64,000 nucleotides of DNA from Candidatus Brocadiaceae bacterium. GTDB taxonomy: Bacteria; Planctomycetota; Brocadiia; SM23-32. A model generated the notes under the pieces. That model worked only from the letters and a program-made list of their open reading frames with translations, was not told where the DNA came from and searched no databases. Location of the stretch: contig JAAYEJ010000059.1 in the NCBI GenBank assembly GCA_012728835.1, forward strand, positions 1 through 64,000, in the 5' to 3' direction. The position numbers and the translations under genes were made by a program. The first letter of the stretch is position 1. Each line of letters opens with the position of its first letter. Positions 1-64,000 of the stretch are shown piece after piece.

Positions 1-294
1 GGCCGCGGCGAAGAGGAAGAGGAATGCCGATACGGTCCGTACGGAAGCCGACGTGCGTCCCCGATGCGTGCCTGCCATGGCCGCCCGCCCGAGAGCAAGA
101 GGGCCGATCACCGACACATGGCACGGCACTCCGCCGGGCAGAGGCGGCTGTTCTGCCGCCGGCCGGCCCGCCGGGCTGCCGCACCCCATGCCGAAGTCCG
201 CCCCCCCGGCCCCTCCGCCCCGGGGGCACACTTCATGCCGATGTACTATAGCCCATGGGGCGGAAGGCGGCAATTGGCTATTTATTCAGTCTCG

Positions 295-312
295 TGTAAA
301 TATTTATTTACA
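295..312. repeat. AT-rich palindrome
   Basis: Two perfect 8-base arms, TGTAAATA and TATTTACA, are separated by TT. The site lies in a strikingly AT-rich island within otherwise GC-rich DNA. Its symmetry and TGTnA...TnACA ends are the form of a dimeric regulator operator. The regulator is unknown, and no gene starts immediately beside it. Confidence 0.5.
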
Positions 313-485
313 AAACATCTGCATAGTGGAAGACGGCCCCGGGGCCGCACGGGACGCCGCGGGCGGGGACGCCGCCGGGCGGGCCGCCCGGGGCTGCCGA
401 TTGAGGACGCCCGGGGTTACGCATTGCGGGGGCGGTGCGCGGCCGTCCGGCCGTGCGAAGAAGGTGTCAAGATGGGATCGTCTCT

Positions 486-513
486 TTGCATCTGCCCATG
501 TTTCGTGTATACT
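486..513 (+). promoter_or_regulatory. Sigma-70-like promoter upstream of kinase 1
   Basis: TTGCAT (486-491) and TATACT (508-513) are spaced by 16 bases. Predicted transcription starts near 520 and would reach the kinase start at 814 after a leader of about 290 bases. No coding region is apparent between them. Confidence 0.5.
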
Positions 514-813
514 GGATGCCGTGGCGGAAGCCCGGCGATGGGCGAGCCGACGGGAGGAGCGCGGGATTATCTCGGAGAGCGGGTTCATCTATCCATCCTG
601 CCTGCAGTCCCGGCCGATTCGCGCCTGCCCTGGCGCCGAAGCATTCGCTGCATGTGAGTGGATGTTCCGTGGCCTGCAACAGAGAGGTCGCCGGAGCGGC
701 AGAGACTAAAGGTATTGTGCTGAAGATCGCCTCCGGGCGCCCTTCCTGCCGGGCCGAGGCATCGACGGACCGGTGCCGGCTGCCGGGCCGTCATGGGCCG
801 CAGGGACAGGAAG

Positions 814-1815
814 ATGCCTGAAAAGAAACCGCGCCGGTTCGCAGGATACCATCTGAGGCGTATCCTGGGGCACGGCAGCATGGGTGTGGTCTACCTGGCC
901 GATCACGAGGCCACGAACACGCCGGCGGCCGTGAAGGTGCTCTCGTCCGCACTGGGGCGGGACCACTCCTATGCCCACCGCTTCCTGACGGAAGCCCGGC
1001 TGGCCACCCAGCTCGACCATCCGAACATCGTCAGGGTCCACGACTACGGCGTGGACGGCGGCCACTACTTCATGGCCATGGAGTATGTCGACGGGCGGAA
1101 CTGTCGTGCCCGGATCGCCGAGGACGGCGCCATGGACTGGCGCGAGGCCGTGGCCGTGGCCGCCGAGGTCGCCGAGGGGCTTCGCGCTGCCGCCCTCAAG
1201 GGCATCATCCATCGGGACATCAAGCCGGAGAACATCGTCATCGACTCCAGCGGCCATGTCCGCATCACCGATCTGGGTCTGGCCAAGGAGTTGGACGTTC
1301 TGGAGCCCGCGCCGAACGACACGAGCCTCGGCACGCCCGACTACATGAGTCCGGAGCAGGTCAACAACTCGGAACTGGTCGATCAGCGCAGCGACATCTA
1401 CTCGCTCGGGGCGACGCTCTTCCACATGATCTGCGGCCGCGCGCCTTACACCGGCCGCAGTGCGTACGAGGTGATGGTCAAGCACGTCTCGGCCACCCTG
1501 CCGTCTCCTACGAAGTACGTTCCCGACCTGCCGCGCGAGGTCTGTGACGTCATGCGCAAGATGATGGCTCGGGACCCCGCAGACCGCTACCAGGACTACG
1601 ACGTCCTGATCGCCGACCTGCGCGCCCTGCTGAGCGGCGGGCGCGTCGCGGCCTCCAGCTTCGACGACGACAGCCTGCTGGGCAGGAACGGAAGCAGCCA
1701 GAACGGCGCCGCCTGCGCCCGTCCGAGCCGCCGGGGCGTCTGGGTGGCCGCGGCCGTGCTGCCGGTCCTGGGGGCCATCGGCACGATCATCTACTTCATC
1801 CTCAACATGGACTGA
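814..1815 (+). CDS. Tail-anchored Ser/Thr protein kinase (Hanks type)
   Basis: A 333-residue eukaryotic-like kinase that should phosphorylate Ser/Thr on cytoplasmic proteins. The P-loop GHGSMG is at residues 19-24, the ATP-binding Lys at 41, the catalytic loop HRD with KPEN at 133-140, DLG (in place of DFG) from Asp153, and the activation-segment GTPDYMSPEQ follows. A single hydrophobic helix at about 308-330 ends the protein, so the kinase faces the cytoplasm with essentially no external sensor domain. ATG 814 is preferred over ATG 793 because a purine-rich GGACAGGA ribosome site precedes it. It resembles the kinase at 24088 in length, MPEK-like start and end helix, suggesting paralogs. Substrates cannot be read from the sequence. 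Confidence 0.93.
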   Translation: MPEKKPRRFAGYHLRRILGHGSMGVVYLADHEATNTPAAVKVLSSALGRDHSYAHRFLTEARLATQLDHPNIVRVHDYGVDGGHYFMAMEYVDGRNCRARIAEDGAMDWREAVAVAAEVAEGLRAAALKGIIHRDIKPENIVIDSSGHVRITDLGLAKELDVLEPAPNDTSLGTPDYMSPEQVNNSELVDQRSDIYSLGATLFHMICGRAPYTGRSAYEVMVKHVSATLPSPTKYVPDLPREVCDVMRKMMARDPADRYQDYDVLIADLRALLSGGRVAASSFDDDSLLGRNGSSQNGAACARPSRRGVWVAAAVLPVLGAIGTIIYFILNMD

Positions 1816-1857
1816 ACGGTCCTCGGCCGGCTCGCCGTCCTGCCGAACGGCAGGCGG

Positions 1858-1887
1858 TCGACAGTCCGCATCCGCCTCGCCTATAAT
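1858..1887 (+). promoter_or_regulatory. Promoter of thioredoxin/CoADR operon
   Basis: TCGACA (1858-1863), an 18-base spacer and TATAAT (1882-1887). The predicted start lies about 35 bases before the 1929 gene. A small inverted repeat, CCTGCCG/CGGCAGG, sits just upstream and may end kinase transcription or bind a regulator. Confidence 0.55.
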
Positions 1888-1928
1888 GGAGGCGTTCCGT
1901 CGTTCATCGCTGGTCAAGGGGGCCTTGC

Positions 1929-2477
1929 ATGGTGTTGCGGATCGCTGTGGCTGTGCTTGTGGGAGGCGGCGTGGGGCTCGGCGTCGGCCTGGTCGGCAGT
2001 CGCCTGGGCGGGCAGTGCCCGCTGGCGTGCAATCCGTACATCTCTACGGCCATCGGCGTGGTGATGGGGCTGCTGGTCGCCAGCAGCGGCGGCGGGGTGA
2101 TGCCTGCGTCCGCCCTCGTGAAGATGCCGAGGTCCGATGACGAGTACTCGCTTGTGATCGGGCAGGACGGCGTGGTGGTCGTCGAGTTCCATACGCGCAA
2201 TTGCCCGGCCTGCGCCCGGCAGGCCCCGATCATCGATTCGCTGGCCGAGCGGCTCGCCGGTCGCGCGACGGTGGCCACAGTCGACGCGCGGCGCCTGCGC
2301 CGGGCGGCGCACGCGGAGGGGATCGGGACCGTGCCGACGACCCTGATCTTCCGCAACGGCCGGCGCGCGGAGAGGCTGGTGGGCCTGACGGACGAGGAGA
2401 CGCTGGCCCGCCTGGTCGAGAGGCACCTGTCGGCGGACGACTCCGCCGTCGAGACAGAGGGGACGGACGCACAATGA
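1929..2477 (+). CDS. Membrane-anchored thioredoxin-fold protein with DUF6132-like N-terminus
   Basis: A 182-residue protein in two parts. Residues 1-60 are two glycine-rich hydrophobic helices around GGQCPLACNPYIS, which resembles the small DUF6132 membrane family. Residues 70-165 form a thioredoxin domain with a CPAC redox pair (Cys92, Cys95) and a TVPTT cis-proline segment. It probably performs thiol-disulfide or persulfide exchange at the membrane. Its stop overlaps the next start (ATGA), so it is translationally coupled to the CoA-disulfide-reductase-like flavoprotein, which suggests that enzyme supplies or receives electrons. The DUF6132 assignment is by motif memory and less certain than the thioredoxin fold. 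Confidence 0.85.
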   Translation: MVLRIAVAVLVGGGVGLGVGLVGSRLGGQCPLACNPYISTAIGVVMGLLVASSGGGVMPASALVKMPRSDDEYSLVIGQDGVVVVEFHTRNCPACARQAPIIDSLAERLAGRATVATVDARRLRRAAHAEGIGTVPTTLIFRNGRRAERLVGLTDEETLARLVERHLSADDSAVETEGTDAQ

Positions 2478-4108
2478 AGGTCGTCATCGTCGGAGGTCTG
2501 GCGGGCGGCATGTCCGCCGCCACGCGCACGCGGCGGCTGGATGAGAGTGCGGAGATCATCGTCTTTGAGAAGGGGGCGCACGTTTCCTTCGCGAACTGCG
2601 GCATGCCCTACTTCATCGGCGGGATCATCCCCGAGCGCGACGACCTGATCATCGTCTCGCCGGAGCGGCTCCGCTTGCGTTTCCGCATCGACGTGCGCAC
2701 ACGGTCCGAAGTCACGGCCATCGACCGCCGGGCGCGGCAGGTGACGGTGCGCGACCTGGAGACCGGGCGGAGCTACACGGAGTCGTACGACCGCGTGGTC
2801 CTGTCGCCGGGCGCCAGCCCCGTCTGTCCGTCCAGTTGCGCAATCGGCGACCGCGACGTCCACGTGCTGCGCAACCTGGAGGACATGGATCGCATCGCCG
2901 AGGCGGCCCGGGCCGCCGAGGGCGGGCGCGCCGTGGTTGTCGGCGGCGGGTTCATCGGGCTCGAACTGGCCGAGAACCTGCGCGAACGGGGCCTGCAGGT
3001 CGCCCTGGCCGAGATGCTGCCCCAGGTGCTTCCCCCACTCGACCCCGAGATGGCCGAACTCGTCCATGCCGAACTGCGTGCGCACGGAGTGGAGCTTCAT
3101 CTCTCGAACGCCGTGGCGGCCATCGAGCGCCAGGACGGCCGGCTGACCGTGCGGCTGCAGGACGGCACGGCGCTGCCGTGCGCCTTCGCCGTGCTGTGTG
3201 TCGGGGTGCGGCCCAACGTCGACCTGGCCGCCCAGGCGGGGCTGACCCTCGGCGCGACGGGCGGCATCCGCGTCAACGAACGTCTCCAGACCAGCGATCC
3301 CGACATCTACGCCGTCGGCGACGCTGCCGAGACGGTCGACTGGGTGACCGGCCGGCCCGTGCTGATGCCGCTGGCCGGCCCCGCCAGCCGCCAGGCGCGG
3401 ATCGCTGCCGACAACATCTGCGGCCGCGACAGCACCTTCCGCGGCGTGCAGGGCACGGCCATCGTCAGGGTCTTCGGGCTGGCCGCCGGGCAGACGGGCG
3501 CCGGCGAGAAGGCCCTCCGGCGCGCCGGCATCCCGTATGAGAAGGTCTACGTCCATCCGGACAGCCACGCCGACTACTACCCCGGCGCGTCCAGCATGAC
3601 GTTGAAGCTGCTGTTCGCCCCCGGGGACGGCCGCATCCTGGGCGCGCAGGCCGTCGGCGCGGACGGGGTGGACAAGCGCATCGACGTGCTCTCCACCGCC
3701 ATTCAGGCGCGCATGACCGTCTACGATCTGGAAGAGGCCGAACTCGTTTACGCTCCCCAGTTCGGTGCCGCCCGGGACGCCGTGAACATGGCGGGCTTTG
3801 TGGCCGCCAACGTCCTGCGGGGCGACCAGCAGCTGGTCCATGCCGACGCGCTGCCCGAGCGCGCGTTCCTGATCGACGTGCGCACGCCGGCCGAGTTCGA
3901 GACGGGGCACATCCCCGGAGCGGTCAACGTGCCGGTCGACGACCTTCGCGGCCGCCTCGGCGAGGTCCCCCCGGACGGCCCCGTGGTGGCCTACTGCGGC
4001 GTCGGCATGCGCGGCTACATGGCCGGCCGCATCCTGAACCAGCAGGGGCGCCCGGCGGCCAACCTGTCCGGCGGCCTGCGCACCTGGAAGCAATACCACC
4101 CGGCATGA
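2474..4108 (+). CDS. CoA-disulfide reductase-type FAD oxidoreductase with C-terminal rhodanese
   Basis: A 544-residue flavoprotein with the order FAD/NAD(P) reductase, dimerisation domain, rhodanese domain. The N-terminal VIVGGLAGG Rossmann loop, SFANCGMPYF with redox Cys42, a second GGGFIGLE nucleotide loop and TSDPDIYAVGDAAE are hallmarks of the CoA-disulfide/persulfide reductase group. The last 100 residues form a rhodanese domain with active-site YCGVGMRG (Cys508). The family reduces CoA disulfide, CoA persulfide or polysulfide using NAD(P)H. ATG 2474 is chosen because it overlaps the previous stop and begins exactly at the Rossmann fold. A role in low-molecular-weight thiol or sulfane-sulfur balance is likely; the exact substrate is open. 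Confidence 0.9.
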   Translation: MKVVIVGGLAGGMSAATRTRRLDESAEIIVFEKGAHVSFANCGMPYFIGGIIPERDDLIIVSPERLRLRFRIDVRTRSEVTAIDRRARQVTVRDLETGRSYTESYDRVVLSPGASPVCPSSCAIGDRDVHVLRNLEDMDRIAEAARAAEGGRAVVVGGGFIGLELAENLRERGLQVALAEMLPQVLPPLDPEMAELVHAELRAHGVELHLSNAVAAIERQDGRLTVRLQDGTALPCAFAVLCVGVRPNVDLAAQAGLTLGATGGIRVNERLQTSDPDIYAVGDAAETVDWVTGRPVLMPLAGPASRQARIAADNICGRDSTFRGVQGTAIVRVFGLAAGQTGAGEKALRRAGIPYEKVYVHPDSHADYYPGASSMTLKLLFAPGDGRILGAQAVGADGVDKRIDVLSTAIQARMTVYDLEEAELVYAPQFGAARDAVNMAGFVAANVLRGDQQLVHADALPERAFLIDVRTPAEFETGHIPGAVNVPVDDLRGRLGEVPPDGPVVAYCGVGMRGYMAGRILNQQGRPAANLSGGLRTWKQYHPA

Positions 4109-4207
4109 GGGCCGTCCTGGAGCGCCGCCGGTCCTTGAAATCCTGTCGTCGGCGTGCGATCCTGCCCGCTCTCCGTCCCGATTCCGGAGCCCCCAGGGAG
4201 ATGCATC

Positions 4208-5035
4208 ATGGCTGAGTCAGCGAGTTCTGTGAAGAGGATCATGGCGGATACGATGACGACCGGCGAACTGGCCGCGCATCGCCGCCGCAACGGGATCGTC
4301 CTTCTGCCCGTCGGCTGCCACGAGATGCACGGCACGCAGATCGGGCTTGGGTGCGACACGTTCGAGGCCGAGGCGGCCTGCCGCGTGCTGGCGCCCGAAT
4401 GGGACGCCGTCGTGTTGCCGCCGATCGCCTACACCTTCGGGGGCGCCACCGGCCCGTGGCCGGGCACCGTCAGCCTGCATCCGCGCGAGACGATGGACTA
4501 CGTCTCGGCTGTCGTCCGCGCCATCCTGCGCAACGGCTTCCGGCGCGTCGTGCTCATCAGCATCCACGGTCCCAGCCGCTCCTACCTCGCCATGGTGCTG
4601 CGCGGCGTGTTCGAGGAGACCGGGGAGCTGCCCATCCAGTTCCACCCGCAGTGGGGCGAGTTCAACCGCCTGGTCCGTGAGGAGTTCGGCGAGGGCCAGG
4701 CCTCGACCGCATCGCACCTGGCCACGCTCTACATCTGCGGCCGCCACGGCGAGTTCGACCCGGCCGTGATCGGCGACGAGACGGCGCCCCGGACGGTTCC
4801 GCTGGACAGCCTGGTCACGCTGGAGAAGCACGACGTCCACGCTCCCTATCGCTATCTGCGGCCCGAGGACCACGTGGGCCGGAAGCCCGGGCTGACGCTG
4901 GACGACGCCCCGCGGCTGGCCGAGCAGTTCCGCCAGGCGGTCCTGACCCGCGCCGCCGGCCTGCCCGAGGACTACGAACGCTACCAGAGGGAAATGCAGC
5001 AGGCCATTGCAGGCGCCCCCTGGGATCAGGTATAG
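4208..5035 (+). CDS. Creatininase-family amidohydrolase-like protein
   Basis: A 275-residue protein of the creatininase/MftE/FAPy-deformylase fold, whose members are mostly Mn/Zn amidohydrolases. It has LPVGCHEMHG, with the Glu and His ligands, CDTFEAE with the Asp ligand, and SIHGPSRS in place of the common GHGGN. The later HAGExET segment, which normally carries another ligand, reads GEGQAST, so metal binding or chemistry may be altered. ATG 4208 follows an AGGGAG ribosome site. It ends 32 bases before nagB on the same strand, so a joint role in amino-sugar handling is plausible but inferred. Confidence 0.8.
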   Translation: MAESASSVKRIMADTMTTGELAAHRRRNGIVLLPVGCHEMHGTQIGLGCDTFEAEAACRVLAPEWDAVVLPPIAYTFGGATGPWPGTVSLHPRETMDYVSAVVRAILRNGFRRVVLISIHGPSRSYLAMVLRGVFEETGELPIQFHPQWGEFNRLVREEFGEGQASTASHLATLYICGRHGEFDPAVIGDETAPRTVPLDSLVTLEKHDVHAPYRYLRPEDHVGRKPGLTLDDAPRLAEQFRQAVLTRAAGLPEDYERYQREMQQAIAGAPWDQV

Positions 5036-5067
5036 AATGGCGTCCCTTTTGAATCAGGAGGAGCATC

Positions 5068-5910
5068 GTGTCCCCGAAGCCCGTAGACATCGCCGGGATC
5101 GCCCGCAAGACGTACGCCACCGAGGCGGAGATGGGAAAGGCCGCCGCCGAAGAGGTCGGCGCGCTGCTGCGCGACCTCACCGTGCGCGACGGCGTGCCCG
5201 TGCTGCTGAACCTGGCCGCCGCACCGTCGCAGGACGCCTTCCTGGACGCGCTCAGCGCTGAAGAGGGCATCGACTGGACGAAGGTCACGGCGATCCACCT
5301 CGACGAGTATTTCGACCTGCCGGCCGATCACCCGAACACCTTCCGCAGCTACCTTCAGGAGCACATCATCTCGCGCGTGCCGATTCCGGCCGGGCAGGTG
5401 CACTTCATCAAGGACGTCCCGGCCGACACACCGGCGGCGCTCGCCGAGGAATACGGCCGTCGTGCGCTGAGGATCCTCAAGGACGTCCGCGCCGCCGGCG
5501 GCGTCTACCTGGCCTGCATCGGCATCGGCGTCAACGGCCACATCGCGTTCAACGAACCCGGCAGCGCCATCCGCACGGACCGCTTCCTGGTCCCGATCGA
5601 GATCGACGCGGTCTCGGTGCAGCAGCAGTATGACGACTACAAGAATCACCCGGATCCGGCCGCGCGGTATGCCACGCTCGACGACGTGCCGCGCCGCGCC
5701 ATCACGGTCAGTTGCGCCGGCATCCTGGCGGCCGACCGCATCGTCTGCCTGGTGCCCGGCCCGCAGAAGGCGGCCGCCGTGCGGGGCATGTGGGACGGCC
5801 CCGTGTCGGACGACATGCCCGCCTCGCTGCTGAGGCTCCACCCGTGCGTGACGGTCTACCTGGAGGTCGACTCGGCCGCCCGGCTGGACCACCGCCCGAC
5901 GCCGGCGTAG
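5068..5910 (+). CDS. nagB: Glucosamine-6-phosphate deaminase
   Basis: A 280-residue cytoplasmic enzyme that converts glucosamine-6-phosphate to fructose-6-phosphate and ammonia, the last committed step of amino-sugar catabolism. HLDEYFDL carries the catalytic aspartate, and GIGVNGHIAFNEPGS the His-Glu relay. The residue before GH is Asn, as in Gram-positive homologs, rather than the Asp of E. coli. Translation starts at GTG 5068 after a strong AGGAGGA site. It is preceded by a creatininase-family gene and followed by a GC-rich hairpin, so the two probably form a short operon. No nagA deacetylase is seen nearby. Confidence 0.93.
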   Translation: MSPKPVDIAGIARKTYATEAEMGKAAAEEVGALLRDLTVRDGVPVLLNLAAAPSQDAFLDALSAEEGIDWTKVTAIHLDEYFDLPADHPNTFRSYLQEHIISRVPIPAGQVHFIKDVPADTPAALAEEYGRRALRILKDVRAAGGVYLACIGIGVNGHIAFNEPGSAIRTDRFLVPIEIDAVSVQQQYDDYKNHPDPAARYATLDDVPRRAITVSCAGILAADRIVCLVPGPQKAAAVRGMWDGPVSDDMPASLLRLHPCVTVYLEVDSAARLDHRPTPA

Positions 5911-5944
5911 ACGGCCGGTCCAGACACCGCCCTGCCTCAGGTAT

Positions 5945-5973
5945 GGGGACGGCCGAACGCATCGGCCGTCCCC
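5945..5973 (+). terminator. Hairpin after nagB
   Basis: A perfect 12-base stem (GGGGACGGCCGA with its complement) around a 5-base loop lies 35 bases after the nagB stop. There is no T run, so it may be a Rho-assisted terminator or an mRNA-stabilising hairpin. Confidence 0.55.
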
Positions 5974-6090
5974 GTCGATATCCGGCCTCCCTTCTCCCCG
6001 GGTCTGCCGATATGGCAGGCCAATGACTGCCATTGCCATCCTGGCACCCCGGGCAGGCCGGTGCATGGACGCTCCCCGGAGCGACGATCC

Positions 6091-6119
6091 CGTAAAGCGC
6101 TCCTGTAGAATCCTTTACG
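6091..6119. repeat. Inverted repeat upstream of hsp20
   Basis: CGTAAAG (6091-6097) and CTTTACG (6113-6119) are 7-base arms 15 bases apart. The repeat lies just upstream of the sigma-54-like site and could bind a regulator of the heat-shock gene. It is not a CIRCE element. Confidence 0.4.
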
Positions 6120-6133
6120 TGGAGGCGGCACGA

Positions 6134-6150
6134 TCGGCACGCGGCTTGCT
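6134..6150 (+). promoter_or_regulatory. Sigma-54-like promoter of hsp20
   Basis: GGCACGCGGCTTGC (6136-6149) has GG and GC exactly ten bases apart and matches TGGCAC-n5-TTGC except at the first T. Transcription would start near 6160, about 58 bases before the gene. I see no equally good sigma-70 site in this interval. Confidence 0.45.
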
Positions 6151-6217
6151 TATCTGAGGGGCGGACATGAGAGAGCCCTCCGAAGGGGGCGGAACCGGAA
6201 GGCAAGGAGGTGGGACA

Positions 6218-6676
6218 ATGGCGAACGCACTTCAGAGAAGGTACCCGGGCGGGTCGTGGCTGGAATGGCCGTTCCGTCGCCTGTTCGACGACGTGTTCGA
6301 GGGGTTCGAGGGCGAGGGAAGCCGTCTGCCCCAACTGTGGGCCGAGGGACGGTTCGTGCCGGCCGTGGATGTCTCTGAGGACGACGACCAAGTGGTGCTG
6401 ACCGCCGAGGTGCCAGGCATGGACAGGAGCGACCTGGACGTCTCCGTGGACAACGGCGTGCTGACCATCCGGGGAGAGAAGAAGGAGGAGCAGAAGTCGG
6501 AGAAGGCCGGCTGGCACCGCGTCGAGCGCCGCTACGGGCAGTTCGAGCGGCGGGTGCGCCTGCCGGAATCGGTGGACGTGCAGAAGATCAAGGCGAGCTA
6601 CAAGGACGGCGTGCTGAGGCTCGAGATGCCGAAGGCTGAGACCGCCCGGGCCCGCTCGATCCAGATCAAGGACTGA
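6218..6676 (+). CDS. Small heat shock protein, Hsp20/alpha-crystallin
   Basis: A 152-residue ATP-independent chaperone that holds unfolding proteins in the cytoplasm. The alpha-crystallin domain spans about residues 45-140 (FVPAVDVSEDDDQ, TAEVPGMDRSDLDV, LTIRGEKK, ASYKDGVLRLEMPK) and a short IQI-like tail ends it. ATG 6218 has an excellent AAGGAGG site; the frame upstream of it is untypical of the family. It is transcribed alone, with a sigma-54-like promoter and an inverted repeat before it and a long GC hairpin after it, so stress-specific control is likely. Confidence 0.93.
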   Translation: MANALQRRYPGGSWLEWPFRRLFDDVFEGFEGEGSRLPQLWAEGRFVPAVDVSEDDDQVVLTAEVPGMDRSDLDVSVDNGVLTIRGEKKEEQKSEKAGWHRVERRYGQFERRVRLPESVDVQKIKASYKDGVLRLEMPKAETARARSIQIKD

Positions 6677-6697
6677 TGTCTCACGGGCGGTCGTTGC

Positions 6698-6729
6698 GCG
6701 GCGGCCGGGGCTCCCACCCCGGCCGCCGC
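6698..6729 (+). terminator. Hairpin after hsp20
   Basis: A 13-base GC-rich stem with a 6-base loop begins 21 bases after the hsp20 stop. There is no T tract, so the call rests on stem strength and position. Confidence 0.5.
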
Positions 6730-6850
6730 CGTTGTCCGGCCCGGCGGCTCATACCCCTGGGGCACGACCTGCGCAGAGGCGCCAAGACGCCGGGAACGGT
6801 CAGACGGACAGAGGTCGCTCTCGGTCCCGTCCGTCTTGCGTGACACCCAA

Positions 6851-6879
6851 TTGTCTTTGCGGCGGTCGCGCGGTAGAGT
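6851..6879 (+). promoter_or_regulatory. Promoter of sialate O-acetylesterase
   Basis: TTGTCT (6851-6856), a 17-base spacer and TAGAGT (6874-6879). The predicted start is about 42 bases before the ATG at 6928. Confidence 0.5.
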
Positions 6880-6927
6880 GACGTGCTGGACCATTCCCGT
6901 GGATCCGTTTTGGGGAGGGTTTGCGCT

Positions 6928-8937
6928 ATGAACAAGTCACTCGCCATCGTGCTGGGTCTGTTGCTGGTCGCCGCGGTGCCCGTTCGAGCTGAGGTCAGCC
7001 TGTCGCCGGCCTTCGGGGATCACATGGTGCTTCAGCGCGGCGTCAAGGCGCCGGTCTGGGGCCGGGCGGCGCCGGGCGAGCAGGTGACCGTGGCCATCGC
7101 CGGCAGGACGGCAGAGGCGACCGCCGACGCCGATGGACTCTGGCAGGCCGCCGTTGGGCCGCTGGAGGCCGGCGGGCCGCACAGGCTGTCGGTCAGCGCA
7201 GGGCAGGAGACGTTGACGCTCGGCAACGTGCTGGTGGGGGACGTGTGGATCTGCTCGGGCCAGTCCAACATGGAATGGCCGCTCTTTCGGGCCCGTGACG
7301 GCGCCGACGAGGTGGCCGCGGCGGAATGGCCACGCATCCGCCTGTTCACTGTGGCGAAGAACGTATCCCGGACCCCCATCCGCTCGTTGACGGGGCAGTG
7401 GAGCGAATGCAGCCCTGCGACCGCCGGCAGCTTCTCGGCGGTGGGCTACTTCTTCGGGCGCGAGCTTCTCGGCGAACTGGACGTTCCGATCGGTCTGATC
7501 GATTCCTCCTGGGGCGGAACCGTGGCCGAGGCCTGGACCCGCTACGAAGTGCTGCAGGCGGATGACGTGCTCCGTCCGATCGTGGAACGCTTCGAGAAGC
7601 TCCTTGCCGAATGGCCCACCCGCCGGATCGAATACGAGAGGCAGTTGGCCGAGTGGGAGGCGGCCAACTACTTCCCCGAGCCGGTCAACGAGGGCCTGGT
7701 CAAGGGCTGGGCCGCGCCGGAATTCGACGACTCGGAATGGGCCGAGATGTCGGTCCCCGGCGCGTGGGAGGGATCCGGGCAGCAGATCGATGGCGTCGTC
7801 TGGTACCGTCGCGCCGTGGATATCCCTGCCGACTGGGCGGGCAAGGGTCTGGCGCTGGGTCTGGGCACAATCGACGACGCGGACGTGGCCTACTTCAACG
7901 GTACCCAGGTGGGCGAGACGCGGAGGGACACGCCCAATGCCTACCGGCTGCCCCGCACGTACACGGTGCCCGGGGGACTCGTGAGGGCCGGCCGGGCCGT
8001 CATTGCCGTGCGGGTCTACGACCGTTACGGAGCGGGTGGGTTCACGGGCACGCCGGCGACGATGCGCCTGAAGCTCCTGGGGGGCGCCCACGACGGGTTG
8101 GCTCTCGACGGCCAGTGGCGGTACGCTCCGGGTGCCCACCGTGAGCAGCCGGCGGAGTATCCCCCCAGGCCTCGCGCCCCGCAGGGGCCGGAGGACGCCA
8201 ACTCGCCGGCCGGGCTCTACAACGCGATGATCAACCCGCTCATGCCGATGGCCATCAAGGGCGTCATCTGGTACCAGGGCGAGTCGAACGGGTGGCGGGC
8301 CGAGCAGTACCAGACGCTCTTTCCCGCGATGATCCGCTGCTGGCGCCATGCCTGGGGCCAGGGCGACTTCCCCTTCCTGTTCGTCCAGTTGGCGAACTTC
8401 ACGCAGATGCAGCAGGACCCCGTCCAGCCGCAGGATGCGTGGCCGGAACTCCGCGAGGCCCAATCGATGGCGCTCGCTGAGCCGAACACCGGCATGGCCG
8501 TCATCATCGACATCGGTGCGGCGGACGACATCCACCCCCTCAACAAGCAGGAGGTGGGGCGGCGTCTCGCACTGGCCGCCCTGAAGGTGGCCTACGGCCA
8601 CGACCTCGTCTACTCGGGGCCGATGTTCGACTCCATGAAGGTCGAAGGCAACAGCGTGGTTCTGAGCTTCCAGCACGTCGGCAGCGGGCTGTGTACCAGG
8701 GACGGGGGACCGCTGAAGGGGTTCATCGTCGCGGGCCAGGACCGCGTGTTCCATTGGGCCGAGGCCCGAATCGAGGGGGACACGGTCGTCGTGCGCTGCG
8801 ACGAGGTGGCCGCGCCGGCGGCCGTGCGCTACGCATGGGCGAACAACCCGATCTGCAACCTCCAGAACCGCGAGGGCCTGCCGGCCTCACCGTTCCGCAC
8901 CGACACCTGGCGCGGCCTGACGGCCGGGAACCGCTGA
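6928..8937 (+). CDS. Secreted sialate O-acetylesterase (SGNH family)
   Basis: A 669-residue exported esterase that removes O-acetyl groups from sialic acids or related acylated glycans. A signal peptide covers about residues 1-22 (cleavage after VRA). An N-terminal beta domain is followed by CSGQSNMEWPL with the nucleophilic Ser, an inserted jelly-roll segment around residues 230-390 (WYRRAVDIP...), then WYQGESN and the terminal DDIHPL Asp/His motif of the SGNH fold. ATG 6928 follows GGGGAGGG and starts directly at the signal peptide. This architecture is common in planctomycete and Bacteroidetes glycan utilisation. The true substrate may be an acetylated polysaccharide other than sialoglycan. 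Confidence 0.92.
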   Translation: MNKSLAIVLGLLLVAAVPVRAEVSLSPAFGDHMVLQRGVKAPVWGRAAPGEQVTVAIAGRTAEATADADGLWQAAVGPLEAGGPHRLSVSAGQETLTLGNVLVGDVWICSGQSNMEWPLFRARDGADEVAAAEWPRIRLFTVAKNVSRTPIRSLTGQWSECSPATAGSFSAVGYFFGRELLGELDVPIGLIDSSWGGTVAEAWTRYEVLQADDVLRPIVERFEKLLAEWPTRRIEYERQLAEWEAANYFPEPVNEGLVKGWAAPEFDDSEWAEMSVPGAWEGSGQQIDGVVWYRRAVDIPADWAGKGLALGLGTIDDADVAYFNGTQVGETRRDTPNAYRLPRTYTVPGGLVRAGRAVIAVRVYDRYGAGGFTGTPATMRLKLLGGAHDGLALDGQWRYAPGAHREQPAEYPPRPRAPQGPEDANSPAGLYNAMINPLMPMAIKGVIWYQGESNGWRAEQYQTLFPAMIRCWRHAWGQGDFPFLFVQLANFTQMQQDPVQPQDAWPELREAQSMALAEPNTGMAVIIDIGAADDIHPLNKQEVGRRLALAALKVAYGHDLVYSGPMFDSMKVEGNSVVLSFQHVGSGLCTRDGGPLKGFIVAGQDRVFHWAEARIEGDTVVVRCDEVAAPAAVRYAWANNPICNLQNREGLPASPFRTDTWRGLTAGNR

Positions 8938-9071
8938 CTCCGGAGACACGGAGCCGCGGAGCGCTGCCGGCGGGAGTTGCCCACCGGGTAGAGCCGGGCT
9001 GGGCGAGCAAGGTCGGGCCGTGCGGCGAGCGGCGGCCAGTGCCACTGTCGATGCCTTCGCCGAGCCCGGTG

Positions 9072-9974
9072 TCAGCGCATCAGCAACAGGCTGAGGGCCA
9101 TCACGGCCATGCCGCCGACGAGGCCGAGCAGGCTGTCGTGGCCTTTGCCATAGGCGCGGCTGGTGGGCAGCAGTTCGTCCAGGCTGATGTAGACCATGAT
9201 GCCGGCCACGCCGCCGAAGAGGACTCCCAGCACCTCCGGCGGTACGACGCTGACCGTGCCGCCCACCACGAGCCGGAGCCCCAGGTAGGCGACGAGGGCC
9301 CCCGCCGGTTCGGCCAGGCCGCTGAGCACGGAGTAGACGAACGCCGTCCGGCGTTTGCCCGTGGCGTAGTAGATGGGCACCGAGACGCTGACGCCCTCGG
9401 GGATGTTGTGCAGCGCGACGGCGACGGCAATCGCCGCCCCCAGCTGGGGGTCGGCCAGCGCGGCCATGAAGGTCGCCAGGCCCTCGGGGAAGTTGTGGAT
9501 CGCGATTGCGAGCGCCGTGAACAGGCCCATGCGCATCAGCCGGTGGTCCGGCGAATGATCGTGCGGCCCCTGGTGCGCACCCGTGCCGTCGGCGGCGGGC
9601 GCGCCGGGCGCGGGGGGGCGTGCGTGGGGGTCCCGCAGTGGGGCGGACTCGGCGGCCGAGTGCAGGTCGTGCGGGTTCTCGGCTGCCGGGATCAGGGCGT
9701 CGATGAGGCCGATCAGCGCGATGCCGCCGAAGAACGCGCCCACGCCGATCCAGTCGCCCGTCGGCTCCCCGTAGGCGCCCGTCAGTTGTTCGGTGCCCTT
9801 GAACAGGATCTCGACGAACGACACGTAGAGCATCACGCCGGCGGAGAACCCGGTGGCGACCGACAGGAACCGGTAGTTCGACCGCCGGGTGAAGAACGCG
9901 ATGACGCTGCCGATGCCCGTGGCCATCCCGGCAAACAGCGTCAGGCCCAGCGCAATCCACACGTTCCCTGCCAT
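9072..9974 (-). CDS. ZIP-family divalent metal transporter (ZupT-like)
   Basis: A 300-residue inner-membrane protein of about eight helices importing zinc or other divalent cations. The two ZIP signatures HNFPEG and HNIPEG lie in the fourth and fifth helices, and a His/Asp-rich cytoplasmic loop ([16 protein letters not shown]) precedes them. The start at 9974 is preceded by GGAGAGG; an earlier Met would add an atypical Cys/Arg-rich lead. It is monocistronic and divergent from the UroD-like gene. Zinc repression would be expected of the family, but no clear Zur site is visible here. Confidence 0.92.
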
Positions 9975-10019
9975 CCCGCGCCTCTCCAGGACCAGAACGC
10001 AGAACACACCGTTCGCTAC

Positions 10020-10048
10020 AGCCTACCGCATCCGCTCGCTGCCGTCGA
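10020..10048 (-). promoter_or_regulatory. Promoter of the ZIP transporter
   Basis: On the minus strand, TCGACG, a 17-base spacer and TAGGCT. It lies about 46 bases upstream of the start and faces away from the UroD-like gene. Confidence 0.4.
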
Positions 10049-10089
10049 GTCGGGCCGCCAGCGTCGCCGGCGCACGGGCCGTGCGTCTG

Positions 10090-10118
10090 TTGCGGCCCCG
10101 GTGCGGCGGTGGCACAAT
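10090..10118 (+). promoter_or_regulatory. Promoter of the UroD-like gene
   Basis: TTGCGG (10090-10095), a 17-base spacer and CACAAT (10113-10118), about 60 bases before the proposed GTG start. Confidence 0.45.
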
Positions 10119-10177
10119 GGTCGTTCGTCACGTTGCGCGCCGGGTGTCGTCGTGGTTCCATGCCATTGGAGATGGCG

Positions 10178-11191
10178 GTGAACAGGAAGGAACGTGTCCA
10201 AGCCGTGCTGGCCGGCCGCAGGCCCGATCGGGCGCCCGTGAGCTTCTGGCACCATTTCCCGGCAGACGCGGCCGCCGGGCAGCCGGCCGTCGATGCCCAC
10301 ATGCGGCACCTGGAGGCCTACGACCTCGACTTCCTGAAGATCATGGGGGACAACGGCTACCCGCGGCCCAAACCCATCGTCACTTCGATCGGGGACCTGG
10401 GGAGTTTCCAGGTACTGAACGGTGACGAAGGCCCCTTCGAGATGCAGCTCGGTCTGATCCGAGGCCTGCGGACGCGTCTCGGGCCCGACGTGCTGTGCTG
10501 TACGACCCTCTTCAACGCGTGGACGGTCCTGCGGCGCTGCCTGGGAGACGCGGACATGCCCCCCGTGCCCGGCGGGGGCGGGGCCGACCCGCGCGACGAT
10601 GCCATCAAGGGTTGGCTCGAACAGGACAGGCCCGCCTTCGTCGAGGCCCTTGATCGGGTTGCCCGGTCGCTGGCGAACTTCGCGGCCCGGTGCGTCGAGG
10701 CCGGGGCGGACGGCGTCTTCCTCTCCTGCCGTGAGGACTGGGTCGAGGGGCCCGGCGGCCCGGGGACCTACGAAGAACTCGTGCGCCCGCGCGACCTGCT
10801 GATCCTGGACGCCGTCAAGGACGCGACGTTCAACGTCCTGCACGTCTGCGGCACGCCCATCGACTTCCGGCGCTTCAACGACTACCCCGTCCACGTGGTC
10901 AACTGGCCCGACCGGCAGTGCGGCCCCAGCATCGCCTCCGTGAAGGACTGGCTCCGGCCCGCCATCTGCGGCGGAGTCAACAACCTCACGACGATGCCGA
11001 AGGGCACGCCGCGGCAATGCGCGGACGAGGTGCGCGACGCCCTGCGCCAGGCGGGCGAACGGCCCATCATCATCGGCGCCGGCTGCACCTACGACCCCGC
11101 CGCCGTCCCCGCCGAGAACCTCCGCGCCATCCGCCGCGCGGTCGGCGATCAGGCGTTCCCTCACGGCGCTACGTACTCGCCGAGAGGTTGA
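10178..11191 (+). CDS. UroD/MtaA-type methyltransferase-like protein
   Basis: A 337-residue TIM-barrel protein of the uroporphyrinogen decarboxylase superfamily. It opens with the typical MNRKERVQAVL and has a VLHVCGTP strand where His222 and Cys224, together with Cys303 (GAGCTY), form the HxC...C zinc pattern of corrinoid:thiol methyltransferases. That favours a methyl-transfer role over heme synthesis. GTG 10178 is chosen because GGAG lies six bases upstream; the ATG at 10172 is too close to that site. No corrinoid protein or heme genes adjoin it. The 3' end overlaps the convergent methyltransferase gene by 23 bases. Confidence 0.82.
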   Translation: MNRKERVQAVLAGRRPDRAPVSFWHHFPADAAAGQPAVDAHMRHLEAYDLDFLKIMGDNGYPRPKPIVTSIGDLGSFQVLNGDEGPFEMQLGLIRGLRTRLGPDVLCCTTLFNAWTVLRRCLGDADMPPVPGGGGADPRDDAIKGWLEQDRPAFVEALDRVARSLANFAARCVEAGADGVFLSCREDWVEGPGGPGTYEELVRPRDLLILDAVKDATFNVLHVCGTPIDFRRFNDYPVHVVNWPDRQCGPSIASVKDWLRPAICGGVNNLTTMPKGTPRQCADEVRDALRQAGERPIIIGAGCTYDPAAVPAENLRAIRRAVGDQAFPHGATYSPRG

Positions 11192-11945
11192 TCCGGCGGA
11201 AGGTCTCGAAGCAGCGGCCGTCCGGCCGGCGCGTCTCCTCGATCATCCGGCGGATGACGTGCGCGCGGAGGGCCTCCTTCTCGCCCGCCGGCACGCGCGC
11301 CAGGAAGGGGACAAGGCTCGGCTGATCGACCCAGCGCACCATCGCGTCCACGTCGGGGAAGAAACGGTCCGCGTTCTCGGCCCACACGCGCGCCTCGCCC
11401 GGGCCGCTTTCGGCCACGAGCGCCGCGTACTCCTCGAGCGGCGGCATGTACCACGGCCATTCGAAGCGGGCGAAATGGAGGGCGAACCGCTCCGTCGCCA
11501 TCGCTTCGCGCACCACGCGGAAGAAGTGGGAGCAGTTCCCCTCGCCCGCGAAGTTGAACCGCACGTGCCCAGCCGGGCGCAGCGCGCGGCGCACGTTCGC
11601 GAGCAGCCGCCGGTGGTCCTTCACCCAGTGCAGCGTGGCGTTCGAAACGACTACGTCGAACCGGGACTGGAAGTCGATCTCGTTGATGTCCATCCGCAGG
11701 AACTGCAGGTTCGGGCGGGCCTTCGGCAGCGCGGCGTCGATCATGCCCTGCGAGGCGTCGATGCCCACGACCTGCCCGCGCGGCACGAGGTCGGCGATGC
11801 GGGCCGTGAGCGTGCCGTCGCCGCTGCCGAGGTCGAGCACGCACTCATCGCCCTGGAGTGCCAGCTCGGCGATCAGCACGGCGCCCCATTCCTTCTGGTG
11901 CGTGGACGCCTGCTCGTATCTGCGGCCGTCGAATTCGTGTGCCAT
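11169..11945 (-). CDS. Class I SAM-dependent methyltransferase (trans-aconitate methyltransferase-like)
   Basis: A 258-residue cytoplasmic methyltransferase. VLDLGSGDGTLT is motif I, GIDASQGMID motif II, and VVSNATLHWV with RPAGHVRF later motifs; layout and length match the trans-aconitate 2-methyltransferase group, but substrate is not determined by these. It starts at ATG 11945 (MAHEFDGRRYEQ), where the family normally begins; a longer upstream frame would invade the isomerase-like gene. It follows that gene by 17 bases on the same strand, suggesting one transcript. Confidence 0.82.
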   Translation of the reverse strand: MAHEFDGRRYEQASTHQKEWGAVLIAELALQGDECVLDLGSGDGTLTARIADLVPRGQVVGIDASQGMIDAALPKARPNLQFLRMDINEIDFQSRFDVVVSNATLHWVKDHRRLLANVRRALRPAGHVRFNFAGEGNCSHFFRVVREAMATERFALHFARFEWPWYMPPLEEYAALVAESGPGEARVWAENADRFFPDVDAMVRWVDQPSLVPFLARVPAGEKEALRAHVIRRMIEETRRPDGRCFETFRRINLSAST

Positions 11946-11962
11946 GCGGGCGGGCGATTCAG

Positions 11963-13120
11963 TTACTCGACGGGCGGCATGGGCGAGAGCTTCACGCCCT
12001 CCGGGCTGCGGGCGCGGATCAGCATCGCTTCGATCAGCCCCCGGTTGCGGTCGGGGCGTGTCGTGCACGCGATGACCTGCTCGTGGTCGAGCCGGTTGAT
12101 CCGCTCGTTCATCGACTTCAGGGCGTCCATGCAGTTGATGAGTGCGCGCTGGACCGGCATCCGCTCCGGGTTCAGGTCCAGGCCGAAGTAGCCCTTGTAG
12201 CCGTGCATCTTCAGGACGTAGAGTGCGGCCTCGGCCTGGTCCGGGCTGATGGCGCCGACGTTCTGGTCCTGGTCGTAGTTTCCGAGCGGTTGGGCGTTCC
12301 AGTGCGTGTGGAACAGCCGCCCGTACTCCATCACCAGGCTGAAGGCGTACGGCAGGTCCTCGAAGCCCATCAGGACGTGCCCGACCTCGGGGTTGAGGCC
12401 GATGAGCGCCTCGCCCTTGTCGAGCAGCCTGCGGTTCTCGGGGTTCTTCAGGAGCGCCTCGGTCTTCATGCCCATCAGGAGGCCTTCGGGCGTGGTGCCG
12501 TACAGGATGTGGCCCCGCGGCTCGTAGGGCTTGGGCTCCTCGGCCACGCGCACGCCGGGCACGGCGTCCATGGCCTCGGCCAGTCCCTCGCAGAAGCGGT
12601 CCCTGGCGGCCGTCAGGTCGATGCCGAACGGATTCTCATAGCCGTCGATTCCGGGCCAGACGATGGCGAAGTCGCTCTGGATGCGCTTGTTGAGTTCGAG
12701 GGTGGTCTTCGTGCGCCGGATGGCGGCGCGGCGCACCTTGGGGATGGGGCTGCTGAGGGCGCCGAACTCGAACTGGGCGTCGTAGAAGAGGTTCGGCACG
12801 ATGGTGATCAGACGGATGCCGGTCTCGCGGCCGAACCGGACGTAGCGGTCGATGTTCTCCTCGTTGACCTCGTTCGGGTAGTGCGCTTCGAGGCCGCAGA
12901 GGCCGTGCCTGGCCAGCGGGGCGGCTGTTTCGAACACGCGGTCCAGCCACTCGTCCGGCCCCGGCTTCTCGACGTACTTGTCGTGGAACCGCCCGCCGCC
13001 GGGCCAGAAAAACCAGACGCCGGCGGAGAATTTCAGGTCGAGTTCAAAGCTCTGCAGGTGCTTGATGAGCGCCTGCGGCGTCCGTCGCCGTGCCTGCTGT
13101 CTGGTGCTGACGCGGGGCAT
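11963..13120 (-). CDS. Xylose isomerase-like TIM-barrel sugar isomerase
   Basis: A 385-residue protein of the xylose isomerase fold, probably a metal-dependent aldose/ketose isomerase. Conserved stretches include GGRFHDKYVEKPGP, LEAHYPNEV, the ligand-bearing EEPKPYEPRG, GLNPEVGHVLM and NYDQDQNVG. Length matches bacterial xylose isomerases, but sequence details differ from classical XylA, so sugar specificity is open. ATG 13120 follows AGGAGGCGGCG. It is transcribed from a divergent promoter region shared with ricT and precedes the methyltransferase gene. Confidence 0.82.
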   Translation of the reverse strand: MPRVSTRQQARRRTPQALIKHLQSFELDLKFSAGVWFFWPGGGRFHDKYVEKPGPDEWLDRVFETAAPLARHGLCGLEAHYPNEVNEENIDRYVRFGRETGIRLITIVPNLFYDAQFEFGALSSPIPKVRRAAIRRTKTTLELNKRIQSDFAIVWPGIDGYENPFGIDLTAARDRFCEGLAEAMDAVPGVRVAEEPKPYEPRGHILYGTTPEGLLMGMKTEALLKNPENRRLLDKGEALIGLNPEVGHVLMGFEDLPYAFSLVMEYGRLFHTHWNAQPLGNYDQDQNVGAISPDQAEAALYVLKMHGYKGYFGLDLNPERMPVQRALINCMDALKSMNERINRLDHEQVIACTTRPDRNRGLIEAMLIRARSPEGVKLSPMPPVE

Positions 13121-13178
13121 CGCCGCCTCCTTGACCGAGGTGGGAACCGAGGGATCCGGTACCTTCTTCGCGCAGTGC

Positions 13179-13206
13179 ATGGTAGCAGAGGGCCGGCGCG
13201 GGTCAA
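13179..13206 (-). promoter_or_regulatory. Promoter of the sugar isomerase gene
   Basis: On the minus strand, TTGACC, a 16-base spacer and TACCAT, about 60 bases upstream of the ATG at 13120. Confidence 0.5.
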
Positions 13207-13247
13207 GTGCGAGCGTCTCCCCGCTGACGGGCCGACCGGATCTTCAC

Positions 13248-13276
13248 TCAACGTGCGGGCCGGTCTGCGGTATAAT
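13248..13276 (+). promoter_or_regulatory. Promoter of ricT
   Basis: A consensus TATAAT (13271-13276) with a weak TCAACG -35 at 17 bases spacing, about 60 bases before ATG 13342. It is divergent from the isomerase promoter. Confidence 0.5.
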
Positions 13277-13341
13277 GGTTGCGGCGGCCCCGGCCGGAAG
13301 GGCGCGGCCGACGGCGTTCAGCGAGCCCAGAGATCGAGCCC

Positions 13342-14145
13342 ATGGCGACAACCGCCTTCGTACGATATGGAATCATGGACAAGACGGAGCCGTTCTCGGC
13401 TCCGGACAACGTCCTGCAGGTCAACGACGAAGTGATCGTCCGCACGCAACGCGGTGTCGAGTGGGGGCGGGTGGTGCTGCTGCAGCCGCAGAAGCCCGGC
13501 AAGGGGCGCATGGCGGGCGAGGTGCTGCGCGCCGTGACGGCGGCCGACGCGGAGAAGCACGCCGACATCGTGGACCGTCAGGAGATCGAGGAACTCAAGT
13601 GCTGCCGGAGGCTCGTCAAGGAGCACGAGCTGCCGATGAAGGTCGTCGGAGTCGAGCACCTGTTCGGCGGCACGAAGATCATCTTCTACTTCCTGGCCGA
13701 GGGCCGGGTCGACTTTCGCGATCTGGTCAAGGACCTGGCCAAGGCCTATCGTACCCGCATCGAGATGCGGCAGATCGGCGTGCGGGACGAGGCGCGTCTG
13801 ATGGGGCAGCTCGGGCCCTGCGGCAAGGAGCTGTGCTGCCGCACCTTCCTGACCGCGCTCAAGCCCGTGCCGATGAAACTGGCCAAGGATCAGAAGTCGA
13901 CGCTCGATCCGGCCAAGATCAGCGGCACCTGCGGGCGGCTGAAATGCTGCCTGAAGTTCGAGGAGGAGACCTACCGCGAGTTCAAGCGGAATCTCCCGCG
14001 GCGGGGCACGAAGGTCAGGACGCGGCAGGGCGACGGGGTCGTGGTGGACTACGAGATCATCACGCAGACGGTCGAGGTGGATATGGGGAAGGGCGAACGG
14101 CAGAAGTTCCCCCTGGAGGAACTGCAGTTCGACCACGAGCGGTAG
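13342..14145 (+). CDS. ricT: PSP1 C-terminal domain protein, RicT/YaaT-like
   Basis: A 267-residue cytoplasmic protein. The PSP1 domain (about residues 60-200) contains conserved cysteines in GPCGKELCCRTF and GTCGRLKCCLKFE, which in RicT help bind iron-sulfur clusters. In Bacillus the Ric proteins assist RNase Y-dependent mRNA maturation and development; in other phyla the role is less defined. The basic C-terminal part, including GTKVRTRQGDGVVVDYE, is an SH3-like strand. ATG 13342 starts at MATTAFVRYG as in homologs. It stands alone, followed by a small membrane-protein gene with its own promoter. Confidence 0.88.
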   Translation: MATTAFVRYGIMDKTEPFSAPDNVLQVNDEVIVRTQRGVEWGRVVLLQPQKPGKGRMAGEVLRAVTAADAEKHADIVDRQEIEELKCCRRLVKEHELPMKVVGVEHLFGGTKIIFYFLAEGRVDFRDLVKDLAKAYRTRIEMRQIGVRDEARLMGQLGPCGKELCCRTFLTALKPVPMKLAKDQKSTLDPAKISGTCGRLKCCLKFEEETYREFKRNLPRRGTKVRTRQGDGVVVDYEIITQTVEVDMGKGERQKFPLEELQFDHER

Positions 14146-14160
14146 CCGCCGCGCGATCCC

Positions 14161-14189
14161 TTGACACGGCCGTCGGCACGTTCTACACT
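14161..14189 (+). promoter_or_regulatory. Near-consensus sigma-70 promoter
   Basis: TTGACA (14161-14166), 17 bases, TACACT (14184-14189). One of the best promoters in the window; it drives the 61-residue membrane protein at 14253 with a leader of about 57 bases. Confidence 0.7.
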
Positions 14190-14252
14190 TGCCGGTGTGC
14201 GGTTGGCGCAAGGCGGCCGCGCGTGGGCCTTCGAGGAGTTGTGAGGGGACAT

Positions 14253-14438
14253 ATGCTGCGCCCAAGAACCCTGGGGAAGATCGCCATCGGGGTGCTGGTA
14301 TTCTGCTGTCTGGCCACCGCCTTCCTGTTCGCGCTCGAGGTGAAGAACGAGGCGACCCTCTACAAAGGGTTCCGTGCCGTCGCCTATGCGGTCATGGGAG
14401 TGGCGTTCGCCATCGTCTACCGGTACTTCGAGGACTGA
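14253..14438 (+). CDS. Small two-helix membrane protein
   Basis: A 61-residue protein of unknown function. It has a basic N-terminus (LRPRTLGK), a helix at about 9-28 (IAIGVLVFCCLATAFLFALE), a short polar loop with KNEATLYKG, and a second helix at about 41-57. The GTGAGGGGAC ribosome site, near-consensus promoter and clean two-helix translation support a real gene. It may be a small regulator or subunit of a membrane complex. I do not recognise a family. Confidence 0.65.
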   Translation: MLRPRTLGKIAIGVLVFCCLATAFLFALEVKNEATLYKGFRAVAYAVMGVAFAIVYRYFED

Positions 14439-14515
14439 CGAGCCCCCCGTACCCGGCCGAAGCGTGCGGCGTCTTCCGCGTGCGGTATCCCCCGTGCCGC
14501 ACCGGCCCCGGGCGC

Positions 14516-15265
14516 CTATTCCTCCTCGCCGCCCTCCGTCGTGTCCGGCGCCGGTGCCGGTTCCTCCTCCCGTCCGGTGCGGCCTTCCTTCTGGCGCATG
14601 TCCGAGAACAGGGGCTCGACGGTGATGATGTTCTCCCGGCGTCCGTCCGGATCGAAGGAAGCGGACGGCCGGGTGGGCTTCCGGTGGCTGCTGAAGGGGC
14701 TGGACGGCCCCGGCGGCGCGGCGACATCGTGCAGGATCTCCTCCTGGACGGCCTCCAGCGCGGCCAGGACCGTGCTCTCGACGGTCGTCAGGGAGTCGGC
14801 GACGAGCTGCCGGACGGCCTCCCGAAGCTCCCGTTCCAGGGTCGAGAAGTCGCCGCGGAACTCCCCCACGTGCTTGGCCAGGGCCTCGGCCGTCTGTGCG
14901 CCCTTTCGTGCATCCGCCGCGACCGCCTCCAGCTTCTCCTCGAGCGACTGCAGATCACGTCGCAGCGCCTCCACGTTGCGCCGGGCCTGACGAAGCTCCG
15001 CGGCCTGGGCCTCGGCGGCGGTCTTCCATGCCTCCCGGGCCTCGATCATCTCCCCGCTGGTTCGCTCCTCCAGTTCGTCCACCCGGCCCTGAAGCTCGCC
15101 CGCCACGCCGCTGAAGTGCGACTCGACGCCCTTGAGGCCGCCGCCGAGCGCGTTCACGCGCTCCCGGAACCTCTCCAGAGGGGCCATGAAGATCAGGCAG
15201 TAGGTGGCCATGCCGAGCGCCGTCAGGCTCGTGACGATCAGTACCACGCCCAACCATCGGTCCAT
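14516..15265 (-). CDS. Membrane-anchored coiled-coil protein
   Basis: A 249-residue protein with one N-terminal transmembrane helix (about residues 5-27), then a long heptad-rich coiled coil (about 30-165) and a low-complexity acidic, proline-rich tail ending in several glutamates. It resembles structural or RmuC/MCP-like scaffolds only in general shape; no enzymatic motif is seen. It is the second gene of a two-gene minus-strand unit, 23 bases after the small two-helix protein, so the two may form one membrane assembly. Confidence 0.7.
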   Translation of the reverse strand: MDRWLGVVLIVTSLTALGMATYCLIFMAPLERFRERVNALGGGLKGVESHFSGVAGELQGRVDELEERTSGEMIEAREAWKTAAEAQAAELRQARRNVEALRRDLQSLEEKLEAVAADARKGAQTAEALAKHVGEFRGDFSTLERELREAVRQLVADSLTTVESTVLAALEAVQEEILHDVAAPPGPSSPFSSHRKPTRPSASFDPDGRRENIITVEPLFSDMRQKEGRTGREEEPAPAPDTTEGGEEE

Positions 15266-15288
15266 CGCGTCGGCTCCTCCCCGCAGGG

Positions 15289-15516
15289 TTACGGTTCGTC
15301 CTGGCGGCCTGTGAACGCGCGATGCACGCGGCGGAACCTTCGCCAGAACACCACGGCCATCAGGATCAGCACGCCGACCAGCGCGGCCTGGCCCCAGACC
15401 GTGTCCCGCACGAATACCGTCAGGAAGAACAGCGCCCCGACCGACAGCAGAATCAGCAGGTCCTCCCCGCGGATGCCGGCCCGGGGGGCCTCTTCATTGT
15501 CCCACTCATGGGGCAC
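15289..15516 (-). CDS. Small two-helix membrane protein
   Basis: A 75-residue protein of unknown function with helices at about 20-40 and 45-62 and a basic C-terminus (RRFRRVHRAFTGRQ). GTG 15516 is chosen because GGAGG lies five bases upstream; a TTG nine codons earlier lacks such a site. It precedes the coiled-coil membrane protein by 23 bases and should be co-transcribed with it. Confidence 0.65.
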   Translation of the reverse strand: MPHEWDNEEAPRAGIRGEDLLILLSVGALFFLTVFVRDTVWGQAALVGVLILMAVVFWRRFRRVHRAFTGRQDEP

Positions 15517-15641
15517 GTGCGCCTCCGGGTGGACTCGGGGCAAGGCGAACGTCTATATTCTAACGGGGCACGCGGCCATGTCAACGCGGTCGGGCACCGA
15601 CCGGGCGGCGCGCCCGTTCCCGAATGCGGCAGGGCAGGGCG

Positions 15642-16442
15642 ATGGATGGCACTGAATCGCTCCGGCGGTTCCTGGCTCCCGATGCCGGACGGGTCGGGCA
15701 GGTGGTCACGCTCGGGGCCGAACAGAGCCGCCACCTGTCCACGGTCCTGCGTGTCGGAGTGGGCGCCCGGGTGCGCCTCTTCGACGGGCGCGGCGCAGAG
15801 TTCGCCGGGCACGTCGAGCGGATCGGACCGGCGGGGGTCCAGGTGCGCGTGGATCAGGCGTGTGCGCCGCGAGCGGGTGGCGAGGCCGTTCTGACCCTCG
15901 CCTTTGCGCCGCCGCCCGGGCAGCGGGCCGACGTGCTCGTCGAGAAGGCCGGCGAACTGGGCGCCTGGCGGATCGTCCCGATCGTGTGCGAACGCCTGCA
16001 GGGCTTCCAGGCGACGGCGGCGGGCAAGCGACAGGACCGCTGGGAGCGCAAGGCGCGCGAGGCGGCCCGGCAGTGCGGCCGCGCGCGCGTGCCGGACGTG
16101 GCCGAGCCGGTGGCCTTTGACCGTTTCGTGCAATCGGACGGCGCCCGCGTGCGGCTGATCGGCTCCACGGGCGAGGCGACGCCGCTCTGGCATGCGCTGG
16201 CCGGTCTGCACGGCCCGGCGGCATCCGTCACGATGATCGTCGGCCCTGCCGGCGGCTTCACGCGCCGTGAGACGGATCTTGCGCAGGAGGCGGGGTTTGT
16301 CGCGGTGTCGCTGGGGCCGCACGTGCTGCGGGTCGAGACGGCGGCGGTGGCGATGCTCGCGGTGGTCACGGCCTGGCTGGCCGGTGCCGGGCCGTCGGCG
16401 GCAGGAACTGGAGGCGGCGACGGGATTCGAACCCGTGGATGA
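15642..16442 (+). CDS. rsmE: 16S rRNA (uracil-1498-N3)-methyltransferase
   Basis: A 266-residue SPOUT methyltransferase that modifies U1498 of 16S rRNA. The N-terminal PUA-like domain (SRHLSTVLRVGVG...LFDGRG) is followed by the knot domain with KAREAARQCGRA, IVGPAGGFTRRE and SLGPHVLRVETA, the standard RsmE motifs. ATG 15642 lies behind GGCAGGGCG. The last dozen codons (GGGDGIRTRG) read antisense through a tRNA-Cys gene; that tail is not part of the enzyme fold and simply reflects the gene stopping inside the convergent tRNA. Confidence 0.93.
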   Translation: MDGTESLRRFLAPDAGRVGQVVTLGAEQSRHLSTVLRVGVGARVRLFDGRGAEFAGHVERIGPAGVQVRVDQACAPRAGGEAVLTLAFAPPPGQRADVLVEKAGELGAWRIVPIVCERLQGFQATAAGKRQDRWERKAREAARQCGRARVPDVAEPVAFDRFVQSDGARVRLIGSTGEATPLWHALAGLHGPAASVTMIVGPAGGFTRRETDLAQEAGFVAVSLGPHVLRVETAAVAMLAVVTAWLAGAGPSAAGTGGGDGIRTRG

Positions 16443-16485
16443 CGGTTTTGCAAACCGTTGCCTTGGTCCACTTGGCTACGCCGCC
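16409..16485 (-). tRNA. tRNA-Cys (GCA)
   Basis: A complete 77-base cloverleaf on the minus strand including an encoded CCA. Acceptor GGCGGCG pairs with CGCCGCC, D stem GCC/GGC, anticodon stem ACGGT/ACCGT with loop TTGCAAA (anticodon GCA), a 5-base variable loop, T stem ACGGG/CCCGT and loop TTCGAAT. The discriminator is U73, the main identity element of tRNA-Cys. It overlaps the 3' end of rsmE on the opposite strand by 34 bases. Confidence 0.96.
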
Positions 16486-16774
16486 CCTGGCACCTATCTT
16501 ACTGGAAGGCGGGGGCGAAGCCAAGCACCTGTGCGTGGGGCCGCCGTCGGGCGGGCGCCGAGCCCGGGTCGGGCGGGCGGCGAGGTCGGCCTCCGCGCCG
16601 TTTTGGGCTTGACTTTTGCCCGTCGGGCTGTTGGTGTAGAGGTGAGGGCGTCGGGCGCCCGGAGGGCGCAACGGGGGACCTCGGACGGTGGCGGGCCCGG
16701 CCGTGCGGCGGGCCGCTCCGGGGCGGTGCCCGAACGTCATCCGGTTCATCTTCGGGAGAGTCAGGAGGGGCGCC
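16486..16774. other. Intergenic region, tRNA-Cys to baeRF gene
   Basis: No gene is seen. It must hold the tRNA-Cys promoter on the minus strand and that of the baeRF gene on the plus strand. A TTGACT at 16609 has no good -10 at normal spacing, so I make no promoter call. Confidence 0.4.
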
Positions 16775-17935
16775 GTGGCACTGCTGACGAAGGACGAACT
16801 GCGGAGTCTGGTGGCGGACGGGGACGGTCCGGCGGTGTCGGTGTACACGCCCACGGAACGCCAGGGGAAGGAGACCCGTCAGAATCCGATCCGCTTCAAG
16901 AACCTGGTGCGGTCGGCGCGGGACGCGCTCGGCACCTCGGGGCTGACGCCGTCGGAGGCCGACGCGTTGCTCGCGCCGGCCCGGCGGCTCCTGGAGGACG
17001 TGGATTTCTGGCAGCACCAGGCGGACGGGCTGGCCGTCTTCGTCGGACCGGACCGCATGTTCTGCTATCGCGTGCCGCTCCCGGTCGAGAGCCTGTCCGT
17101 CGTCGGGCGGCGCTTCCATATCAAGCCCCTGCTGCCGCTTCTGAGCAGGGACGGACGGTTCTACATCCTGGCGGTCAGCCGCAGGAGGGTTCGCCTTCTG
17201 GAGGCGACGCACTGGAGCGTGCGGACGCTGGACGTGCCGGGGATGCCGCAGAGCCTGGAGGAGGCGCTGAACCTGGACGTGCCCGAGAAGCACCTGCAGT
17301 TCCGCACCGGCACGGGCGACGGGGGAGCCGGGGGCGCCAAGGGGGCCATCTTCCACGGCCACGGCGCCGGCAAGGACCTGGAGAGGGACCGGACGCGGGA
17401 GTTCTGTCGGCTGATCGACGCGGCCGTGCACGCGGTGCTGCGGGAGGAGCACGCGCCGCTGGTGCTGGCCGCGACGGAACTGCTGCGGGCGGTCTACAGG
17501 GAGGTCACCGGCTACGGCCATGTCTGGGACGGCGCCGTGAACGGGAACCCGGACCATGTGAGCGAGGACGAGCTGCGGGACCGGGCCTGGTCGCTCGTCG
17601 AGCCGGGCTTCCTGGCCGCTCAGACGGAGGCGGCCGGGCTGGTCGAGCAGGCCCTGGCGACGGACCGGGGGGCCGGCGACCTCAGGAAGGTGGTTCGGGC
17701 GGCCCACGCCGGACGCGTCGAGGTGCTGTTCGTGCCGCTCGGCGTGCACCGCTGGGGGCGCTACGAGCCCGAGACGCGGAGCGTCGTCGTTCACGAGCAG
17801 GGGGCTCCGGGCGACGAGGACCTGCTGGACGGGGCGGCCGCGCAGGTGCTTCTGCACAGGGGCACCGTCTACGCGGTCGAGCCGGGCGCCGTTCCCGGCG
17901 GGCAGCTCGAAGCGGCCGCGCTGTTCCGCTACTGA
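16775..17935 (+). CDS. baeRF-family (bacterial eRF1-like) protein
   Basis: A 386-residue protein that I place with the bacterial archaeo-eukaryotic release-factor-like (baeRF) families. Supporting stretches are the opening ALLTKDELRSLVA, VSVYTPTERQGKETRQNPIR, LLEDVDFWQHQADGLAVFV, FHIKPLLPLLSRDGRFYILA, and a C-terminal part resembling eRF1 domains 2-3 without the NIKS codon-recognition domain. Such proteins are proposed to act on stalled ribosomes or in counter-defence, but roles are unproven. GTG 16775 follows AGGAGGGG. It is a single gene between tRNA-Cys and sppA. Confidence 0.78.
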   Translation: MALLTKDELRSLVADGDGPAVSVYTPTERQGKETRQNPIRFKNLVRSARDALGTSGLTPSEADALLAPARRLLEDVDFWQHQADGLAVFVGPDRMFCYRVPLPVESLSVVGRRFHIKPLLPLLSRDGRFYILAVSRRRVRLLEATHWSVRTLDVPGMPQSLEEALNLDVPEKHLQFRTGTGDGGAGGAKGAIFHGHGAGKDLERDRTREFCRLIDAAVHAVLREEHAPLVLAATELLRAVYREVTGYGHVWDGAVNGNPDHVSEDELRDRAWSLVEPGFLAAQTEAAGLVEQALATDRGAGDLRKVVRAAHAGRVEVLFVPLGVHRWGRYEPETRSVVVHEQGAPGDEDLLDGAAAQVLLHRGTVYAVEPGAVPGGQLEAAALFRY

Positions 17936-17959
17936 GCCGGCCGCCGGGCGTCGCGCGCG

Positions 17960-17988
17960 TTGACGGGGTGTTGGTGGCGGCCTACAAT
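17960..17988 (+). promoter_or_regulatory. Promoter of the sppA-like gene
   Basis: TTGACG (17960-17965), 17 bases, TACAAT (17983-17988). The transcript start would be near 17995, about 70 bases before ATG 18066. Confidence 0.65.
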
Positions 17989-18065
17989 CCGTGAGGTCAA
18001 CGGGCCCGATTCGGCGGCTCCCGGGGGAGCCTGGGCTCGCGTGCCGGTCTGGGAGGGAATGGGCA

Positions 18066-19022
18066 ATGACGCGTGCCGGCCGTCTGTGCGTGGGGGCAGC
18101 GGTTCTGATGCTGGGGGCGTGCGGGTGTCTGAACCTCGGGCCGCTCCTGACCGGACGGATGGAGACGGTGGTTGTGCGGCGTTCGCCGCGCTGGATGGAC
18201 TGCAACCGCGTCGCCCTGATCGATCTGGACGGGTTCCTGGGAGACCGGAGCGGTCGGGCCCTGCCGATGACCACTGTGGCCGACGTGCGTGAGAAGCTGG
18301 ACAGCGCGGCGCGCGACGCGCGCGTGCGCGCCATCGTCGTGCGCGTGGACAGCCCCGGCGGCGGGGCGGCCGCCAGCGACATGATGTACCGGCAGATACA
18401 GCAGTTCCGGAGCGAGACGGGCCGGCCCGTCGTCGCCGCGTTGATGACCACCGCCGCCTCCGGCGGCTACTACGTGGCACTCCCGGCCGACCGCATCGTG
18501 GCCGCGCCGACCACGGTGACCGGCTCGGTCGGCGCCGTGATGACGGTGGTCAACGTCGAGGGCCTGCTGGGCAAGATCGGGGTCCGGTCCGACAGCATCA
18601 AGTCCGGCGAGGTCAAGGACATCGGTTCGGCCACCCGCACCATGACCCCGCAGGAGCGGGCCCTGCTGGAGGGGGTCATCCGGAGCTACTCACAGCGCTT
18701 CCTGGACCTGGTGCGGCAGCACCGCCCGCAGATGACCGAGGAGGCGATCCGGACCATCTCCGACGGCCGCATCCTGACGGCGGAGCAGGCGCTGGAACTC
18801 GGCATGGTGGACAGGATCGGCTACTTGGATGAGGCCATCGAGGAGGCCTGCCGGCTGGCCGGCATCGAGACGGCCGAGGTCGTTCTCTACCGCCCCTTTC
18901 CGCACTACAACGAGAACATCTACGCCCGTGCGCCGTCCGGCGGGGCCGGCGCGCCACTGTCCGCCATGGACCTGCTGAGCTGCCCCGTGGGGCCGCTCTA
19001 CCTGTGGGCCCCCGGGTTGTAG
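18066..19022 (+). CDS. sppA: Signal peptide peptidase SppA-type lipoprotein protease
   Basis: A 318-residue S49 serine protease that degrades cleaved signal peptides or membrane protein fragments. The N-terminus has a lipobox (LMLGACG), so it is probably lipid-anchored outside the inner membrane. The S49 core shows VRVDSPGGGAAASD, then TTAASGGYYVAL with nucleophile Ser132 and SGEVKDIGS with general base Lys184. Its size matches the single-domain (SppA-C) form. ATG 18066 follows GGGAGGGAATGG. It has its own promoter. Confidence 0.9.
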   Translation: MTRAGRLCVGAAVLMLGACGCLNLGPLLTGRMETVVVRRSPRWMDCNRVALIDLDGFLGDRSGRALPMTTVADVREKLDSAARDARVRAIVVRVDSPGGGAAASDMMYRQIQQFRSETGRPVVAALMTTAASGGYYVALPADRIVAAPTTVTGSVGAVMTVVNVEGLLGKIGVRSDSIKSGEVKDIGSATRTMTPQERALLEGVIRSYSQRFLDLVRQHRPQMTEEAIRTISDGRILTAEQALELGMVDRIGYLDEAIEEACRLAGIETAEVVLYRPFPHYNENIYARAPSGGAGAPLSAMDLLSCPVGPLYLWAPGL

Positions 19023-19128
19023 ATACCGTGCCCGGAGGCTGAGCGGTGTGCGACGGACGGGGCAGAGCCATCTGCGCTGATCGTGAGGAGGGGCGATGGA
19101 AGCGGTTGGCGCGAGGGCAAAGAAGTAG

Positions 19129-19290
19129 TTACCCCAGGTTCGGCCCGTCAGAGGCGCTCTGGGGTGGTTGGAGGTCGACAACTACCCGGTGCGGGCGGTC
19201 TGGAACTCGATCCTGGCCGGGATCGTCTATCAGCATCCGTCGGTGGAGAGCCTGCGGCGGGACAAGCTGCGGAGCCTGGTGGCCGCCTGA
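19129..19290 (+). pseudogene. Probable transposase remnant
   Basis: A 53-codon open stretch without a proper start reads WLEVDNYPVRAVWNSILAG, then IVYQHPSVESLRRDK and LRSLVAA before a stop. This resembles the N-terminal DUF772-like segment of IS transposases (YPVRALWNSLLAG, FQHPSIESLRREL). A TAG immediately upstream and the early stop mean it is a fragment. I see no inverted repeats or remaining catalytic domain, so the element is heavily decayed. Identification is from motif memory. Confidence 0.35.
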
Positions 19291-19365
19291 GGGCGGCACC
19301 GGCTCCGGGGCCAGCTCGCGCCGATCCCCTCCGCCCGGGCCCCACAGCGCAGATGGCTCGGGCAG

Positions 19366-19395
19366 TTGACAGGTGACGGGTGCGGCCTGTGTAAT
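19366..19395 (+). promoter_or_regulatory. Promoter of the zinc-ribbon gene
   Basis: TTGACA (19366-19371), an 18-base spacer and TGTAAT (19390-19395), about 55 bases before ATG 19451. Confidence 0.55.
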
Positions 19396-19450
19396 GGTCA
19401 TGCGCGTGAGCCGCCCGGTGCGGCCGGGACGTGGATTCGGAGGGGGAGAT

Positions 19451-19657
19451 ATGCCGCTTGTGGAGTATCGCTGTGAGGACTGCGGGCACGTCACGGAGAT
19501 CCTCGTGAGGGTCTCGGAGGACCAGGCTCCGCCCTGCCCCGAGTGCGGCAGTGCGCGTACGCGCCGGCTGATCTCCTCGTTTGCCGCGCGCGTGGCGCCC
19601 GGCAAGCCCGTCGGCCGTTGCGAGACATGCCCGCACGACTCATGCCCGATGCGCTGA
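19451..19657 (+). CDS. FmdB-family zinc-ribbon protein
   Basis: A 68-residue protein with the FmdB/CxxC_CxxC regulatory-type zinc ribbon: YRCEDCGHVTE and PPCPECGSARTRRLIS supply four cysteines. Further cysteines and His in CETCPHDSC lie at the end. The family is small, widespread and of uncertain role, often called a putative regulatory protein. ATG 19451 has a strong GGAGGGGGAG site. The GNAT gene follows after 55 bases, possibly co-transcribed. Confidence 0.85.
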   Translation: MPLVEYRCEDCGHVTEILVRVSEDQAPPCPECGSARTRRLISSFAARVAPGKPVGRCETCPHDSCPMR

Positions 19658-19712
19658 ACGGCGCCGCACGACAGCCGTGTCCGTCTGCGTTGTCGTTTCT
19701 GAGGAGCCGTCC

Positions 19713-20693
19713 ATGGCCGGCGAGTCGATACGCCCCTGTGCGAAGCAGGATGCCCCTGCCGTCGTGACGATGTGGAACGACGCCCTGATGCGGGAGGCGG
19801 CGGGCCACGAGTGGTACCTGGCGGCGCACCGGCTCACCGTGCCGGCGCTCGAACAGGTGGCGGCGCATCCGAACTACCGGGCCGACGGGGGCCTGGTCTG
19901 CGAGGTGGACGGCGAGGTGGTCGCCTACGGCCGGGCGGCCGTTCGGCACGTCCCCGCGTTTGAGGGCCAGGACCTGAGCGCGCTTCCGGCGTACCTGGAG
20001 GGGTTCGTCGTGGATGAGCGCTGGAGGGGACGGGGCATCGGCGGACGCATCCTGACGCAACTGGAGGCCTTCGCGCGGAGCAGCGGCAGAGACGCCGTCC
20101 AGATGAACTGCTTCTGGTCGCCGATCCGGCCGATGTCGCTGCTGCCCGGCTCCACGGGCTACGGCTTCCTTCTGCGGCGCGGCTACGAGGCGCTGCCGCC
20201 CGAGATGCAGTTGCGGCTGACGTTCGAGGGTGCCGGATTCGATCACAAGGCCCGTCAGGGGCGCCAACGGCTGCGCGAACAGGGCCTGGACCTCCGGTAC
20301 TACGAGGATGCCGACCGGGCGTCCTTCGAGGAGCTTCTCCGCGGGCATTTCCTCGCGTGGTGGCACGACCTGTACGGGCCGAACCTGGATCGGCCGACGC
20401 CGCACGGCGTGCTCGTGGCGCTCGACGGGCGGCGGGTCGTCGGGTTCATCGGGTTCGTGCACGTGAAGGACGACGGGACGGCGGACTTCACCCCCGGCGT
20501 GCACCCCGACTACCGCCGGCGGGGCATCGCCACCGCGCTGCTGGACATGTGGGCCGCCGAGGTGCAGCGCCTGGGGGCCGTCCGGAGCGAGATCGCCACC
20601 AATGTGGAGAACGCCGCTCGCCACATCTACTTCGAGATGGGCTACGAGAAGATCGGGGAGTTCTCCTCTCGGCTGACACGGAAGCTGGATTGA
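19713..20693 (+). CDS. Tandem GNAT acetyltransferase
   Basis: A 326-residue protein with two GNAT folds. The first (about residues 1-165) has FVVDERWRGRGIGGRIL as its acetyl-CoA pyrophosphate loop; the second (about 190-326) has PGVHPDYRRRGIATALL. Both R/Q-x-x-G-x-G/A loops look intact. Double-GNAT proteins include mycothiol synthase and aminoglycoside-type acetyltransferases; the acceptor here is unknown. ATG 19713 follows GAGGAG. It sits 45 bases before the flavodoxin gene on the same strand. Confidence 0.85.
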   Translation: MAGESIRPCAKQDAPAVVTMWNDALMREAAGHEWYLAAHRLTVPALEQVAAHPNYRADGGLVCEVDGEVVAYGRAAVRHVPAFEGQDLSALPAYLEGFVVDERWRGRGIGGRILTQLEAFARSSGRDAVQMNCFWSPIRPMSLLPGSTGYGFLLRRGYEALPPEMQLRLTFEGAGFDHKARQGRQRLREQGLDLRYYEDADRASFEELLRGHFLAWWHDLYGPNLDRPTPHGVLVALDGRRVVGFIGFVHVKDDGTADFTPGVHPDYRRRGIATALLDMWAAEVQRLGAVRSEIATNVENAARHIYFEMGYEKIGEFSSRLTRKLD

Positions 20694-20738
20694 CGCGCAC
20701 TCGGCGCGCCGAGTCACGAGTGAGAAACGGAAGCACGT

Positions 20739-21245
20739 ATGAGCGAGCGAAGGTGCCTGGTCGTCTTCTACTCCCGTACGGGGAACACGCGCCGGGTCGG
20801 CGTGGAGGTTGCACGGCAGCTCGGCTGCACGGTGGACGACCTGACGGACGTCAAGCCCCGCGGCGGCATGCTCGGCTTCGTGAAGGGTGGGATCGACGCG
20901 GCGCGGAAGAGGCTGACGCAGGTCGCCGGCGTCGGGCACGACCCGGGGGAGTTCGATCTGGTCGTGATCGGGACGCCCGTCTGGGCCGGCACGATGGCGC
21001 CGGCCGTGCGCACGTATCTGGCGGAGCGGAAGGACCGCCTTCCCGAGGTGGCGTTCTTCCTGACAACGCGCAGCACCGGGGTGGAGAAGACCTTCCGGCA
21101 CATGGAGGAGGCGTGCGGAAAGCGCCCGAAGGCCACGCTCGATCTGCGCGAACGCGACGTGCGCAAGGGCGATCCGTCCGAGGCAATCGGCGCGTTCGTC
21201 GCCGCGCTAAGCGCCGAGCCGAACGAGGGACGCCCCGCGCCGTAG
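20739..21245 (+). CDS. Flavodoxin-like protein
   Basis: A 168-residue FMN-binding electron carrier or flavodoxin-fold reductase. The phosphate-binding loop FYSRTGNTRRV is at residues 10-20, and GTPVWAGTMAPAVRTYL is the ring-binding segment. A central insertion (GGMLGFVKGGIDAARKR) is typical of flavodoxins with a DUF-type GFLRSG variation found in many anaerobes. It lies at the end of a plus-strand run and is convergent with another flavodoxin-fold gene, 35 bases away. Confidence 0.88.
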   Translation: MSERRCLVVFYSRTGNTRRVGVEVARQLGCTVDDLTDVKPRGGMLGFVKGGIDAARKRLTQVAGVGHDPGEFDLVVIGTPVWAGTMAPAVRTYLAERKDRLPEVAFFLTTRSTGVEKTFRHMEEACGKRPKATLDLRERDVRKGDPSEAIGAFVAALSAEPNEGRPAP

Positions 21246-21280
21246 GCATGCCACGAGGCGAACGCGCGGCTGCGGCGCTT

Positions 21281-22018
21281 TTACCCCGGCCCGTCCGGTG
21301 AGGCGTCCGGGTCGTTGCGGAAGTACTCGCCCACCGCTTCCTCGAACTGCTGCGCGGTCAGGCCGGCCCATTCGATGATGGGCCGTTCGAGCAGAGCGCG
21401 CGTCTCCTGCGAGATGCGTCCGCTCTGAGCCAGTTCGCGTCCGGCCTGTCCGAGCGAACCCCGCAATGCCTCCCATGGTTCCGCCAGCATCGGCGTGCCT
21501 GAGAGAGTGTCCAGGAATCCGCCCGCGGCGAGGCAGACGGGCTCCACGCCCAGGCGACGGAACTTGAATCGCAGAGCGTCGAAGGACGACTCGTCCGCGA
21601 AGCCGCAGTTCGACAGGACAAGCCACCTGACCGTCCCGGCGCCGGCCTGCAGCGGGTGGCGGCCCTCTGCGTCTCCGTTGCGGCCCAGCCACGGCTGTGC
21701 GGTCGGCAGGAGCCGCTCCAGGAAGGCCTGGACGCGTGCCGGCACGCCGAGGATATGGAGCGGGAAACCGAGCACGAACACGTCCGCCGCCGCCAGTCGT
21801 TCGAGCATGGCGGCGCCGCCGTCGCGCAGTATGCACCTGCCCGGCGTCCTGGTCCAGCAACTGAAGCAGCCGGTGCAGGGCCGCACGTCCAGGTCGTCGA
21901 GGTAGACGTACTCGACCTTCGCGCCCCCCGCCCGCGCCGCGTCCAGCATGGGCCGCAGCAGGATCTCGGTGTGGCTCTCCGCCTTGCGGGGACTGCCGTT
22001 GACGGCCAGTATCCTCAT
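21281..22018 (-). CDS. Flavodoxin-fold NAD(P)H-dependent FMN reductase
   Basis: A 245-residue protein of the iron-sulfur flavoprotein/FMN-reductase group. NGSPRKAESHTE is the FMN phosphate loop, PCTGCFSCWTRTPGRC resembles the compact cysteine motif of ISF-type proteins, and GFPLHILGVPARVQAFLER the second FMN contact. The last 80 residues extend beyond the common fold and are helical. Function could be quinone or Fe-S-linked reduction. It overlaps nothing and reads towards the other flavodoxin. Confidence 0.85.
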   Translation of the reverse strand: MRILAVNGSPRKAESHTEILLRPMLDAARAGGAKVEYVYLDDLDVRPCTGCFSCWTRTPGRCILRDGGAAMLERLAAADVFVLGFPLHILGVPARVQAFLERLLPTAQPWLGRNGDAEGRHPLQAGAGTVRWLVLSNCGFADESSFDALRFKFRRLGVEPVCLAAGGFLDTLSGTPMLAEPWEALRGSLGQAGRELAQSGRISQETRALLERPIIEWAGLTAQQFEEAVGEYFRNDPDASPDGPG

Positions 22019-22057
22019 GAGCCCTCCGTACCTGCTCGTGCACAGACGCCGGTCGGG

Positions 22058-23854
22058 TCAGGGCAGGCGGGCCGGCGGGCCGGCCATGAACGCCTGCATG
22101 AAACCATTCACGAGGCTCGAAAGCGCCTCCACCGGGACGACCAGCCGTGCCTGGAGCCTGCCCGCATCGTCCACGGCCGCCGCCAGGCCGACTCCGGGGG
22201 CGGGCGCGAAGCGCAGGTTCCGGCCGAACGGGAGGAACGGCATGCCGGCATTCTCCATGGCGGAGGCCAGGGCGCGCACGTAGGCGCCGATGAGCCCTCC
22301 CAGATCGACGTAGCCGACCACGGCCGGTTCGGCGGGCATGCCCGCCATGGCCGCCTTGAACTCCGGCCGGCCGGCCAGCGACGAGAGGCTGCCGTCGAGC
22401 GCCGCCTTGAGGCCGTCCAGGGCGCCGGAGCCCTGCCAGACCATCCAGGCTTCGTCCACGAACGCCGAATACGCCCTCAGGTCCGGTCCCATCATCGCGG
22501 CCATCATCTCCCGCTGCATCGCTACGGCCTGGGCGGCTTCGGGCTGACCCGTCTCCTCGAACTGGAGGTCGTAGTCCCATTCTGCGATGGTGTGGCCGGC
22601 GTGCGTCGCCGCGTCCGGAGTCATGGCGACCCGCGTCGTGACGCCGGTGCGGGCCTGCCTGGCGACATCTTCGACGAGCGGCAGAAGGGACTGGAAGACC
22701 TCCTGAGCGCGTGCGGCATCCTTCACGCCGGCAACGTTGACGGGGACCAGGAAGCCTTGCGGCGAGACGGCGATCGCCGTGGCGAGGCGGCCGTCCATCA
22801 CGGCGAGCATCTCCGTCACCTTCTCCCGGATGCGGGCGAGCGACTCGGCGGCGGACTCGTCGGACCCCGCCAGAGCACTCAGGAGCCTCATGTACAGGTC
22901 GAGGGTGGGGGCCGGATCGCCGACGTGAGCGGCGAAGACGGCCACCGCACCGGCCGGCAGGGAGCCCATAAAGTCCAGGGCGCGCCCCTCGACGGTCGTC
23001 AGGTGCGCGGCCAGTGCGCTGCCCACGACCGGCTGCACGCTCTTCGTCACGACGATCGCGTCCGGGGCCAGGGTGAGCGTGGCCTCGACGACCTCGACCT
23101 GGGTGGCGGCGGCCTCGACCGTTGCGATGGCCATCCGCCCCATGTCCAGGTTCACCTGCGCCTGCCGGGGCAGGTGAACGGCCGCCCGGTCGATCTCTCC
23201 GCGGAGCATCTCGAACGGGTTGCGTCCCTGTTCGTCCAGTGCGCCGACGAGATCGCGGATCCGCACGGCGACTCCGGCGTCGGCCTGTGGGAAGAACGAC
23301 TTCCCGGCCAGTGTGCCGTCCGCCACGAGGCTGCCCACGGCGCGCACTCCGTCGGGGTTGCGGCCCAGCACGACACGGTCATCGACGATCATGATCGCCA
23401 GCGGCCGAGCCGGGCCGGCATCCCACACGTTCTCGTCGAAGGCGTTCAGGGGGTCCTCCTCGTACAGGTGCAGATTGCCGTCCGTCTCGCCCCCGTGCAG
23501 GTTCTGCGGCAGGGCGTCCAGGTAGCGGTCGGCATCCAGGACACCGAAGGTGAAGACGGGGGCCGCCACGTCCCCATCCCGGCAGGTCACCAGGAGCAGC
23601 GGGGCGCTGAGGTCCAGCACGGACGGGTCGTCGGTCCTGGCCGGCCCGCTCAGGGCGGTGCGGAGCGAACTGAACGGGGCGCCCGGTACCAGGCGCCGGA
23701 GCAGGTTCTGGAGCTTCTGCTCGGCCTGCGCGAGATCGGTCACCTCGACGAGCGCCGGTACGTTGGCGGGCAGCGAGGGCCGTTCGGCTGCGTTCACGGG
23801 CAGCATCAGGCAGGCGATCAGGGCCGGCAGTGCGCGAAACAGGACCTTCTTCAT
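22058..23854 (-). CDS. Large secreted protein of unknown function
   Basis: A 598-residue exported protein with a signal peptide (residues 1-23, cleaved near NAA). The mature part alternates beta strands and amphipathic helices with hydrophobic glycine-rich segments such as LGGLIGAYVRALASAM; there are no catalytic motifs and few cysteines. The beginning (LPANVPALVEVTDLAQAEQKLQNLL) resembles planctomycete proteins sometimes placed near DUF3352, but I cannot confirm this. The start at 23854 follows GAGAGGTACC. It is divergent from kinase 2 and may belong to its signalling neighbourhood. Confidence 0.75.
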   Translation of the reverse strand: MKKVLFRALPALIACLMLPVNAAERPSLPANVPALVEVTDLAQAEQKLQNLLRRLVPGAPFSSLRTALSGPARTDDPSVLDLSAPLLLVTCRDGDVAAPVFTFGVLDADRYLDALPQNLHGGETDGNLHLYEEDPLNAFDENVWDAGPARPLAIMIVDDRVVLGRNPDGVRAVGSLVADGTLAGKSFFPQADAGVAVRIRDLVGALDEQGRNPFEMLRGEIDRAAVHLPRQAQVNLDMGRMAIATVEAAATQVEVVEATLTLAPDAIVVTKSVQPVVGSALAAHLTTVEGRALDFMGSLPAGAVAVFAAHVGDPAPTLDLYMRLLSALAGSDESAAESLARIREKVTEMLAVMDGRLATAIAVSPQGFLVPVNVAGVKDAARAQEVFQSLLPLVEDVARQARTGVTTRVAMTPDAATHAGHTIAEWDYDLQFEETGQPEAAQAVAMQREMMAAMMGPDLRAYSAFVDEAWMVWQGSGALDGLKAALDGSLSSLAGRPEFKAAMAGMPAEPAVVGYVDLGGLIGAYVRALASAMENAGMPFLPFGRNLRFAPAPGVGLAAAVDDAGRLQARLVVPVEALSSLVNGFMQAFMAGPPARLP

Positions 23855-24030
23855 GGTCGGTACCTCTCGCCAGAGACACGGACGGCCGTTGGCGACGGCT
23901 CCTGACCAATGATACGCGCCGGAATGCGGGTGTATTCGCCGGTTGGGGGCCGCCGTCACTCGCCGCGCACAGGATACCAGACCGGGTGCTCCGCCACCAG
24001 AGCGGACGTTCGGAATCATCGCACAGATAT

Positions 24031-24060
24031 TTGTGCTGCGGCCCTCTGTCACCATATAAT
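24031..24060 (+). promoter_or_regulatory. Promoter of kinase 2
   Basis: TTGTGC (24031-24036), 18 bases, TATAAT (24055-24060), in a locally AT-rich stretch 28 bases before ATG 24088. Confidence 0.6.
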
Positions 24061-24087
24061 GCTGAGGCTGGCTCAGGAGACCACCGC

Positions 24088-25287
24088 ATGACCGACGCTA
24101 TGCCGGAGAAGTTCGGCAAGTGCAAGATCGTCAAGGAGCTGGGCCATGGTGCAACGGCGTACGTGTATCTGGCCCGGCATGAAGTGCTGGACATGCCCGT
24201 GGCGGTCAAGGTCCTCCGGAGGGGGCTCAGCGAGCGCAAGCCTCATTATGCCGAGCGCTTTTTGCGCGAGGCGAAGATGGCCGCCTGGCTGGACCACCCG
24301 AACATCGTGCGCGTGATCGACTGCGGCGTGGAGCACGGCCACCACTACATGGTGATGGACTACGTGGACGGGCCGAACTGCCTGCGGCTCCTGGGCGACC
24401 GCCCGAGCGGCATGGAGTGGCGGGAGGCGGTCGAGGTGGCCCTTCAGGTGGCCGACGCTCTGGCGTACGCCGTCTCGCGCGACGTGATCCACCGGGACGT
24501 GAAGCCCAGCAACATCATGATCGACAGCACGGGGCGCGCGCGCGTGACCGACCTGGGCCTGGCCAAGCTGACCATCAAGGGGATGGCCGCCCTGACGCAG
24601 GAGCTGCACACGGTCGGCACGCCGAACTACATGAGCCCGGAGCAGATCAAGTCGTCCAGCGACCTGGACCTCCGCGCGGACATCTACTCGCTGGGCGCTT
24701 CCCTCTATCACATGGTCTGCGGGTCGCCGCCGTTCAACGGCAAGACGGCGATGGAGGTCGTGGCCATGCACGTGGGGGCGCCCCTGGAGCCGCCGTTCCG
24801 GCGCCGTCCCGGGCTGCCGCGGTCGCTCTCCAGCGTGATCTGCAAGATGATGGCCAAGGCGCCGGGGGACCGGTACCAGGACTACGCATCCCTGACGGGC
24901 GACCTCCGGAACCTCCTGGCGGGCAAGGAGACGTCCGCTGCCGACTTCCACGAGACGGCCCTGCCGGTGCGGGACGACGAACTGCGCGACATCCTGGACC
25001 AGTTGCAGTTCTCCGCCGGGCTCGACATCGAGACGGAGGAACAGGCGCCCCACGAGGACGGCGCCGAGGTCGGCCAGGAGAGAGACGCGCTGGGCAGCTC
25101 CGATATCTCTCCGTTCGGGCCCGAGGACTACTCCGCCTACGTCCCGCCCCCGGAGGAGTCATCGGCCAGCACGCTGCTCCAGCAGGCGCGCGACCGGCGG
25201 CGCGAACTGATCATCGGCCTGATCATCGCGGGTGCGTTCGTCGTCATCGTCGCCATCATCCTGCTCGTCGCCATCGGCGGGCGCTGA
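24088..25287 (+). CDS. Tail-anchored Ser/Thr protein kinase (Hanks type)
   Basis: A 399-residue kinase with P-loop GHGATA (19-24), Lys41, HRDVKPSN from His135 and DLG from Asp155, followed by GTPNYMSPEQ and DIYSLGASLYHMVCG. An acidic linker (about 290-365) joins it to one C-terminal helix (about 370-396), so it is membrane-tethered with the kinase inside. It closely parallels the kinase at 814 in start, motif spacing and end helix but has the longer linker. ATG 24088 follows CAGGAGA. The alcohol dehydrogenase gene follows 44 bases later. Confidence 0.93.
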   Translation: MTDAMPEKFGKCKIVKELGHGATAYVYLARHEVLDMPVAVKVLRRGLSERKPHYAERFLREAKMAAWLDHPNIVRVIDCGVEHGHHYMVMDYVDGPNCLRLLGDRPSGMEWREAVEVALQVADALAYAVSRDVIHRDVKPSNIMIDSTGRARVTDLGLAKLTIKGMAALTQELHTVGTPNYMSPEQIKSSSDLDLRADIYSLGASLYHMVCGSPPFNGKTAMEVVAMHVGAPLEPPFRRRPGLPRSLSSVICKMMAKAPGDRYQDYASLTGDLRNLLAGKETSAADFHETALPVRDDELRDILDQLQFSAGLDIETEEQAPHEDGAEVGQERDALGSSDISPFGPEDYSAYVPPPEESSASTLLQQARDRRRELIIGLIIAGAFVVIVAIILLVAIGGR

Positions 25288-25331
25288 CCGACGCGGACGG
25301 CCCGCCGGATCCCTTTCAGCGGAGAGACGGA

Positions 25332-26618
25332 ATGAACGCCGTGACGGCCCGGGCTCGGGCGCTGATCGAGGAGTTCAAAGGCGAGGCGTATGCATTCGGC
25401 CCCGGGGCCGTGGCCTCCGCCGGCCGGCTGGCCGCCCGCCTCGGGCGTCGCTTCCTGCTCGTTGTGGGGCGATCGGGTGGGGCCAACGGGATGCGGGACG
25501 GCCTCCGGGACGCCTTTCGGGCGGCCGGTCTGGCCATCGTCGACGAATGCCCCGGCGCCGCGCCGAACTCGCCCCTGGAGGACGTGGAGCGCGTCCGCGA
25601 CCGGATCCTGGCCGTCCGCCCGGACGCCGTCGTGGGGCTCGGCGGCGGCAGCCTCATCGACGCGCTCAAGGCCTCGGTGGCGCTGGCCTGCCTCGGCGGT
25701 CGTTGCGACGACTACTACGGCGTCGGGCGGGTCTCGGCGCGCATGCGGGCGGAGGGCAAGGCGCTGATGCCGCACCTTGCCGTGATGACGGCTGCCGCTT
25801 CCGCCGCACACCTGACGAAGTATGCCAACGTGACCGACATGGCCACGTTCCAGAAGCGCCTGCTCATCGATGAGGCGCTCGTGCCGTGCGCCGCCATCTT
25901 CGACTACCGGGCCACCGCCACCATGTCGCCCGGGTTCACGCGCATCGGGGCGTTCGACGGCATCTGCCACCTGCTGGAGGTCTACTTCGGCATGGACCCG
26001 GGGCACGCGCTCTTCCCGCGCGTGACCGAGGTGGCGCTGACGGGCCTGGAACTGATCGTCTCGGCGCTGCCGCGGGTGCTGGACGACCCCGGATCGCAGC
26101 CGATGCGCGAGGCCATGGGGCTGGGGACCGACCTGGGCGGCTACGCCATCATGATGGGTAGCACGAACGGGCCGCACCTGAACAGCTTCTCCTTGGTGGA
26201 CCTGATGGACCACGGCGCGGCGACTGCGCTCCTGGTGCCGTACTACACGTGTTTCTTCGCCCCGGCCATCGAGGAGAAGCTGCGCAACGTGGGCCGCGTC
26301 TACCGGGCCCACGGCCTCCTGGAGGACGGGGCGGACCTGGATGCCCTTGCCGGCATGGACCTCGGCATGGCCGTCTCCGGCGCCATGCTGACGATGGCCC
26401 GCCAGGCCGGCCTGCCCACGGCGCTGAACGAGGTGGACGGCTTCGGCCCGCAGCACGTCGAGCGGATGCTCTCGGCGGCCAGGGAGCCGGGGCTCGCCTC
26501 GAAGCTGGCGGCCATGCCCATCCCGATGACGGCCGGGGACGTGGAACGCTACATGCGCCCGCTCCTGGAGGCCGCCGCCCTCGGCGACCGGTCGCTCATC
26601 GTGCCGCCTCGGACGTGA
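25332..26618 (+). CDS. Iron-containing alcohol dehydrogenase family protein
   Basis: A 428-residue group III dehydrogenase that reduces aldehydes or oxidises alcohols with NAD(P). GLGGGSLIDALKA is the dinucleotide motif; metal-binding residues are expected in IGAFDGICHLLE and in the DHGAATALLVPYYTC segment. It begins 44 bases after kinase 2, and no separate promoter is evident, so it may share its transcript. Substrate is unknown. Length is slightly above the usual 380-400 residues owing to C-terminal helices. Confidence 0.88.
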   Translation: MNAVTARARALIEEFKGEAYAFGPGAVASAGRLAARLGRRFLLVVGRSGGANGMRDGLRDAFRAAGLAIVDECPGAAPNSPLEDVERVRDRILAVRPDAVVGLGGGSLIDALKASVALACLGGRCDDYYGVGRVSARMRAEGKALMPHLAVMTAAASAAHLTKYANVTDMATFQKRLLIDEALVPCAAIFDYRATATMSPGFTRIGAFDGICHLLEVYFGMDPGHALFPRVTEVALTGLELIVSALPRVLDDPGSQPMREAMGLGTDLGGYAIMMGSTNGPHLNSFSLVDLMDHGAATALLVPYYTCFFAPAIEEKLRNVGRVYRAHGLLEDGADLDALAGMDLGMAVSGAMLTMARQAGLPTALNEVDGFGPQHVERMLSAAREPGLASKLAAMPIPMTAGDVERYMRPLLEAAALGDRSLIVPPRT

Positions 26619-26658
26619 CCTCCGCATCGATCGGCGCGGTCATCGACCGAAGGGCGAC

Positions 26659-26687
26659 TTTTGGCCCCCGGGGGCATCTGATATACT
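26659..26687 (+). promoter_or_regulatory. Possible promoter of the esterase gene
   Basis: TATACT (26682-26687) with a weak TTTTGG -35 at 17 bases. It lies in the only AT-containing stretch before the 26769 start. Confidence 0.35.
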
Positions 26688-26768
26688 GATGGTGCGTTCC
26701 GGATGGCGGCGTGTCGCCGGGGCGCGGAATCGTGCCGAACGGGATGCCAAGGGCCGGGAGAGGAATCC

Positions 26769-29285
26769 GTGGCTGCTCGACAGCAGAAGGTCCGGTTGCA
26801 CATCCTGATTGCGCTCACGCTCGTCGTCATGCTCTTCGGCCTGAGGCATGTCCGGCGCACCTTCCAGGCGGAGAAGGTCCGCACGGCGTCCGTTCGGACC
26901 GAGCGCGAGCTGCGGCAGTACGTGCGGCCCGACCAGGCCGGGCTGCAGGACATGGCCCTGGCCGCGCACGGCGCGCTGGCACGCGATGCCGCCGCGCTGT
27001 TGATGCAGGCGCGCTACCTGGTCGGGCAGGACCTGCAGGGCGCCTCGGCCGCTTCCGCGCGTGCGATCGCGCGGGAACTGGACGATATCCATGCCAACGT
27101 CGCACTCCTGCGTGCGGGGAAGCGCCCCGTCTTCCCGCGCGGCAAGCCCTTCCTGCGCGCCTATCACTCCCGGCTCGACGACACCTTCCAGCCCTACGGG
27201 GTGTGCGTGCCCGAGGGTTACGACGAGAGCTATCCGCTGCCCGTCATCATCACGCTGCACGGCCTGCAGGGGTTCGGCGGCCGCCAGTGTGCCGACGCGC
27301 CGTGCTACCCGGGCGCCCTCTCGGTGAAGCCGCAGGGGCGCGGCGCGACCGACTACATGTACGTCGGCGAGGATGACATCCTGGCCGTTCTGGACGAGGT
27401 CCGGGCGCTCTACTCGATCGACAGCGACCGGGTCTACCTGGTCGGCCACTCGATGGGCGCCACCGGGAGCTGGCACCTGGCGGTTCACTACCCGCACCTG
27501 TTCGCGGGCATCGTGCCCATCAGCGGCAATGCGGACTCCGACGCCTGGGAACATCGCTGGGGCTGGAATCCTCCCGGGCCCGCCGACCACGGGGCCCTGC
27601 GCAGGTTCCTCCATGCCAGCCTCTCGCCCGCCTCGTACGCCGTCAACCTGGCCCATTGCCGCGTGGTGGCCGTGCACGGCACCGGCGACGCCGTCGTGCC
27701 GGTGGAGCATGCGCGGAGCATGGCCGGGAGGCTGCGCGAAGCGGGCGGACCGTTCGAATACCTGGAGTTCCCCCAGCTCGAGCACGGGGGTGCGCCGGCA
27801 TGGGTCAAGGACTACGCGATCGCGAAGGTCTTCGGGCAGGCCCCGCCCGAAACGCCGACGCGCTTCCGCTACCGGACCTCGAGCCTGCGCCATGACCGCG
27901 CGTGGTGGGTGACCGTCGATGCGCTGGACCATCCGGCCCGCTTCGCCGAGGTGGAGGCCGACCTCAGCGACGGCGTCGCCCGTGTGGACGTCACGAACGT
28001 GTCGGCGTTCACCGTGCGTACGGATCAGGCCCCCGCCGAGATCCGGAGCATCCGGGTGGGCCCGAGGACGTTTGCACTGGAATCCGGCGAGCGGACGGTG
28101 AGCCTCGAGAAGTACGGCCTCGCCTGGCGTCGGGCCGAGGCCGCGGGACCACGCAAGCGGAGGGGCCTGAGCGGACCGGTCTCGGACGCCCTGCGCGATC
28201 CCTTCCTGATCGTCTACGGCACGGTTGGCGGCGACGCGACCCACGGACTGCTCAGCCGGTCCGAGGCGTTCCGGTTCGCCGATGAGTGGGAGATGCGCTA
28301 CGGGGACGCCCCGCGCATCAAGGCCGACGTGGATGTGACCGACGAGGACATGCGGGACCTGAACCTCCTGCTGTTGGGCGGGCCGCAGGTGAACAACGTC
28401 GCCCGGACGATCCTGCCCCGAACGCCTCTGGCCGTTCGGGGGGATGCCGTGTACGTCGGGGAACGTGCCTTCCGCGGCCGGGACGTCGGGTTCATCGCCT
28501 GCTATCCGAACCCCCTGAGCGCCGACCGGATGGTCGCGTTTGTGGCGGGCACGACGCCCGCCGCGCTTTACCAGGCGTGGGACCGCTTCGGCCTCTGGTT
28601 CAACTGGGGGGCCTACGACAAGTACAAGTGGTTCGACTACGCCGTCTTCGACAGCCTGACCGTCGGGCCCGAGTCGTTCCTCGCAGTCGGGTTCTTCGAT
28701 AACCGGTGGCAGATCGCGCCCGACGGCGGTGTGCTCGGCGGCGGGGCCGAATGGCAGGGGGTGCCCGAGGTTCGCGCGGCCCTGCGCCCGCAGGGCTTCC
28801 CCGAGCGCACGTCCATTGGCGACTCGCAGCCGCACAGCTTGCCCCTCTCCGAACTGCGGCCGATCGAGATCCGCCAGTACCGGGGCGCCGTCGGGCTCGA
28901 CCGGGCCTACACGGGCGGCCCCATCGTCGTCGCGGGGCAGCGCCATGCCCGGGGCTTCGGTGTGCGCCCGCCATCCGAACTGACGTTCGTCCTGGACGGC
29001 GCCTTCCGGCGCTTCGAGGCGACGGTGGGCCTGGCGGAGGGCTTCCATACGGGGGACTCGCCGGCCCGCACGGCGGTGGAGGAGGTCATCTTTGAGGTCT
29101 GGGGCGACGGGGAACTCCTGGCCGCCTCGCCCCGATTGCACCGGCGCGCGGAAGGACGCGATTCCGCACTGATCAGCGCCGACGTGACCGGCGTGTCGAC
29201 CATGACGCTCAAGGCCCGTCCGGCAGGGGGGCGCACCTGGCTCTACGGGGCGGCCGGCTGGGCCGAGCCGGTCCTCACGCGGTAG
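26769..29285 (+). CDS. Membrane-anchored alpha/beta-hydrolase with NPCBM-type domain
   Basis: An 838-residue exported protein. A membrane anchor covers about residues 10-25; the esterase domain (about 130-380) shows LPVIITLHGLQGFGG, nucleophile Ser228 in GHSMGATG, and a candidate catalytic His in LEHGG. A beta-rich middle region follows, and the last 135 residues, including ARGFGVRPPSELTFVLDG and FEATVGL, resemble an NPCBM carbohydrate-binding domain. It probably deacylates a polysaccharide or releases ester-linked groups such as ferulate or acetate. GTG 26769 is chosen because GGGAGAGG precedes it. The end overlaps the convergent His-rich membrane gene by 11 bases. Confidence 0.82.
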   Translation: MAARQQKVRLHILIALTLVVMLFGLRHVRRTFQAEKVRTASVRTERELRQYVRPDQAGLQDMALAAHGALARDAAALLMQARYLVGQDLQGASAASARAIARELDDIHANVALLRAGKRPVFPRGKPFLRAYHSRLDDTFQPYGVCVPEGYDESYPLPVIITLHGLQGFGGRQCADAPCYPGALSVKPQGRGATDYMYVGEDDILAVLDEVRALYSIDSDRVYLVGHSMGATGSWHLAVHYPHLFAGIVPISGNADSDAWEHRWGWNPPGPADHGALRRFLHASLSPASYAVNLAHCRVVAVHGTGDAVVPVEHARSMAGRLREAGGPFEYLEFPQLEHGGAPAWVKDYAIAKVFGQAPPETPTRFRYRTSSLRHDRAWWVTVDALDHPARFAEVEADLSDGVARVDVTNVSAFTVRTDQAPAEIRSIRVGPRTFALESGERTVSLEKYGLAWRRAEAAGPRKRRGLSGPVSDALRDPFLIVYGTVGGDATHGLLSRSEAFRFADEWEMRYGDAPRIKADVDVTDEDMRDLNLLLLGGPQVNNVARTILPRTPLAVRGDAVYVGERAFRGRDVGFIACYPNPLSADRMVAFVAGTTPAALYQAWDRFGLWFNWGAYDKYKWFDYAVFDSLTVGPESFLAVGFFDNRWQIAPDGGVLGGGAEWQGVPEVRAALRPQGFPERTSIGDSQPHSLPLSELRPIEIRQYRGAVGLDRAYTGGPIVVAGQRHARGFGVRPPSELTFVLDGAFRRFEATVGLAEGFHTGDSPARTAVEEVIFEVWGDGELLAASPRLHRRAEGRDSALISADVTGVSTMTLKARPAGGRTWLYGAAGWAEPVLTR

Positions 29286-29946
29286 CGGCGCCCTCGTCCG
29301 GGTCGTGGCCGTCGTGTGCGCGTTCCTCCCGGGCTCGGGCGGGCACGAACAGGAGGGGGAACACGATGTCGCTGAAGCAGCAGGGCAGCCAGACGGCCAG
29401 GAAGAGCACGACCAGCACCAGCGGCATCAGGGGGAACCAGTTCACCGCGCCCTCGGCATTGGACACGACGTAGAAGAGCGACGCCCAGGTGCTCAGCAGC
29501 ACGTGGCCCGCGTGGGGTACCCGCGTCTTCGGGCGCGCGATACCCACGGCGATCCCGATCAGGGCAGCCGGGTTGATCAGCCACCACTCGTCGATCGCCG
29601 GCAGGTGGTGGTGCATGTGTGCGTCCACGTGCCCTGTGAGCTTCAGGATGGCCGCCCCGCCGTGGTGGGGGATGATGACGTCGCTGATCGTGGCGATGCC
29701 GACCGAACCCAGGAAGCCCACCACCACGCACAGGGCCACGGTGCCGCCGTAGCGGCGGTAGACACCGGCCGTCACCAGGGCGCTCAGGAAGACGTGCAAC
29801 GCGTGGGCGCCTTCGAACGCCGGCGCCAGCGCGTCGTGCCCTACGTCGGCCAGCACGAGGATCACCATCAACATAATGCCGGTGAACGCGCCGAACGCGG
29901 TGAACGGCGCATGGGCCCTCAGCTCCTTCAGGATCGTCTTCAGCAT
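29275..29946 (-). CDS. His-rich polytopic membrane protein
   Basis: A 223-residue inner-membrane protein with about six helices. Between helices lie histidine clusters, IIPHHGGA and GHVDAHMHHHLP, and the C-terminus has HDGHDPDE, suggesting metal binding or transport. No named family is recognised with confidence. The start at 29946 has an AG-rich ribosome site. A TGCAAC palindrome about 40 bases upstream overlaps its likely -35 region and would fit a metal-responsive (Fur/Zur-like) repressor, but this is inference. Confidence 0.72.
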   Translation of the reverse strand: MLKTILKELRAHAPFTAFGAFTGIMLMVILVLADVGHDALAPAFEGAHALHVFLSALVTAGVYRRYGGTVALCVVVGFLGSVGIATISDVIIPHHGGAAILKLTGHVDAHMHHHLPAIDEWWLINPAALIGIAVGIARPKTRVPHAGHVLLSTWASLFYVVSNAEGAVNWFPLMPLVLVVLFLAVWLPCCFSDIVFPLLFVPARAREERAHDGHDPDEGAATA

Positions 29947-29985
29947 GGCGCCCTCACTCCCGGAGGAAGAGACATGAGACCATAG

Positions 29986-30002
29986 ATGCAACCGAGTTGC
30001 AA
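29986..30002 (-). promoter_or_regulatory. Palindromic operator before the His-rich membrane gene
   Basis: TGCAAC-CGA-GTTGCA is a perfect 6-base dyad with a 3-base centre. On the minus strand a TTGCAA inside it could be the -35, with TCTCAT 17 bases on, so bound repressor would block transcription. Confidence 0.45.
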
Positions 30003-30127
30003 GTATCAGTCGCGGTCCCGGGCCGTTGTGTTCAATGCATCGGCACGATTTCGTCGGTGCTTGCGTGCGTCGGCCCCGGGTCCGTAAGATGCCGGCACGG
30101 CGTTCCCTCAGGCCCGGAGCGGGAAGC

Positions 30128-31255
30128 ATGAAGGTCACGGACTGGACGGTCTACGAGCCGGACGTGCTGCGCCACGTGTTCATCGAGCTGCATACCGACG
30201 CGGGTATCAGCGGCTGGGGCGCCGCCTTCTCCAGCCGCCCGCAGTGTCTGGGCGCGCTCGAATGGCTGAAGAAGTTCGTCGTCGGGGAGAACCCGCTGGA
30301 GGTTGAGCGTGTCACGGAGAAGCTCCACCAGATCACCTACTGGTTCGGCCGCGGCGGGGCGATGACGCATGCCATCAGCGGGATCAACATCGCCCTGTGG
30401 GATCTGGTCGGCCGCGCGCTCGGCCAGCCGGTCTCGGTGCTCCTGGGCGGCCGCTACCACGACGCCGTGCCCGTGTACGCCTCCGTCCTGTTCGATCCGG
30501 TGGAGACGCTGACCGAGCGCATCGGCCGGATACTCGGGCGTGGCTTCCGCGCCCTGAAGCTGGGCTGGGAACCGTTCGGCCAGCAGAGCCTGGCCAGGGA
30601 CGAGGCGCTCATCCGCATCGCGCGTGAGGCAGCCGGCGAGGACGTGACGCTGCTCGTCGACGCCGGGGGCAGCTACCCCTTCTGGCGGCCCCGGCTCAAA
30701 GACGCCCTTGAGCGCGCCCGCATGCTGGCCGACTACGCCGTCTACTGGTACGAAGAGCCCCTGGAGCCCGACGACATCGAGGGCTACGTGCGGCTCACGG
30801 ACGCCTCGCCCGTCAAGATCGCCCACGGCGAGGTGCTCACGCGCCGGCAGTCCTTCGACCCCTTTTTCAAGCGTCGCGCCATGGACATCGCCCAGCCCGA
30901 TGCGACGAAGGTCGGCGGCCTCTCGGAGATGCGGCGCATCGCCTGGCTCGCCGAGCCGCACGGCATCGAGGTGGTGCCGCACGGCTGGAACACGGCGGTC
31001 GGCGTGGCGGCGGACGCGCACTTCGTCTCGTCGCTCCACACGCGCTCGTTCGTCGAGTTCAACGTGGGCAACCCGCTGGTCGAGGACCTGGTCGCCCCGG
31101 GGTTCCGGCTGGACGCCGACGGCTGCCTGCCGGTGCCCGCCGGGCCCGGCCTGGGCATCGAGATCGACCGTGACCGGCTGGAGCAGTTCCGCAGGGAGGG
31201 CTTCGCCAGCGAGACCTGGCTCTGGGACCAGCAGGGAACGTTCGAGGCCAGGTGA
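30128..31255 (+). CDS. Mandelate racemase/enolase-superfamily sugar acid dehydratase
   Basis: A 375-residue enzyme of the enolase superfamily, most like galactonate/gluconate-type dehydratases. Metal ligands are in LLVDAGGSY, WYEEPLEPDD and AHGEVLTRR; FRALKLGWEPFG carries the first catalytic Lys, QPDATKVGG and VPHGWNTAVG the His-Asp side. It would dehydrate a sugar acid to a 2-keto-3-deoxy acid. ATG 30128 is preferred, with GCCCGGAGCGGGAAG before it. It is followed by GH20 and cupin genes, consistent with a carbohydrate operon, though the GH20 gene has its own promoter. Confidence 0.88.
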   Translation: MKVTDWTVYEPDVLRHVFIELHTDAGISGWGAAFSSRPQCLGALEWLKKFVVGENPLEVERVTEKLHQITYWFGRGGAMTHAISGINIALWDLVGRALGQPVSVLLGGRYHDAVPVYASVLFDPVETLTERIGRILGRGFRALKLGWEPFGQQSLARDEALIRIAREAAGEDVTLLVDAGGSYPFWRPRLKDALERARMLADYAVYWYEEPLEPDDIEGYVRLTDASPVKIAHGEVLTRRQSFDPFFKRRAMDIAQPDATKVGGLSEMRRIAWLAEPHGIEVVPHGWNTAVGVAADAHFVSSLHTRSFVEFNVGNPLVEDLVAPGFRLDADGCLPVPAGPGLGIEIDRDRLEQFRREGFASETWLWDQQGTFEAR

Positions 31256-31298
31256 CGGCGTCCGGCCGACAGACCGGCACGGACTGCCACGGTCCGTC

Positions 31299-31327
31299 TT
31301 GCCCGTCTGCCGGGCCGGTGGTATGAT
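31299..31327 (+). promoter_or_regulatory. Promoter of the GH20 gene
   Basis: TTGCCC (31299-31304), 17 bases, TATGAT (31322-31327), about 45 bases before ATG 31374. Confidence 0.55.
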
Positions 31328-31373
31328 GGCGCCGTTTCGGCAATCCCGACGTGCAATTGCAGGGAGCAACAGC

Positions 31374-33203
31374 ATGAGTCTCGAGCTGTTCCCGATGCCG
31401 CGGAAGATGAAGGTCGGCAAGGACGTCCTCGATCTGACGAACGCGCGGTGGATCAAGGTCGCGCCCGGCCTGTCGGCACGCCTCAAAGGGCATGTGCATG
31501 CGCTGGCCCGCCACGTCTCCGCCCTGTTCCCCAGGCCGCTGCAGGTGACGGCCGGCGATCCGGCCGCAGGCGCCGTGCTGTTGTCAATCGACCTGGCGAA
31601 GCGCGGCCTCGACCCGCAGGCGTACAGGGCAAAGGCCACTGCCGACGGCATCGAGCTGACGGCCGGCGACGAGGCCGGCCTGTTCTACGGCCTCCGGACG
31701 CTGCGCCGGCTCCTCGCCCAGACGGGCGGACGCGTGCCCGCCCTGACCATCGAGGACTCGCCGGACTTCCCCGCCCGCGGCATCATGCTCGACATCAGCC
31801 GCTGCAAGGTGCCCACCATGGAGACGCTCTATGCCCTGGTGGACCTGATGGCTGAACTGAAGCTCAACCACTTCCAGCTCTACGTCGAGCACACCTTCGC
31901 CTTCAGCGAGCACGAGATCGTCTGGCACGACGCCTCGCCGATGACGCCCCAGGAGGTGCAGGCGCTGGAAGCCTACTGCGCCGATCGCTACATCGAGCTG
32001 GTGCCCAACCTGAACTCGTTCGGGCACGTCGAGCGTTACCTGCGGCATCCGGAGTACAGGAACCTGGCCGAGTGCCCCGACGGCTTCACGCGCGGGCGCA
32101 TGCACTCGCCGTACGGCACCACGCTGCGGCCGAACCGCAACAGCCTGCGCTTCCTCGACTCGCTCTACCGGGAGTTCCTGCCCAATTTCAGCAGCCGCTG
32201 CTTCAACGTGGGCTGTGACGAGACCTGGGAACTCGGACAGGGCTGGAGCAGGAAGCGCGCCGAGGAACTCGGCAGCTCGACGCGCGTCTACCTCGACTTC
32301 CTGCTCGGGATCCACAAGCTGGTGCAGAAGCACGGCCGCACCATGATGTTCTGGGGCGACATCATCCTGAGGCAGCCGGAGCTGATCGCCGAGCTGCCGA
32401 AGGACATCATCGCGCTGGAATGGGGCTACGGGGCGCAGCACGACTTCAACGGGCGCTGCCGTCACTTCCGCGAAGCCGGCGTCCCGTTTTTCGTCTGCCC
32501 CGGCACGTCCACCTGGCAGTCCCTGACCGGCCGCCTCACCAACGCCGTGACCAACCTACGCAACGCCGCCCGCTACGGGCAGGAGCACGGCGCCATCGGC
32601 TACCTGAACACCGACTGGGGCGACCTCGGCCATCATCAGTACCTGCCCATCAGCTACCCCGGCTTCCTGACCGGCGCCGCGCTGTCGTGGTGTCTGAAGG
32701 CGAACCGCGACGCCGACCTGCCGGCGGCCCTCAACCGCCTGGTCTTCCATGACCGCACCGGGTGCACGGGCAGGCTCGTCTGCGACCTGGGCCGCGTGCT
32801 GGAGGTGGTGCCGCGGGACTTCGGCAACAAGACGCCCTATCAGCAGCTTCTCTTCCGCCCGATCGGCGACGAGGAGACCCTGAAGGGCATCACCGCCGGC
32901 AGCCTGCGCAAGAGCATTGCGCGCTTCGACAAGCTGGAAGCACAACTGGCCGACGCGCGCCCGGAAGCGCCGGACGGCGAGCTGGTCAAGGCCGAGTTGC
33001 GGGGCGCGATCGAGATGGCCCGCCACGGCGCCGAGCGCGGCCTGGCCGCCATGGAGCCCGAGAGGTGGGACCGTGCCGCCATGCGCCCCAAGCTTCAGCA
33101 CATCATCGGGCAGCATCAGGAACTGTGGCTGGCTCGGAACCGACCGGGCGGCCTGGCCGAGAGCACCGACTACCTGCGCCGCCGCCTGCCGGACTACGAT
33201 TGA
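31374..33203 (+). CDS. Glycoside hydrolase family 20 beta-N-acetylhexosaminidase-like
   Basis: A 609-residue enzyme with a GH20b-like N-terminal domain (about 1-135, ending YGLRTLRRLL) and a GH20 barrel opening with DFPARGIMLDISR. VGCDETWELG carries the catalytic Asp282-Glu283 pair that makes the family cleave terminal GlcNAc/GalNAc by substrate-assisted chemistry. No signal peptide is seen, so action may be cytoplasmic on imported oligosaccharides. ATG 31374 follows AGGGAG. Products would feed NagB. It is 46 bases before the cupin gene. Confidence 0.9.
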   Translation: MSLELFPMPRKMKVGKDVLDLTNARWIKVAPGLSARLKGHVHALARHVSALFPRPLQVTAGDPAAGAVLLSIDLAKRGLDPQAYRAKATADGIELTAGDEAGLFYGLRTLRRLLAQTGGRVPALTIEDSPDFPARGIMLDISRCKVPTMETLYALVDLMAELKLNHFQLYVEHTFAFSEHEIVWHDASPMTPQEVQALEAYCADRYIELVPNLNSFGHVERYLRHPEYRNLAECPDGFTRGRMHSPYGTTLRPNRNSLRFLDSLYREFLPNFSSRCFNVGCDETWELGQGWSRKRAEELGSSTRVYLDFLLGIHKLVQKHGRTMMFWGDIILRQPELIAELPKDIIALEWGYGAQHDFNGRCRHFREAGVPFFVCPGTSTWQSLTGRLTNAVTNLRNAARYGQEHGAIGYLNTDWGDLGHHQYLPISYPGFLTGAALSWCLKANRDADLPAALNRLVFHDRTGCTGRLVCDLGRVLEVVPRDFGNKTPYQQLLFRPIGDEETLKGITAGSLRKSIARFDKLEAQLADARPEAPDGELVKAELRGAIEMARHGAERGLAAMEPERWDRAAMRPKLQHIIGQHQELWLARNRPGGLAESTDYLRRRLPDYD

Positions 33204-33249
33204 ACCGCGGTACGCGGCGAGTCGGACGGGCAGGACAAGGGAGAACACC

Positions 33250-33588
33250 GTGAAGCACGTGCATTACAGCGAGGTCAAGGCCGTCGACGTGACCGAGACG
33301 GGCGCCGAACGCGTGAAGGTCCGCTGGCTGATCGCCCAGGACGACGCGGCGCCGCACTTCTACATGCGCCGGTTCGAGGTCGAGCCGGGCGGCCAGACGC
33401 CGCACCACCTCCACCCGTGGGAGCACGAGGTCTACATCCTGGAGGGGGAGGGCACCGTGTTCGGCCCCAAGGGTGGCGAGCCGTTCGGCGCGGGCGACGT
33501 CGTCTACGTGCCGCCCGAGGAAGAGCACCACTTCGCGGCGGACCGGGGCCGGCCGGCAGTCTTCCTCTGCCTGATCCCGAAGACCTGA
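33250..33588 (+). CDS. Small cupin-domain protein
   Basis: A 112-residue single-domain cupin. Motif 1 (PHHLHPWEHEVYILEGEG) supplies His, His and Glu metal ligands, and motif 2 (VYVPPEEEHHFAA) the final His. Such proteins act as metal-dependent isomerases, dioxygenases or sugar-binding sensors. It starts at GTG 33250 after an AGGGAG site and follows the GH20 gene closely, so it likely belongs to the sugar operon. A short GC hairpin follows its stop. Confidence 0.85.
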   Translation: MKHVHYSEVKAVDVTETGAERVKVRWLIAQDDAAPHFYMRRFEVEPGGQTPHHLHPWEHEVYILEGEGTVFGPKGGEPFGAGDVVYVPPEEEHHFAADRGRPAVFLCLIPKT

Positions 33589-33677
33589 GCCGCGCCGCGG
33601 CCACGGCTCGAGGGAACGGACGCGGCACGTTCCGCACGTTCACCCGCCCGCCGGTCTGCGCGACGACGCGGGCGGCC

Positions 33678-33842
33678 TCAGTCCTCCTCCGGGACGAGCG
33701 ACAGGTCCAGATCAGCGAAGCGGGACTTGCCGAGGTACTCCACCGTCAGGCGCACGTTGGGCTTTCCGTCGGCCAGGGCCTTCTCGATCACTTCGCCAAA
33801 CGCATCGGCGGAAGGAATCGGCGCGCCGCCTCCGCCATGCAT
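33678..33842 (-). CDS. Short hypothetical protein or fragment
   Basis: A 54-residue open frame with plausible coding composition (VRLTVEYLGKSRFADLDLS), ending PEED. Its N-terminus MHGGGGAPIPSADAF is low in complexity, and an in-frame stop lies eight codons upstream. The ribosome site is weak. It follows the LURP-one gene by 40 bases on the same strand, so it might be the last gene of that unit or a remnant. Confidence 0.35.
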   Translation of the reverse strand: MHGGGGAPIPSADAFGEVIEKALADGKPNVRLTVEYLGKSRFADLDLSLVPEED

Positions 33843-33882
33843 ACTACGCACTCGGCGGCAGGTTCATTCAGATATGGCGGCG

Positions 33883-34464
33883 TCAGTTCTGGCGGCCTTC
33901 GATGGCCGACAGCAGCACGCCGGCCGCGATGCCCAGCCGCCGGTCCAGCCGCCGCTCAGTGTCCGCCGAGAAGTCCAGGTCCGTCTTCAACACGAAAAGG
34001 CTGAAAGGCTGCCGTAACTCGAGCACGCGCCGGCCCTCGATCTCCGCGTAGAACGTCTGCGGGATGATCTTGATCAGCAGGCGGCGCACGAGTGCGAGGA
34101 AGGTGCTGTCCTCGCGGATCACGCCGATCTCGTTGTCGTCGGCGTCCAGGATCCGCCAGTCGTCCCGGACCATCGAGCGGAGGCCGCGCCGCTGCAGGGC
34201 GCCCACCTTGCTGTCCGTCGTGGAGTCGACGACGTCGTAAGTCGCCGAGATATCGAGCACCTGCCGGGCCTTCATCATCAGCACTTCCTGCTGTTTGCTT
34301 TCGTCGGTGTAGAGGCGGATGTCCTCTTTCAGGCGGAAGGCCTTCATGTCGGCGTAGAAGGCCAGGTCGCCGTTCGGGTGGTAGATGTGGAAGGCTTGTC
34401 CGAAGACCTTGAACAGCTTGCGGCGGATCACGTAGCGGTCGTGCATCGTTCGGCTGTCGGCCAT
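33883..34464 (-). CDS. LURP-one/tubby-like domain protein
   Basis: A 193-residue protein of the LURP-one-related (LOR) family, a tubby-like beta barrel around a central helix. Characteristic stretches are RYVIRRKLFKVFGQAFHIY near the N-terminus, AFYADMKAFRLKEDIRLY and the later FYAEIEGRRVLELRQPFS. Bacterial members are often single genes of unknown role, some proposed to bind phospholipids. It starts 48 bases after the corA stop on the same strand and may be co-transcribed with it. Confidence 0.85.
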   Translation of the reverse strand: MADSRTMHDRYVIRRKLFKVFGQAFHIYHPNGDLAFYADMKAFRLKEDIRLYTDESKQQEVLMMKARQVLDISATYDVVDSTTDSKVGALQRRGLRSMVRDDWRILDADDNEIGVIREDSTFLALVRRLLIKIIPQTFYAEIEGRRVLELRQPFSLFVLKTDLDFSADTERRLDRRLGIAAGVLLSAIEGRQN

Positions 34465-34512
34465 TCGGCTTCGCCTTTCAGCCCGGTATGCGGCGCCGGC
34501 GCCCCGCCGCGT

Positions 34513-35577
34513 TCAGATCCAGCCCCGCTTCCGGAAGTAGAGCAGCATGCCCCCGGCCACGGCGGCCATGATGCCGAGTGCGCCGAAGTAGCCCCACGTC
34601 CAGTGGAGCTCGGGCATGTGGTCGAAGTTCATCCCGTAGACGCCCGCGATGAAGCTGAGCGGGATGAAGATGGTCGCGATGATCGTCAGGACCTTCATGA
34701 CCTCATTCATGTGGTTGCTGACGCTGGACAGGTACAGCTCCACCATGCCCCCGATCGTGTCGCGGAACGTCTCCACCGTGTCGATGACCTGGATGGTGTG
34801 GTCGTAGACGTCGCGCAGGTAGACGCGGGTCGGCCGGGTCAGCAGGGGCGAGTCCGTCCGCTCGAGCCCGCTGACCACCTCGCGCAGGGGCCAGACGACC
34901 TTGCGCAGGAACAGCACCTCGGACTTGAGGCTGTGCACGTCCTGCAGCGCCGTGGGGCGAGGGTCCTCGATCATGCTGTCGCGAAGGGGTTCGACGGACT
35001 CGCCGAGCTCCTCGCAGACGACGAAGTAGTTGTCCACGATCGCGTCCATGAGCGAGTAGAGCAGGTAGTCGGCGCCCGCCTTGCGCAGGCGGCCCTTTGC
35101 GGAGCGGATGCGCTCGCGGACGATGCCGAACACGTCGCCCTCGCGCTCCTGGAAGGAGAGCACGAACCGCTCGCCGAGGATCAGGCTCACCTGTTCGGCA
35201 TCGACCTGGCGTGTCTCGCGGTTGTACGAGAGCATGCTGAGCACGACGTAGAGGTAGTCCTCATAGTCCTGCTGCTTGGGGCGCTGCCCCGTGCTGACGA
35301 TGTCCTCGATGACCAGGGGGTGGAGCCCGAAGTGCGTTCCCAGTTGCTGGATGAGCGCCACGTCGTGCAGTCCGTCCAGGTTGATCCAGCTCACCGTCTT
35401 GCTGTCGCGGAGGCCGAAGCACTCCTCGGGGGACTCGATCGCCCTCTCCTCGAAGTGGCCTTCGTCGTAGTCGATGACGGAGAGGCGGACCTTCTCGACC
35501 TTCTTCTCGCCGGTGTGGACGGGCGTGCCCGGGGGCAGGCCCGCCTTGCGCGAGCGCCGAATGGAGAACCGCGCCAT
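34513..35577 (-). CDS. corA: CorA-type magnesium/cobalt transporter
   Basis: A 354-residue inner-membrane Mg2+/Co2+ channel. The large cytoplasmic domain is followed by two C-terminal helices; the first ends in the diagnostic YGMNF gate motif (AGVYGMNFDHMPEL). Length and layout are standard. The start at 35577 (MARFSIRRSR) is placed after AAAGGCTGGGA, with a TATAAT promoter about 60 bases upstream. It is divergent from the ABC exporter and precedes the LURP-one gene. Confidence 0.94.
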   Translation of the reverse strand: MARFSIRRSRKAGLPPGTPVHTGEKKVEKVRLSVIDYDEGHFEERAIESPEECFGLRDSKTVSWINLDGLHDVALIQQLGTHFGLHPLVIEDIVSTGQRPKQQDYEDYLYVVLSMLSYNRETRQVDAEQVSLILGERFVLSFQEREGDVFGIVRERIRSAKGRLRKAGADYLLYSLMDAIVDNYFVVCEELGESVEPLRDSMIEDPRPTALQDVHSLKSEVLFLRKVVWPLREVVSGLERTDSPLLTRPTRVYLRDVYDHTIQVIDTVETFRDTIGGMVELYLSSVSNHMNEVMKVLTIIATIFIPLSFIAGVYGMNFDHMPELHWTWGYFGALGIMAAVAGGMLLYFRKRGWI

Positions 35578-35638
35578 CGTCCCAGCCTTTCGGTCTCCGG
35601 GGGCCGCCGGGGCCGGCGGCGGGATCCCTGACGGCAGC

Positions 35639-35667
35639 ATTATAGCAGCGGGACCGGCGGGCCGAAA
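35639..35667 (-). promoter_or_regulatory. Promoter of corA
   Basis: On the minus strand TTTCGG, 17 bases, then a consensus TATAAT (35639-35644). The -35 is weak. Confidence 0.5.
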
Positions 35668-35710
35668 GTGCGGTTTTCGGCGGCCCGGAGGGCCTTCCCG
35701 GGGCGGTTGC

Positions 35711-35739
35711 TTGCATTCGGCGCGGGGGCGGCCGATAAT
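35711..35739 (+). promoter_or_regulatory. Promoter of the ABC exporter
   Basis: TTGCAT (35711-35716), 17 bases, GATAAT (35734-35739), giving a leader of about 30 bases to GTG 35776. Confidence 0.55.
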
Positions 35740-35775
35740 CGGCGGACGGTCGCATTCGCTCATCCGAGGGTCGTT

Positions 35776-38064
35776 GTGGCCGGCTCCGAAGGGACGATAT
35801 CGGGGGCGCAGAGCGGCGTGCTGCTGGGCACGCTTCCGGAGGAGGTGCGCGTCGGGGCCGAGGCTCAGGGCGTGCGGGACGCCGACTGCCTGTTCTGCCT
35901 CTGTTCGGACATCGACCTGGACGGCCGGCGGGAAGACGTGTGGCTGATCGTCACGGGTTCGGCGCTTCTGGCCGTGGCCGACAGCCCCGCCGGCGGCCGG
36001 GTCGCGGCCGGGCCGTTCGCCGTCGACCAGGTGCAGAAGGTGCGGGTGCTCCAGACCGTGGGCAGCGCCTTCCTGCAGGTCATGCTCGGCGGGCTCTACG
36101 TCGACGTGCTGCGCTTCAGCAACTCCCGGCGGGAGTTCTTCCACCGGGCACGCGTGCAGTTGGAGCGGATACTGAACGGCCAGGCGTTCCAGCCGGAGCA
36201 CCTGACCCGGCCGAGCGAGACCACCTGCCCGAAGTGCGGCGTGCCCCTGCCGAACCGCGGCGGCCAGTGCCGCATCTGCACGGGCGGCCACGGCATCGTA
36301 CTGCGATCCCTGGATCTGATGACGCCCTACCGCGGGTTCATCGCCCTCCTGATGGGGCTGATGATCCTGCGCGTCGGCGTGAGCCTGGTGCCTCCGTACC
36401 TGGTGCGGCTCCTGGTCGACGGCGTGCTGCAGCCGCCCCCCGGCCAGGGCATCCCGGGCCATCCGAGCGCCCTGCTGCTGATCTTCGTGCTCGTGCTCCT
36501 GGGCATCCACGCCCTTCAGAGCGGGCTCAACATCGGCATCGGGCGTGCGAGCGCCGCCGTGGGCACGCGCATCACCCGCGAGATGCGCGAGATGCTGCAG
36601 GCCAAGCTCCTGCAGCTCGACGTGTCCTACTACGACCGCCACTCCGTCGGCAGCCTGATGAGCCGCGTGCTCTACGACACGGACTACTTCCAGGGCTTCG
36701 TGGACCAGGTGGCGGGCGGCTTCCTGCTGAACCTGCTCCAGGTGTTCGGCATCTGCATCATGCTGTTCGTGCTCAACCCCTACCTGGCCCTCCTGGTGCT
36801 GCTGCCGGTGCCCCTGGTGGTCATCGGCACACTGGTGTTCCTCCGGCACGTGAAGCCCCGCTACTGGCCCGTGTGGGAGAGCCAGTCGAAGATGAGCCAG
36901 CTCCTGTCCGGCGTCCTGTCCGGCGTGCGCCTGGTCAAGGCGTTCGGGCAGGAACATCGGGAGGAGGAGCGGTTCAGCGAATCGGCCTACTACCTCCTGA
37001 AGGCGCGCCGCCGTCTGAGCTACAGCGTGGCCACCTTCCACCCGCTGATCCAGTTCGCCGCGCTGCTGGGCAGCATGATCATCTGGTACGCCGGCGGCAA
37101 GCTCGTCATCTCCAACCGGCTCTACGGCGCCGGGATCTCGCTCGGCGTGCTGATGGCGTTCTTCAACTACGTCGGCATGTTCTACGGCCCGATCCAGATG
37201 CTCAGCCAGTTCTCCAACTGGATGACCGGCTTCGTGTCGGCCGCCCAGCGTATCTTCGAGGTCATGGACGCCGACGTGGTGCTGAAGGAGAGCCCCTCCG
37301 CCGTGCGTATGCCGACGCTGCGTGGAGAAATCGAACTGAAGGGCGTCTCGTTCGGCTACGATCCGCACAACCCCATCATCAAGAACGTCAGCCTGAAGAT
37401 CGAGCCCGGGCAGTTCATCGGTATCGTGGGAAAGAGCGGATCCGGCAAGACAACGCTCGTGAACCTGATCTGCCGCTTCTACGACGTCCAGCAAGGCCAC
37501 GTGCTGATCGACGGCGTCGACGTGCGGGAGATGTCCCAGGCCGACCTGCACCAGCACGTCGCCCTGGTGCTGCAGGAGCCGTTCCTGTTCCGCTCCAGCA
37601 TCCGCGACAACGTGGCCTACGGGAATCCGGACGCCGGTCCGCAGCAGGTGATGGACGCCGCACGGGCGGCCAACGCCCACGAGTTCATCGCCCGCATGCC
37701 CGCCGCCTACGACCGTCAGGTCGGCGAGCGCGGCGCCGGCCTGTCCGGCGGCGAACGCCAGCGCATCACCATCGCGCGCGCGCTTGTGCGCGACCCCCGC
37801 GTGCTGATCCTCGACGAGGCGACCTCATCGGTCGACACGGAGTCGGAGCAGGAGATCCAGAGGGCGTTGGCCACCCTGGGCCGAGAGCGGACGACGATTG
37901 TCATCGCCCACCGGCTGTCCACGCTCAAGAGCGCCGACCGCATCTTCGTCATGGACGAGGGCCAGATCGCCGAATCCGGCAGCCACGAGGAGCTGATGGA
38001 CATGGCGGGCATCTACTCCAAGCTCGTGCGGATCCAGACCGAGCTGACGCGACTGGAGCTCTGA
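35776..38064 (+). CDS. ABC exporter with N-terminal PH-like domain and zinc ribbon
   Basis: A 762-residue half-size exporter. Residues 1-150 look like a bacterial PH-like fold, then CPKCGVPLPN plus CRICTGG form a zinc ribbon. The membrane domain with about six helices covers roughly 185-480; the ATPase follows with Walker A GKSGSGKTT, LSGGERQR signature, VLILDEATS and AHRLS. GTG 35776 is chosen behind GAGGG. It is four bases from a DUF1854 gene, a pairing seen elsewhere in cyanophycin-associated loci, though no cyanophycin genes are in this window. Substrate unknown. Confidence 0.88.
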   Translation: MAGSEGTISGAQSGVLLGTLPEEVRVGAEAQGVRDADCLFCLCSDIDLDGRREDVWLIVTGSALLAVADSPAGGRVAAGPFAVDQVQKVRVLQTVGSAFLQVMLGGLYVDVLRFSNSRREFFHRARVQLERILNGQAFQPEHLTRPSETTCPKCGVPLPNRGGQCRICTGGHGIVLRSLDLMTPYRGFIALLMGLMILRVGVSLVPPYLVRLLVDGVLQPPPGQGIPGHPSALLLIFVLVLLGIHALQSGLNIGIGRASAAVGTRITREMREMLQAKLLQLDVSYYDRHSVGSLMSRVLYDTDYFQGFVDQVAGGFLLNLLQVFGICIMLFVLNPYLALLVLLPVPLVVIGTLVFLRHVKPRYWPVWESQSKMSQLLSGVLSGVRLVKAFGQEHREEERFSESAYYLLKARRRLSYSVATFHPLIQFAALLGSMIIWYAGGKLVISNRLYGAGISLGVLMAFFNYVGMFYGPIQMLSQFSNWMTGFVSAAQRIFEVMDADVVLKESPSAVRMPTLRGEIELKGVSFGYDPHNPIIKNVSLKIEPGQFIGIVGKSGSGKTTLVNLICRFYDVQQGHVLIDGVDVREMSQADLHQHVALVLQEPFLFRSSIRDNVAYGNPDAGPQQVMDAARAANAHEFIARMPAAYDRQVGERGAGLSGGERQRITIARALVRDPRVLILDEATSSVDTESEQEIQRALATLGRERTTIVIAHRLSTLKSADRIFVMDEGQIAESGSHEELMDMAGIYSKLVRIQTELTRLEL

Positions 38065-38068
38065 GGCG

Positions 38069-38623
38069 ATGGCCGAGCCGAATGCCCCACAGCCCGAAGT
38101 GCCCGATCGCCCCGGACTCGGCGTGCGCTGGCTCCAACCGGAGACGACCCACGTCTTCTCCGGCACCTTCTCCCTGCTCCACTGCACCGTCGAGAGCGAA
38201 GGCATCTACCGCGCCGTCTTCGCCGTCATGCTCTTCCCGATCAGCTACCCGGACCGCTTCATCTCGCTCCGGTATACCGACAGCGAGGACAAGGTGCGGG
38301 AGATCGGCGTGATCGATCGCCTGCGCGACTTCCCCGCCGAGGCCCAGGCGCTTCTGCACGAGAGCCTGCAGAGGCAGACCCATGAGAAGGTGATCGAACG
38401 CATCCACGAGGTGCGCGAGGAGAAGGGCATGCTCTTCTTCCACGTCAAGACGCAGGACGGCTGGGAGAGGTTCGTCATGCCCTGGCGCGGCGATCGGGCC
38501 GAGGACTACAGCGAGGGCGGCAAGCTGCTCCTGGACGCCTACGACAACCGCTACGTCATCCCCGACCTCGCCGCGCTGACCACCGCCGAACGGCGCCAGC
38601 TTACGGCGTACGTCTACTGGTAG
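38069..38623 (+). CDS. DUF1854-family partner of the ABC exporter
   Basis: A 184-residue soluble protein. Typical stretches are VRWLQPETTHVFSGTFSLLH, FPISYPDRFISLRYTDSED, EIGVIDRLRDFP and the C-terminal LLLDAYDNRYVIPDL. DUF1854 proteins accompany ABC exporters of the type at 35776 and are annotated as cyanophycin-metabolism-associated in some proteobacteria; their molecular role is unknown. The four-base spacing to the ABC gene shows a shared transcript. Confidence 0.85.
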   Translation: MAEPNAPQPEVPDRPGLGVRWLQPETTHVFSGTFSLLHCTVESEGIYRAVFAVMLFPISYPDRFISLRYTDSEDKVREIGVIDRLRDFPAEAQALLHESLQRQTHEKVIERIHEVREEKGMLFFHVKTQDGWERFVMPWRGDRAEDYSEGGKLLLDAYDNRYVIPDLAALTTAERRQLTAYVYW

Positions 38624-38632
38624 TCCGCCCGC

Positions 38633-39562
38633 TCAGAACGAGTAGATGAGCTTCAGCCAGCCGGCGGTGCCCTCCGGCCGGTTCTTCGCGTGCATCTCGT
38701 GCTGCAACTTCGCCTCGATGTTCAGCCGTCCCCACTGGTACGAAACCGTGGGGCCGATGGCGAACACCTTCTCCTCGGACCCCGGCAGGCGCCGACCGTC
38801 CTGCTTGTCCTCCGCCATCGACGTCAGGTAGTACCCGCACAGGCCCGCCCGCCACTGCCGCTGCCCGCCCCACGAGTAGCCGAGGTTGTAGTCCAGGTGG
38901 AACTGGTCCCCCTCCTTGTAGTCGAGCCTGCGGTCCTCCGTGTGGATGTCGTACATCAGCTTCGTCGAGGCCGAGAAGCCGCCGGTGCCGATGTAGCTGA
39001 CGGCCACGGCCGGCTCGAACGTCCAGTGGTTGTTGCCGATCGTCACCACGTCCCGGCTGTCGTAGCGGCCGGTCGGACAGATGACGTCCAGCCCCGCCAC
39101 CCAGTGCCACGGCGGCCGGTGCCAGCCCAGCAGGAGGGGGCTCACGTAGACGTCCCCCAGGCCGAACTTGCTCTCGCCGAAGAAGTCGGACTCCATCTCT
39201 TTGTAGATGAACGGGATGACGGCGTGCCAGGCGGGGTTCGCGCCCAGGATCGTGTGCTTGCTCACGTACACGGGGCGGATCACCTGTGCGTAGACGGTGG
39301 CCGTGAAGTCCGTGAACGGCGGGTCGGAAACATGCCCGCCGCGCCGACCCTTCATCTCGTGTGCATGGTAGAGGAAGTTGTAGTCGACCAGGTGCAGGCC
39401 GGGCGGGGGCAAGGCGCCCGCATACCAGCCCTCCGCACCCAGTATGGCCGACGACGCCGAGCGGCAGCCCGGCGCCAGCATGTCGTCGGCCCGCACCGCC
39501 GGCGCCGTCAGGACACCCAACGCCAGCAGGCACGCCGGGGCGACTCCAAACCATGGCCGCAT
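38633..39562 (-). CDS. Outer-membrane protein, SphA/phenol MetA-pathway type
   Basis: A 309-residue exported beta-barrel-like protein with a signal peptide (about 1-25, cleaved after VRA). Alternating aromatic strands, conserved GLGDVYVSPLLLGWH and DVICPTGRYDSRD, and a terminal LIYSF match the family of MetA-pathway outer-membrane proteins associated with uptake of aromatic or hydrophobic compounds. The C-terminal Phe is typical of outer-membrane insertion. It is the only gene of its unit, convergent with the DUF1854 gene and divergent from a beta-helix gene. Confidence 0.83.
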   Translation of the reverse strand: MRPWFGVAPACLLALGVLTAPAVRADDMLAPGCRSASSAILGAEGWYAGALPPPGLHLVDYNFLYHAHEMKGRRGGHVSDPPFTDFTATVYAQVIRPVYVSKHTILGANPAWHAVIPFIYKEMESDFFGESKFGLGDVYVSPLLLGWHRPPWHWVAGLDVICPTGRYDSRDVVTIGNNHWTFEPAVAVSYIGTGGFSASTKLMYDIHTEDRRLDYKEGDQFHLDYNLGYSWGGQRQWRAGLCGYYLTSMAEDKQDGRRLPGSEEKVFAIGPTVSYQWGRLNIEAKLQHEMHAKNRPEGTAGWLKLIYSF

Positions 39563-39645
39563 GCTTCAGGTCCTCCCGCAGGATCCTCGTTCCGCGTCCG
39601 GGCATCGAGCGCCCGGCCACGCGGACGACGTGGCAAAGGGAAGCA

Positions 39646-39675
39646 ATCGTAGTGCCCGAAAGGGGGCAAAGTCAA
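39646..39675 (-). promoter_or_regulatory. Promoter of the outer-membrane protein gene
   Basis: On the minus strand TTGACT, 18 bases, TACGAT, about 90 bases upstream of the start at 39562. Confidence 0.5.
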
Positions 39676-39752
39676 GCCATGGCTCTGTCGGTTGCGGCCG
39701 TCGAGTGCATGGGCCGCGCTCACGGTTGCGCATCGGCGCCCCCGCCACGCTC

Positions 39753-39781
39753 TTGCAGAGCGCGCCGCCCGCCGGTAGCAT
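39753..39781 (+). promoter_or_regulatory. Promoter of the beta-helix gene
   Basis: TTGCAG (39753-39758), 17 bases, TAGCAT (39776-39781), about 90 bases before ATG 39872. Confidence 0.5.
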
Positions 39782-39871
39782 CGGCCGGCATCGGGACGGT
39801 TCCGTGTACAGAACCGGCACCGCCGGCGCGCCGCTCCGCAGCGGGTGTCGCAGCCCTGGAGGAGATCGGCC

Positions 39872-41380
39872 ATGAGACCGATCATCGCGACGGTCGTTCT
39901 GGGTCTGCTGGCGTACGGCGCCTGCGGCGCCGACTACTACGTGTCCATCCAGGGAGACGATGCGGCGGCCGGCACGCCCACCGCGGCCGCCTGGAGGACG
40001 ATCGGCCGGGCGAACGCGGCCCTGAAGGCCGGCGACACGGTGCACATCCGCGGCGGCGTCTACGAGGACGCCATCGCCCCGCAGGCCGACGGCACCGAGG
40101 GCCGCCCGATCGTCTACCGTGCCTACGACGGGGAACCGGTTGTGCTGACCGGTGTGCGACTGGCGGTCTCGATGCAGGATCGGGCGCACGTCGTGATCGA
40201 CGGCATCCACTGCCGCGCGGTGCGTCAGTTCGTCATTCTCGACAACAGCCACCACATCGAGATTGCCAACTGCCGGTTCGAGGGCTCCACCGAGCGCGGG
40301 GGCTGGGTCAACGGCGTGGTGCTGCGCAACGGTTCGCACCATAACCGGATCAGCCGGTGCTGGATCGGGCGCGTGGGCTACTCGACGCGCAATGACGACA
40401 TCGGCGGCACGATGTACATCGGCGACGACAGCCATCGGAACGTGGTGGAACACTGCACCCTGGCCTGCGGCGGACATCACGTGCTGCAGATCGTCTCCGA
40501 TCATAACATCATACGCAACAACTACTTCCACAACGAGAACTGGATGGAGGCCCCGCACCGCGCGGCGACCGGCGGCATGGCGGGCAACCGGAACGTGATC
40601 ATCGAGGGCCGAGGCGGCTGGAACGTCGTGGAGGGCAACGTGATCGCCTTCAGCGGGGTGCCGCCGGACCAGGACGGCTCCTCCGGCATGTCCGTGCGCA
40701 CGCCCCACAACATCATCCGCCGCAACATCTTCCACGACAACGACATGGCGGGCCTGAACGTCTACTCGTCCTCGCGCAGGGCCGAGGTGCGCTCCAACCG
40801 CATCTACCACAACGTCTTCTTCCGCAACGGCCATGCCGCCATGGTGACCTTCGAGCCGTTCCTCAGCGGCCTCTCCCTCTCGCAGCATGGACAGGGAGCC
40901 ATCGCGGGGGTCTCGGTCGTCAATAACCTATTCTGGCGGAACCGCAACGGCGTGGCACTGTCGTTCTACCGCTGCAGTCGGGCCGATCAGGCGGTGCGCG
41001 GCAACTGGGAGGAGGAGGGCGATCCTCTGTTCCTCAACGTCGGCGTGCCCGCCCATCCGCTGCAGCCCGGCGTGCTGGACTTCCGCCTGCATCCGCAGAG
41101 CCCCTGCATCGACGCCGGCGAGTTCCTGACCCGCACGGCCGCCCCCGGCAGCGGAACCGCCATCCCCGTGGAGGATGCCGGCTTCTTCATCGACGGCTAC
41201 GGCGCCGTCGAAGGCGACCGGGTTCAACTGGAGGGGCAGGCGCAGGAGCTGCGAATCCGCCAGGTCGACTACGAGGCCAACGTGCTGCACGTGGACGCGC
41301 CGACGGCCTGGCAGGCCGGCCAGGGCGTCAGCCAGCCCTTCGGCGGCCTCGGCCCCGACATCGGCCTCTTCGAGCACTGA
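39872..41380 (+). CDS. Secreted right-handed parallel beta-helix protein
   Basis: A 502-residue exported protein with a signal peptide (about 1-20). The mature start DYYVSIQGDDAAAGTPTAA and WRTIGRANAALKAGDTVHI is the standard entry to pectate-lyase-like beta-helices, followed by many Asn/His-rich turns (IIRNNYFHNENW, NIFHDNDMAGLNV). It probably binds or cleaves polysaccharide as a lyase, glycosidase or epimerase. No clear catalytic pattern lets me choose. The ATG follows GGAGGAG. Confidence 0.83.
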   Translation: MRPIIATVVLGLLAYGACGADYYVSIQGDDAAAGTPTAAAWRTIGRANAALKAGDTVHIRGGVYEDAIAPQADGTEGRPIVYRAYDGEPVVLTGVRLAVSMQDRAHVVIDGIHCRAVRQFVILDNSHHIEIANCRFEGSTERGGWVNGVVLRNGSHHNRISRCWIGRVGYSTRNDDIGGTMYIGDDSHRNVVEHCTLACGGHHVLQIVSDHNIIRNNYFHNENWMEAPHRAATGGMAGNRNVIIEGRGGWNVVEGNVIAFSGVPPDQDGSSGMSVRTPHNIIRRNIFHDNDMAGLNVYSSSRRAEVRSNRIYHNVFFRNGHAAMVTFEPFLSGLSLSQHGQGAIAGVSVVNNLFWRNRNGVALSFYRCSRADQAVRGNWEEEGDPLFLNVGVPAHPLQPGVLDFRLHPQSPCIDAGEFLTRTAAPGSGTAIPVEDAGFFIDGYGAVEGDRVQLEGQAQELRIRQVDYEANVLHVDAPTAWQAGQGVSQPFGGLGPDIGLFEH

Positions 41381-41396
41381 CCGGCCGCCTGCGGGC

Positions 41397-42869
41397 TCAG
41401 GCCAGGCGCCGGCGGCGGATGCGCTCGCCGATCCGCTGCCAGCGTCCCAGGCGGAAGGCGACGACGGCCAGCAGCCCCGAGAGCACGTTGCCGCCGGCCA
41501 ACGCCGCCCAGACGCCGTGGACGCTGTCCCACTTCGCCGAAAGCCAGTAGGCCGTCGGCACGGTGAACAGGATGACCGCGACGCCCACGATCACCATCGG
41601 GAGGACCGTGTCGCCGCCGCCCGTCATGGCATTGCCCAGCACGAACGAGACGCTGAGCAGCACGAAGGAGAAGCTGAGCCAGCGCAGAAGGCCTGCGCCG
41701 AGATCGCGCACGGCGGGATCGTCGTTGAACAGCCCGACCAGAACGCGTCCGCCGAAGCAGAACGCCAGGCTGAAGCAGAGGACGACGGCGGCCGCCAGGC
41801 CGACGGCGATCCAGGCCGACCGGGCGGCGCGTTGCGGCCGCTGCGCCCCGACGTTCTGCCCGACCAGCGCCGCAGCCGCCGTCCCGAAGCCCATCGACGG
41901 CCCGAAGACCACCATTTGCAGGCGCATGCAGATTCCGAAGGCGGCCACTGCCAACGTGCCGTACCCGGCCACCAGCCGCATGAGCAGCAGGCTGCCGAAG
42001 TTCTGCATAAGCATGCGCCCCGAAGCGAACAGGCCGATGCTCGCGATGGGTGCCATCTGGCGCGGGTGCGGCCGCAGGTCCTGCACGCGGAGGCGGAAGT
42101 GCTCGTGCTCGCCGCCGAAGAACACGCGGATCATGACGGCCAGCGCGACCGTCCGGCCCACGAGCGTGGCCCAGGCCGAACCCGGCACGCCCAGCTCAGG
42201 CACGCCCAGCCACCCGAAGATGAGTATCGGATCGAGCACGATGTTCACCACATTCCCCAGCACCATCGCCAGAAACGGAGTGCGCGCATCGCCCGCCGCG
42301 CGCAGAGAGGCGCCGAAGACGATCATCAGCATCATGGTGGCGCTGCCGCCGGCGACGATGCGCAGGTAGCCGGCGCCCAGCTCCACAACCGTCTCGCTGG
42401 CTCCGAGCAGACGCAGCATGCTGTCCGCCAGGGGGATGCCCAGGGCCGCCACGATGACCGACAGGACGGCGACCATGGACAGGCTCTGGGCGACGACGGC
42501 CGTGGCGTGGTCGCGGTCGCCCGTGCCCATGGCGTTGGCCACCAGGGCCATCGTGCCGCCCGCCACGCCCTGTGTGAGCATCATGATGATCCCGAACATC
42601 AGTCCGCTCATGGAGACGGCGGCGACTGCCGGGGCTCCGAGCTTGCCGACAAAGAACATGTCGACGATGCCGAGGAGGTCGTGGCTGACGAACGCGCCCC
42701 AGGTCGGCATCGCGATGCGGACGATCTCCCTGGGGATGCTGCCCTCCGTCAGGGACGGACCGTCCGGCCGGAGCATCGGCCGGGCAACAGGCGGGGCCGG
42801 GGCCTGGTGTTCCTCCGCCGGCCGCCCGGCCCTGCAGGCGGCCGAGGTCTCTGAACCATCGACAGGCAT
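41397..42869 (-). CDS. MATE-family multidrug efflux transporter
   Basis: A 490-residue inner-membrane exporter with twelve helices in two repeats, using Na+ or H+ gradients to expel drugs or metabolites. Family stretches include IVRIAMPTWGAFV, MFFVGKLGAPAVAAVSMSG and FGAASLRAAGDART-like GASLRAAGDARTPF. The start at 42869 is proposed because an earlier Met (42938) lies within a candidate -10 (TAGAAT on the minus strand at 42937-42942). The N-terminal 40 residues are low in complexity, so a later start is also possible. Confidence 0.9.
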   Translation of the reverse strand: MPVDGSETSAACRAGRPAEEHQAPAPPVARPMLRPDGPSLTEGSIPREIVRIAMPTWGAFVSHDLLGIVDMFFVGKLGAPAVAAVSMSGLMFGIIMMLTQGVAGGTMALVANAMGTGDRDHATAVVAQSLSMVAVLSVIVAALGIPLADSMLRLLGASETVVELGAGYLRIVAGGSATMMLMIVFGASLRAAGDARTPFLAMVLGNVVNIVLDPILIFGWLGVPELGVPGSAWATLVGRTVALAVMIRVFFGGEHEHFRLRVQDLRPHPRQMAPIASIGLFASGRMLMQNFGSLLLMRLVAGYGTLAVAAFGICMRLQMVVFGPSMGFGTAAAALVGQNVGAQRPQRAARSAWIAVGLAAAVVLCFSLAFCFGGRVLVGLFNDDPAVRDLGAGLLRWLSFSFVLLSVSFVLGNAMTGGGDTVLPMVIVGVAVILFTVPTAYWLSAKWDSVHGVWAALAGGNVLSGLLAVVAFRLGRWQRIGERIRRRRLA

Positions 42870-43007
42870 GACTGCTGCGGCTCCCTGCGTGCGTTCGGGG
42901 GGTGCGCCGTCACGAGTGGACAGGTGAAGTCGGTCCATTCTACCGCGACGGCCCGCACACTGCTCGGTCCGGCGCCGGCACGTTTCCGTCCGGGCGCCCT
43001 GCGTAGC

Positions 43008-43036
43008 TTGACAGGGGCGGCGGGGGGGCGTAGATT
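43008..43036 (+). promoter_or_regulatory. Promoter of the TIM-barrel epimerase
   Basis: TTGACA (43008-43013), a G-rich 17-base spacer and TAGATT (43031-43036), about 38 bases before ATG 43074. Confidence 0.65.
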
Positions 43037-43073
43037 ACGCGTCCGCTTTCCATCCGTGAGCGAGGGCAGTCCA

Positions 43074-43920
43074 ATGGCCGAAGAGCGAATGCCTCTGGGT
43101 GTGTTCACCTCCATCGGCGCCGGGCTGGGCGCCGGGATCGAGAAGGTGGTCGGGCTGGGCATACGGACCGTGCAGATCCATGCGCCGGGCCCGGACGGAT
43201 GCACGCCCGAGCGGGCGGAGCAGATCGCCGGGCGGTTCGCCGAGTCCGGGGTGGACGTGACGGTCGTCTACTGCGGATTCGCCGGCGAGAGCTACGCGAG
43301 CATCCCGGTTGTGCGCGAGACGGTGGGCCTGGTGCCGCCGGCCACGCGCCAGGCACGGCTGGCCGAGACGCTGCGCATCGCCGACTTCACGTCCTGGATG
43401 GGCGTGCCGGCCATCGGCATCCACGTGGGGTTCGTCAGCGAGGACTGGCGGTCGGACGAGTTCGCCGACGTGGTGGACGTCCTGCGCACGGTCTGCGGCC
43501 ACTGCGCGGACCTCGGGCTGCGGGTGCATCTGGAGACGGGGCAGGAGACGGCGGACACGCTGCTGCAGTTGCTGGAGACGGTCGACCGCGAGAACCTGGC
43601 CGTGAACTTCGACCCGGCGAACATGATCCTGTACGGGAGCGGCGAGCCGCTGGAGGCGCTTCGCAAGGTGGGTGCCTTCGTGCGAAGCTGCCACGCCAAG
43701 GACGGCACGTGGAGCGACCAGCCCGGCGTCGAGTGGGGCAGGGAGGTGCCGCTCGGGCAGGGCGACGTGAACATCGAGCAGTTCGTGGCCACACTGAATG
43801 AGATCGGCTACGACGGCCCGCTCACCATCGAGCGCGAGATCAGCGGCGAGAAGCAGATCGAGGACATCCGCGTCGGGATCGAGTACCTTGCGCAGGTCAA
43901 GGCCCGCCTGGGCATCGCCT

Positions 43921-43922
<2 letters not shown>
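43074..43922 (+). CDS. Sugar phosphate isomerase/epimerase-like TIM barrel
   Basis: A 282-residue AP-endonuclease-2/xylose-isomerase-fold protein. Strand motifs include TVQIHAPGPDG, IGIHVGFVSED, LRVHLETGQETADTLLQLL, LAVNFDPANMILYGSG, VRSCHAKDGTW and PLTIEREISG; the Glu, Asp, His and Glu residues there are the usual metal site. Substrate is probably a keto-sugar or inositol derivative, unknown here. ATG 43074 lies behind GCGAGGGCAG. Tandem 15-base repeats follow immediately, then proS. Confidence 0.87.
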
Positions 43923-45413
<1,491 letters not shown>

Positions 45414-45420
45414 CGCATCC

Positions 45421-45478
45421 GACCGGCCGCGCGCCGACCGGCCGCGCGCCGACCGGCGCGCGCCGACCGGCGCGCGCC
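45421..45478. repeat. GC-rich 14/15-base tandem repeat, four copies
   Basis: Two copies of GACCGGCCGCGCGCC are followed by two of GACCGGCGCGCGCC and a decayed fifth unit (TACCGGGGCGAGCC) that forms the end of the neighbouring minus-strand gene. It occupies the gap between convergent proS and DUF4380 genes. Confidence 0.88.
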
Positions 45479-46506
45479 TACCGGGGCGAGCCCCTGCGGT
45501 CGCTCACGGCCTCTGCCAGCTCCCGAGCGACCCGGACCAGGTCCTCGTTCGTGTTCACGGGTTCGGGTACGGGCAGCAGGTACCAGTACTCCGTCAGCGT
45601 GGTGGATTCGCCGGGCTGGAGTTCCACGGCCGGGCCGACGACCTCCAACTCCACGTAGTCCTTGCAGGTGTAGACCTCGCGCGGCGTCTCGGGATCGGGC
45701 GGGAGCGTCGGGTCGATCTCGAAGACCTTCAGGTAGACCTCCTCCCCGCGCCGGCAGCCGAGCCAGCCGGGGGGGCCGGAGAAGAACGCCTTGCCGTCCG
45801 CACCGGACGTGTTCAGGACCATCATGCCGTCCACGAACGTCCACTGCTGACGGAACGGCTCCCGGTCGACCATGCGGTAGCGGGCGCCGGGCCCCATCGG
45901 GACGAACGCGTCGACGTCGTGCCGGACCTGCGTGACGTCCCAGATGGATGCGGTGATGGGCTTGTCGGAGATGTTGACGGCCGTCTGCTTGACCTCGAGC
46001 CGGGAGCCGGCGGGCGCCAGGGTGAACTGGCGGTCGAAGCGCAGGCCGAAATCGGGGCAGGGGAGCCCGATCATCGTCACGACTCCGTCCCGAGATACCT
46101 CGACCCGGCAGGCGCCCCGGTCCAGCTCCCAGGGCGGCGGGTTGCGCCAGACCTTCTCCGGGGCGGGCCAGAGCTTGTAGCCGCCGAAGTTCTCCCACTG
46201 GCGGGTGTGCCCCTGCGTGCCCGGACTGCCGCTCACCTCCGGGGCGAGTTCGTCCTTGATCCAGAGCAGGTTCTCGCCCCCCGCGGTGGAGTACTCCATG
46301 ATGCGCGCGACCTGCGGCACGATGACCACGACGGCGTCGCCGTTTGTCATCAGCAGCGCATCCTCCCAGCCGCGGTATGGGACGCGGTTGACGCGGACGG
46401 CTCCGGGTGCGTGGGTGCCCCCGCTGCCGGACGCGCACCCTCCCGCCATCGCGAGGCAGAGTACCACGAGCGGCAGCAGACCGGCGGTAGCGAGCGGCAT
46501 CTTCAT
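45478..46506 (-). CDS. DUF4380 lipoprotein
   Basis: A 342-residue lipoprotein with a lipobox (AMAGGCAS) after a hydrophobic signal. The body, with ILWIKDE-like LLWIKDELAPEV, GGYKLWPAPE and FDRQFTLAPAGSRLEVKQTA, matches DUF4380, a beta-sandwich fold related to aldose mutarotases and found with glycan-degrading genes. It is probably exported to the periplasm or outer surface. The start at 46506 has GGGAGAGGAG before it. It follows the malectin-SGNH lipoprotein gene by about 100 bases, with its own promoter. Confidence 0.82.
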   Translation of the reverse strand: MKMPLATAGLLPLVVLCLAMAGGCASGSGGTHAPGAVRVNRVPYRGWEDALLMTNGDAVVVIVPQVARIMEYSTAGGENLLWIKDELAPEVSGSPGTQGHTRQWENFGGYKLWPAPEKVWRNPPPWELDRGACRVEVSRDGVVTMIGLPCPDFGLRFDRQFTLAPAGSRLEVKQTAVNISDKPITASIWDVTQVRHDVDAFVPMGPGARYRMVDREPFRQQWTFVDGMMVLNTSGADGKAFFSGPPGWLGCRRGEEVYLKVFEIDPTLPPDPETPREVYTCKDYVELEVVGPAVELQPGESTTLTEYWYLLPVPEPVNTNEDLVRVARELAEAVSDRRGSPR

Positions 46507-46536
46507 GTTCTCCTCTCCCGTAGACGTGACGCCGGC

Positions 46537-46566
46537 AGTGTAGCACGCCCGGCGGACGGGCCGCAA
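46537..46566 (-). promoter_or_regulatory. Promoter of the DUF4380 gene
   Basis: On the minus strand TTGCGG, 18 bases, TACACT, about 30 bases before the start. A perfect 18-base palindrome (46567-46584) abuts the -35. Confidence 0.6.
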
Positions 46567-46584
46567 GCCCGCGTGCACGCGGGC
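46567..46584. repeat. 18-base perfect palindrome
   Basis: GCCCGCGTG and its complement, with no spacer. It lies between the stop of the malectin-SGNH gene and the -35 of the DUF4380 gene, so it could be an operator or a weak terminator hairpin. Confidence 0.6.
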
Positions 46585-46607
46585 ACGCGGGCGCCGTCCT
46601 GCGGCGG

Positions 46608-47918
46608 CTACTCGGCCGGCGCGAAGCCCCGGACCGTCTCCCATGCGACCTCCTGCAGGAACCGCGCCGTCTCGGGGTCCACGGGGGCCTGGCCGGCCTG
46701 GGTGGCCGTGCAGGGGATGCCGACGGGCGAGCGGCCGGTCAGGACGGCGTAGAAGACGCAGGCGCTCAGGTAGCTGCCGGCGAGTTCGGGGTGGTGCTTG
46801 TCGTGGATGTTGTGGAGCTGCAGGTCCGGCCTGCGCTCACGGACGGCCTGCCAGGCGGGCCCGACCGGCACGAAGACGGCGCCCACCTTGCGGGCCACCT
46901 CCAGTTGCTCCCGCGTGGACGGCTCCTGTTCGGCGGGCGGCGTCTCCTGGCCGACCCAGAGGCAGTAGAGCATGCTCCTGGCCCCCGACTCGCGCACCGC
47001 GGCGTGCAGCGTCTCGACGGCCTCGGGGCTGCCGGGGCTTCCCTGCACGACGTAGTCGAAGCCGCCCGAACGGATGCGTTCCAGCGTGTCGGTCTGCCCG
47101 ACGAAGTAGTCCATGCGCGCCCCGCCGCGCAGGGCATCCTCCACGATGAGGTGGATGTCCGACTGGCCGCTGTTGACCAGCGAGGCGATCGTCTGGGGCA
47201 GCGCCCACCAGCCCGTGTAGCTGTGGCCGATGAACAGGACCTTGACCGGCCGGCCGGCGGCGGCGAGGTCGCGGCACGAGGGCACGGCGCGCGGCCCGTA
47301 GGCGGCCGGGTCCGTCAGCCTCCGGACGCCGAACTCCGTCGGCGGCGTGCGGAGTATCTCGATGCCGTTGACGGCGGCGCTCTCCCGATCGGCCTCGAAG
47401 CCGACGACGAGTTCGCCGTCGGTCACCGAGACGCCCCGCACCTCGACGACGGTCGGTCGGGCGAAGCCGTTGCCTTCTGCGAACGGATCGAACGCGGTCA
47501 GCGTGCGCCGCCCCTGCACGTCGACGTGGAAGCGGCGCATGCCGGGCTGCCAGACCGGCGCGTGGGTCTCGGCGAAGTGCAGGCGCACCGCGTAGTCGCC
47601 GTTCGGGAGGCCGAAGCGGTAGTGCCGGGCGCCGTAGCGCTCGGAGAAGTAGAGGCCGCGCGCGGGCACGTCCGGCACGGGCAGGTCCGGGCAGCGGGGG
47701 GCGTTGCCCCCGCCCTGGACACCCCATCCGCGCTCGGGCGCCCATTCCTGGTCGGGCAGCCAGGCGACGCCGCGCTCGTCGGTGTAGGGTTGGGTCGCGC
47801 CGCAGTTGACGCGCAGGACGGCGCCTCGGGCCGCCGGCCCGCCGGTGGTTGCGGAGCAGCCCGCCGCCAGCAGCAGGCAGGCCAGGAGGACGGGCGTCAG
47901 CACGAGCGATGACGTCAT
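46608..47918 (-). CDS. Malectin-like plus SGNH-hydrolase-like lipoprotein
   Basis: A 436-residue lipoprotein (lipobox LLAAGCS). Residues 30-190 form a malectin-type carbohydrate-binding sandwich (LRVNCGATQPYTDERGV, YAVRLHFAETH, NGIEIL). Residues 220-420 look like an SGNH hydrolase fold with FIGHSYTGWW as block I and a terminal DKHHPELAGSYLSA where the Asp/His pair sits. It should act on glycan outside the inner membrane. The 5' leader contains a run of eleven G residues. It precedes the DUF4380 gene on the same strand. Confidence 0.82.
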   Translation of the reverse strand: MTSSLVLTPVLLACLLLAAGCSATTGGPAARGAVLRVNCGATQPYTDERGVAWLPDQEWAPERGWGVQGGGNAPRCPDLPVPDVPARGLYFSERYGARHYRFGLPNGDYAVRLHFAETHAPVWQPGMRRFHVDVQGRRTLTAFDPFAEGNGFARPTVVEVRGVSVTDGELVVGFEADRESAAVNGIEILRTPPTEFGVRRLTDPAAYGPRAVPSCRDLAAAGRPVKVLFIGHSYTGWWALPQTIASLVNSGQSDIHLIVEDALRGGARMDYFVGQTDTLERIRSGGFDYVVQGSPGSPEAVETLHAAVRESGARSMLYCLWVGQETPPAEQEPSTREQLEVARKVGAVFVPVGPAWQAVRERRPDLQLHNIHDKHHPELAGSYLSACVFYAVLTGRSPVGIPCTATQAGQAPVDPETARFLQEVAWETVRGFAPAE

Positions 47919-47964
47919 GACGGTCTTCTCCCGGAGAACGGGCGGATGGGTTCGGGGACCGTGT

Positions 47965-47975
47965 CCCCCCCCCCC
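47965..47975. repeat. Homopolymer C11/G11 tract
   Basis: Eleven consecutive C on the plus strand (G on the coding strand of the malectin-SGNH gene). It lies right at the predicted transcript start and before the ribosome site, a position where length changes could alter expression; it may also be an assembly error. Confidence 0.8.
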
Positions 47976-47983
47976 GGAGACCG

Positions 47984-48012
47984 AATGTATGCCGGAACGG
48001 GCGTGTTGTCAA
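47984..48012 (-). promoter_or_regulatory. Promoter of the malectin-SGNH gene
   Basis: On the minus strand TTGACA (consensus), 17 bases, TACATT. Among the best promoters in the window. Confidence 0.68.
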
Positions 48013-48021
48013 TGCGGACAG

Positions 48022-48065
48022 GCAGAAAGAAGAGCGCCGTCGCGTCCCTCCCCGCGACGGCGCTC
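48022..48065 (-). terminator. Intrinsic terminator of the cold-shock gene
   Basis: A perfect 13-base stem (GAGCGCCGTCGCG on the plus strand) with an 8-base loop, followed on the minus strand by TTCTTTCTG. It begins 29 bases after the csp stop. Confidence 0.85.
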
Positions 48066-48093
48066 GTGTGCTGCGTCAGGCGTCAGCGTGCCG

Positions 48094-48297
48094 TCAGAGC
48101 TTGACGACGTTGACGGCGCGCGGGCCCTTGGGCCCCTGCTCGACGTCGTACTCGACGGCGTCGTTCTCGGCCAGCGTCCTGAAGCCACCGCCCTGGATGG
48201 CGCTGTGATGGACGAATACGTCCTTGCTGCCGTCATCCGGGGTGATGAAGCCGAAGCCCTTCTGATCGCTGAACCACTTCACCTTGCCTTGAGCCAT
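48094..48297 (-). CDS. Cold-shock domain protein
   Basis: A 67-residue RNA-binding OB-fold protein of the CspA family. [10 protein letters not shown] and DVFVHHSAI are the RNP1 and RNP2 motifs; WFSDQ and the final VNVVKL are standard. It binds single-stranded RNA/DNA and acts as an RNA chaperone. The ribosome site is GAGGTCC. Its best promoter lies about 340 bases upstream, giving a very long leader as in cspA-type genes, and a strong terminator follows, so it is a self-contained transcript. Confidence 0.96.
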
Positions 48298-48641
48298 TGT
48301 ACGGACCTCGCAAAAACGGGCTTACTGTGAGCTGACGTACCATTGCACGTCTTGCGCTCGACCTTGTGAAAGCCGCGCTGCCATTGACGCTTGCCGATCA
48401 GTGAGCAGGCCGTAGCGTCGTTCGGAACTAAGGGAGAGCACTGCAAGGCACGCATCCGGTGCCGGGGGGAGGGAACCCACGGGACGGAACAAAGCCCACA
48501 GGCGCTTCACCGCACAAGGAACTGCCACTTCAAGAGGTCTCCAAGGCGGCAGACATAGTCACGAACCGACTCCCGAACCATTCACGCAGCTACGCGCCGT
48601 GCCGTCCACGGGACGCATCGGGAGCGCATCTTTCAGCGCGG
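48298..48641 (-). ncRNA. Long 5' leader of the cold-shock gene
   Basis: No supported gene lies here. The strong minus-strand promoter at 48642-48670 implies a leader of roughly 340 bases. A 68-codon frame within it has no coding character. Temperature-sensing leaders are known for cspA; whether this one folds in such a way needs structure prediction. Confidence 0.45.
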
Positions 48642-48670
48642 ATTATACTGCACCGGCGTCCGACGTGCAA
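48642..48670 (-). promoter_or_regulatory. Promoter of the cold-shock gene
   Basis: On the minus strand TTGCAC, 17 bases, TATAAT. Strong and correctly oriented, about 340 bases from the csp start. Confidence 0.6.
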
Positions 48671-48720
48671 GCACTATTATCCGCCGGAAAGTGCGGCAGC
48701 GGACGCCGCGCCGCCGGGGG

Positions 48721-49560
48721 TCAATCCCCGGTGTCCGAGAGCCACTTCAGGACATCGGCCTGGCGTTCGACCGTGCACTGCACCGTGCGTTCGGCCACCC
48801 GCTCCGCGTTCGGGCGGGCGGCCGCCTTGTCGGCGTCCTCGACGTCCACGAAGTCGATGGCCACCGTCATCGGCAGGTCGACCTTGAACGGCCTGCACAG
48901 GCCCTGGCGCAGTGCCTCGACGGCCTCCTTGACCTTGTGCGCCGTCAGCGCGCGGGCCTCGCCCGGCGTCGGGCCGGTGCAGGTGTCGCGGGAGACGTGG
49001 CGCTTGACGCACGCGGTGACGATGCCGGGGAACGTCGCCTGGGCCTCGGCGCAGGCCGCTTCGTCGCCCTGGGCGAAGCAGACGGGCACGTTCCAGTGCC
49101 CGGCGAAGCAGGCCTCACTGCCCATCTCGCCGACGCTCATCCCGTTGATCCGGAAGTCGCGCCACTTGCTCGTCTGCGTGTGGGGCAGGAAGGCGAACGG
49201 CGTGCCCGCCTTCGCGTGATGGCCGGGCAGCATGAAGCCGTCGACCGTCTCGTTCAGACCGGGCATCCAGCGCATCCGGCCGTTGTCCTCGCCGCGCGAC
49301 CGGAACAGCCACGTGATGCGCGGGTCCGCCAGCATGCGCTCGGGGATGAAGTTCCCGCCGCCGTGGTGCGTGTCGCAGACGATCAACTCGTCCACCCCCG
49401 CCTCGAGCGCGGCCTGTGCGGCGTTGTTCGCATCGGCGATGATCAGGTCGATCCCCTCGGCGGCGACCTGCGGCCGCACCATGTTCTCCCAGTACCACAC
49501 CTGCTCGCGGGAGTAGATCCCGCTGGCGCCTTCCATGTCCCAATGCATGAAGATCTTCAC
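48721..49560 (-). CDS. M55-family D-aminopeptidase-like protein
   Basis: A 279-residue metallopeptidase of the DppA family. HWDMEGASGI with metal-binding Asp8/Glu10, CDTHHGGGNF and GHHAKAGT, then GEMGSEACFAGHWNVPV, are characteristic. DppA cleaves short D-amino-acid peptides, as in cell-wall recycling or scavenging. GTG 49560 lies behind AGGAG. It starts 35 bases after the epimerase gene, so the two probably share a transcript. Cytoplasmic; no signal sequence. Confidence 0.88.
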   Translation of the reverse strand: MKIFMHWDMEGASGIYSREQVWYWENMVRPQVAAEGIDLIIADANNAAQAALEAGVDELIVCDTHHGGGNFIPERMLADPRITWLFRSRGEDNGRMRWMPGLNETVDGFMLPGHHAKAGTPFAFLPHTQTSKWRDFRINGMSVGEMGSEACFAGHWNVPVCFAQGDEAACAEAQATFPGIVTACVKRHVSRDTCTGPTPGEARALTAHKVKEAVEALRQGLCRPFKVDLPMTVAIDFVDVEDADKAAARPNAERVAERTVQCTVERQADVLKWLSDTGD

Positions 49561-49595
49561 GTTCCGTCTCCTTGATGCCGCCTGAGCGGCGGCGT

Positions 49596-50474
49596 TCACA
49601 AACCCAGGCTCTCCAGGTAGTCGCGGCTCACGACGGCGCTCTCGTAGGCCGTCGGCAGTTGCGTCACGTCCGTCTCGGCCAGCAGCCAGCCCCGGTAGTC
49701 GGCGGCGCGCAGCGCCTCGAGCACGCCGGGGAAGTCCACGAAGCCTTCCCCCAGTTCGGTGTAGATCCCCTGCTCGCGGCAGACCGCGTAGTCCCACTGC
49801 CGCGACCGTCCCTCCATCATGACGCGCGGATCGATGTCCTTCAGGTGCACGGCCAGGATGCGGTCCGCATGCTCGCGGAAGAACTCGACGACGTCCGTCC
49901 CACCCCAGGCCAGGTGGCCCGTGTCGGGCCCCAGGAAGACCAGGTCGGGGTCGACCAGCGAGAGGAGCCGCTCGATCTCCTCGCGCGTCTCGATGACGGA
50001 CGCGCAGTGGTTGTGGTAGCAGAGGCGCACGTCTTCGGCCCGCGTGATCTCGCCGATGCGGTTGAGGGTGTCGGCCAGTTGCCGATACTCCGCGTCCGAC
50101 ATGGCGTCGCTCGGCTCCACGCGGCCGGCCACCCGCATGCGGTTGAGGCCGCGGGGGCCGACGAACGTGCGCGATCCGCCGGCGCTGATGAACAGCTCGG
50201 TGACGTCCGCCTCGCGGGCGAACGCCGCCAGGCGCGCGGCCTGCTCCAGGGCCGGTTCCTGCGCCTCTGGCGTCCACAGGTCGCCGCCCATGTAGGTGGG
50301 CGCCGGGTCCAGCCCGTAGCCGTACAGTTCGTCGAGCACCCCCCGGGCGGTCATGCCGCCTCGCGGACCGGCCGGCACCCCCTCGTACCCCGACTCGACG
50401 ATTTCCCGAAGGACCTGGTCCTGCGGGACGTTCTTCCACGTGATCGGAACGCAGCCGATCCGGAAGCGGCTCAT
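49596..50474 (-). CDS. Sugar phosphate isomerase/epimerase (IolE-like TIM barrel)
   Basis: A 292-residue xylose-isomerase-fold protein resembling inosose dehydratase/epimerases. MSRFRIGCVPITWKN opens it; LCYHNHCASVIETREEIERL, LVFLGPDTGHLAWGG, AVHLKDIDP and YRGWLLAETDVTQ carry the usual Glu/Asp/His metal site. It would act on an inositol or keto-sugar. The start at 50474 has GAGGAGAGG before it. The upstream gap carries a tandem repeat. It leads the M55 peptidase. Confidence 0.86.
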   Translation of the reverse strand: MSRFRIGCVPITWKNVPQDQVLREIVESGYEGVPAGPRGGMTARGVLDELYGYGLDPAPTYMGGDLWTPEAQEPALEQAARLAAFAREADVTELFISAGGSRTFVGPRGLNRMRVAGRVEPSDAMSDAEYRQLADTLNRIGEITRAEDVRLCYHNHCASVIETREEIERLLSLVDPDLVFLGPDTGHLAWGGTDVVEFFREHADRILAVHLKDIDPRVMMEGRSRQWDYAVCREQGIYTELGEGFVDFPGVLEALRAADYRGWLLAETDVTQLPTAYESAVVSRDYLESLGL

Positions 50475-50494
50475 GGCGCCTCTCCTCATCCATC

Positions 50495-50536
50495 GACGCC
50501 GGTCCGTGCGCGCGCGACGCCGGTGCGTGCGCGTGC
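50495..50536. repeat. 21-base tandem repeat, two copies
   Basis: GACGCCGGTCCGTGCGCGCGC is followed by a copy with two changes. It lies between the divergent epimerase and HEAT-repeat genes and is similar in composition to the repeats around proS. Confidence 0.8.
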
Positions 50537-50665
50537 TCCCGCCCGCGCGGACCGCTCGGGACACCGCCGATGGTACCCGTCCCCCGGCCCGCAATCAAGG
50601 CGGGCGGGCCGAAAGAGGCCCCGCGCCGCCCACGTGTGCAACCCGGCACGCGGCCGTTCCGACAC

Positions 50666-50694
50666 TTGACGGGGCACTCCGGGCTCATTAATGT
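50666..50694 (+). promoter_or_regulatory. Promoter of the HEAT-repeat lipoprotein
   Basis: TTGACG (50666-50671), 17 bases, TAATGT (50689-50694), about 44 bases before ATG 50738. Confidence 0.55.
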
Positions 50695-50737
50695 AATCAC
50701 CGTCTGCCAATGCATTCTGAAAGAAGGGCCGGGAGCC

Positions 50738-52438
50738 ATGGGAACCGCGACCGCACGCAGCCGTTCCGCCCACCTGAGATTCGGCCTGCTGGCAGCGCTG
50801 GCGGCCTTCCTGCCGGCCCTCCTCGGTTGCCCGAAGAGCGACGACCCCGCCTACTACATCGAACGGCTGGGGAGCGACAACAAGGAGGTGCAGCGCCGGG
50901 CGGTCGAGGACCTGCTGCTCATGCAGAAGCAGGCCATGCCGAAGATCGAGAAGGCCATCCGGAGCGAGAACCCGAACCTGCGCATGGGCTGTGCCGACCT
51001 GCTCGCGCGCATCCGCCGGATGGACAGCCTGACGATGGTCGGCGAGCTGATCGACGACCCGGACTCGGCCGTGCGGCTCCGGGCGACCGAGGCGGTGGGC
51101 AAGCTCTCCCAGGTCTGGAAGAGCAAGGCGGTGGAACTGCTCGCGCGCGCCTTTGAGGGCAGCGATCTGCCGGTGGTCAACGAGGCCGGCGCCGGGTTGC
51201 GCGACATGGAGTTCGAGGAGGCGACCGAGTACCTCCTGGCAAGGTTCGAGGCCGGCGAGGGCGTCCAGGCCGTCTACGCCGGGCGACTGCTCTATGAGAC
51301 CGAGGGCGACACGAAGTACGTCCGCCCCATCCTGGACGGACTGGTCTCGAGCCGCCCCGACCTGCGCGATGCCGCTCAGGCCAACGCCGAGGCGCTGGCC
51401 GATCGGATCGTCGTGCCGCTGGTGCAGTTCGTGCGCACCGACCCGGCCGGGGGGCCGGCCCGCACGACGCTCGAGAAGATCGGCGAGAGCCTGCGGGCCG
51501 AACTGGACGTCATACTGGACAGCACGACGGCCCGGGACGTGCTGATGGCCCTCGGCGCGATCGGCGACGAGCCGAGCGTTGCGCGCCTGACGGCCGACCT
51601 GTGCGACTCGCGTCTGGAGAGTACCTGGCGGGTGGCCGCCGCGCGCGCCATGGCGCTGGCCGCACGCGGCAATCCGAGCCAGGCCACGGCGATCATCCGC
51701 GAACTGATGCAGGTTGTGGACGGCGAGCAGGACAACCGGATCCGGATCGGTGCCGCCATCGCCCTGTGCGAGCTGAAGCAGCAGAGCGGCGTGAAGCTCC
51801 TGCTGGACATGCTGGACAAGTTCGAGGAGGACATCGGCAAGGCCAAGAGCGACGAGGCGGTGGCCGACCTGACGGCGCTCCGCATCGGAGCGCAGGAGGC
51901 CCTGGCGGAGTCCGGCGAGTTCGTCGCGCCCGCCCTGACGGCCCGCCTGGAGGGCAGCCCGAGCCCCACGATCATCTGGGCGGCGGCCAAGACGTTCGGG
52001 GAGATCGGCCATGCGGACGCCATCCCGCGCCTGGGCAAGTACCTCATCGAGCCGAAACGGCCCAGGAAGGACGCGGACGGCCGTCCGATGCCCGACATCA
52101 CCATCGAGGAGGACGGCCGGCTGGGCGGCCAGGGGGCCGACCCCGACTGGACCGCCCTGAGCGCCGCCGAGATCGCCGAGACGCACGCCCGACTCGAGGT
52201 GTTCGAATACCCGGATTACGTTCGGTGGACAGCGGCCCTGGCCCTGGGGCGCCTCGGCGGCCGCGAGGCCGCCGCCTTCCTGCGGCAGGCGCAGGAGGCC
52301 GAGCGCAGCCTGGTCGAACGTCTGGCGGCCAACCGTCAGCGGAGCGGCTACTTCAAGCGGGCGCCCGTCCTGGATGAGTTCGCGCGCGGCCACGAGAACG
52401 TCCTGTTCTACATCCGCCGTGCGCTCGGCGGCCTCTGA
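50738..52438 (+). CDS. HEAT-repeat lipoprotein
   Basis: A 566-residue lipoprotein with a lipobox (PALLGCPK). The mature part is a series of about ten helical HEAT/PBS-lyase-like repeats (for example DNKEVQRRAVEDLL, DPDSAVRLRATEAVG, WTAALALGRLGGREAAAFL) forming a protein-binding solenoid, interrupted by a charged, proline-rich insertion near 450-480. It probably scaffolds an envelope complex. Partner unknown. The gene is monocistronic and convergent with yidD. Confidence 0.85.
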   Translation: MGTATARSRSAHLRFGLLAALAAFLPALLGCPKSDDPAYYIERLGSDNKEVQRRAVEDLLLMQKQAMPKIEKAIRSENPNLRMGCADLLARIRRMDSLTMVGELIDDPDSAVRLRATEAVGKLSQVWKSKAVELLARAFEGSDLPVVNEAGAGLRDMEFEEATEYLLARFEAGEGVQAVYAGRLLYETEGDTKYVRPILDGLVSSRPDLRDAAQANAEALADRIVVPLVQFVRTDPAGGPARTTLEKIGESLRAELDVILDSTTARDVLMALGAIGDEPSVARLTADLCDSRLESTWRVAAARAMALAARGNPSQATAIIRELMQVVDGEQDNRIRIGAAIALCELKQQSGVKLLLDMLDKFEEDIGKAKSDEAVADLTALRIGAQEALAESGEFVAPALTARLEGSPSPTIIWAAAKTFGEIGHADAIPRLGKYLIEPKRPRKDADGRPMPDITIEEDGRLGGQGADPDWTALSAAEIAETHARLEVFEYPDYVRWTAALALGRLGGREAAAFLRQAQEAERSLVERLAANRQRSGYFKRAPVLDEFARGHENVLFYIRRALGGL

Positions 52439-52447
52439 GCGCGCCGT

Positions 52448-52687
52448 TCACCGCACGGGGTCGTGGCCGCCCGGGAACAGCGGGTTGCAGCGCAGCAGGC
52501 GGAGCGTGCCCTTCAACAGCCCCACGACCAGGCCCTTCTTGCGGATGGCGTCGATCATGTACTGGCTGCAGGTGGGCGTGAAGCGGCAGACGGACGGCAG
52601 CAGGGGGGACACAAGGCGCTGGTAGCCCCGCAGGGCCAGCAGGGTCAGGCGCGTGGGCGCGGCGGCGATCAGCCTAAGGACGGTCAT
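52448..52687 (-). CDS. yidD: Membrane protein insertion efficiency factor YidD
   Basis: A 79-residue protein with an amphipathic N-terminal helix and the invariant [15 protein letters not shown] and [16 protein letters not shown] motifs. It assists YidC-dependent insertion of membrane proteins at the inner face. It overlaps rnpA by 14 bases at its 5' end, the usual rnpA-yidD order, so translation is coupled. Confidence 0.95.
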
Positions 52688-53048
52688 CGTCGGCCTCCCG
52701 CCCTCCGTTGAGCCGCTCGATGATCCGCAGGAGCGCCGGTTCGACCTCGCCGACCCGCTCCGGCCCGGCCGCCCAGTCGACCGAGACGACCAGATCGTGC
52801 GGCGCGTGCAGACGGTGGCGGTTCAGCCGGAAGGCCTGGCGGACGGCGCGCTTCCAGCGGTTGCGCACGACGGAGTTGCCGACCTTGCGCCCGATGGACA
52901 GCCCCAGGCGGCTGCCGCCTTCGTCCCGGCGCAGCGCGCAGACGCGCAGGGGCGGTTCCTGCAGACGCCGTGCGCGCCCGGTGTAGACGCGCCGGAAGTC
53001 GCCCTCGGTCAGAAGGCGCGCCTGCCTTGGGAAGCCGAACTCCGGCAT
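52674..53048 (-). CDS. rnpA: Ribonuclease P protein component
   Basis: A 124-residue basic protein that pairs with RNase P RNA to mature tRNA 5' ends. [32 protein letters not shown] and AVRQAFR are the RNR signature and substrate groove; a C-terminal D-rich tail follows. ATG 53048 overlaps the preceding stop by one base (TGATG), so it is coupled to an unusual upstream partner, a PH-like protein; the customary rpmH is absent. Confidence 0.95.
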
Positions 53049-53731
53049 CAGGGCCCTCCAAGGAGCGTCCGGAGCGCCCCCAGCCACTCGTCGACGTCGA
53101 AGATCAGCTCCAGCTCGCCCCGTTCGGCGGGCCAGCCGTACCGGTGCACGGCGCGGTCGGTGCGGATCATCAGGCACGGGACGTCCCACCACTCCCCGCG
53201 GTAGCACTCCCGCACCTCCGAGAGCGGTATGAAGGTCGTCTCGCCCCGCTCCGCCCCCTGGTCGCCCATGATGAGCCATTCGGGCTCGTAGAGCGCGTGC
53301 CGGTCGGTCAGGGTCAGCAGGCCGGTGCTGATGGAGAACCACTCGCATTCCGGATAGGGGAAGCAGCGCACGCGGCTGCGCAGGACCTCGCGCTCGAAGT
53401 GCGGTGCGGTCAGGGCCTCGGGGACGACTTCGACCGCGAACTCCGCCGGGTCGACCTCGATCTCCTCCTCGGCCGCCGGCGCGCGGTCGAGGCCCAGGAG
53501 TTCGCGTGCCTCCTCGATCAACTGCTCCGGCGCCTCGCCTTCGGCCCGCAGGACGACGTCCCGGCCGCCGGCGGAGACGCGGATCGCCTGCCCCAGACCC
53601 GGCCGTCGATGGAGGAGGAAGCGCCGCACGGCCGTCGCCGCCTGGTCGACCCCGACACGAAGCGGATCGGCCTGCAGGACGCGGTAGTTCAACTCCTCCG
53701 GTCGTACGTGCCACTCGGCGATCGAGGCCAT
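53048..53731 (-). CDS. Uncharacterised protein with PH-like C-terminus
   Basis: A 227-residue cytoplasmic protein I do not recognise. The N-terminal half mixes strands and helices with an acidic linker (AAEEEIEVDPAEF). The C-terminal 100 residues (STGLLTLTDRHALYEPEW, FIPLSEVRECYRGEWW, LMIRTDRAVHRYGWP, then a final helix) look like a bacterial PH/GRAM-like barrel. It overlaps apbE and rnpA by one base at each end, so it is translated in strict series with them. That arrangement suggests a link to RNA processing or membrane insertion, but the role is unknown. Confidence 0.75.
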   Translation of the reverse strand: MASIAEWHVRPEELNYRVLQADPLRVGVDQAATAVRRFLLHRRPGLGQAIRVSAGGRDVVLRAEGEAPEQLIEEARELLGLDRAPAAEEEIEVDPAEFAVEVVPEALTAPHFEREVLRSRVRCFPYPECEWFSISTGLLTLTDRHALYEPEWLIMGDQGAERGETTFIPLSEVRECYRGEWWDVPCLMIRTDRAVHRYGWPAERGELELIFDVDEWLGALRTLLGGP

Positions 53732-54822
53732 CACGAGCCCTCCAGCAGCAGGGCGAAGCCGGTCGACATGTGCACCTCCACGCCGCCGTCCGGCCGACGT
53801 TCCAGTATCATACACTCCGCCCCGGGCAGCGCGTCAACCAGGCGCACGCCCTCCGCAGGCCCCAGCACGCTGATGGCCGTGGCCAGGCCGTCGGCCAGGG
53901 TCGCGTCCGGCGCCACGACCGTGGCGCTCGGCACGTTGCCCACCGGGCGGCCGTTGCGGGGATCGATGATGTGCGAGTAGTGCCGGTCGCCGACGCGGAA
54001 CCAGCGTGCGTAGTCGCCGCTGGTCGTCACGGCGCAGGCGCCCACCCTCAGCACCCATTCCTCGGCGACGTCCGGCGCGCGCCGCACCCGGATGGCCCAG
54101 TGTCCCGACGCGGGTGGGGTGCCGAACGTGCGCAGGTCGCCGCCGATGTCCACCAGGCCGCTTGCCGCGCCGGCCGCCTGGAGCGCCTCCACCGCCCGGT
54201 CGATGGCGTATCCCTTGGCGATGCCGCCCAGGTCGATCTCCATGCCCGGCACCGCGAACCGTGCGCCGCCCGGCTCGACGCGGAGCTTCTCCCAGCCGAC
54301 GAGAGCACGCACCCGCTCGATCTGGTCGGGTGTGGGCGGCACGCCGCGGGCCGCCGCCGTGCGCCAGAGGGTGCGCAAGGGCGCGTAGGTCACGTCGAAG
54401 GCGCCGCCGGCCCTGCGGGACACGTCCGCGGCCCGGAGCAGCACCGCCTCGGTCTCCTCAGAGACGGGCACCGGGCCGGGGTGGCCGTGGCGGTTCAGGC
54501 GGCTCACCTCGCTGTCGGGGCGGTAGGTGCTCATCCGGGCCTCGACCTGCCGCGTGTGCGCCACGGCGGGGGCCAGCAGGCGTTCGGCGGCCCGGGCGTC
54601 CGGGGCCGCGACCTCGAAGCGCGCGTCGGTGCCCATGACCTGGAACGACGTCTCGAACCGCCCCGGGCGGCCGGCACGCGTGCGCACGTGCATTCGCTCG
54701 TTCGAGCCGGCGGCCGGCCTCGGGCCGGTCCATCCGGCTGCGAGCGCAAGGATGCCGGCCAGGGCCGCAACGCCGGCCAGGGCTGCCAGGACCACCGCCC
54801 GCCTGTGACCCGCTTTCTCCAT
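53731..54822 (-). CDS. apbE: FAD:protein FMN transferase ApbE
   Basis: A 363-residue exported or membrane-anchored flavin transferase that attaches FMN to Thr of Rnf/Nqr-type subunits outside the membrane. An N-terminal helix (about 8-32) is followed by FQVMGTDARFEV, AGGAFDVTYAPL, DLGGIAKGYAIDRAVEAL, LVDIGGDLRTFG and YSHIIDPRNGRPVG, including the Mg-binding late LADGLATAISVLG. The stop overlaps the next start by one base. It lies 45 bases after hflX. No rnf/nqr genes appear in the window. Confidence 0.93.
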   Translation of the reverse strand: MEKAGHRRAVVLAALAGVAALAGILALAAGWTGPRPAAGSNERMHVRTRAGRPGRFETSFQVMGTDARFEVAAPDARAAERLLAPAVAHTRQVEARMSTYRPDSEVSRLNRHGHPGPVPVSEETEAVLLRAADVSRRAGGAFDVTYAPLRTLWRTAAARGVPPTPDQIERVRALVGWEKLRVEPGGARFAVPGMEIDLGGIAKGYAIDRAVEALQAAGAASGLVDIGGDLRTFGTPPASGHWAIRVRRAPDVAEEWVLRVGACAVTTSGDYARWFRVGDRHYSHIIDPRNGRPVGNVPSATVVAPDATLADGLATAISVLGPAEGVRLVDALPGAECMILERRPDGGVEVHMSTGFALLLEGS

Positions 54823-54867
54823 CTCCGAGGTGTCCCGCTGCCGTGCCCGCCGTGCCCGAGGTGACGG

Positions 54868-56202
54868 CTACTCCGCGTGCTCCACCGCCGGCTCCCCGGC
54901 GAGCACGCCGCCCAGCCGCCGAATCGCGTCCACGTGCCGGGGGTGTATCCGGACGGTCAGCCGCAGGCGGTCACCGTCGGAACGTTGCTCCAGCACCTGG
55001 CCCTTCTCGTGCAGGAACGCGAACAGCCGGCCGTTGCCGGCCGCGGCGTCCACCTGCAGCACGGTCTCGGCGGTGCCGACGTGCCCGTCCACCCGGAGGG
55101 CCAGCTCGTCGAGCCCCTCGCCGGTCTGCGCGCTCGTGGCGACGACCGCGCCGACCTGCCTCCTCAGCAAAGCCACCACGGAGGGATCGCGTACGGCGTC
55201 CATCTTGTTCAGGACGCAGATGGTCGGCCTGTCCAGGCTCCCGAGCTGTGCCAGCACCTTGTTGACGGCGTCCATCTCCCGCTCGCAGTCGGGCTCCGAC
55301 GCATCGACGACGTGCAGCAGCAGGTCGGCTTCCCGGGTCTCCTCGAGCGTGGCGTGGAAGGACTCGGCAAGGTGGTGAGGGAACTTCCGGATGAACCCGA
55401 CGGTGTCGCTCAGAAGGACCTCCCGGCCCTGCGGCAGCCGCCAGAGGCGCGTGCGGGTGTCCAGGGTCTCGAAGAGGCGGTCGCGCACGCGCACGCCGGC
55501 GCCGGTCAGGGCGTTCATCAGGCTGGACTTGCCCGCGTTGGTGTAGCCGACCAGGGCGACCGAGGGGAAGCGTTCGTTCCGGGCCTGCGCCTCCACGTGA
55601 TGGCGCCGGCGCACGCCCTCCAGCTCCTGCCGCAGGTCGTGGATGCGCTGCTGGACCATGCGGCGGTCGACTTCGAGCTGCTTCTCGCCCGGTCCGCGCA
55701 CGCCGATGCCGCCTCCGGCCGGGCCGCCCAGGGTGCCGCCGGCCGTGCGGTCCAGGTGCGTCCACATGCGCTTGAGGCGCGGGAACTCGTATTCCAATTG
55801 CGCCAGCTCCACCTGGAGCTGCGCCTGTTTCGTGCGCGCGTGCGCCGCGAATATGTCCAGGATCACCTCGCTGCGGTCCACCACCTTGACGGCCAGAGTC
55901 TCCTCCAGGGTTCGGACCTGCGACGGCGAGAGATCGTCGTCGCAGACGACCACCTCGGCCTCGGCGTCTCGGCAGAGCTCCTGGAGCTGCTCGAGCTTGC
56001 CCCTGCCGACGTAGTAGCGGCGGTCGGGCAGGTTCCGGAACTGCCGGACACGGCCGACGACGGTTGCCCCGGCCGTCTGCGTCAGGTTCTCCAGTTCGGC
56101 GAACGTCACGTCGGCCTCCGACCTGTTGCGCGAATCGGCCACCTGCACGAGTACGGCACGCTCGGCGCGCAGCTCCAGGTCCGTCCTTCTCGGCTCGCCC
56201 AT
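54868..56202 (-). CDS. hflX: Ribosome-associated GTPase HflX
   Basis: A 444-residue GTPase that splits stalled ribosomes, especially under heat stress. The HflX N-domain (NLPDRRYYVGRGKLEQL, GGGIGVRGPGEKQLEVDRR) is followed by a GTPase domain with GYTNAGKSSLMNAL (G1), DTVGFIRKFPHHL (G3), NKMD (G4) and TSAQTGEGLDEL (G5). A C-terminal domain completes it. The start at 56202 lies behind GGGGGAAC with a TATAAT promoter 55 bases upstream. It heads the hflX-apbE-rnpA-yidD cluster. Confidence 0.95.
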   Translation of the reverse strand: MGEPRRTDLELRAERAVLVQVADSRNRSEADVTFAELENLTQTAGATVVGRVRQFRNLPDRRYYVGRGKLEQLQELCRDAEAEVVVCDDDLSPSQVRTLEETLAVKVVDRSEVILDIFAAHARTKQAQLQVELAQLEYEFPRLKRMWTHLDRTAGGTLGGPAGGGIGVRGPGEKQLEVDRRMVQQRIHDLRQELEGVRRRHHVEAQARNERFPSVALVGYTNAGKSSLMNALTGAGVRVRDRLFETLDTRTRLWRLPQGREVLLSDTVGFIRKFPHHLAESFHATLEETREADLLLHVVDASEPDCEREMDAVNKVLAQLGSLDRPTICVLNKMDAVRDPSVVALLRRQVGAVVATSAQTGEGLDELALRVDGHVGTAETVLQVDAAAGNGRLFAFLHEKGQVLEQRSDGDRLRLTVRIHPRHVDAIRRLGGVLAGEPAVEHAE

Positions 56203-56256
56203 GTGTTCCCCCGCCTGTGGCTGGGACGGCGTTCGCGCCGTCCGACCTCGTAGACT

Positions 56257-56285
56257 ATTATAGGACGACACAACGACGCGGTCAC
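56257..56285 (-). promoter_or_regulatory. Promoter of the hflX cluster
   Basis: On the minus strand GTGACC, 17 bases, consensus TATAAT (56257-56262), about 50 bases upstream of hflX. Confidence 0.55.
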
Positions 56286-56366
56286 CTGACGGCTCCGGAG
56301 GCTTTGGTCGGAGGCGTTGAGGCCGAACATCTATACAGAAGGAGAGTCATCGGCGCCCTGCGGCCC

Positions 56367-56395
56367 TTGACAGGGCAGGGCGGTTGTGAAACAAT
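56367..56395 (+). promoter_or_regulatory. Promoter of the por operon
   Basis: TTGACA (56367-56372), 17 bases, AACAAT (56390-56395), about 70 bases before the gamma subunit. Confidence 0.55.
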
Positions 56396-56471
56396 GCAGT
56401 GCTCCCCGTTTGTGCCCGCCGAAAGGCCGGGAGCAGGCAGGCTGTTCCATAGCCCTTGCGAGGATGTGTCC

Positions 56472-57053
56472 ATGAGCGACAAGCTCCTTGAAATTCGTTG
56501 GCACGGCCGGGGCGGCCAGGGTGCCAAGACGGCGGCCGCCATGGTGGCGGAAGTGGCCGTCGAGGCCGGCAAGTACGCCCAGGCTGCGCCCGAGTATGGT
56601 GCGGAGCGCGAAGGCGCCCCGATCAAGGCGTACACGCGGATCGACGACGTTGTCATCCGCATGCACGACGCGATCTACTACCCGGACATCGTGGTGGTCC
56701 TGGACGACACGCTGCTGGAAACGCAGGGCGTCTCCGAGGGGCTCAGCGAGGACGGCGTTCTGCTGGTCAACACCCGCAAGTCGCCCGAGCAGGTCCGCAG
56801 CCTGCTGAAGCTTGAAGGCGGCAAGGTCTTCACGATCGATGCGACGACCATCGCCATCGAGGAGATCAAGCGGCCGATTCCGAACACGGTGATGATCGGG
56901 GCCCTCGTGGCCGTCACGGGCGTGACGGACGTCGCGCACATCGAGAAGGACATCCGCAAGAAGCTCGGCGGCAAGCTGAGCGAGGGGATGCTCGAGGGCA
57001 ACTTCCGCGCCGTACGGCGCGCCGCCGAGGAGGTGAGAGGCGAGAATGGCTAG
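56472..57053 (+). CDS. porC: 2-oxoacid:ferredoxin oxidoreductase gamma subunit
   Basis: A 193-residue subunit of the four-subunit complex that oxidises pyruvate (or a similar 2-oxoacid) to acyl-CoA with reduction of ferredoxin. EIRWHGRGGQGAKTAA and AAPEYGAEREGAPIKAYTRI are the gamma-domain hallmarks involved in CoA binding. It overlaps the delta subunit by eight bases and opens the operon gamma-delta-alpha-beta. Substrate class is inferred from the alpha subunit. Cytoplasmic and oxygen-sensitive as a family. Confidence 0.92.
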   Translation: MSDKLLEIRWHGRGGQGAKTAAAMVAEVAVEAGKYAQAAPEYGAEREGAPIKAYTRIDDVVIRMHDAIYYPDIVVVLDDTLLETQGVSEGLSEDGVLLVNTRKSPEQVRSLLKLEGGKVFTIDATTIAIEEIKRPIPNTVMIGALVAVTGVTDVAHIEKDIRKKLGGKLSEGMLEGNFRAVRRAAEEVRGENG

Positions 57054-57351
57054 ACTCATGAACAAGGGCGAGATGAAGCCCGGCGCCATCGCCCCCGCCG
57101 GCAGCATGCACGACCTCTTCACGGGTTCCTGGCGCACCTATGTGCCCGTGACGGACCTGGACAAGTGCACCCATTGCATGATGTGCTGGGTCATGTGCCC
57201 TGACAGCTCCATCCTGGTGGAGGACAGCCGGAAGGTGGGCACCGATCTGGACCACTGCAAGGGCTGCGGCATCTGCGCCGCCGTCTGTCCCGTGAAAGCG
57301 ATCGAGATGAAGCTCGAAAGCGACATGTCCCCGGACGAGAGGAAAGGATGA
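57046..57351 (+). CDS. porD: 2-oxoacid:ferredoxin oxidoreductase delta (ferredoxin) subunit
   Basis: A 101-residue 2[4Fe-4S] ferredoxin subunit. Two cluster motifs, CTHCMMCWVMCP and CKGCGICAAVCP, hold eight cysteines, framed by the usual N-terminal segment that docks on the gamma/alpha subunits. It passes electrons from the TPP site to external ferredoxin. Only six bases separate it from the alpha gene. Confidence 0.94.
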   Translation: MARLMNKGEMKPGAIAPAGSMHDLFTGSWRTYVPVTDLDKCTHCMMCWVMCPDSSILVEDSRKVGTDLDHCKGCGICAAVCPVKAIEMKLESDMSPDERKG

Positions 57352-57357
57352 GCCACC

Positions 57358-58530
57358 ATGGCTGAACGAGTGGCACTGACGGGGAATGATTCGGCGGCCT
57401 ACGCCCTCAAGCAGATCAACCCGGACGTCGTGGCGGCCTACCCGATCACTCCCCAGACAGAGATGATGCACAAATTCGCCGCCTACGTCGCCGACGGCGA
57501 AGTCGTCACCGAATTCGTGCCCGTCGAGAGCGAGCACAGCGCCATGAGCGCGGCGGTCGGCGCCTCGCTCGCCGGCGCCCGCGCGTGCACGGCGACCAGC
57601 GCCAACGGCCTGGCCCTGATGTGGGAGATCCTCTACATCGCCGCCAGTTGCCGCTGCCCGATCGCCATGCCCGTCGTCAACCGCGCCCTCAGCGGCCCCA
57701 TCAACATCCACTGCGACCACAGCGACACGATGGGCGCCCGCGACAGCGGGTGGATTCAGATCTACAGCGAAAACTGCCAGGAAGCCTACGACAACACCAT
57801 CCAGGCCGTCCGCATCGCCGAGCACCCCGACGTGCGCCTGCCCGTGATGTCCTGTCTGGACGGCTTCATCCTGAGCCACACGCTGGAGTCCCTGGAGGTC
57901 TCCAACGACGAGACCGTGCGGGGCTTCCTGGGCACCTACCGGCCCGCCGACGCCCTGCTGAACGTGGACAATCCGCAGACGTTCGGCGCCTTCGCGCTCC
58001 AGAACTACTACTTCGAGTTCAAGAAGCAGCAGATCGACGCCATGGCCAACGCCCTGACCGTCATCGAGGAGGTCGGGCGCGAATACGGCAAGCTGACCGG
58101 CCGTTCCTACGGGCTGCTGGACGCCTATCGCTGCGACGACGCCGAGGTGGTCCTGGTCGGGCTCGGTTCCACGATGGGCACGGCCAAGCAGGCGGTCGAC
58201 GACCTGCGGGCCGAGGGCATCCGCTGCGGCGTTCTGAAGGTCCGCAGCTTCCGGCCGTTCCCGTTCGCGAAGGTCCGCGAGGCGCTGGCCGGCGCCGCCG
58301 TCGTCGGCGTGGTCGACCGGGCCGTCTCGTTCGGTCTCGGCGGGCCGCTCTATCACGAGGTGCGCTCGGCCCTCTACGGCGGCCGGACGCCGACCATGAA
58401 CTTCATCTACGGCCTCGGCGGACGCGACCTGAGCCTGGACGACGCCCGGGGCGTGCTGCGCTCCCTGACCGAGGCGGGCGATCTGGCGCCGGCCGAGCCG
58501 GTCGTCCGTTACATCGGGCTGCGCGATTAG
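57358..58530 (+). CDS. porA: 2-oxoacid:ferredoxin oxidoreductase alpha subunit
   Basis: A 390-residue pyrimidine-domain subunit. AAYPITPQTEMMHKFA near the N-terminus, EFVPVESEHSAMSAAVGASL and NRALSGPINIHCDHSD, followed by GARDSGWIQIYSENCQEAYD, agree best with pyruvate synthase-type enzymes, though other 2-oxoacid forms are related. The beta gene lies 39 bases further. The operon implies ferredoxin-dependent, hence anaerobic or microaerobic, central metabolism. Confidence 0.92.
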   Translation: MAERVALTGNDSAAYALKQINPDVVAAYPITPQTEMMHKFAAYVADGEVVTEFVPVESEHSAMSAAVGASLAGARACTATSANGLALMWEILYIAASCRCPIAMPVVNRALSGPINIHCDHSDTMGARDSGWIQIYSENCQEAYDNTIQAVRIAEHPDVRLPVMSCLDGFILSHTLESLEVSNDETVRGFLGTYRPADALLNVDNPQTFGAFALQNYYFEFKKQQIDAMANALTVIEEVGREYGKLTGRSYGLLDAYRCDDAEVVLVGLGSTMGTAKQAVDDLRAEGIRCGVLKVRSFRPFPFAKVREALAGAAVVGVVDRAVSFGLGGPLYHEVRSALYGGRTPTMNFIYGLGGRDLSLDDARGVLRSLTEAGDLAPAEPVVRYIGLRD

Positions 58531-58569
58531 GTCCGCAACTCGCGGCATACAGAAGAAGCGAGGCGATAA

Positions 58570-59523
58570 ATGCCCACGACGAACCTGAAAGAACTCTGCA
58601 ACATGCCCGACCTCCTGAGCGGCGGCCATGCCGCCTGCCCCGGATGTGCCGGCCCGGTTGCCCTGCGGCAGGTGCTGCTCGCCGCCCAGCAGGACGGCGC
58701 CCGCGTGGCCGTCGGCATCGCGACCGGCTGCATGGAGGTCAGCACGACCGTCTATCCGAACTCCGCCTGGCGTGTGCCCCTCATCCACAACGCCTTCGAG
58801 AACGCCGCCGCCACCGTCAGTGGCGCCGAGGCCGCCTACCGGTCTCTGAAGCGGCAGGGCAAGCTGGACAAGGAGATCGTCTTCCTGGCCTTCGGCGGCG
58901 ACGGCGGCACCTACGACATCGGCCTGCAGTCGCTCTCCGGCGCCCTGGAACGGGGCCACGATTTCACCTACATCTGCTACGACAACGAAGCGTACATGAA
59001 CACGGGCATCCAGCGCTCCGGCGCGACGCCCAAGGGCGCCTTCACCACCACCGTGCCGGCCGGCAAGCAGTCGCCCGGCAAGGGGCAGCAGAAGAAGGAC
59101 CTGACCGCCATCGTGGCCGCCCACGGCGTGCCCTACGTGGCGCAGGCCTCGCCGCATCGCTGGCGCGACCTGATGCAGAAGGTGCAGAAGGCCGTCGCCG
59201 TCGAGGGCCCGACGTTCATCAACGTGCTGAGCCCCTGCCCGCGCGGCTGGCGCTACGAGCCGGGGCAGACGATCGAGATCTGCAAGCTGGCCGCCGAGAC
59301 CTGTGTCTGGCCGCTGTTCGAGATCGAAGACGGCCGCACGAAGGTCAGCTACAAGCCCCGTGAGAAGAAGCCCGTCACCGACTGGCTCAAGAGCCAGGGC
59401 CGGTTCCGCCACCTGTTCGCGCCGCAGAACGAGCACATGATCGAGGAGATCCAGCAGGACGTGGACCGCAGATGGGAGCGCCTGCTGGCCATGGAGTCGT
59501 TCGATGCGGGAAAGGCGGACTGA
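58570..59523 (+). CDS. porB: 2-oxoacid:ferredoxin oxidoreductase beta subunit
   Basis: A 317-residue TPP-binding subunit. GGHAACPGCAGPVALRQ has two cysteines of the proximal 4Fe-4S cluster; FGGDGGTYDIGLQSL is the Mg-TPP motif; YICYDNEAYMNTGIQRSGAT and INVLSPCPRGWRYEP complete the core. A perfect intrinsic terminator follows at 59549-59585, closing the operon. Confidence 0.94.
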   Translation: MPTTNLKELCNMPDLLSGGHAACPGCAGPVALRQVLLAAQQDGARVAVGIATGCMEVSTTVYPNSAWRVPLIHNAFENAAATVSGAEAAYRSLKRQGKLDKEIVFLAFGGDGGTYDIGLQSLSGALERGHDFTYICYDNEAYMNTGIQRSGATPKGAFTTTVPAGKQSPGKGQQKKDLTAIVAAHGVPYVAQASPHRWRDLMQKVQKAVAVEGPTFINVLSPCPRGWRYEPGQTIEICKLAAETCVWPLFEIEDGRTKVSYKPREKKPVTDWLKSQGRFRHLFAPQNEHMIEEIQQDVDRRWERLLAMESFDAGKAD

Positions 59524-59548
59524 GCGCCTCTCGTGTGCTGCATTCCAC

Positions 59549-59585
59549 AGCCCCGGTGGGGAGCACGTGCCTGCCGGGGCTTTTC
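59549..59585 (+). terminator. Intrinsic terminator of the por operon
   Basis: AGCCCCGG pairs with CCGGGGCT around a 17-base loop and is followed by TTTTC. It is 26 bases after the porB stop. Confidence 0.85.
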
Positions 59586-59705
59586 ATTGGAGGAGCATCG
59601 GAAGGTTGCCCCGCCCCCGCCGATGCGCTAACATGCCCGCGCCCCCGCAAGGCGCCGGGGCCCCTTCCATGCCCCGCCGCAGCCATCAAGCAGAAGGAGT
59701 GCCGT

Positions 59706-60935
59706 GTGAGCCTGCACGCGATCGATCCCGACATCGCACGCGCCATCGACGGCGAGATGCAACGCCAGCGTGAGCACCTGACGCTCGTCGCCTCGGAGAA
59801 TCACTGCCCCCCGGCCGTCAGGGAGGCCGTCGGTTCGGTGATGACCGACAAATACGCCGAGGGCTACCCCGGTGCGCGCTACTACGGCGGTTGCGAGCGC
59901 GTGGACGACGCCGAGGGACTGGCCGTCGAGAGGATCACCCATCTGTTCGGCGCGGAACACGGCAACGTGCAGCCCCACTCCGGATCGCAGGCCAACATGG
60001 CCGTCTACATGGCCATGCTCGGCCCCGGCGCGCAGGTGCTGGGCATGTCGCTCGCCCACGGAGGCCACCTCACCCACGGGCATCCCCGCAGCTTCAGCGG
60101 GCAGCTCTACGAGGCCGCCAGCTACGGGGTGGACCGCGAGACCGGCCTCATCGACTACGACCAGGTGCGCCGCCTGGCCCAGCAGCACAACCCCGCCCTG
60201 ATCATCGCCGGGTCCAGCGCATACAGCCGCACCATCGACTTCGGGCAGTTCGGAGCCATTGCCGAGGAGGTCGGCGCCTACCTCCTGGCCGACATCGCGC
60301 ACATCGCCGGCCTGGTCGCCGCCGGACTGCACCCGAGCCCCATCCCGCACGCCGACCTCATCACCGGCACCACCCACAAGACGCTGCGCGGCCCCCGCGG
60401 AGGCTTCATCCTGTCCCGCCAGAAGCACGCGCACAGCATCGACAGCGCCGTCATGCCCGGCATCCAGGGCGGGCCCATGATGCACGTGATCGCCGGCAAG
60501 GCCGTCTGCTTCAAGCTGGCCGCGACGCCGGAGTTCCGCCAATACCAGACGCAGGTCCTGGCCAACGCCCGCGCGATGGCCGACGAACTGGCCGGGGCGG
60601 GGTTCTCCCTCGTCAGCGGCGGCACGGACAACCACATGCTCATGGTGGACTTGACCGAGAACGGCCTGAGCGGAATCGAAGCCCAGAACGTGCTCGCACG
60701 CGCCCACATCACGCTCAACAAGAACGCGATCCCGTACGACCGGCGCAAGCCGTCCGAGGGCAGCGGCATCCGTATCGGCACCCCCGCCGTGACCACCCGG
60801 GGGCTGACCGAACCGGACGTGCGGCAGGTGGCCCGCTGGATCGCCGAGATACTGCTCGCCCCCGACCCCGCGAAGGCGGCCGACGCGCTCAAGCCCCAGG
60901 TGCTGGACCTCTGCGAGCGCTTCCCGATCCCCTGA
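59706..60935 (+). CDS. glyA: Serine hydroxymethyltransferase
   Basis: A 409-residue PLP enzyme that interconverts serine and glycine with tetrahydrofolate, feeding one-carbon units. The core motifs are LTLVASENHCPPAV, YAEGYPGARYYGGCE, NVQPHSGSQANMAVY, LADIAHIAGLVAAG and GTTHKTLRGPRGGF, the last holding the PLP-binding Lys. GTG 59706 lies six bases behind AGGAG and fits the family start. It stands after the por terminator, so it has its own transcript. Confidence 0.96.
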   Translation: MSLHAIDPDIARAIDGEMQRQREHLTLVASENHCPPAVREAVGSVMTDKYAEGYPGARYYGGCERVDDAEGLAVERITHLFGAEHGNVQPHSGSQANMAVYMAMLGPGAQVLGMSLAHGGHLTHGHPRSFSGQLYEAASYGVDRETGLIDYDQVRRLAQQHNPALIIAGSSAYSRTIDFGQFGAIAEEVGAYLLADIAHIAGLVAAGLHPSPIPHADLITGTTHKTLRGPRGGFILSRQKHAHSIDSAVMPGIQGGPMMHVIAGKAVCFKLAATPEFRQYQTQVLANARAMADELAGAGFSLVSGGTDNHMLMVDLTENGLSGIEAQNVLARAHITLNKNAIPYDRRKPSEGSGIRIGTPAVTTRGLTEPDVRQVARWIAEILLAPDPAKAADALKPQVLDLCERFPIP

Positions 60936-60948
60936 GGGCCCGCAGGAG

Positions 60949-60968
60949 GCCCGCCCGCCCCGGCGGGC
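60949..60968 (+). terminator. Hairpin after glyA
   Basis: GCCCGCC and GGCGGGC form a 7-base stem with a 6-base loop 13 bases after the glyA stop. No T run follows. Confidence 0.4.
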
Positions 60969-61126
60969 AGGGCGCCTGTGCCACACAAGAAGACTCCTTC
61001 CACGGGCTGCTGAGGGCCGCCGGGGCGCCGGCTGTCCCTGTGCATGCCCGCAGGAACCCCGCGACCGCCGGATTCGGCACGCACCCCCGTCTGCCCCCCA
61101 TGGCCCCCGGATGCCACATAATTTCC

Positions 61127-61155
61127 TTGCATTGACGCACGGTCTGTGGTACCAT
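61127..61155 (+). promoter_or_regulatory. Promoter of the GGDEF gene
   Basis: TTGCAT (61127-61132), 17 bases, TACCAT (61150-61155), in a locally AT-richer stretch, leaving a leader of about 125 bases. Confidence 0.5.
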
Positions 61156-61285
61156 GCAAATATGGGGGAGAGGTGTACGTGTGGTGCGCCGCCCCGGATG
61201 GGTCCGTTGTTCTTATGCCTGAGGCCGTTGCGCGCGATCCCGGACGGGGCGCGTGCGCCCGGGGGCGGTGGAGGGAGGGCCTACG

Positions 61286-62521
61286 ATGAGCGTTCCGTTC
61301 CAGCTTGCAGTTGCGGACGGGATTGGGGCCGGTGCTGGGGGCGTGCCGGCGGTCTTCGGGTCCCGCAGGACCCTGCTGAGCAGTCTTGGCCTGAGCGGGC
61401 TTCTGCTGCTGACCAGCATGCTGTTCGTGCGCAACCTCCCCGTGGGAGTCAAGATCTTCACGTGGGGGCTGTTCGCCTGGTCGCTCGTGGTGACTGCCTA
61501 CGCGGTCTTCACGTACGTGGCCGTGCGCCGGTCCGCTCACACGGTGGGCAACGGCATGACCGATCCGCTGACCGGCCTGCTGAACCGCAAGGGCCTCATC
61601 ACGGCCCTGGAGGAATACGATCTGGACGTCGAGCAATTCGGCCGGCGCGTGCGTCTCATCGACGTGGACCTGGCCAACCTGGACAGGGTCAACCACGAGT
61701 TCGGGCAGTCGATGGGCGACGTCGTCCTGCAGGACATCGCGGACCTGCTGCGCCGCACGGCGCCGGGCAGTGCGCTGGTCGGTCGGCTCGGGGGCGACGA
61801 GTTCCTGCTGGCTCTTCCGGGCGCGACGGACGCCGAGACCGATCGGCTGGCCGCGGCCCTGCGGGTCGCCGTGGCCGATTACTCGCTGAACCTCGGGGAC
61901 CGCGGCGAGGTCGGCGGGCTGAAGGCACACGTCAGCGTCGCGGCCTATCTGCCCGACCACTCGTCCCTGCACGAGACGGTCAGGTGTGCCAAAGAGGCCA
62001 GTGTTCACGGGCGCCTGCCCGACGGGGCAGGGCAGGCCGACGAGACGGCCTACCACGTGCCGCGTGTCACCCTCGGGGCCTTTGCCGTGCACCGATGGCA
62101 GAACCTGAGCGAGAAGGCGCGGGGCGGGTTCACGCTCTGGCAGCGGTCGCCCGCCGACGGCGAGTTCCTCGAAGCGATGGTCAGCGACATCGTGCGGATG
62201 CTCGACGGGAAGGCGGAGGTGCAGTGGGTGGACTTTGTGACCACCCCCCCGGCCGCCGGAACGCGCGTGACGCCCGGACGGCGTCTGGCCGAGGCCGTCG
62301 CGAAGCAGTTGGGCGTTCCCTATCGCGACGTGATGCGGGCCGACACGAGCGGCCCCGAGACGCGCAGCGTCGAGCCCGCCGTCGGCGCCTTCGTTGACAG
62401 GGGCGCCGGCGCGCTGTTGGTCACCGACGTGATCGGCTCGGGCATCCTGGAACGTCGCTGCGTCAGAAAGCTGTCCGCCGCCGGCGTCCGTGTCCAGGTC
62501 GCCGCCTGGGCGGCCTACTGA
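61286..62521 (+). CDS. Membrane GGDEF protein with phosphoribosyltransferase-like C-terminus
   Basis: A 411-residue protein with two N-terminal helices (about 31-49 and 54-78), then a GGDEF domain (about 90-240) with MTDPLTGLLNRKG and an intact GGDEF at 169-173, so it may make cyclic di-GMP; no RxxD inhibitory site precedes it. The last 140 residues, LGAFAVHRWQNLSEKARGG through LLVTDVIGSGIL (Asp381) to VRVQVAAWA, resemble a ComF-type phosphoribosyltransferase whose PRPP loop is degenerate (TDVIGSGIL instead of DDVITTGAT). ATG 61286 follows GGAGGGAGGG. The combination suggests nucleotide-sensing control of c-di-GMP and is unusual. Confidence 0.85.
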   Translation: MSVPFQLAVADGIGAGAGGVPAVFGSRRTLLSSLGLSGLLLLTSMLFVRNLPVGVKIFTWGLFAWSLVVTAYAVFTYVAVRRSAHTVGNGMTDPLTGLLNRKGLITALEEYDLDVEQFGRRVRLIDVDLANLDRVNHEFGQSMGDVVLQDIADLLRRTAPGSALVGRLGGDEFLLALPGATDAETDRLAAALRVAVADYSLNLGDRGEVGGLKAHVSVAAYLPDHSSLHETVRCAKEASVHGRLPDGAGQADETAYHVPRVTLGAFAVHRWQNLSEKARGGFTLWQRSPADGEFLEAMVSDIVRMLDGKAEVQWVDFVTTPPAAGTRVTPGRRLAEAVAKQLGVPYRDVMRADTSGPETRSVEPAVGAFVDRGAGALLVTDVIGSGILERRCVRKLSAAGVRVQVAAWAAY

Positions 62522-62634
62522 CGCCGGTCCGCCCTGCGCCGCGCCCGTCGCACACCGGTCCGTCGTGTTCCCCGCTGTCCCTGCCTGTCCGTCCGCGGCA
62601 GACTCCCGGTGACCGGTCCGGAGGGAGACTGCCC

Positions 62635-62819
62635 ATGGACGCGTCGCGCGTGGGGGTGGTGGGTCTGGGCACGTTCGGCGAGGTGCACCTGAATGCCTAC
62701 GCCGGCCAGCCCGGTCCTCCGACTACCGTGAGATGCCTGCGATGCACGGCCTGCGCGTCACCCGCACGGTGCCGGCCATGGAGCAGTCGGCCCGCCAGGG
62801 ACGGCCCGTCGAGCTGTGA
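62635..62819 (+). pseudogene. Gfo/Idh/MocA oxidoreductase gene with large internal deletion
   Basis: Starting at ATG 62635 behind GGAGGGAG, the first 27 codons read ASRVGVVGLGTFGEVHLNAY, the Rossmann start of a Gfo/Idh/MocA dehydrogenase. After about 62715 the reading shifts, and another frame gives SDYREMPAMHGLRVTRTVP, AMEQSARQGRPVEL and a stop at 62819, the usual end of the same family. About 900 bases of the middle are missing, so the product is not functional. Confidence 0.78.
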
Positions 62820-63365
62820 CTACAGCGCGCGCAACGCCGCGCGGCCGTAGTCCAGCATGCTCAGGACGGTGATGGCCACGACGGCCGAGCTCAGCCCGAT
62901 CACGAACGTCTGCTCCCAGCGGCCCCAATACAGCGGCCCCGCCATCAGCACCGCACCGCACGTCCCCTGCACCAGCGCCTTCAGCTTGCCGGTGCGCCGG
63001 GCGCTCACGTCGCCTCCGCGTTCCGTCATGACGATGCGCGAGTAGGAGACCGTGACGTCCCGCACGGCCATGACGAGCGGCACGAACGCCAGGCACCGGC
63101 CGATCATCGCCAGCGACCAGTACACGACCAGCCGCGACACGCTGTCCGCATAGGGGTCGAACAGCTTCCCGAATTTGCTCACCGTCCGGCTGCGACGGGC
63201 GGCGTAGCCGTCCGCCAGATCGGACACCTCGATGGCGATGATCAGGATCGTGGACGCCACGATCGCCCAGCTCCGGTCCCGTGACCACAACGTCAGCACG
63301 GCCACCGGCACTGCGAGGGCCAGGCGCGATCCCGTGAGGAGATTGACGAGCACCAGCTTGGACAA
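62820..63365 (-). CDS. CDP-alcohol phosphatidyltransferase
   Basis: A 181-residue inner-membrane enzyme with about six helices that transfers a CDP-activated lipid to an alcohol in phospholipid synthesis. The catalytic DG-x2-AR-x8-G-x3-D-x3-D is complete (DLADGYAARRS, KFGKLFDPYADS). It starts at TTG 63365, five bases behind GGAGG; no ATG in a better position exists. It ends directly against the broken dehydrogenase gene. Specificity (glycerophosphate, inositol or other) is not clear. Confidence 0.88.
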   Translation of the reverse strand: MSKLVLVNLLTGSRLALAVPVAVLTLWSRDRSWAIVASTILIIAIEVSDLADGYAARRSRTVSKFGKLFDPYADSVSRLVVYWSLAMIGRCLAFVPLVMAVRDVTVSYSRIVMTERGGDVSARRTGKLKALVQGTCGAVLMAGPLYWGRWEQTFVIGLSSAVVAITVLSMLDYGRAALRAL

Positions 63366-63601
63366 CGGCGCCTCCTTCTGAGGCCGGTCGTTCGGCACAT
63401 GCGAGGGCACGGACTGCAGGCGACGGGGCGCGAGCGACTTCGGCCCGGCTGGGGTCGGCAGGCGGCGCCTGCACGCGCCGCCGCCGGCGCCCTTATACCA
63501 TCCGCCGTCGCCGCCTGCAAGGGCACGGACGTCGTCCCTGCCCCCTGCCCCCTAACCCGTTGGCCGCAAAGGGGAAGCGGCCGGGCGCGTTCGACTTCCG
63601 C
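63366..63601. other. Intergenic region
   Basis: No gene is supported between the divergent phosphatidyltransferase and ffh genes. It must contain the promoter of the former; I do not see a clear one. The ffh promoter is at its right end. Confidence 0.4.
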
Positions 63602-63629
63602 TTGAACTGCCCCCGCGTTCTGCTATAAT
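63602..63629 (+). promoter_or_regulatory. Promoter of ffh
   Basis: TTGAAC (63602-63607), 16 bases, TATAAT (63624-63629), about 120 bases before the ffh start. Confidence 0.65.
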
Positions 63630-63749
63630 CCATTGGACCGTGCCGGCGGGGGCCTCGTGTGTGCGCAGGGCCCGCTGTCTGCAGCGGTCGCCGTCGGCCC
63701 CATGGCCGGCCTCGATGTGTAGCCTCCGCCTTCCGGAACGAACAGAACA

Positions 63750-64000
63750 TTGTTTGAGACGCTGACCAGTTCACTCGAGGGCTTCTTCGGCAAGCTGCGG
63801 GGCCGCCCGCTCCTGACGGAGAAGAACATCCAGGACGGGCTCAAGGAGGTCCGCATGGCCCTCCTGGAGGCCGACGTCCACTACAAGGTCGTCAAGGGCT
63901 TCATCGAGCGAGTCAGCGAGCAGGCCGTCGGCGAGAAGGTCGTTCGGGGCGTCAACCCCGCCCAGCAGATCGTCAAGATCGTCCGCGACGAGATCGCCGC
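63750..64000 (+). CDS. ffh: Signal recognition particle protein Ffh, 5' end
   Basis: The first 83 codons of the SRP54 homolog that guides nascent membrane and secreted proteins to FtsY/SecYEG. The N-domain is clear: FETLTSSLEGFFGKLRG, RPLLTEKNIQDGLKEV, RMALLEADVHYKVVK, then GVNPAQQIVKIVRDE. It appears to begin at TTG 63750 with only a weak purine-rich site; no ATG or GTG lies in a better position. The gene runs past the window edge, so the GTPase and M domains are not visible. Confidence 0.93.
   Translation, partial: MFETLTSSLEGFFGKLRGRPLLTEKNIQDGLKEVRMALLEADVHYKVVKGFIERVSEQAVGEKVVRGVNPAQQIVKIVRDEIA

Follow-up and report, generated by a model that had tools for sequence, protein, structure and literature searches.

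What does a phosphoribosyltransferase (PRT)-like domain do at the end of a membrane GGDEF protein, and where did it come from? The question is raised by a gene near the end of the 64,000-nucleotide stretch of Candidatus Brocadiaceae DNA analysed here (hereafter the window; its source genome is G000). The open reading frame annotated at 61286-62521 (+) proved correct to the exact coordinates and translates into 411 codons, and its ATG start is preceded by the purine-rich GGAGGGAGGG, which resembles a ribosome-binding site. NCBIfam recognises the GGDEF half of the encoded protein alone. The features of the locus, with the evidence for each, are as follows.

61286-62521, +: whole gene, transmembrane (TM) hairpin, GGDEF domain and apparently ComF-derived pseudo-PRT domain, 411 aa (open reading frame and translation; same order in the G067, G068 and G069 homologues)
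61361-61549, +: membrane hairpin, residues 26-88, two long helices (AF2 helices 19-47 and 53-86, pLDDT ~72; hydrophobic sequence; same position in homologues)
61559-61999, +: GGDEF domain, residues 92-238 (PF00990; alignment of 15 GGDEF proteins; Foldseek to diguanylate cyclases)
62045-62518, +: C-terminal domain (C-domain), residues 254-411, apparently a ComF-derived degenerate PRT without zinc ribbon (alignment A1, five members; profile comparisons)
62054-62086, +: HVPRVTLGAFA, residues 257-267, 11 invariant residues at the position of the ComF zinc ribbon and first strand (five members)
62411-62449, +: degenerate PRPP motif ALLVTDVIGSGIL, residues 376-388 (PRT signature test; comparison with PMC9005727)
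62635-62819, +: Gfo/Idh/MocA gene remnant, first ~34 and last ~23 codons (tblastn; intact orthologues in L012, L019 and L020)

The GGDEF domain and conservation of the fusion

The initial annotation described a membrane GGDEF domain with an intact motif and no inhibitory site (I-site), and our results agree. PF00990 covers residues 92-238 (E 7.3e-23, 81.6 bits vs a cut-off of 23.8) and TIGR00254 scores 78.8 vs a cut-off of 37.4; AlphaFold modelled this part at pLDDT ~80, and the Foldseek matches of the model were diguanylate cyclases (E 1e-11). When 15 GGDEF proteins were aligned, the window protein was seen to keep the Mg-binding Asp128 together with Asn136, Asp145 and Lys236. The GGDEF motif itself is intact (residues 169-173, 61790-61804), and the domain has no I-site, the RxxD position reading PGSA. 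The residue after Lys236 is not Arg, i.e., the window protein has lost the arginine at position R446 in PleD numbering. By these residues the protein is likely to have diguanylate cyclase activity, which may be weak because of the lost arginine. The hairpin topology would place both the GGDEF domain and the C-domain in the cytoplasm.

Five GGDEF proteins and one HD-GYP protein were found in the window genome. No EAL or PilZ protein was found there, which weighs against the reading of a controlled c-di-GMP output proposed below. The same genome encodes a second TM-hairpin GGDEF protein (L033; C19:54632-55102) that carries GGDDF and an Asn at the Mg Asp position and is probably degenerate.

The fusion is present in four genera, all from a single planctomycete family (genomes G000, G067, G068 and G069), always with the GGDEF domain followed by the PRT-like domain, as had been proposed from the window alone. 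The initial annotation had named a lack of homologues with the fusion as grounds for refutation, and this did not apply. The G068 and G069 copies each lie in two pieces on separate contigs, the ends of which share overlapping sequence. G067 carries a second copy (L017:4376-5719, -) ~12 kb from the live one, and the GGDEF domain of this paralogue is dead in the alignment of 15 proteins (GPGEF, Mg Asp changed to Ala). The other four proteins keep the Mg Asp, Asn, Asp and (G/A)GDEF, the G068 member having AGDEF. An assembly error was considered and rejected, as three further genomes and the paralogue show the same fusion. The G067 fusion gene matches PUMJ01000050.1, from a Candidatus Brocadiaceae MAG, and that of G069 matches JAUVVP010000156.1; a scan of GTDB contigs returned two loci only, which are the genes already in G067 and G069. 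No member was found in five other genomes of the family (67-87% complete), which gave weak matches only, including their own ComF genes, nor in viral contigs, nor, apart from the window itself, in 392 genomes drawn evenly from the phylum. Searching the rest of the class with the full protein gave GGDEF matches only. A TM hairpin and GGDEF domain without the C-domain is common in the same family.

Of the two halves, the C-domain is more conserved: among the family's few and closely related members (n = 5), the pairs having both domains show identities of 0.69 vs 0.60, 0.68 vs 0.65 and 0.52 vs 0.35 for C-domain vs GGDEF. Nei-Gojobori dN/dS values, which are rough owing to GC bias and near saturation at synonymous sites, are ~0.28 (C-domain) and ~0.38 (GGDEF) between the window and the first G067 copy, and ~0.43-0.55 and ~0.74-0.83 in comparisons with the G067 paralogue. 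The C-domain is under stronger constraint than the GGDEF domain, and the fusion is kept by selection in four genera.

Ancestry of the C-terminal domain

The last ~140 residues had been aligned by eye to ComF-type PRTs. Pfam places the last 161 residues below threshold in Pribosyltran (E 0.088, 12.6 bits vs a gathering cut-off of 26.3), and this family is the best Pfam match in all five members, each time sub-threshold (best E 0.0034). When the five C-domains were made into a profile (A1) and this was run blind on the 392 phylum genomes, 56 genomes gave matches. Of the ten strongest that were checked, eight were ComF-type proteins carrying both Pribosyltran and DZR_2 (the latter sub-threshold in one), one had Pribosyltran alone and one was a PRPP synthetase. 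Because these first ComF sequences had been chosen by the A1 profile itself, we gathered a separate, independent ComF set with TIGR00201. Comparison of the C-domain with this set by hhalign gave 95.3% (score 58.5 over 135 columns); the highest score among 100 column permutations was 24.9, and the reversed profile scored 12.3. An HGPRT-like set gave 2.9% against the C-domain profile. These results bear out the alignment by eye and, at the level of sequence profiles, make the domain look ComF-derived and not generically PRT-like. We regard the identity of the protein and its ComF ancestry as very probable.

Most of the hhalign score lies in the last 32 columns (the PRPP-motif half alone scores 46.8 vs 58.5 for the whole), as might be expected of a family-specific domain that shares one strand-loop-helix with ComF by chance. 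Structure-based searches could be read in the same way. AlphaFold with five- and seven-row alignments modelled the C-domain at pLDDT ~40, and in these low-confidence models the order of strands and helices fits a PRT while Foldseek found nothing below E 0.3. Apart from a malate dehydrogenase (E 0.03) that we judged to be a chance match, a profile search of PDB sequences gave OPRT only (E 1.3, not significant, in register at the PRPP motif). However, the C-domain upstream of the PRPP motif, taken alone, scores 27.8 in register with ComF, and none of 200 permutations exceeds 21.5. The resemblance is therefore not due to the PRPP loop alone, and the Pribosyltran matches extend to every member. 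The permutation controls (100 + 200) led us to reject a chance resemblance to ComF, and we consider a domain outside the PRT superfamily very improbable.

In a tree with ComF, the branch leading to the C-domain is 3.4 substitutions per site long, and the donor lineage was not placed. The window genome also carries a separate, normal ComF with a zinc ribbon, so the C-domain does not replace ComF there.

The altered PRPP pocket

The PRT signature (PROSITE PS00103) matches 26 of 27 ComF proteins and none of the five fused C-domains, and the same proportions hold for the ComF loop LLVDDVxTTGxT (26/27 vs 0/5). The first acidic residue is replaced by Ser or Thr in every member (T380 in the window), whereas the second acid is kept (D381). 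The turn reads SSG, GSG, TSG or RSG across the members, i.e., its Ser and Gly (Ser385 and Gly386 in the window) are retained. Two residues after this Gly, all five have Leu (L388 in the window) where PRTs have Thr. The PRPP loop had been called degenerate for the loss of an acidic residue and of the TTG turn; the first loss holds throughout the family and the second holds only in part, Ser and Gly having been kept. The loss of the Thr to Leu is more telling than the change in the turn. In Helicobacter pylori ComFC, for which a PRPP-bound structure exists (motif LLDDIITTGTTL, residues 155-166), a T165A substitution abolishes nucleotide binding while ssDNA binding and membrane location are unaffected (PMC9005727), and T165 aligns to the C-domain Leu without gaps.

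Other ComF elements are missing as well. The RGFNQ of the PPi loop and the T..Q and N of the flexible loop are absent from the C-domain, and both loops are shorter. No zinc ribbon was detected among the five members, either as a DZR_2 match or as a Cys pattern in A1, and the invariant stretch at residues 257-267 occupies the site where ComF has it. The C-domain resembles ComF/ComFC (TIGR00201; DZR_2 + Pribosyltran) in its 135-column profile homology, its order of elements and a PRPP motif near the C-terminus, but differs in lacking the zinc ribbon, in its short PPi and flexible loops, in its changes from [DE]D to [ST]D and from TTGxT to xSGxL, and in being joined to a TM-GGDEF protein in genomes that also carry a normal ComF.

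These changes bear on the sensor that the initial annotation had proposed, in which the C-domain would perhaps sense PRPP, (p)ppGpp or purines and thereby act on the cyclase. PurR is a precedent, as its non-catalytic, purely regulatory PRT pocket senses PRPP and (p)ppGpp (PMC8789054), and the predicted cytoplasmic location of the C-domain and its retained Asp381, Ser385 and Gly386 would be consistent with such a role. However, none of the five members has the first acidic residue or the TTGxT threonine, substitution of the matching threonine by Ala is what abolishes nucleotide binding by H. pylori ComFC (PMC9005727), and RGFNQ and the flexible-loop residues are gone. With two pocket side chains lost in every member, sensing through the canonical pocket is disfavoured. 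The proposal is not supported by our data and we consider it unlikely, although the C-domain might possibly bind some phosphate or nucleotide because the second acid, Ser and Gly are kept. An active phosphoribosyltransferase, as ComF ancestry taken alone would permit, has a close to negligible probability, since no member matches the signature and each lacks two ligand-binding side chains.

Proposed roles and gene neighbourhood

Our main reading is that the gene encodes a membrane-anchored, diguanylate cyclase-type protein with a dead, ComF-derived pseudo-PRT as a putative regulatory module (probability of the combined statement, roughly 0.48). For the regulatory mechanism as such, we put the chances at somewhat short of even. 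The pseudo-PRT, kept by selection, would have lost the canonical handling of PRPP or nucleotides and would serve as a module for dimerisation, for partner binding or for an altered ligand. By joining two GGDEF domains or keeping them apart, it would set c-di-GMP output; dimerisation is assumed here by analogy with PRTs and diguanylate cyclases. On a protein without an I-site, the C-domain might take over the control role of product inhibition. The sequence of the paralogue, with its dead GGDEF domain and conserved C-domain, suggests a separate interaction role that the C-domain has retained. A bolder version, which we offer only tentatively, is that the pseudo-PRT is a dedicated control domain of a membrane diguanylate cyclase that answers an altered small ligand or a partner protein, that in one paralogue it has outlived the activity it controlled, and that regulatory domains associated with GGDEF thereby gain a new class.

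The paralogue is also consistent with signalling in the opposite direction, in which the GGDEF domain, active or dead, would sense GTP or c-di-GMP and the C-domain would be the effector. The C-domain of this copy is still 52% identical and more constrained than its dead GGDEF domain, and in all pairs the C-domain is more conserved than the GGDEF domain. Yet the four other proteins keep their Mg Asp, Asn, Asp and (G/A)GDEF, and no effector partner was identified; we regard this direction as an unlikely though credible one.

The control module of our main reading can be set against several known systems. The window protein shares with PleD, DgcB and SiaD (PF00990/TIGR00254) a GGDEF domain and most active-site residues, but lacks the I-site and the R446 equivalent and carries a pseudo-PRT C-terminal to the GGDEF domain. 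The proposed likeness to the Bacillus PRT-fold regulators PurR and PyrR is a PRT fold that serves regulation and not catalysis alone; PurR, however, binds PRPP or ppGpp in a kept pocket, whereas the window family has lost pocket side chains and has a GGDEF domain as its partner. PRTase and GGDEF domains both occur in the multidomain polyvalent proteins of phages and plasmids, and one PRTase group among these shares a conserved Arg with ComFC (PMC5512222). Those PRTases keep the DD motif, and the part of that source considered here mentions no two-domain GGDEF-PRT protein (PMC5512222). The initial annotation knew of no family with this domain order; similarly, we found no GGDEF-PRT protein in the open-licence literature, and the pairing of GGDEF with the PRT superfamily is apparently undescribed. 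GGDEF proteins are told apart by their fused partners, among which a PRT-superfamily partner would be new, and the family would join the few PRT folds that have become regulators (PurR, PyrR). The live and dead GGDEF domains of G067, which carry the same conserved tail, form a natural pair for studying the role of a pseudo-PRT after loss of nucleotide binding.

Finally, the gene neighbourhood bears on ligand and function. The order glyA - fusion - Gfo/Idh - CDP-alcohol phosphatidyltransferase - ffh is common, in whole or in part, to the window, G068 and G069. Aside from the one-carbon gene glyA upstream, no purine or PRPP genes were seen beside any copy; aside from uvrC two genes from the paralogue, no competence genes were seen beside any copy; and no RNA families were found near the gene. 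A C-domain that retains the ssDNA binding of ComFC at the membrane could link c-di-GMP to DNA uptake or damage, and H. pylori ComFC is indeed membrane-localised and binds ssDNA even when nucleotide binding is abolished (PMC9005727). However, the C-domain has no zinc ribbon, and its neighbours (Gfo/Idh, URO-D, glyA and ffh) are, with the exception of uvrC, not of this kind, which makes a DNA-binding role highly unlikely.

Gfo/Idh lies directly 3' of the fusion in G067 and G069, and the gene after the G068 fusion, like the one after the G067 paralogue, belongs to the URO-D family. In the window, the Gfo/Idh/MocA gene after the fusion is a pseudogene, with ~840 bp missing and the frame changed (tblastn). 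G070, a genome without the fusion, has a normal ComF that is separated by a single histone-deacetylase-like gene from the linked Gfo/Idh orthologue (L139:3792-6835), which is possibly a hint at how the fusion arose, or a coincidence.
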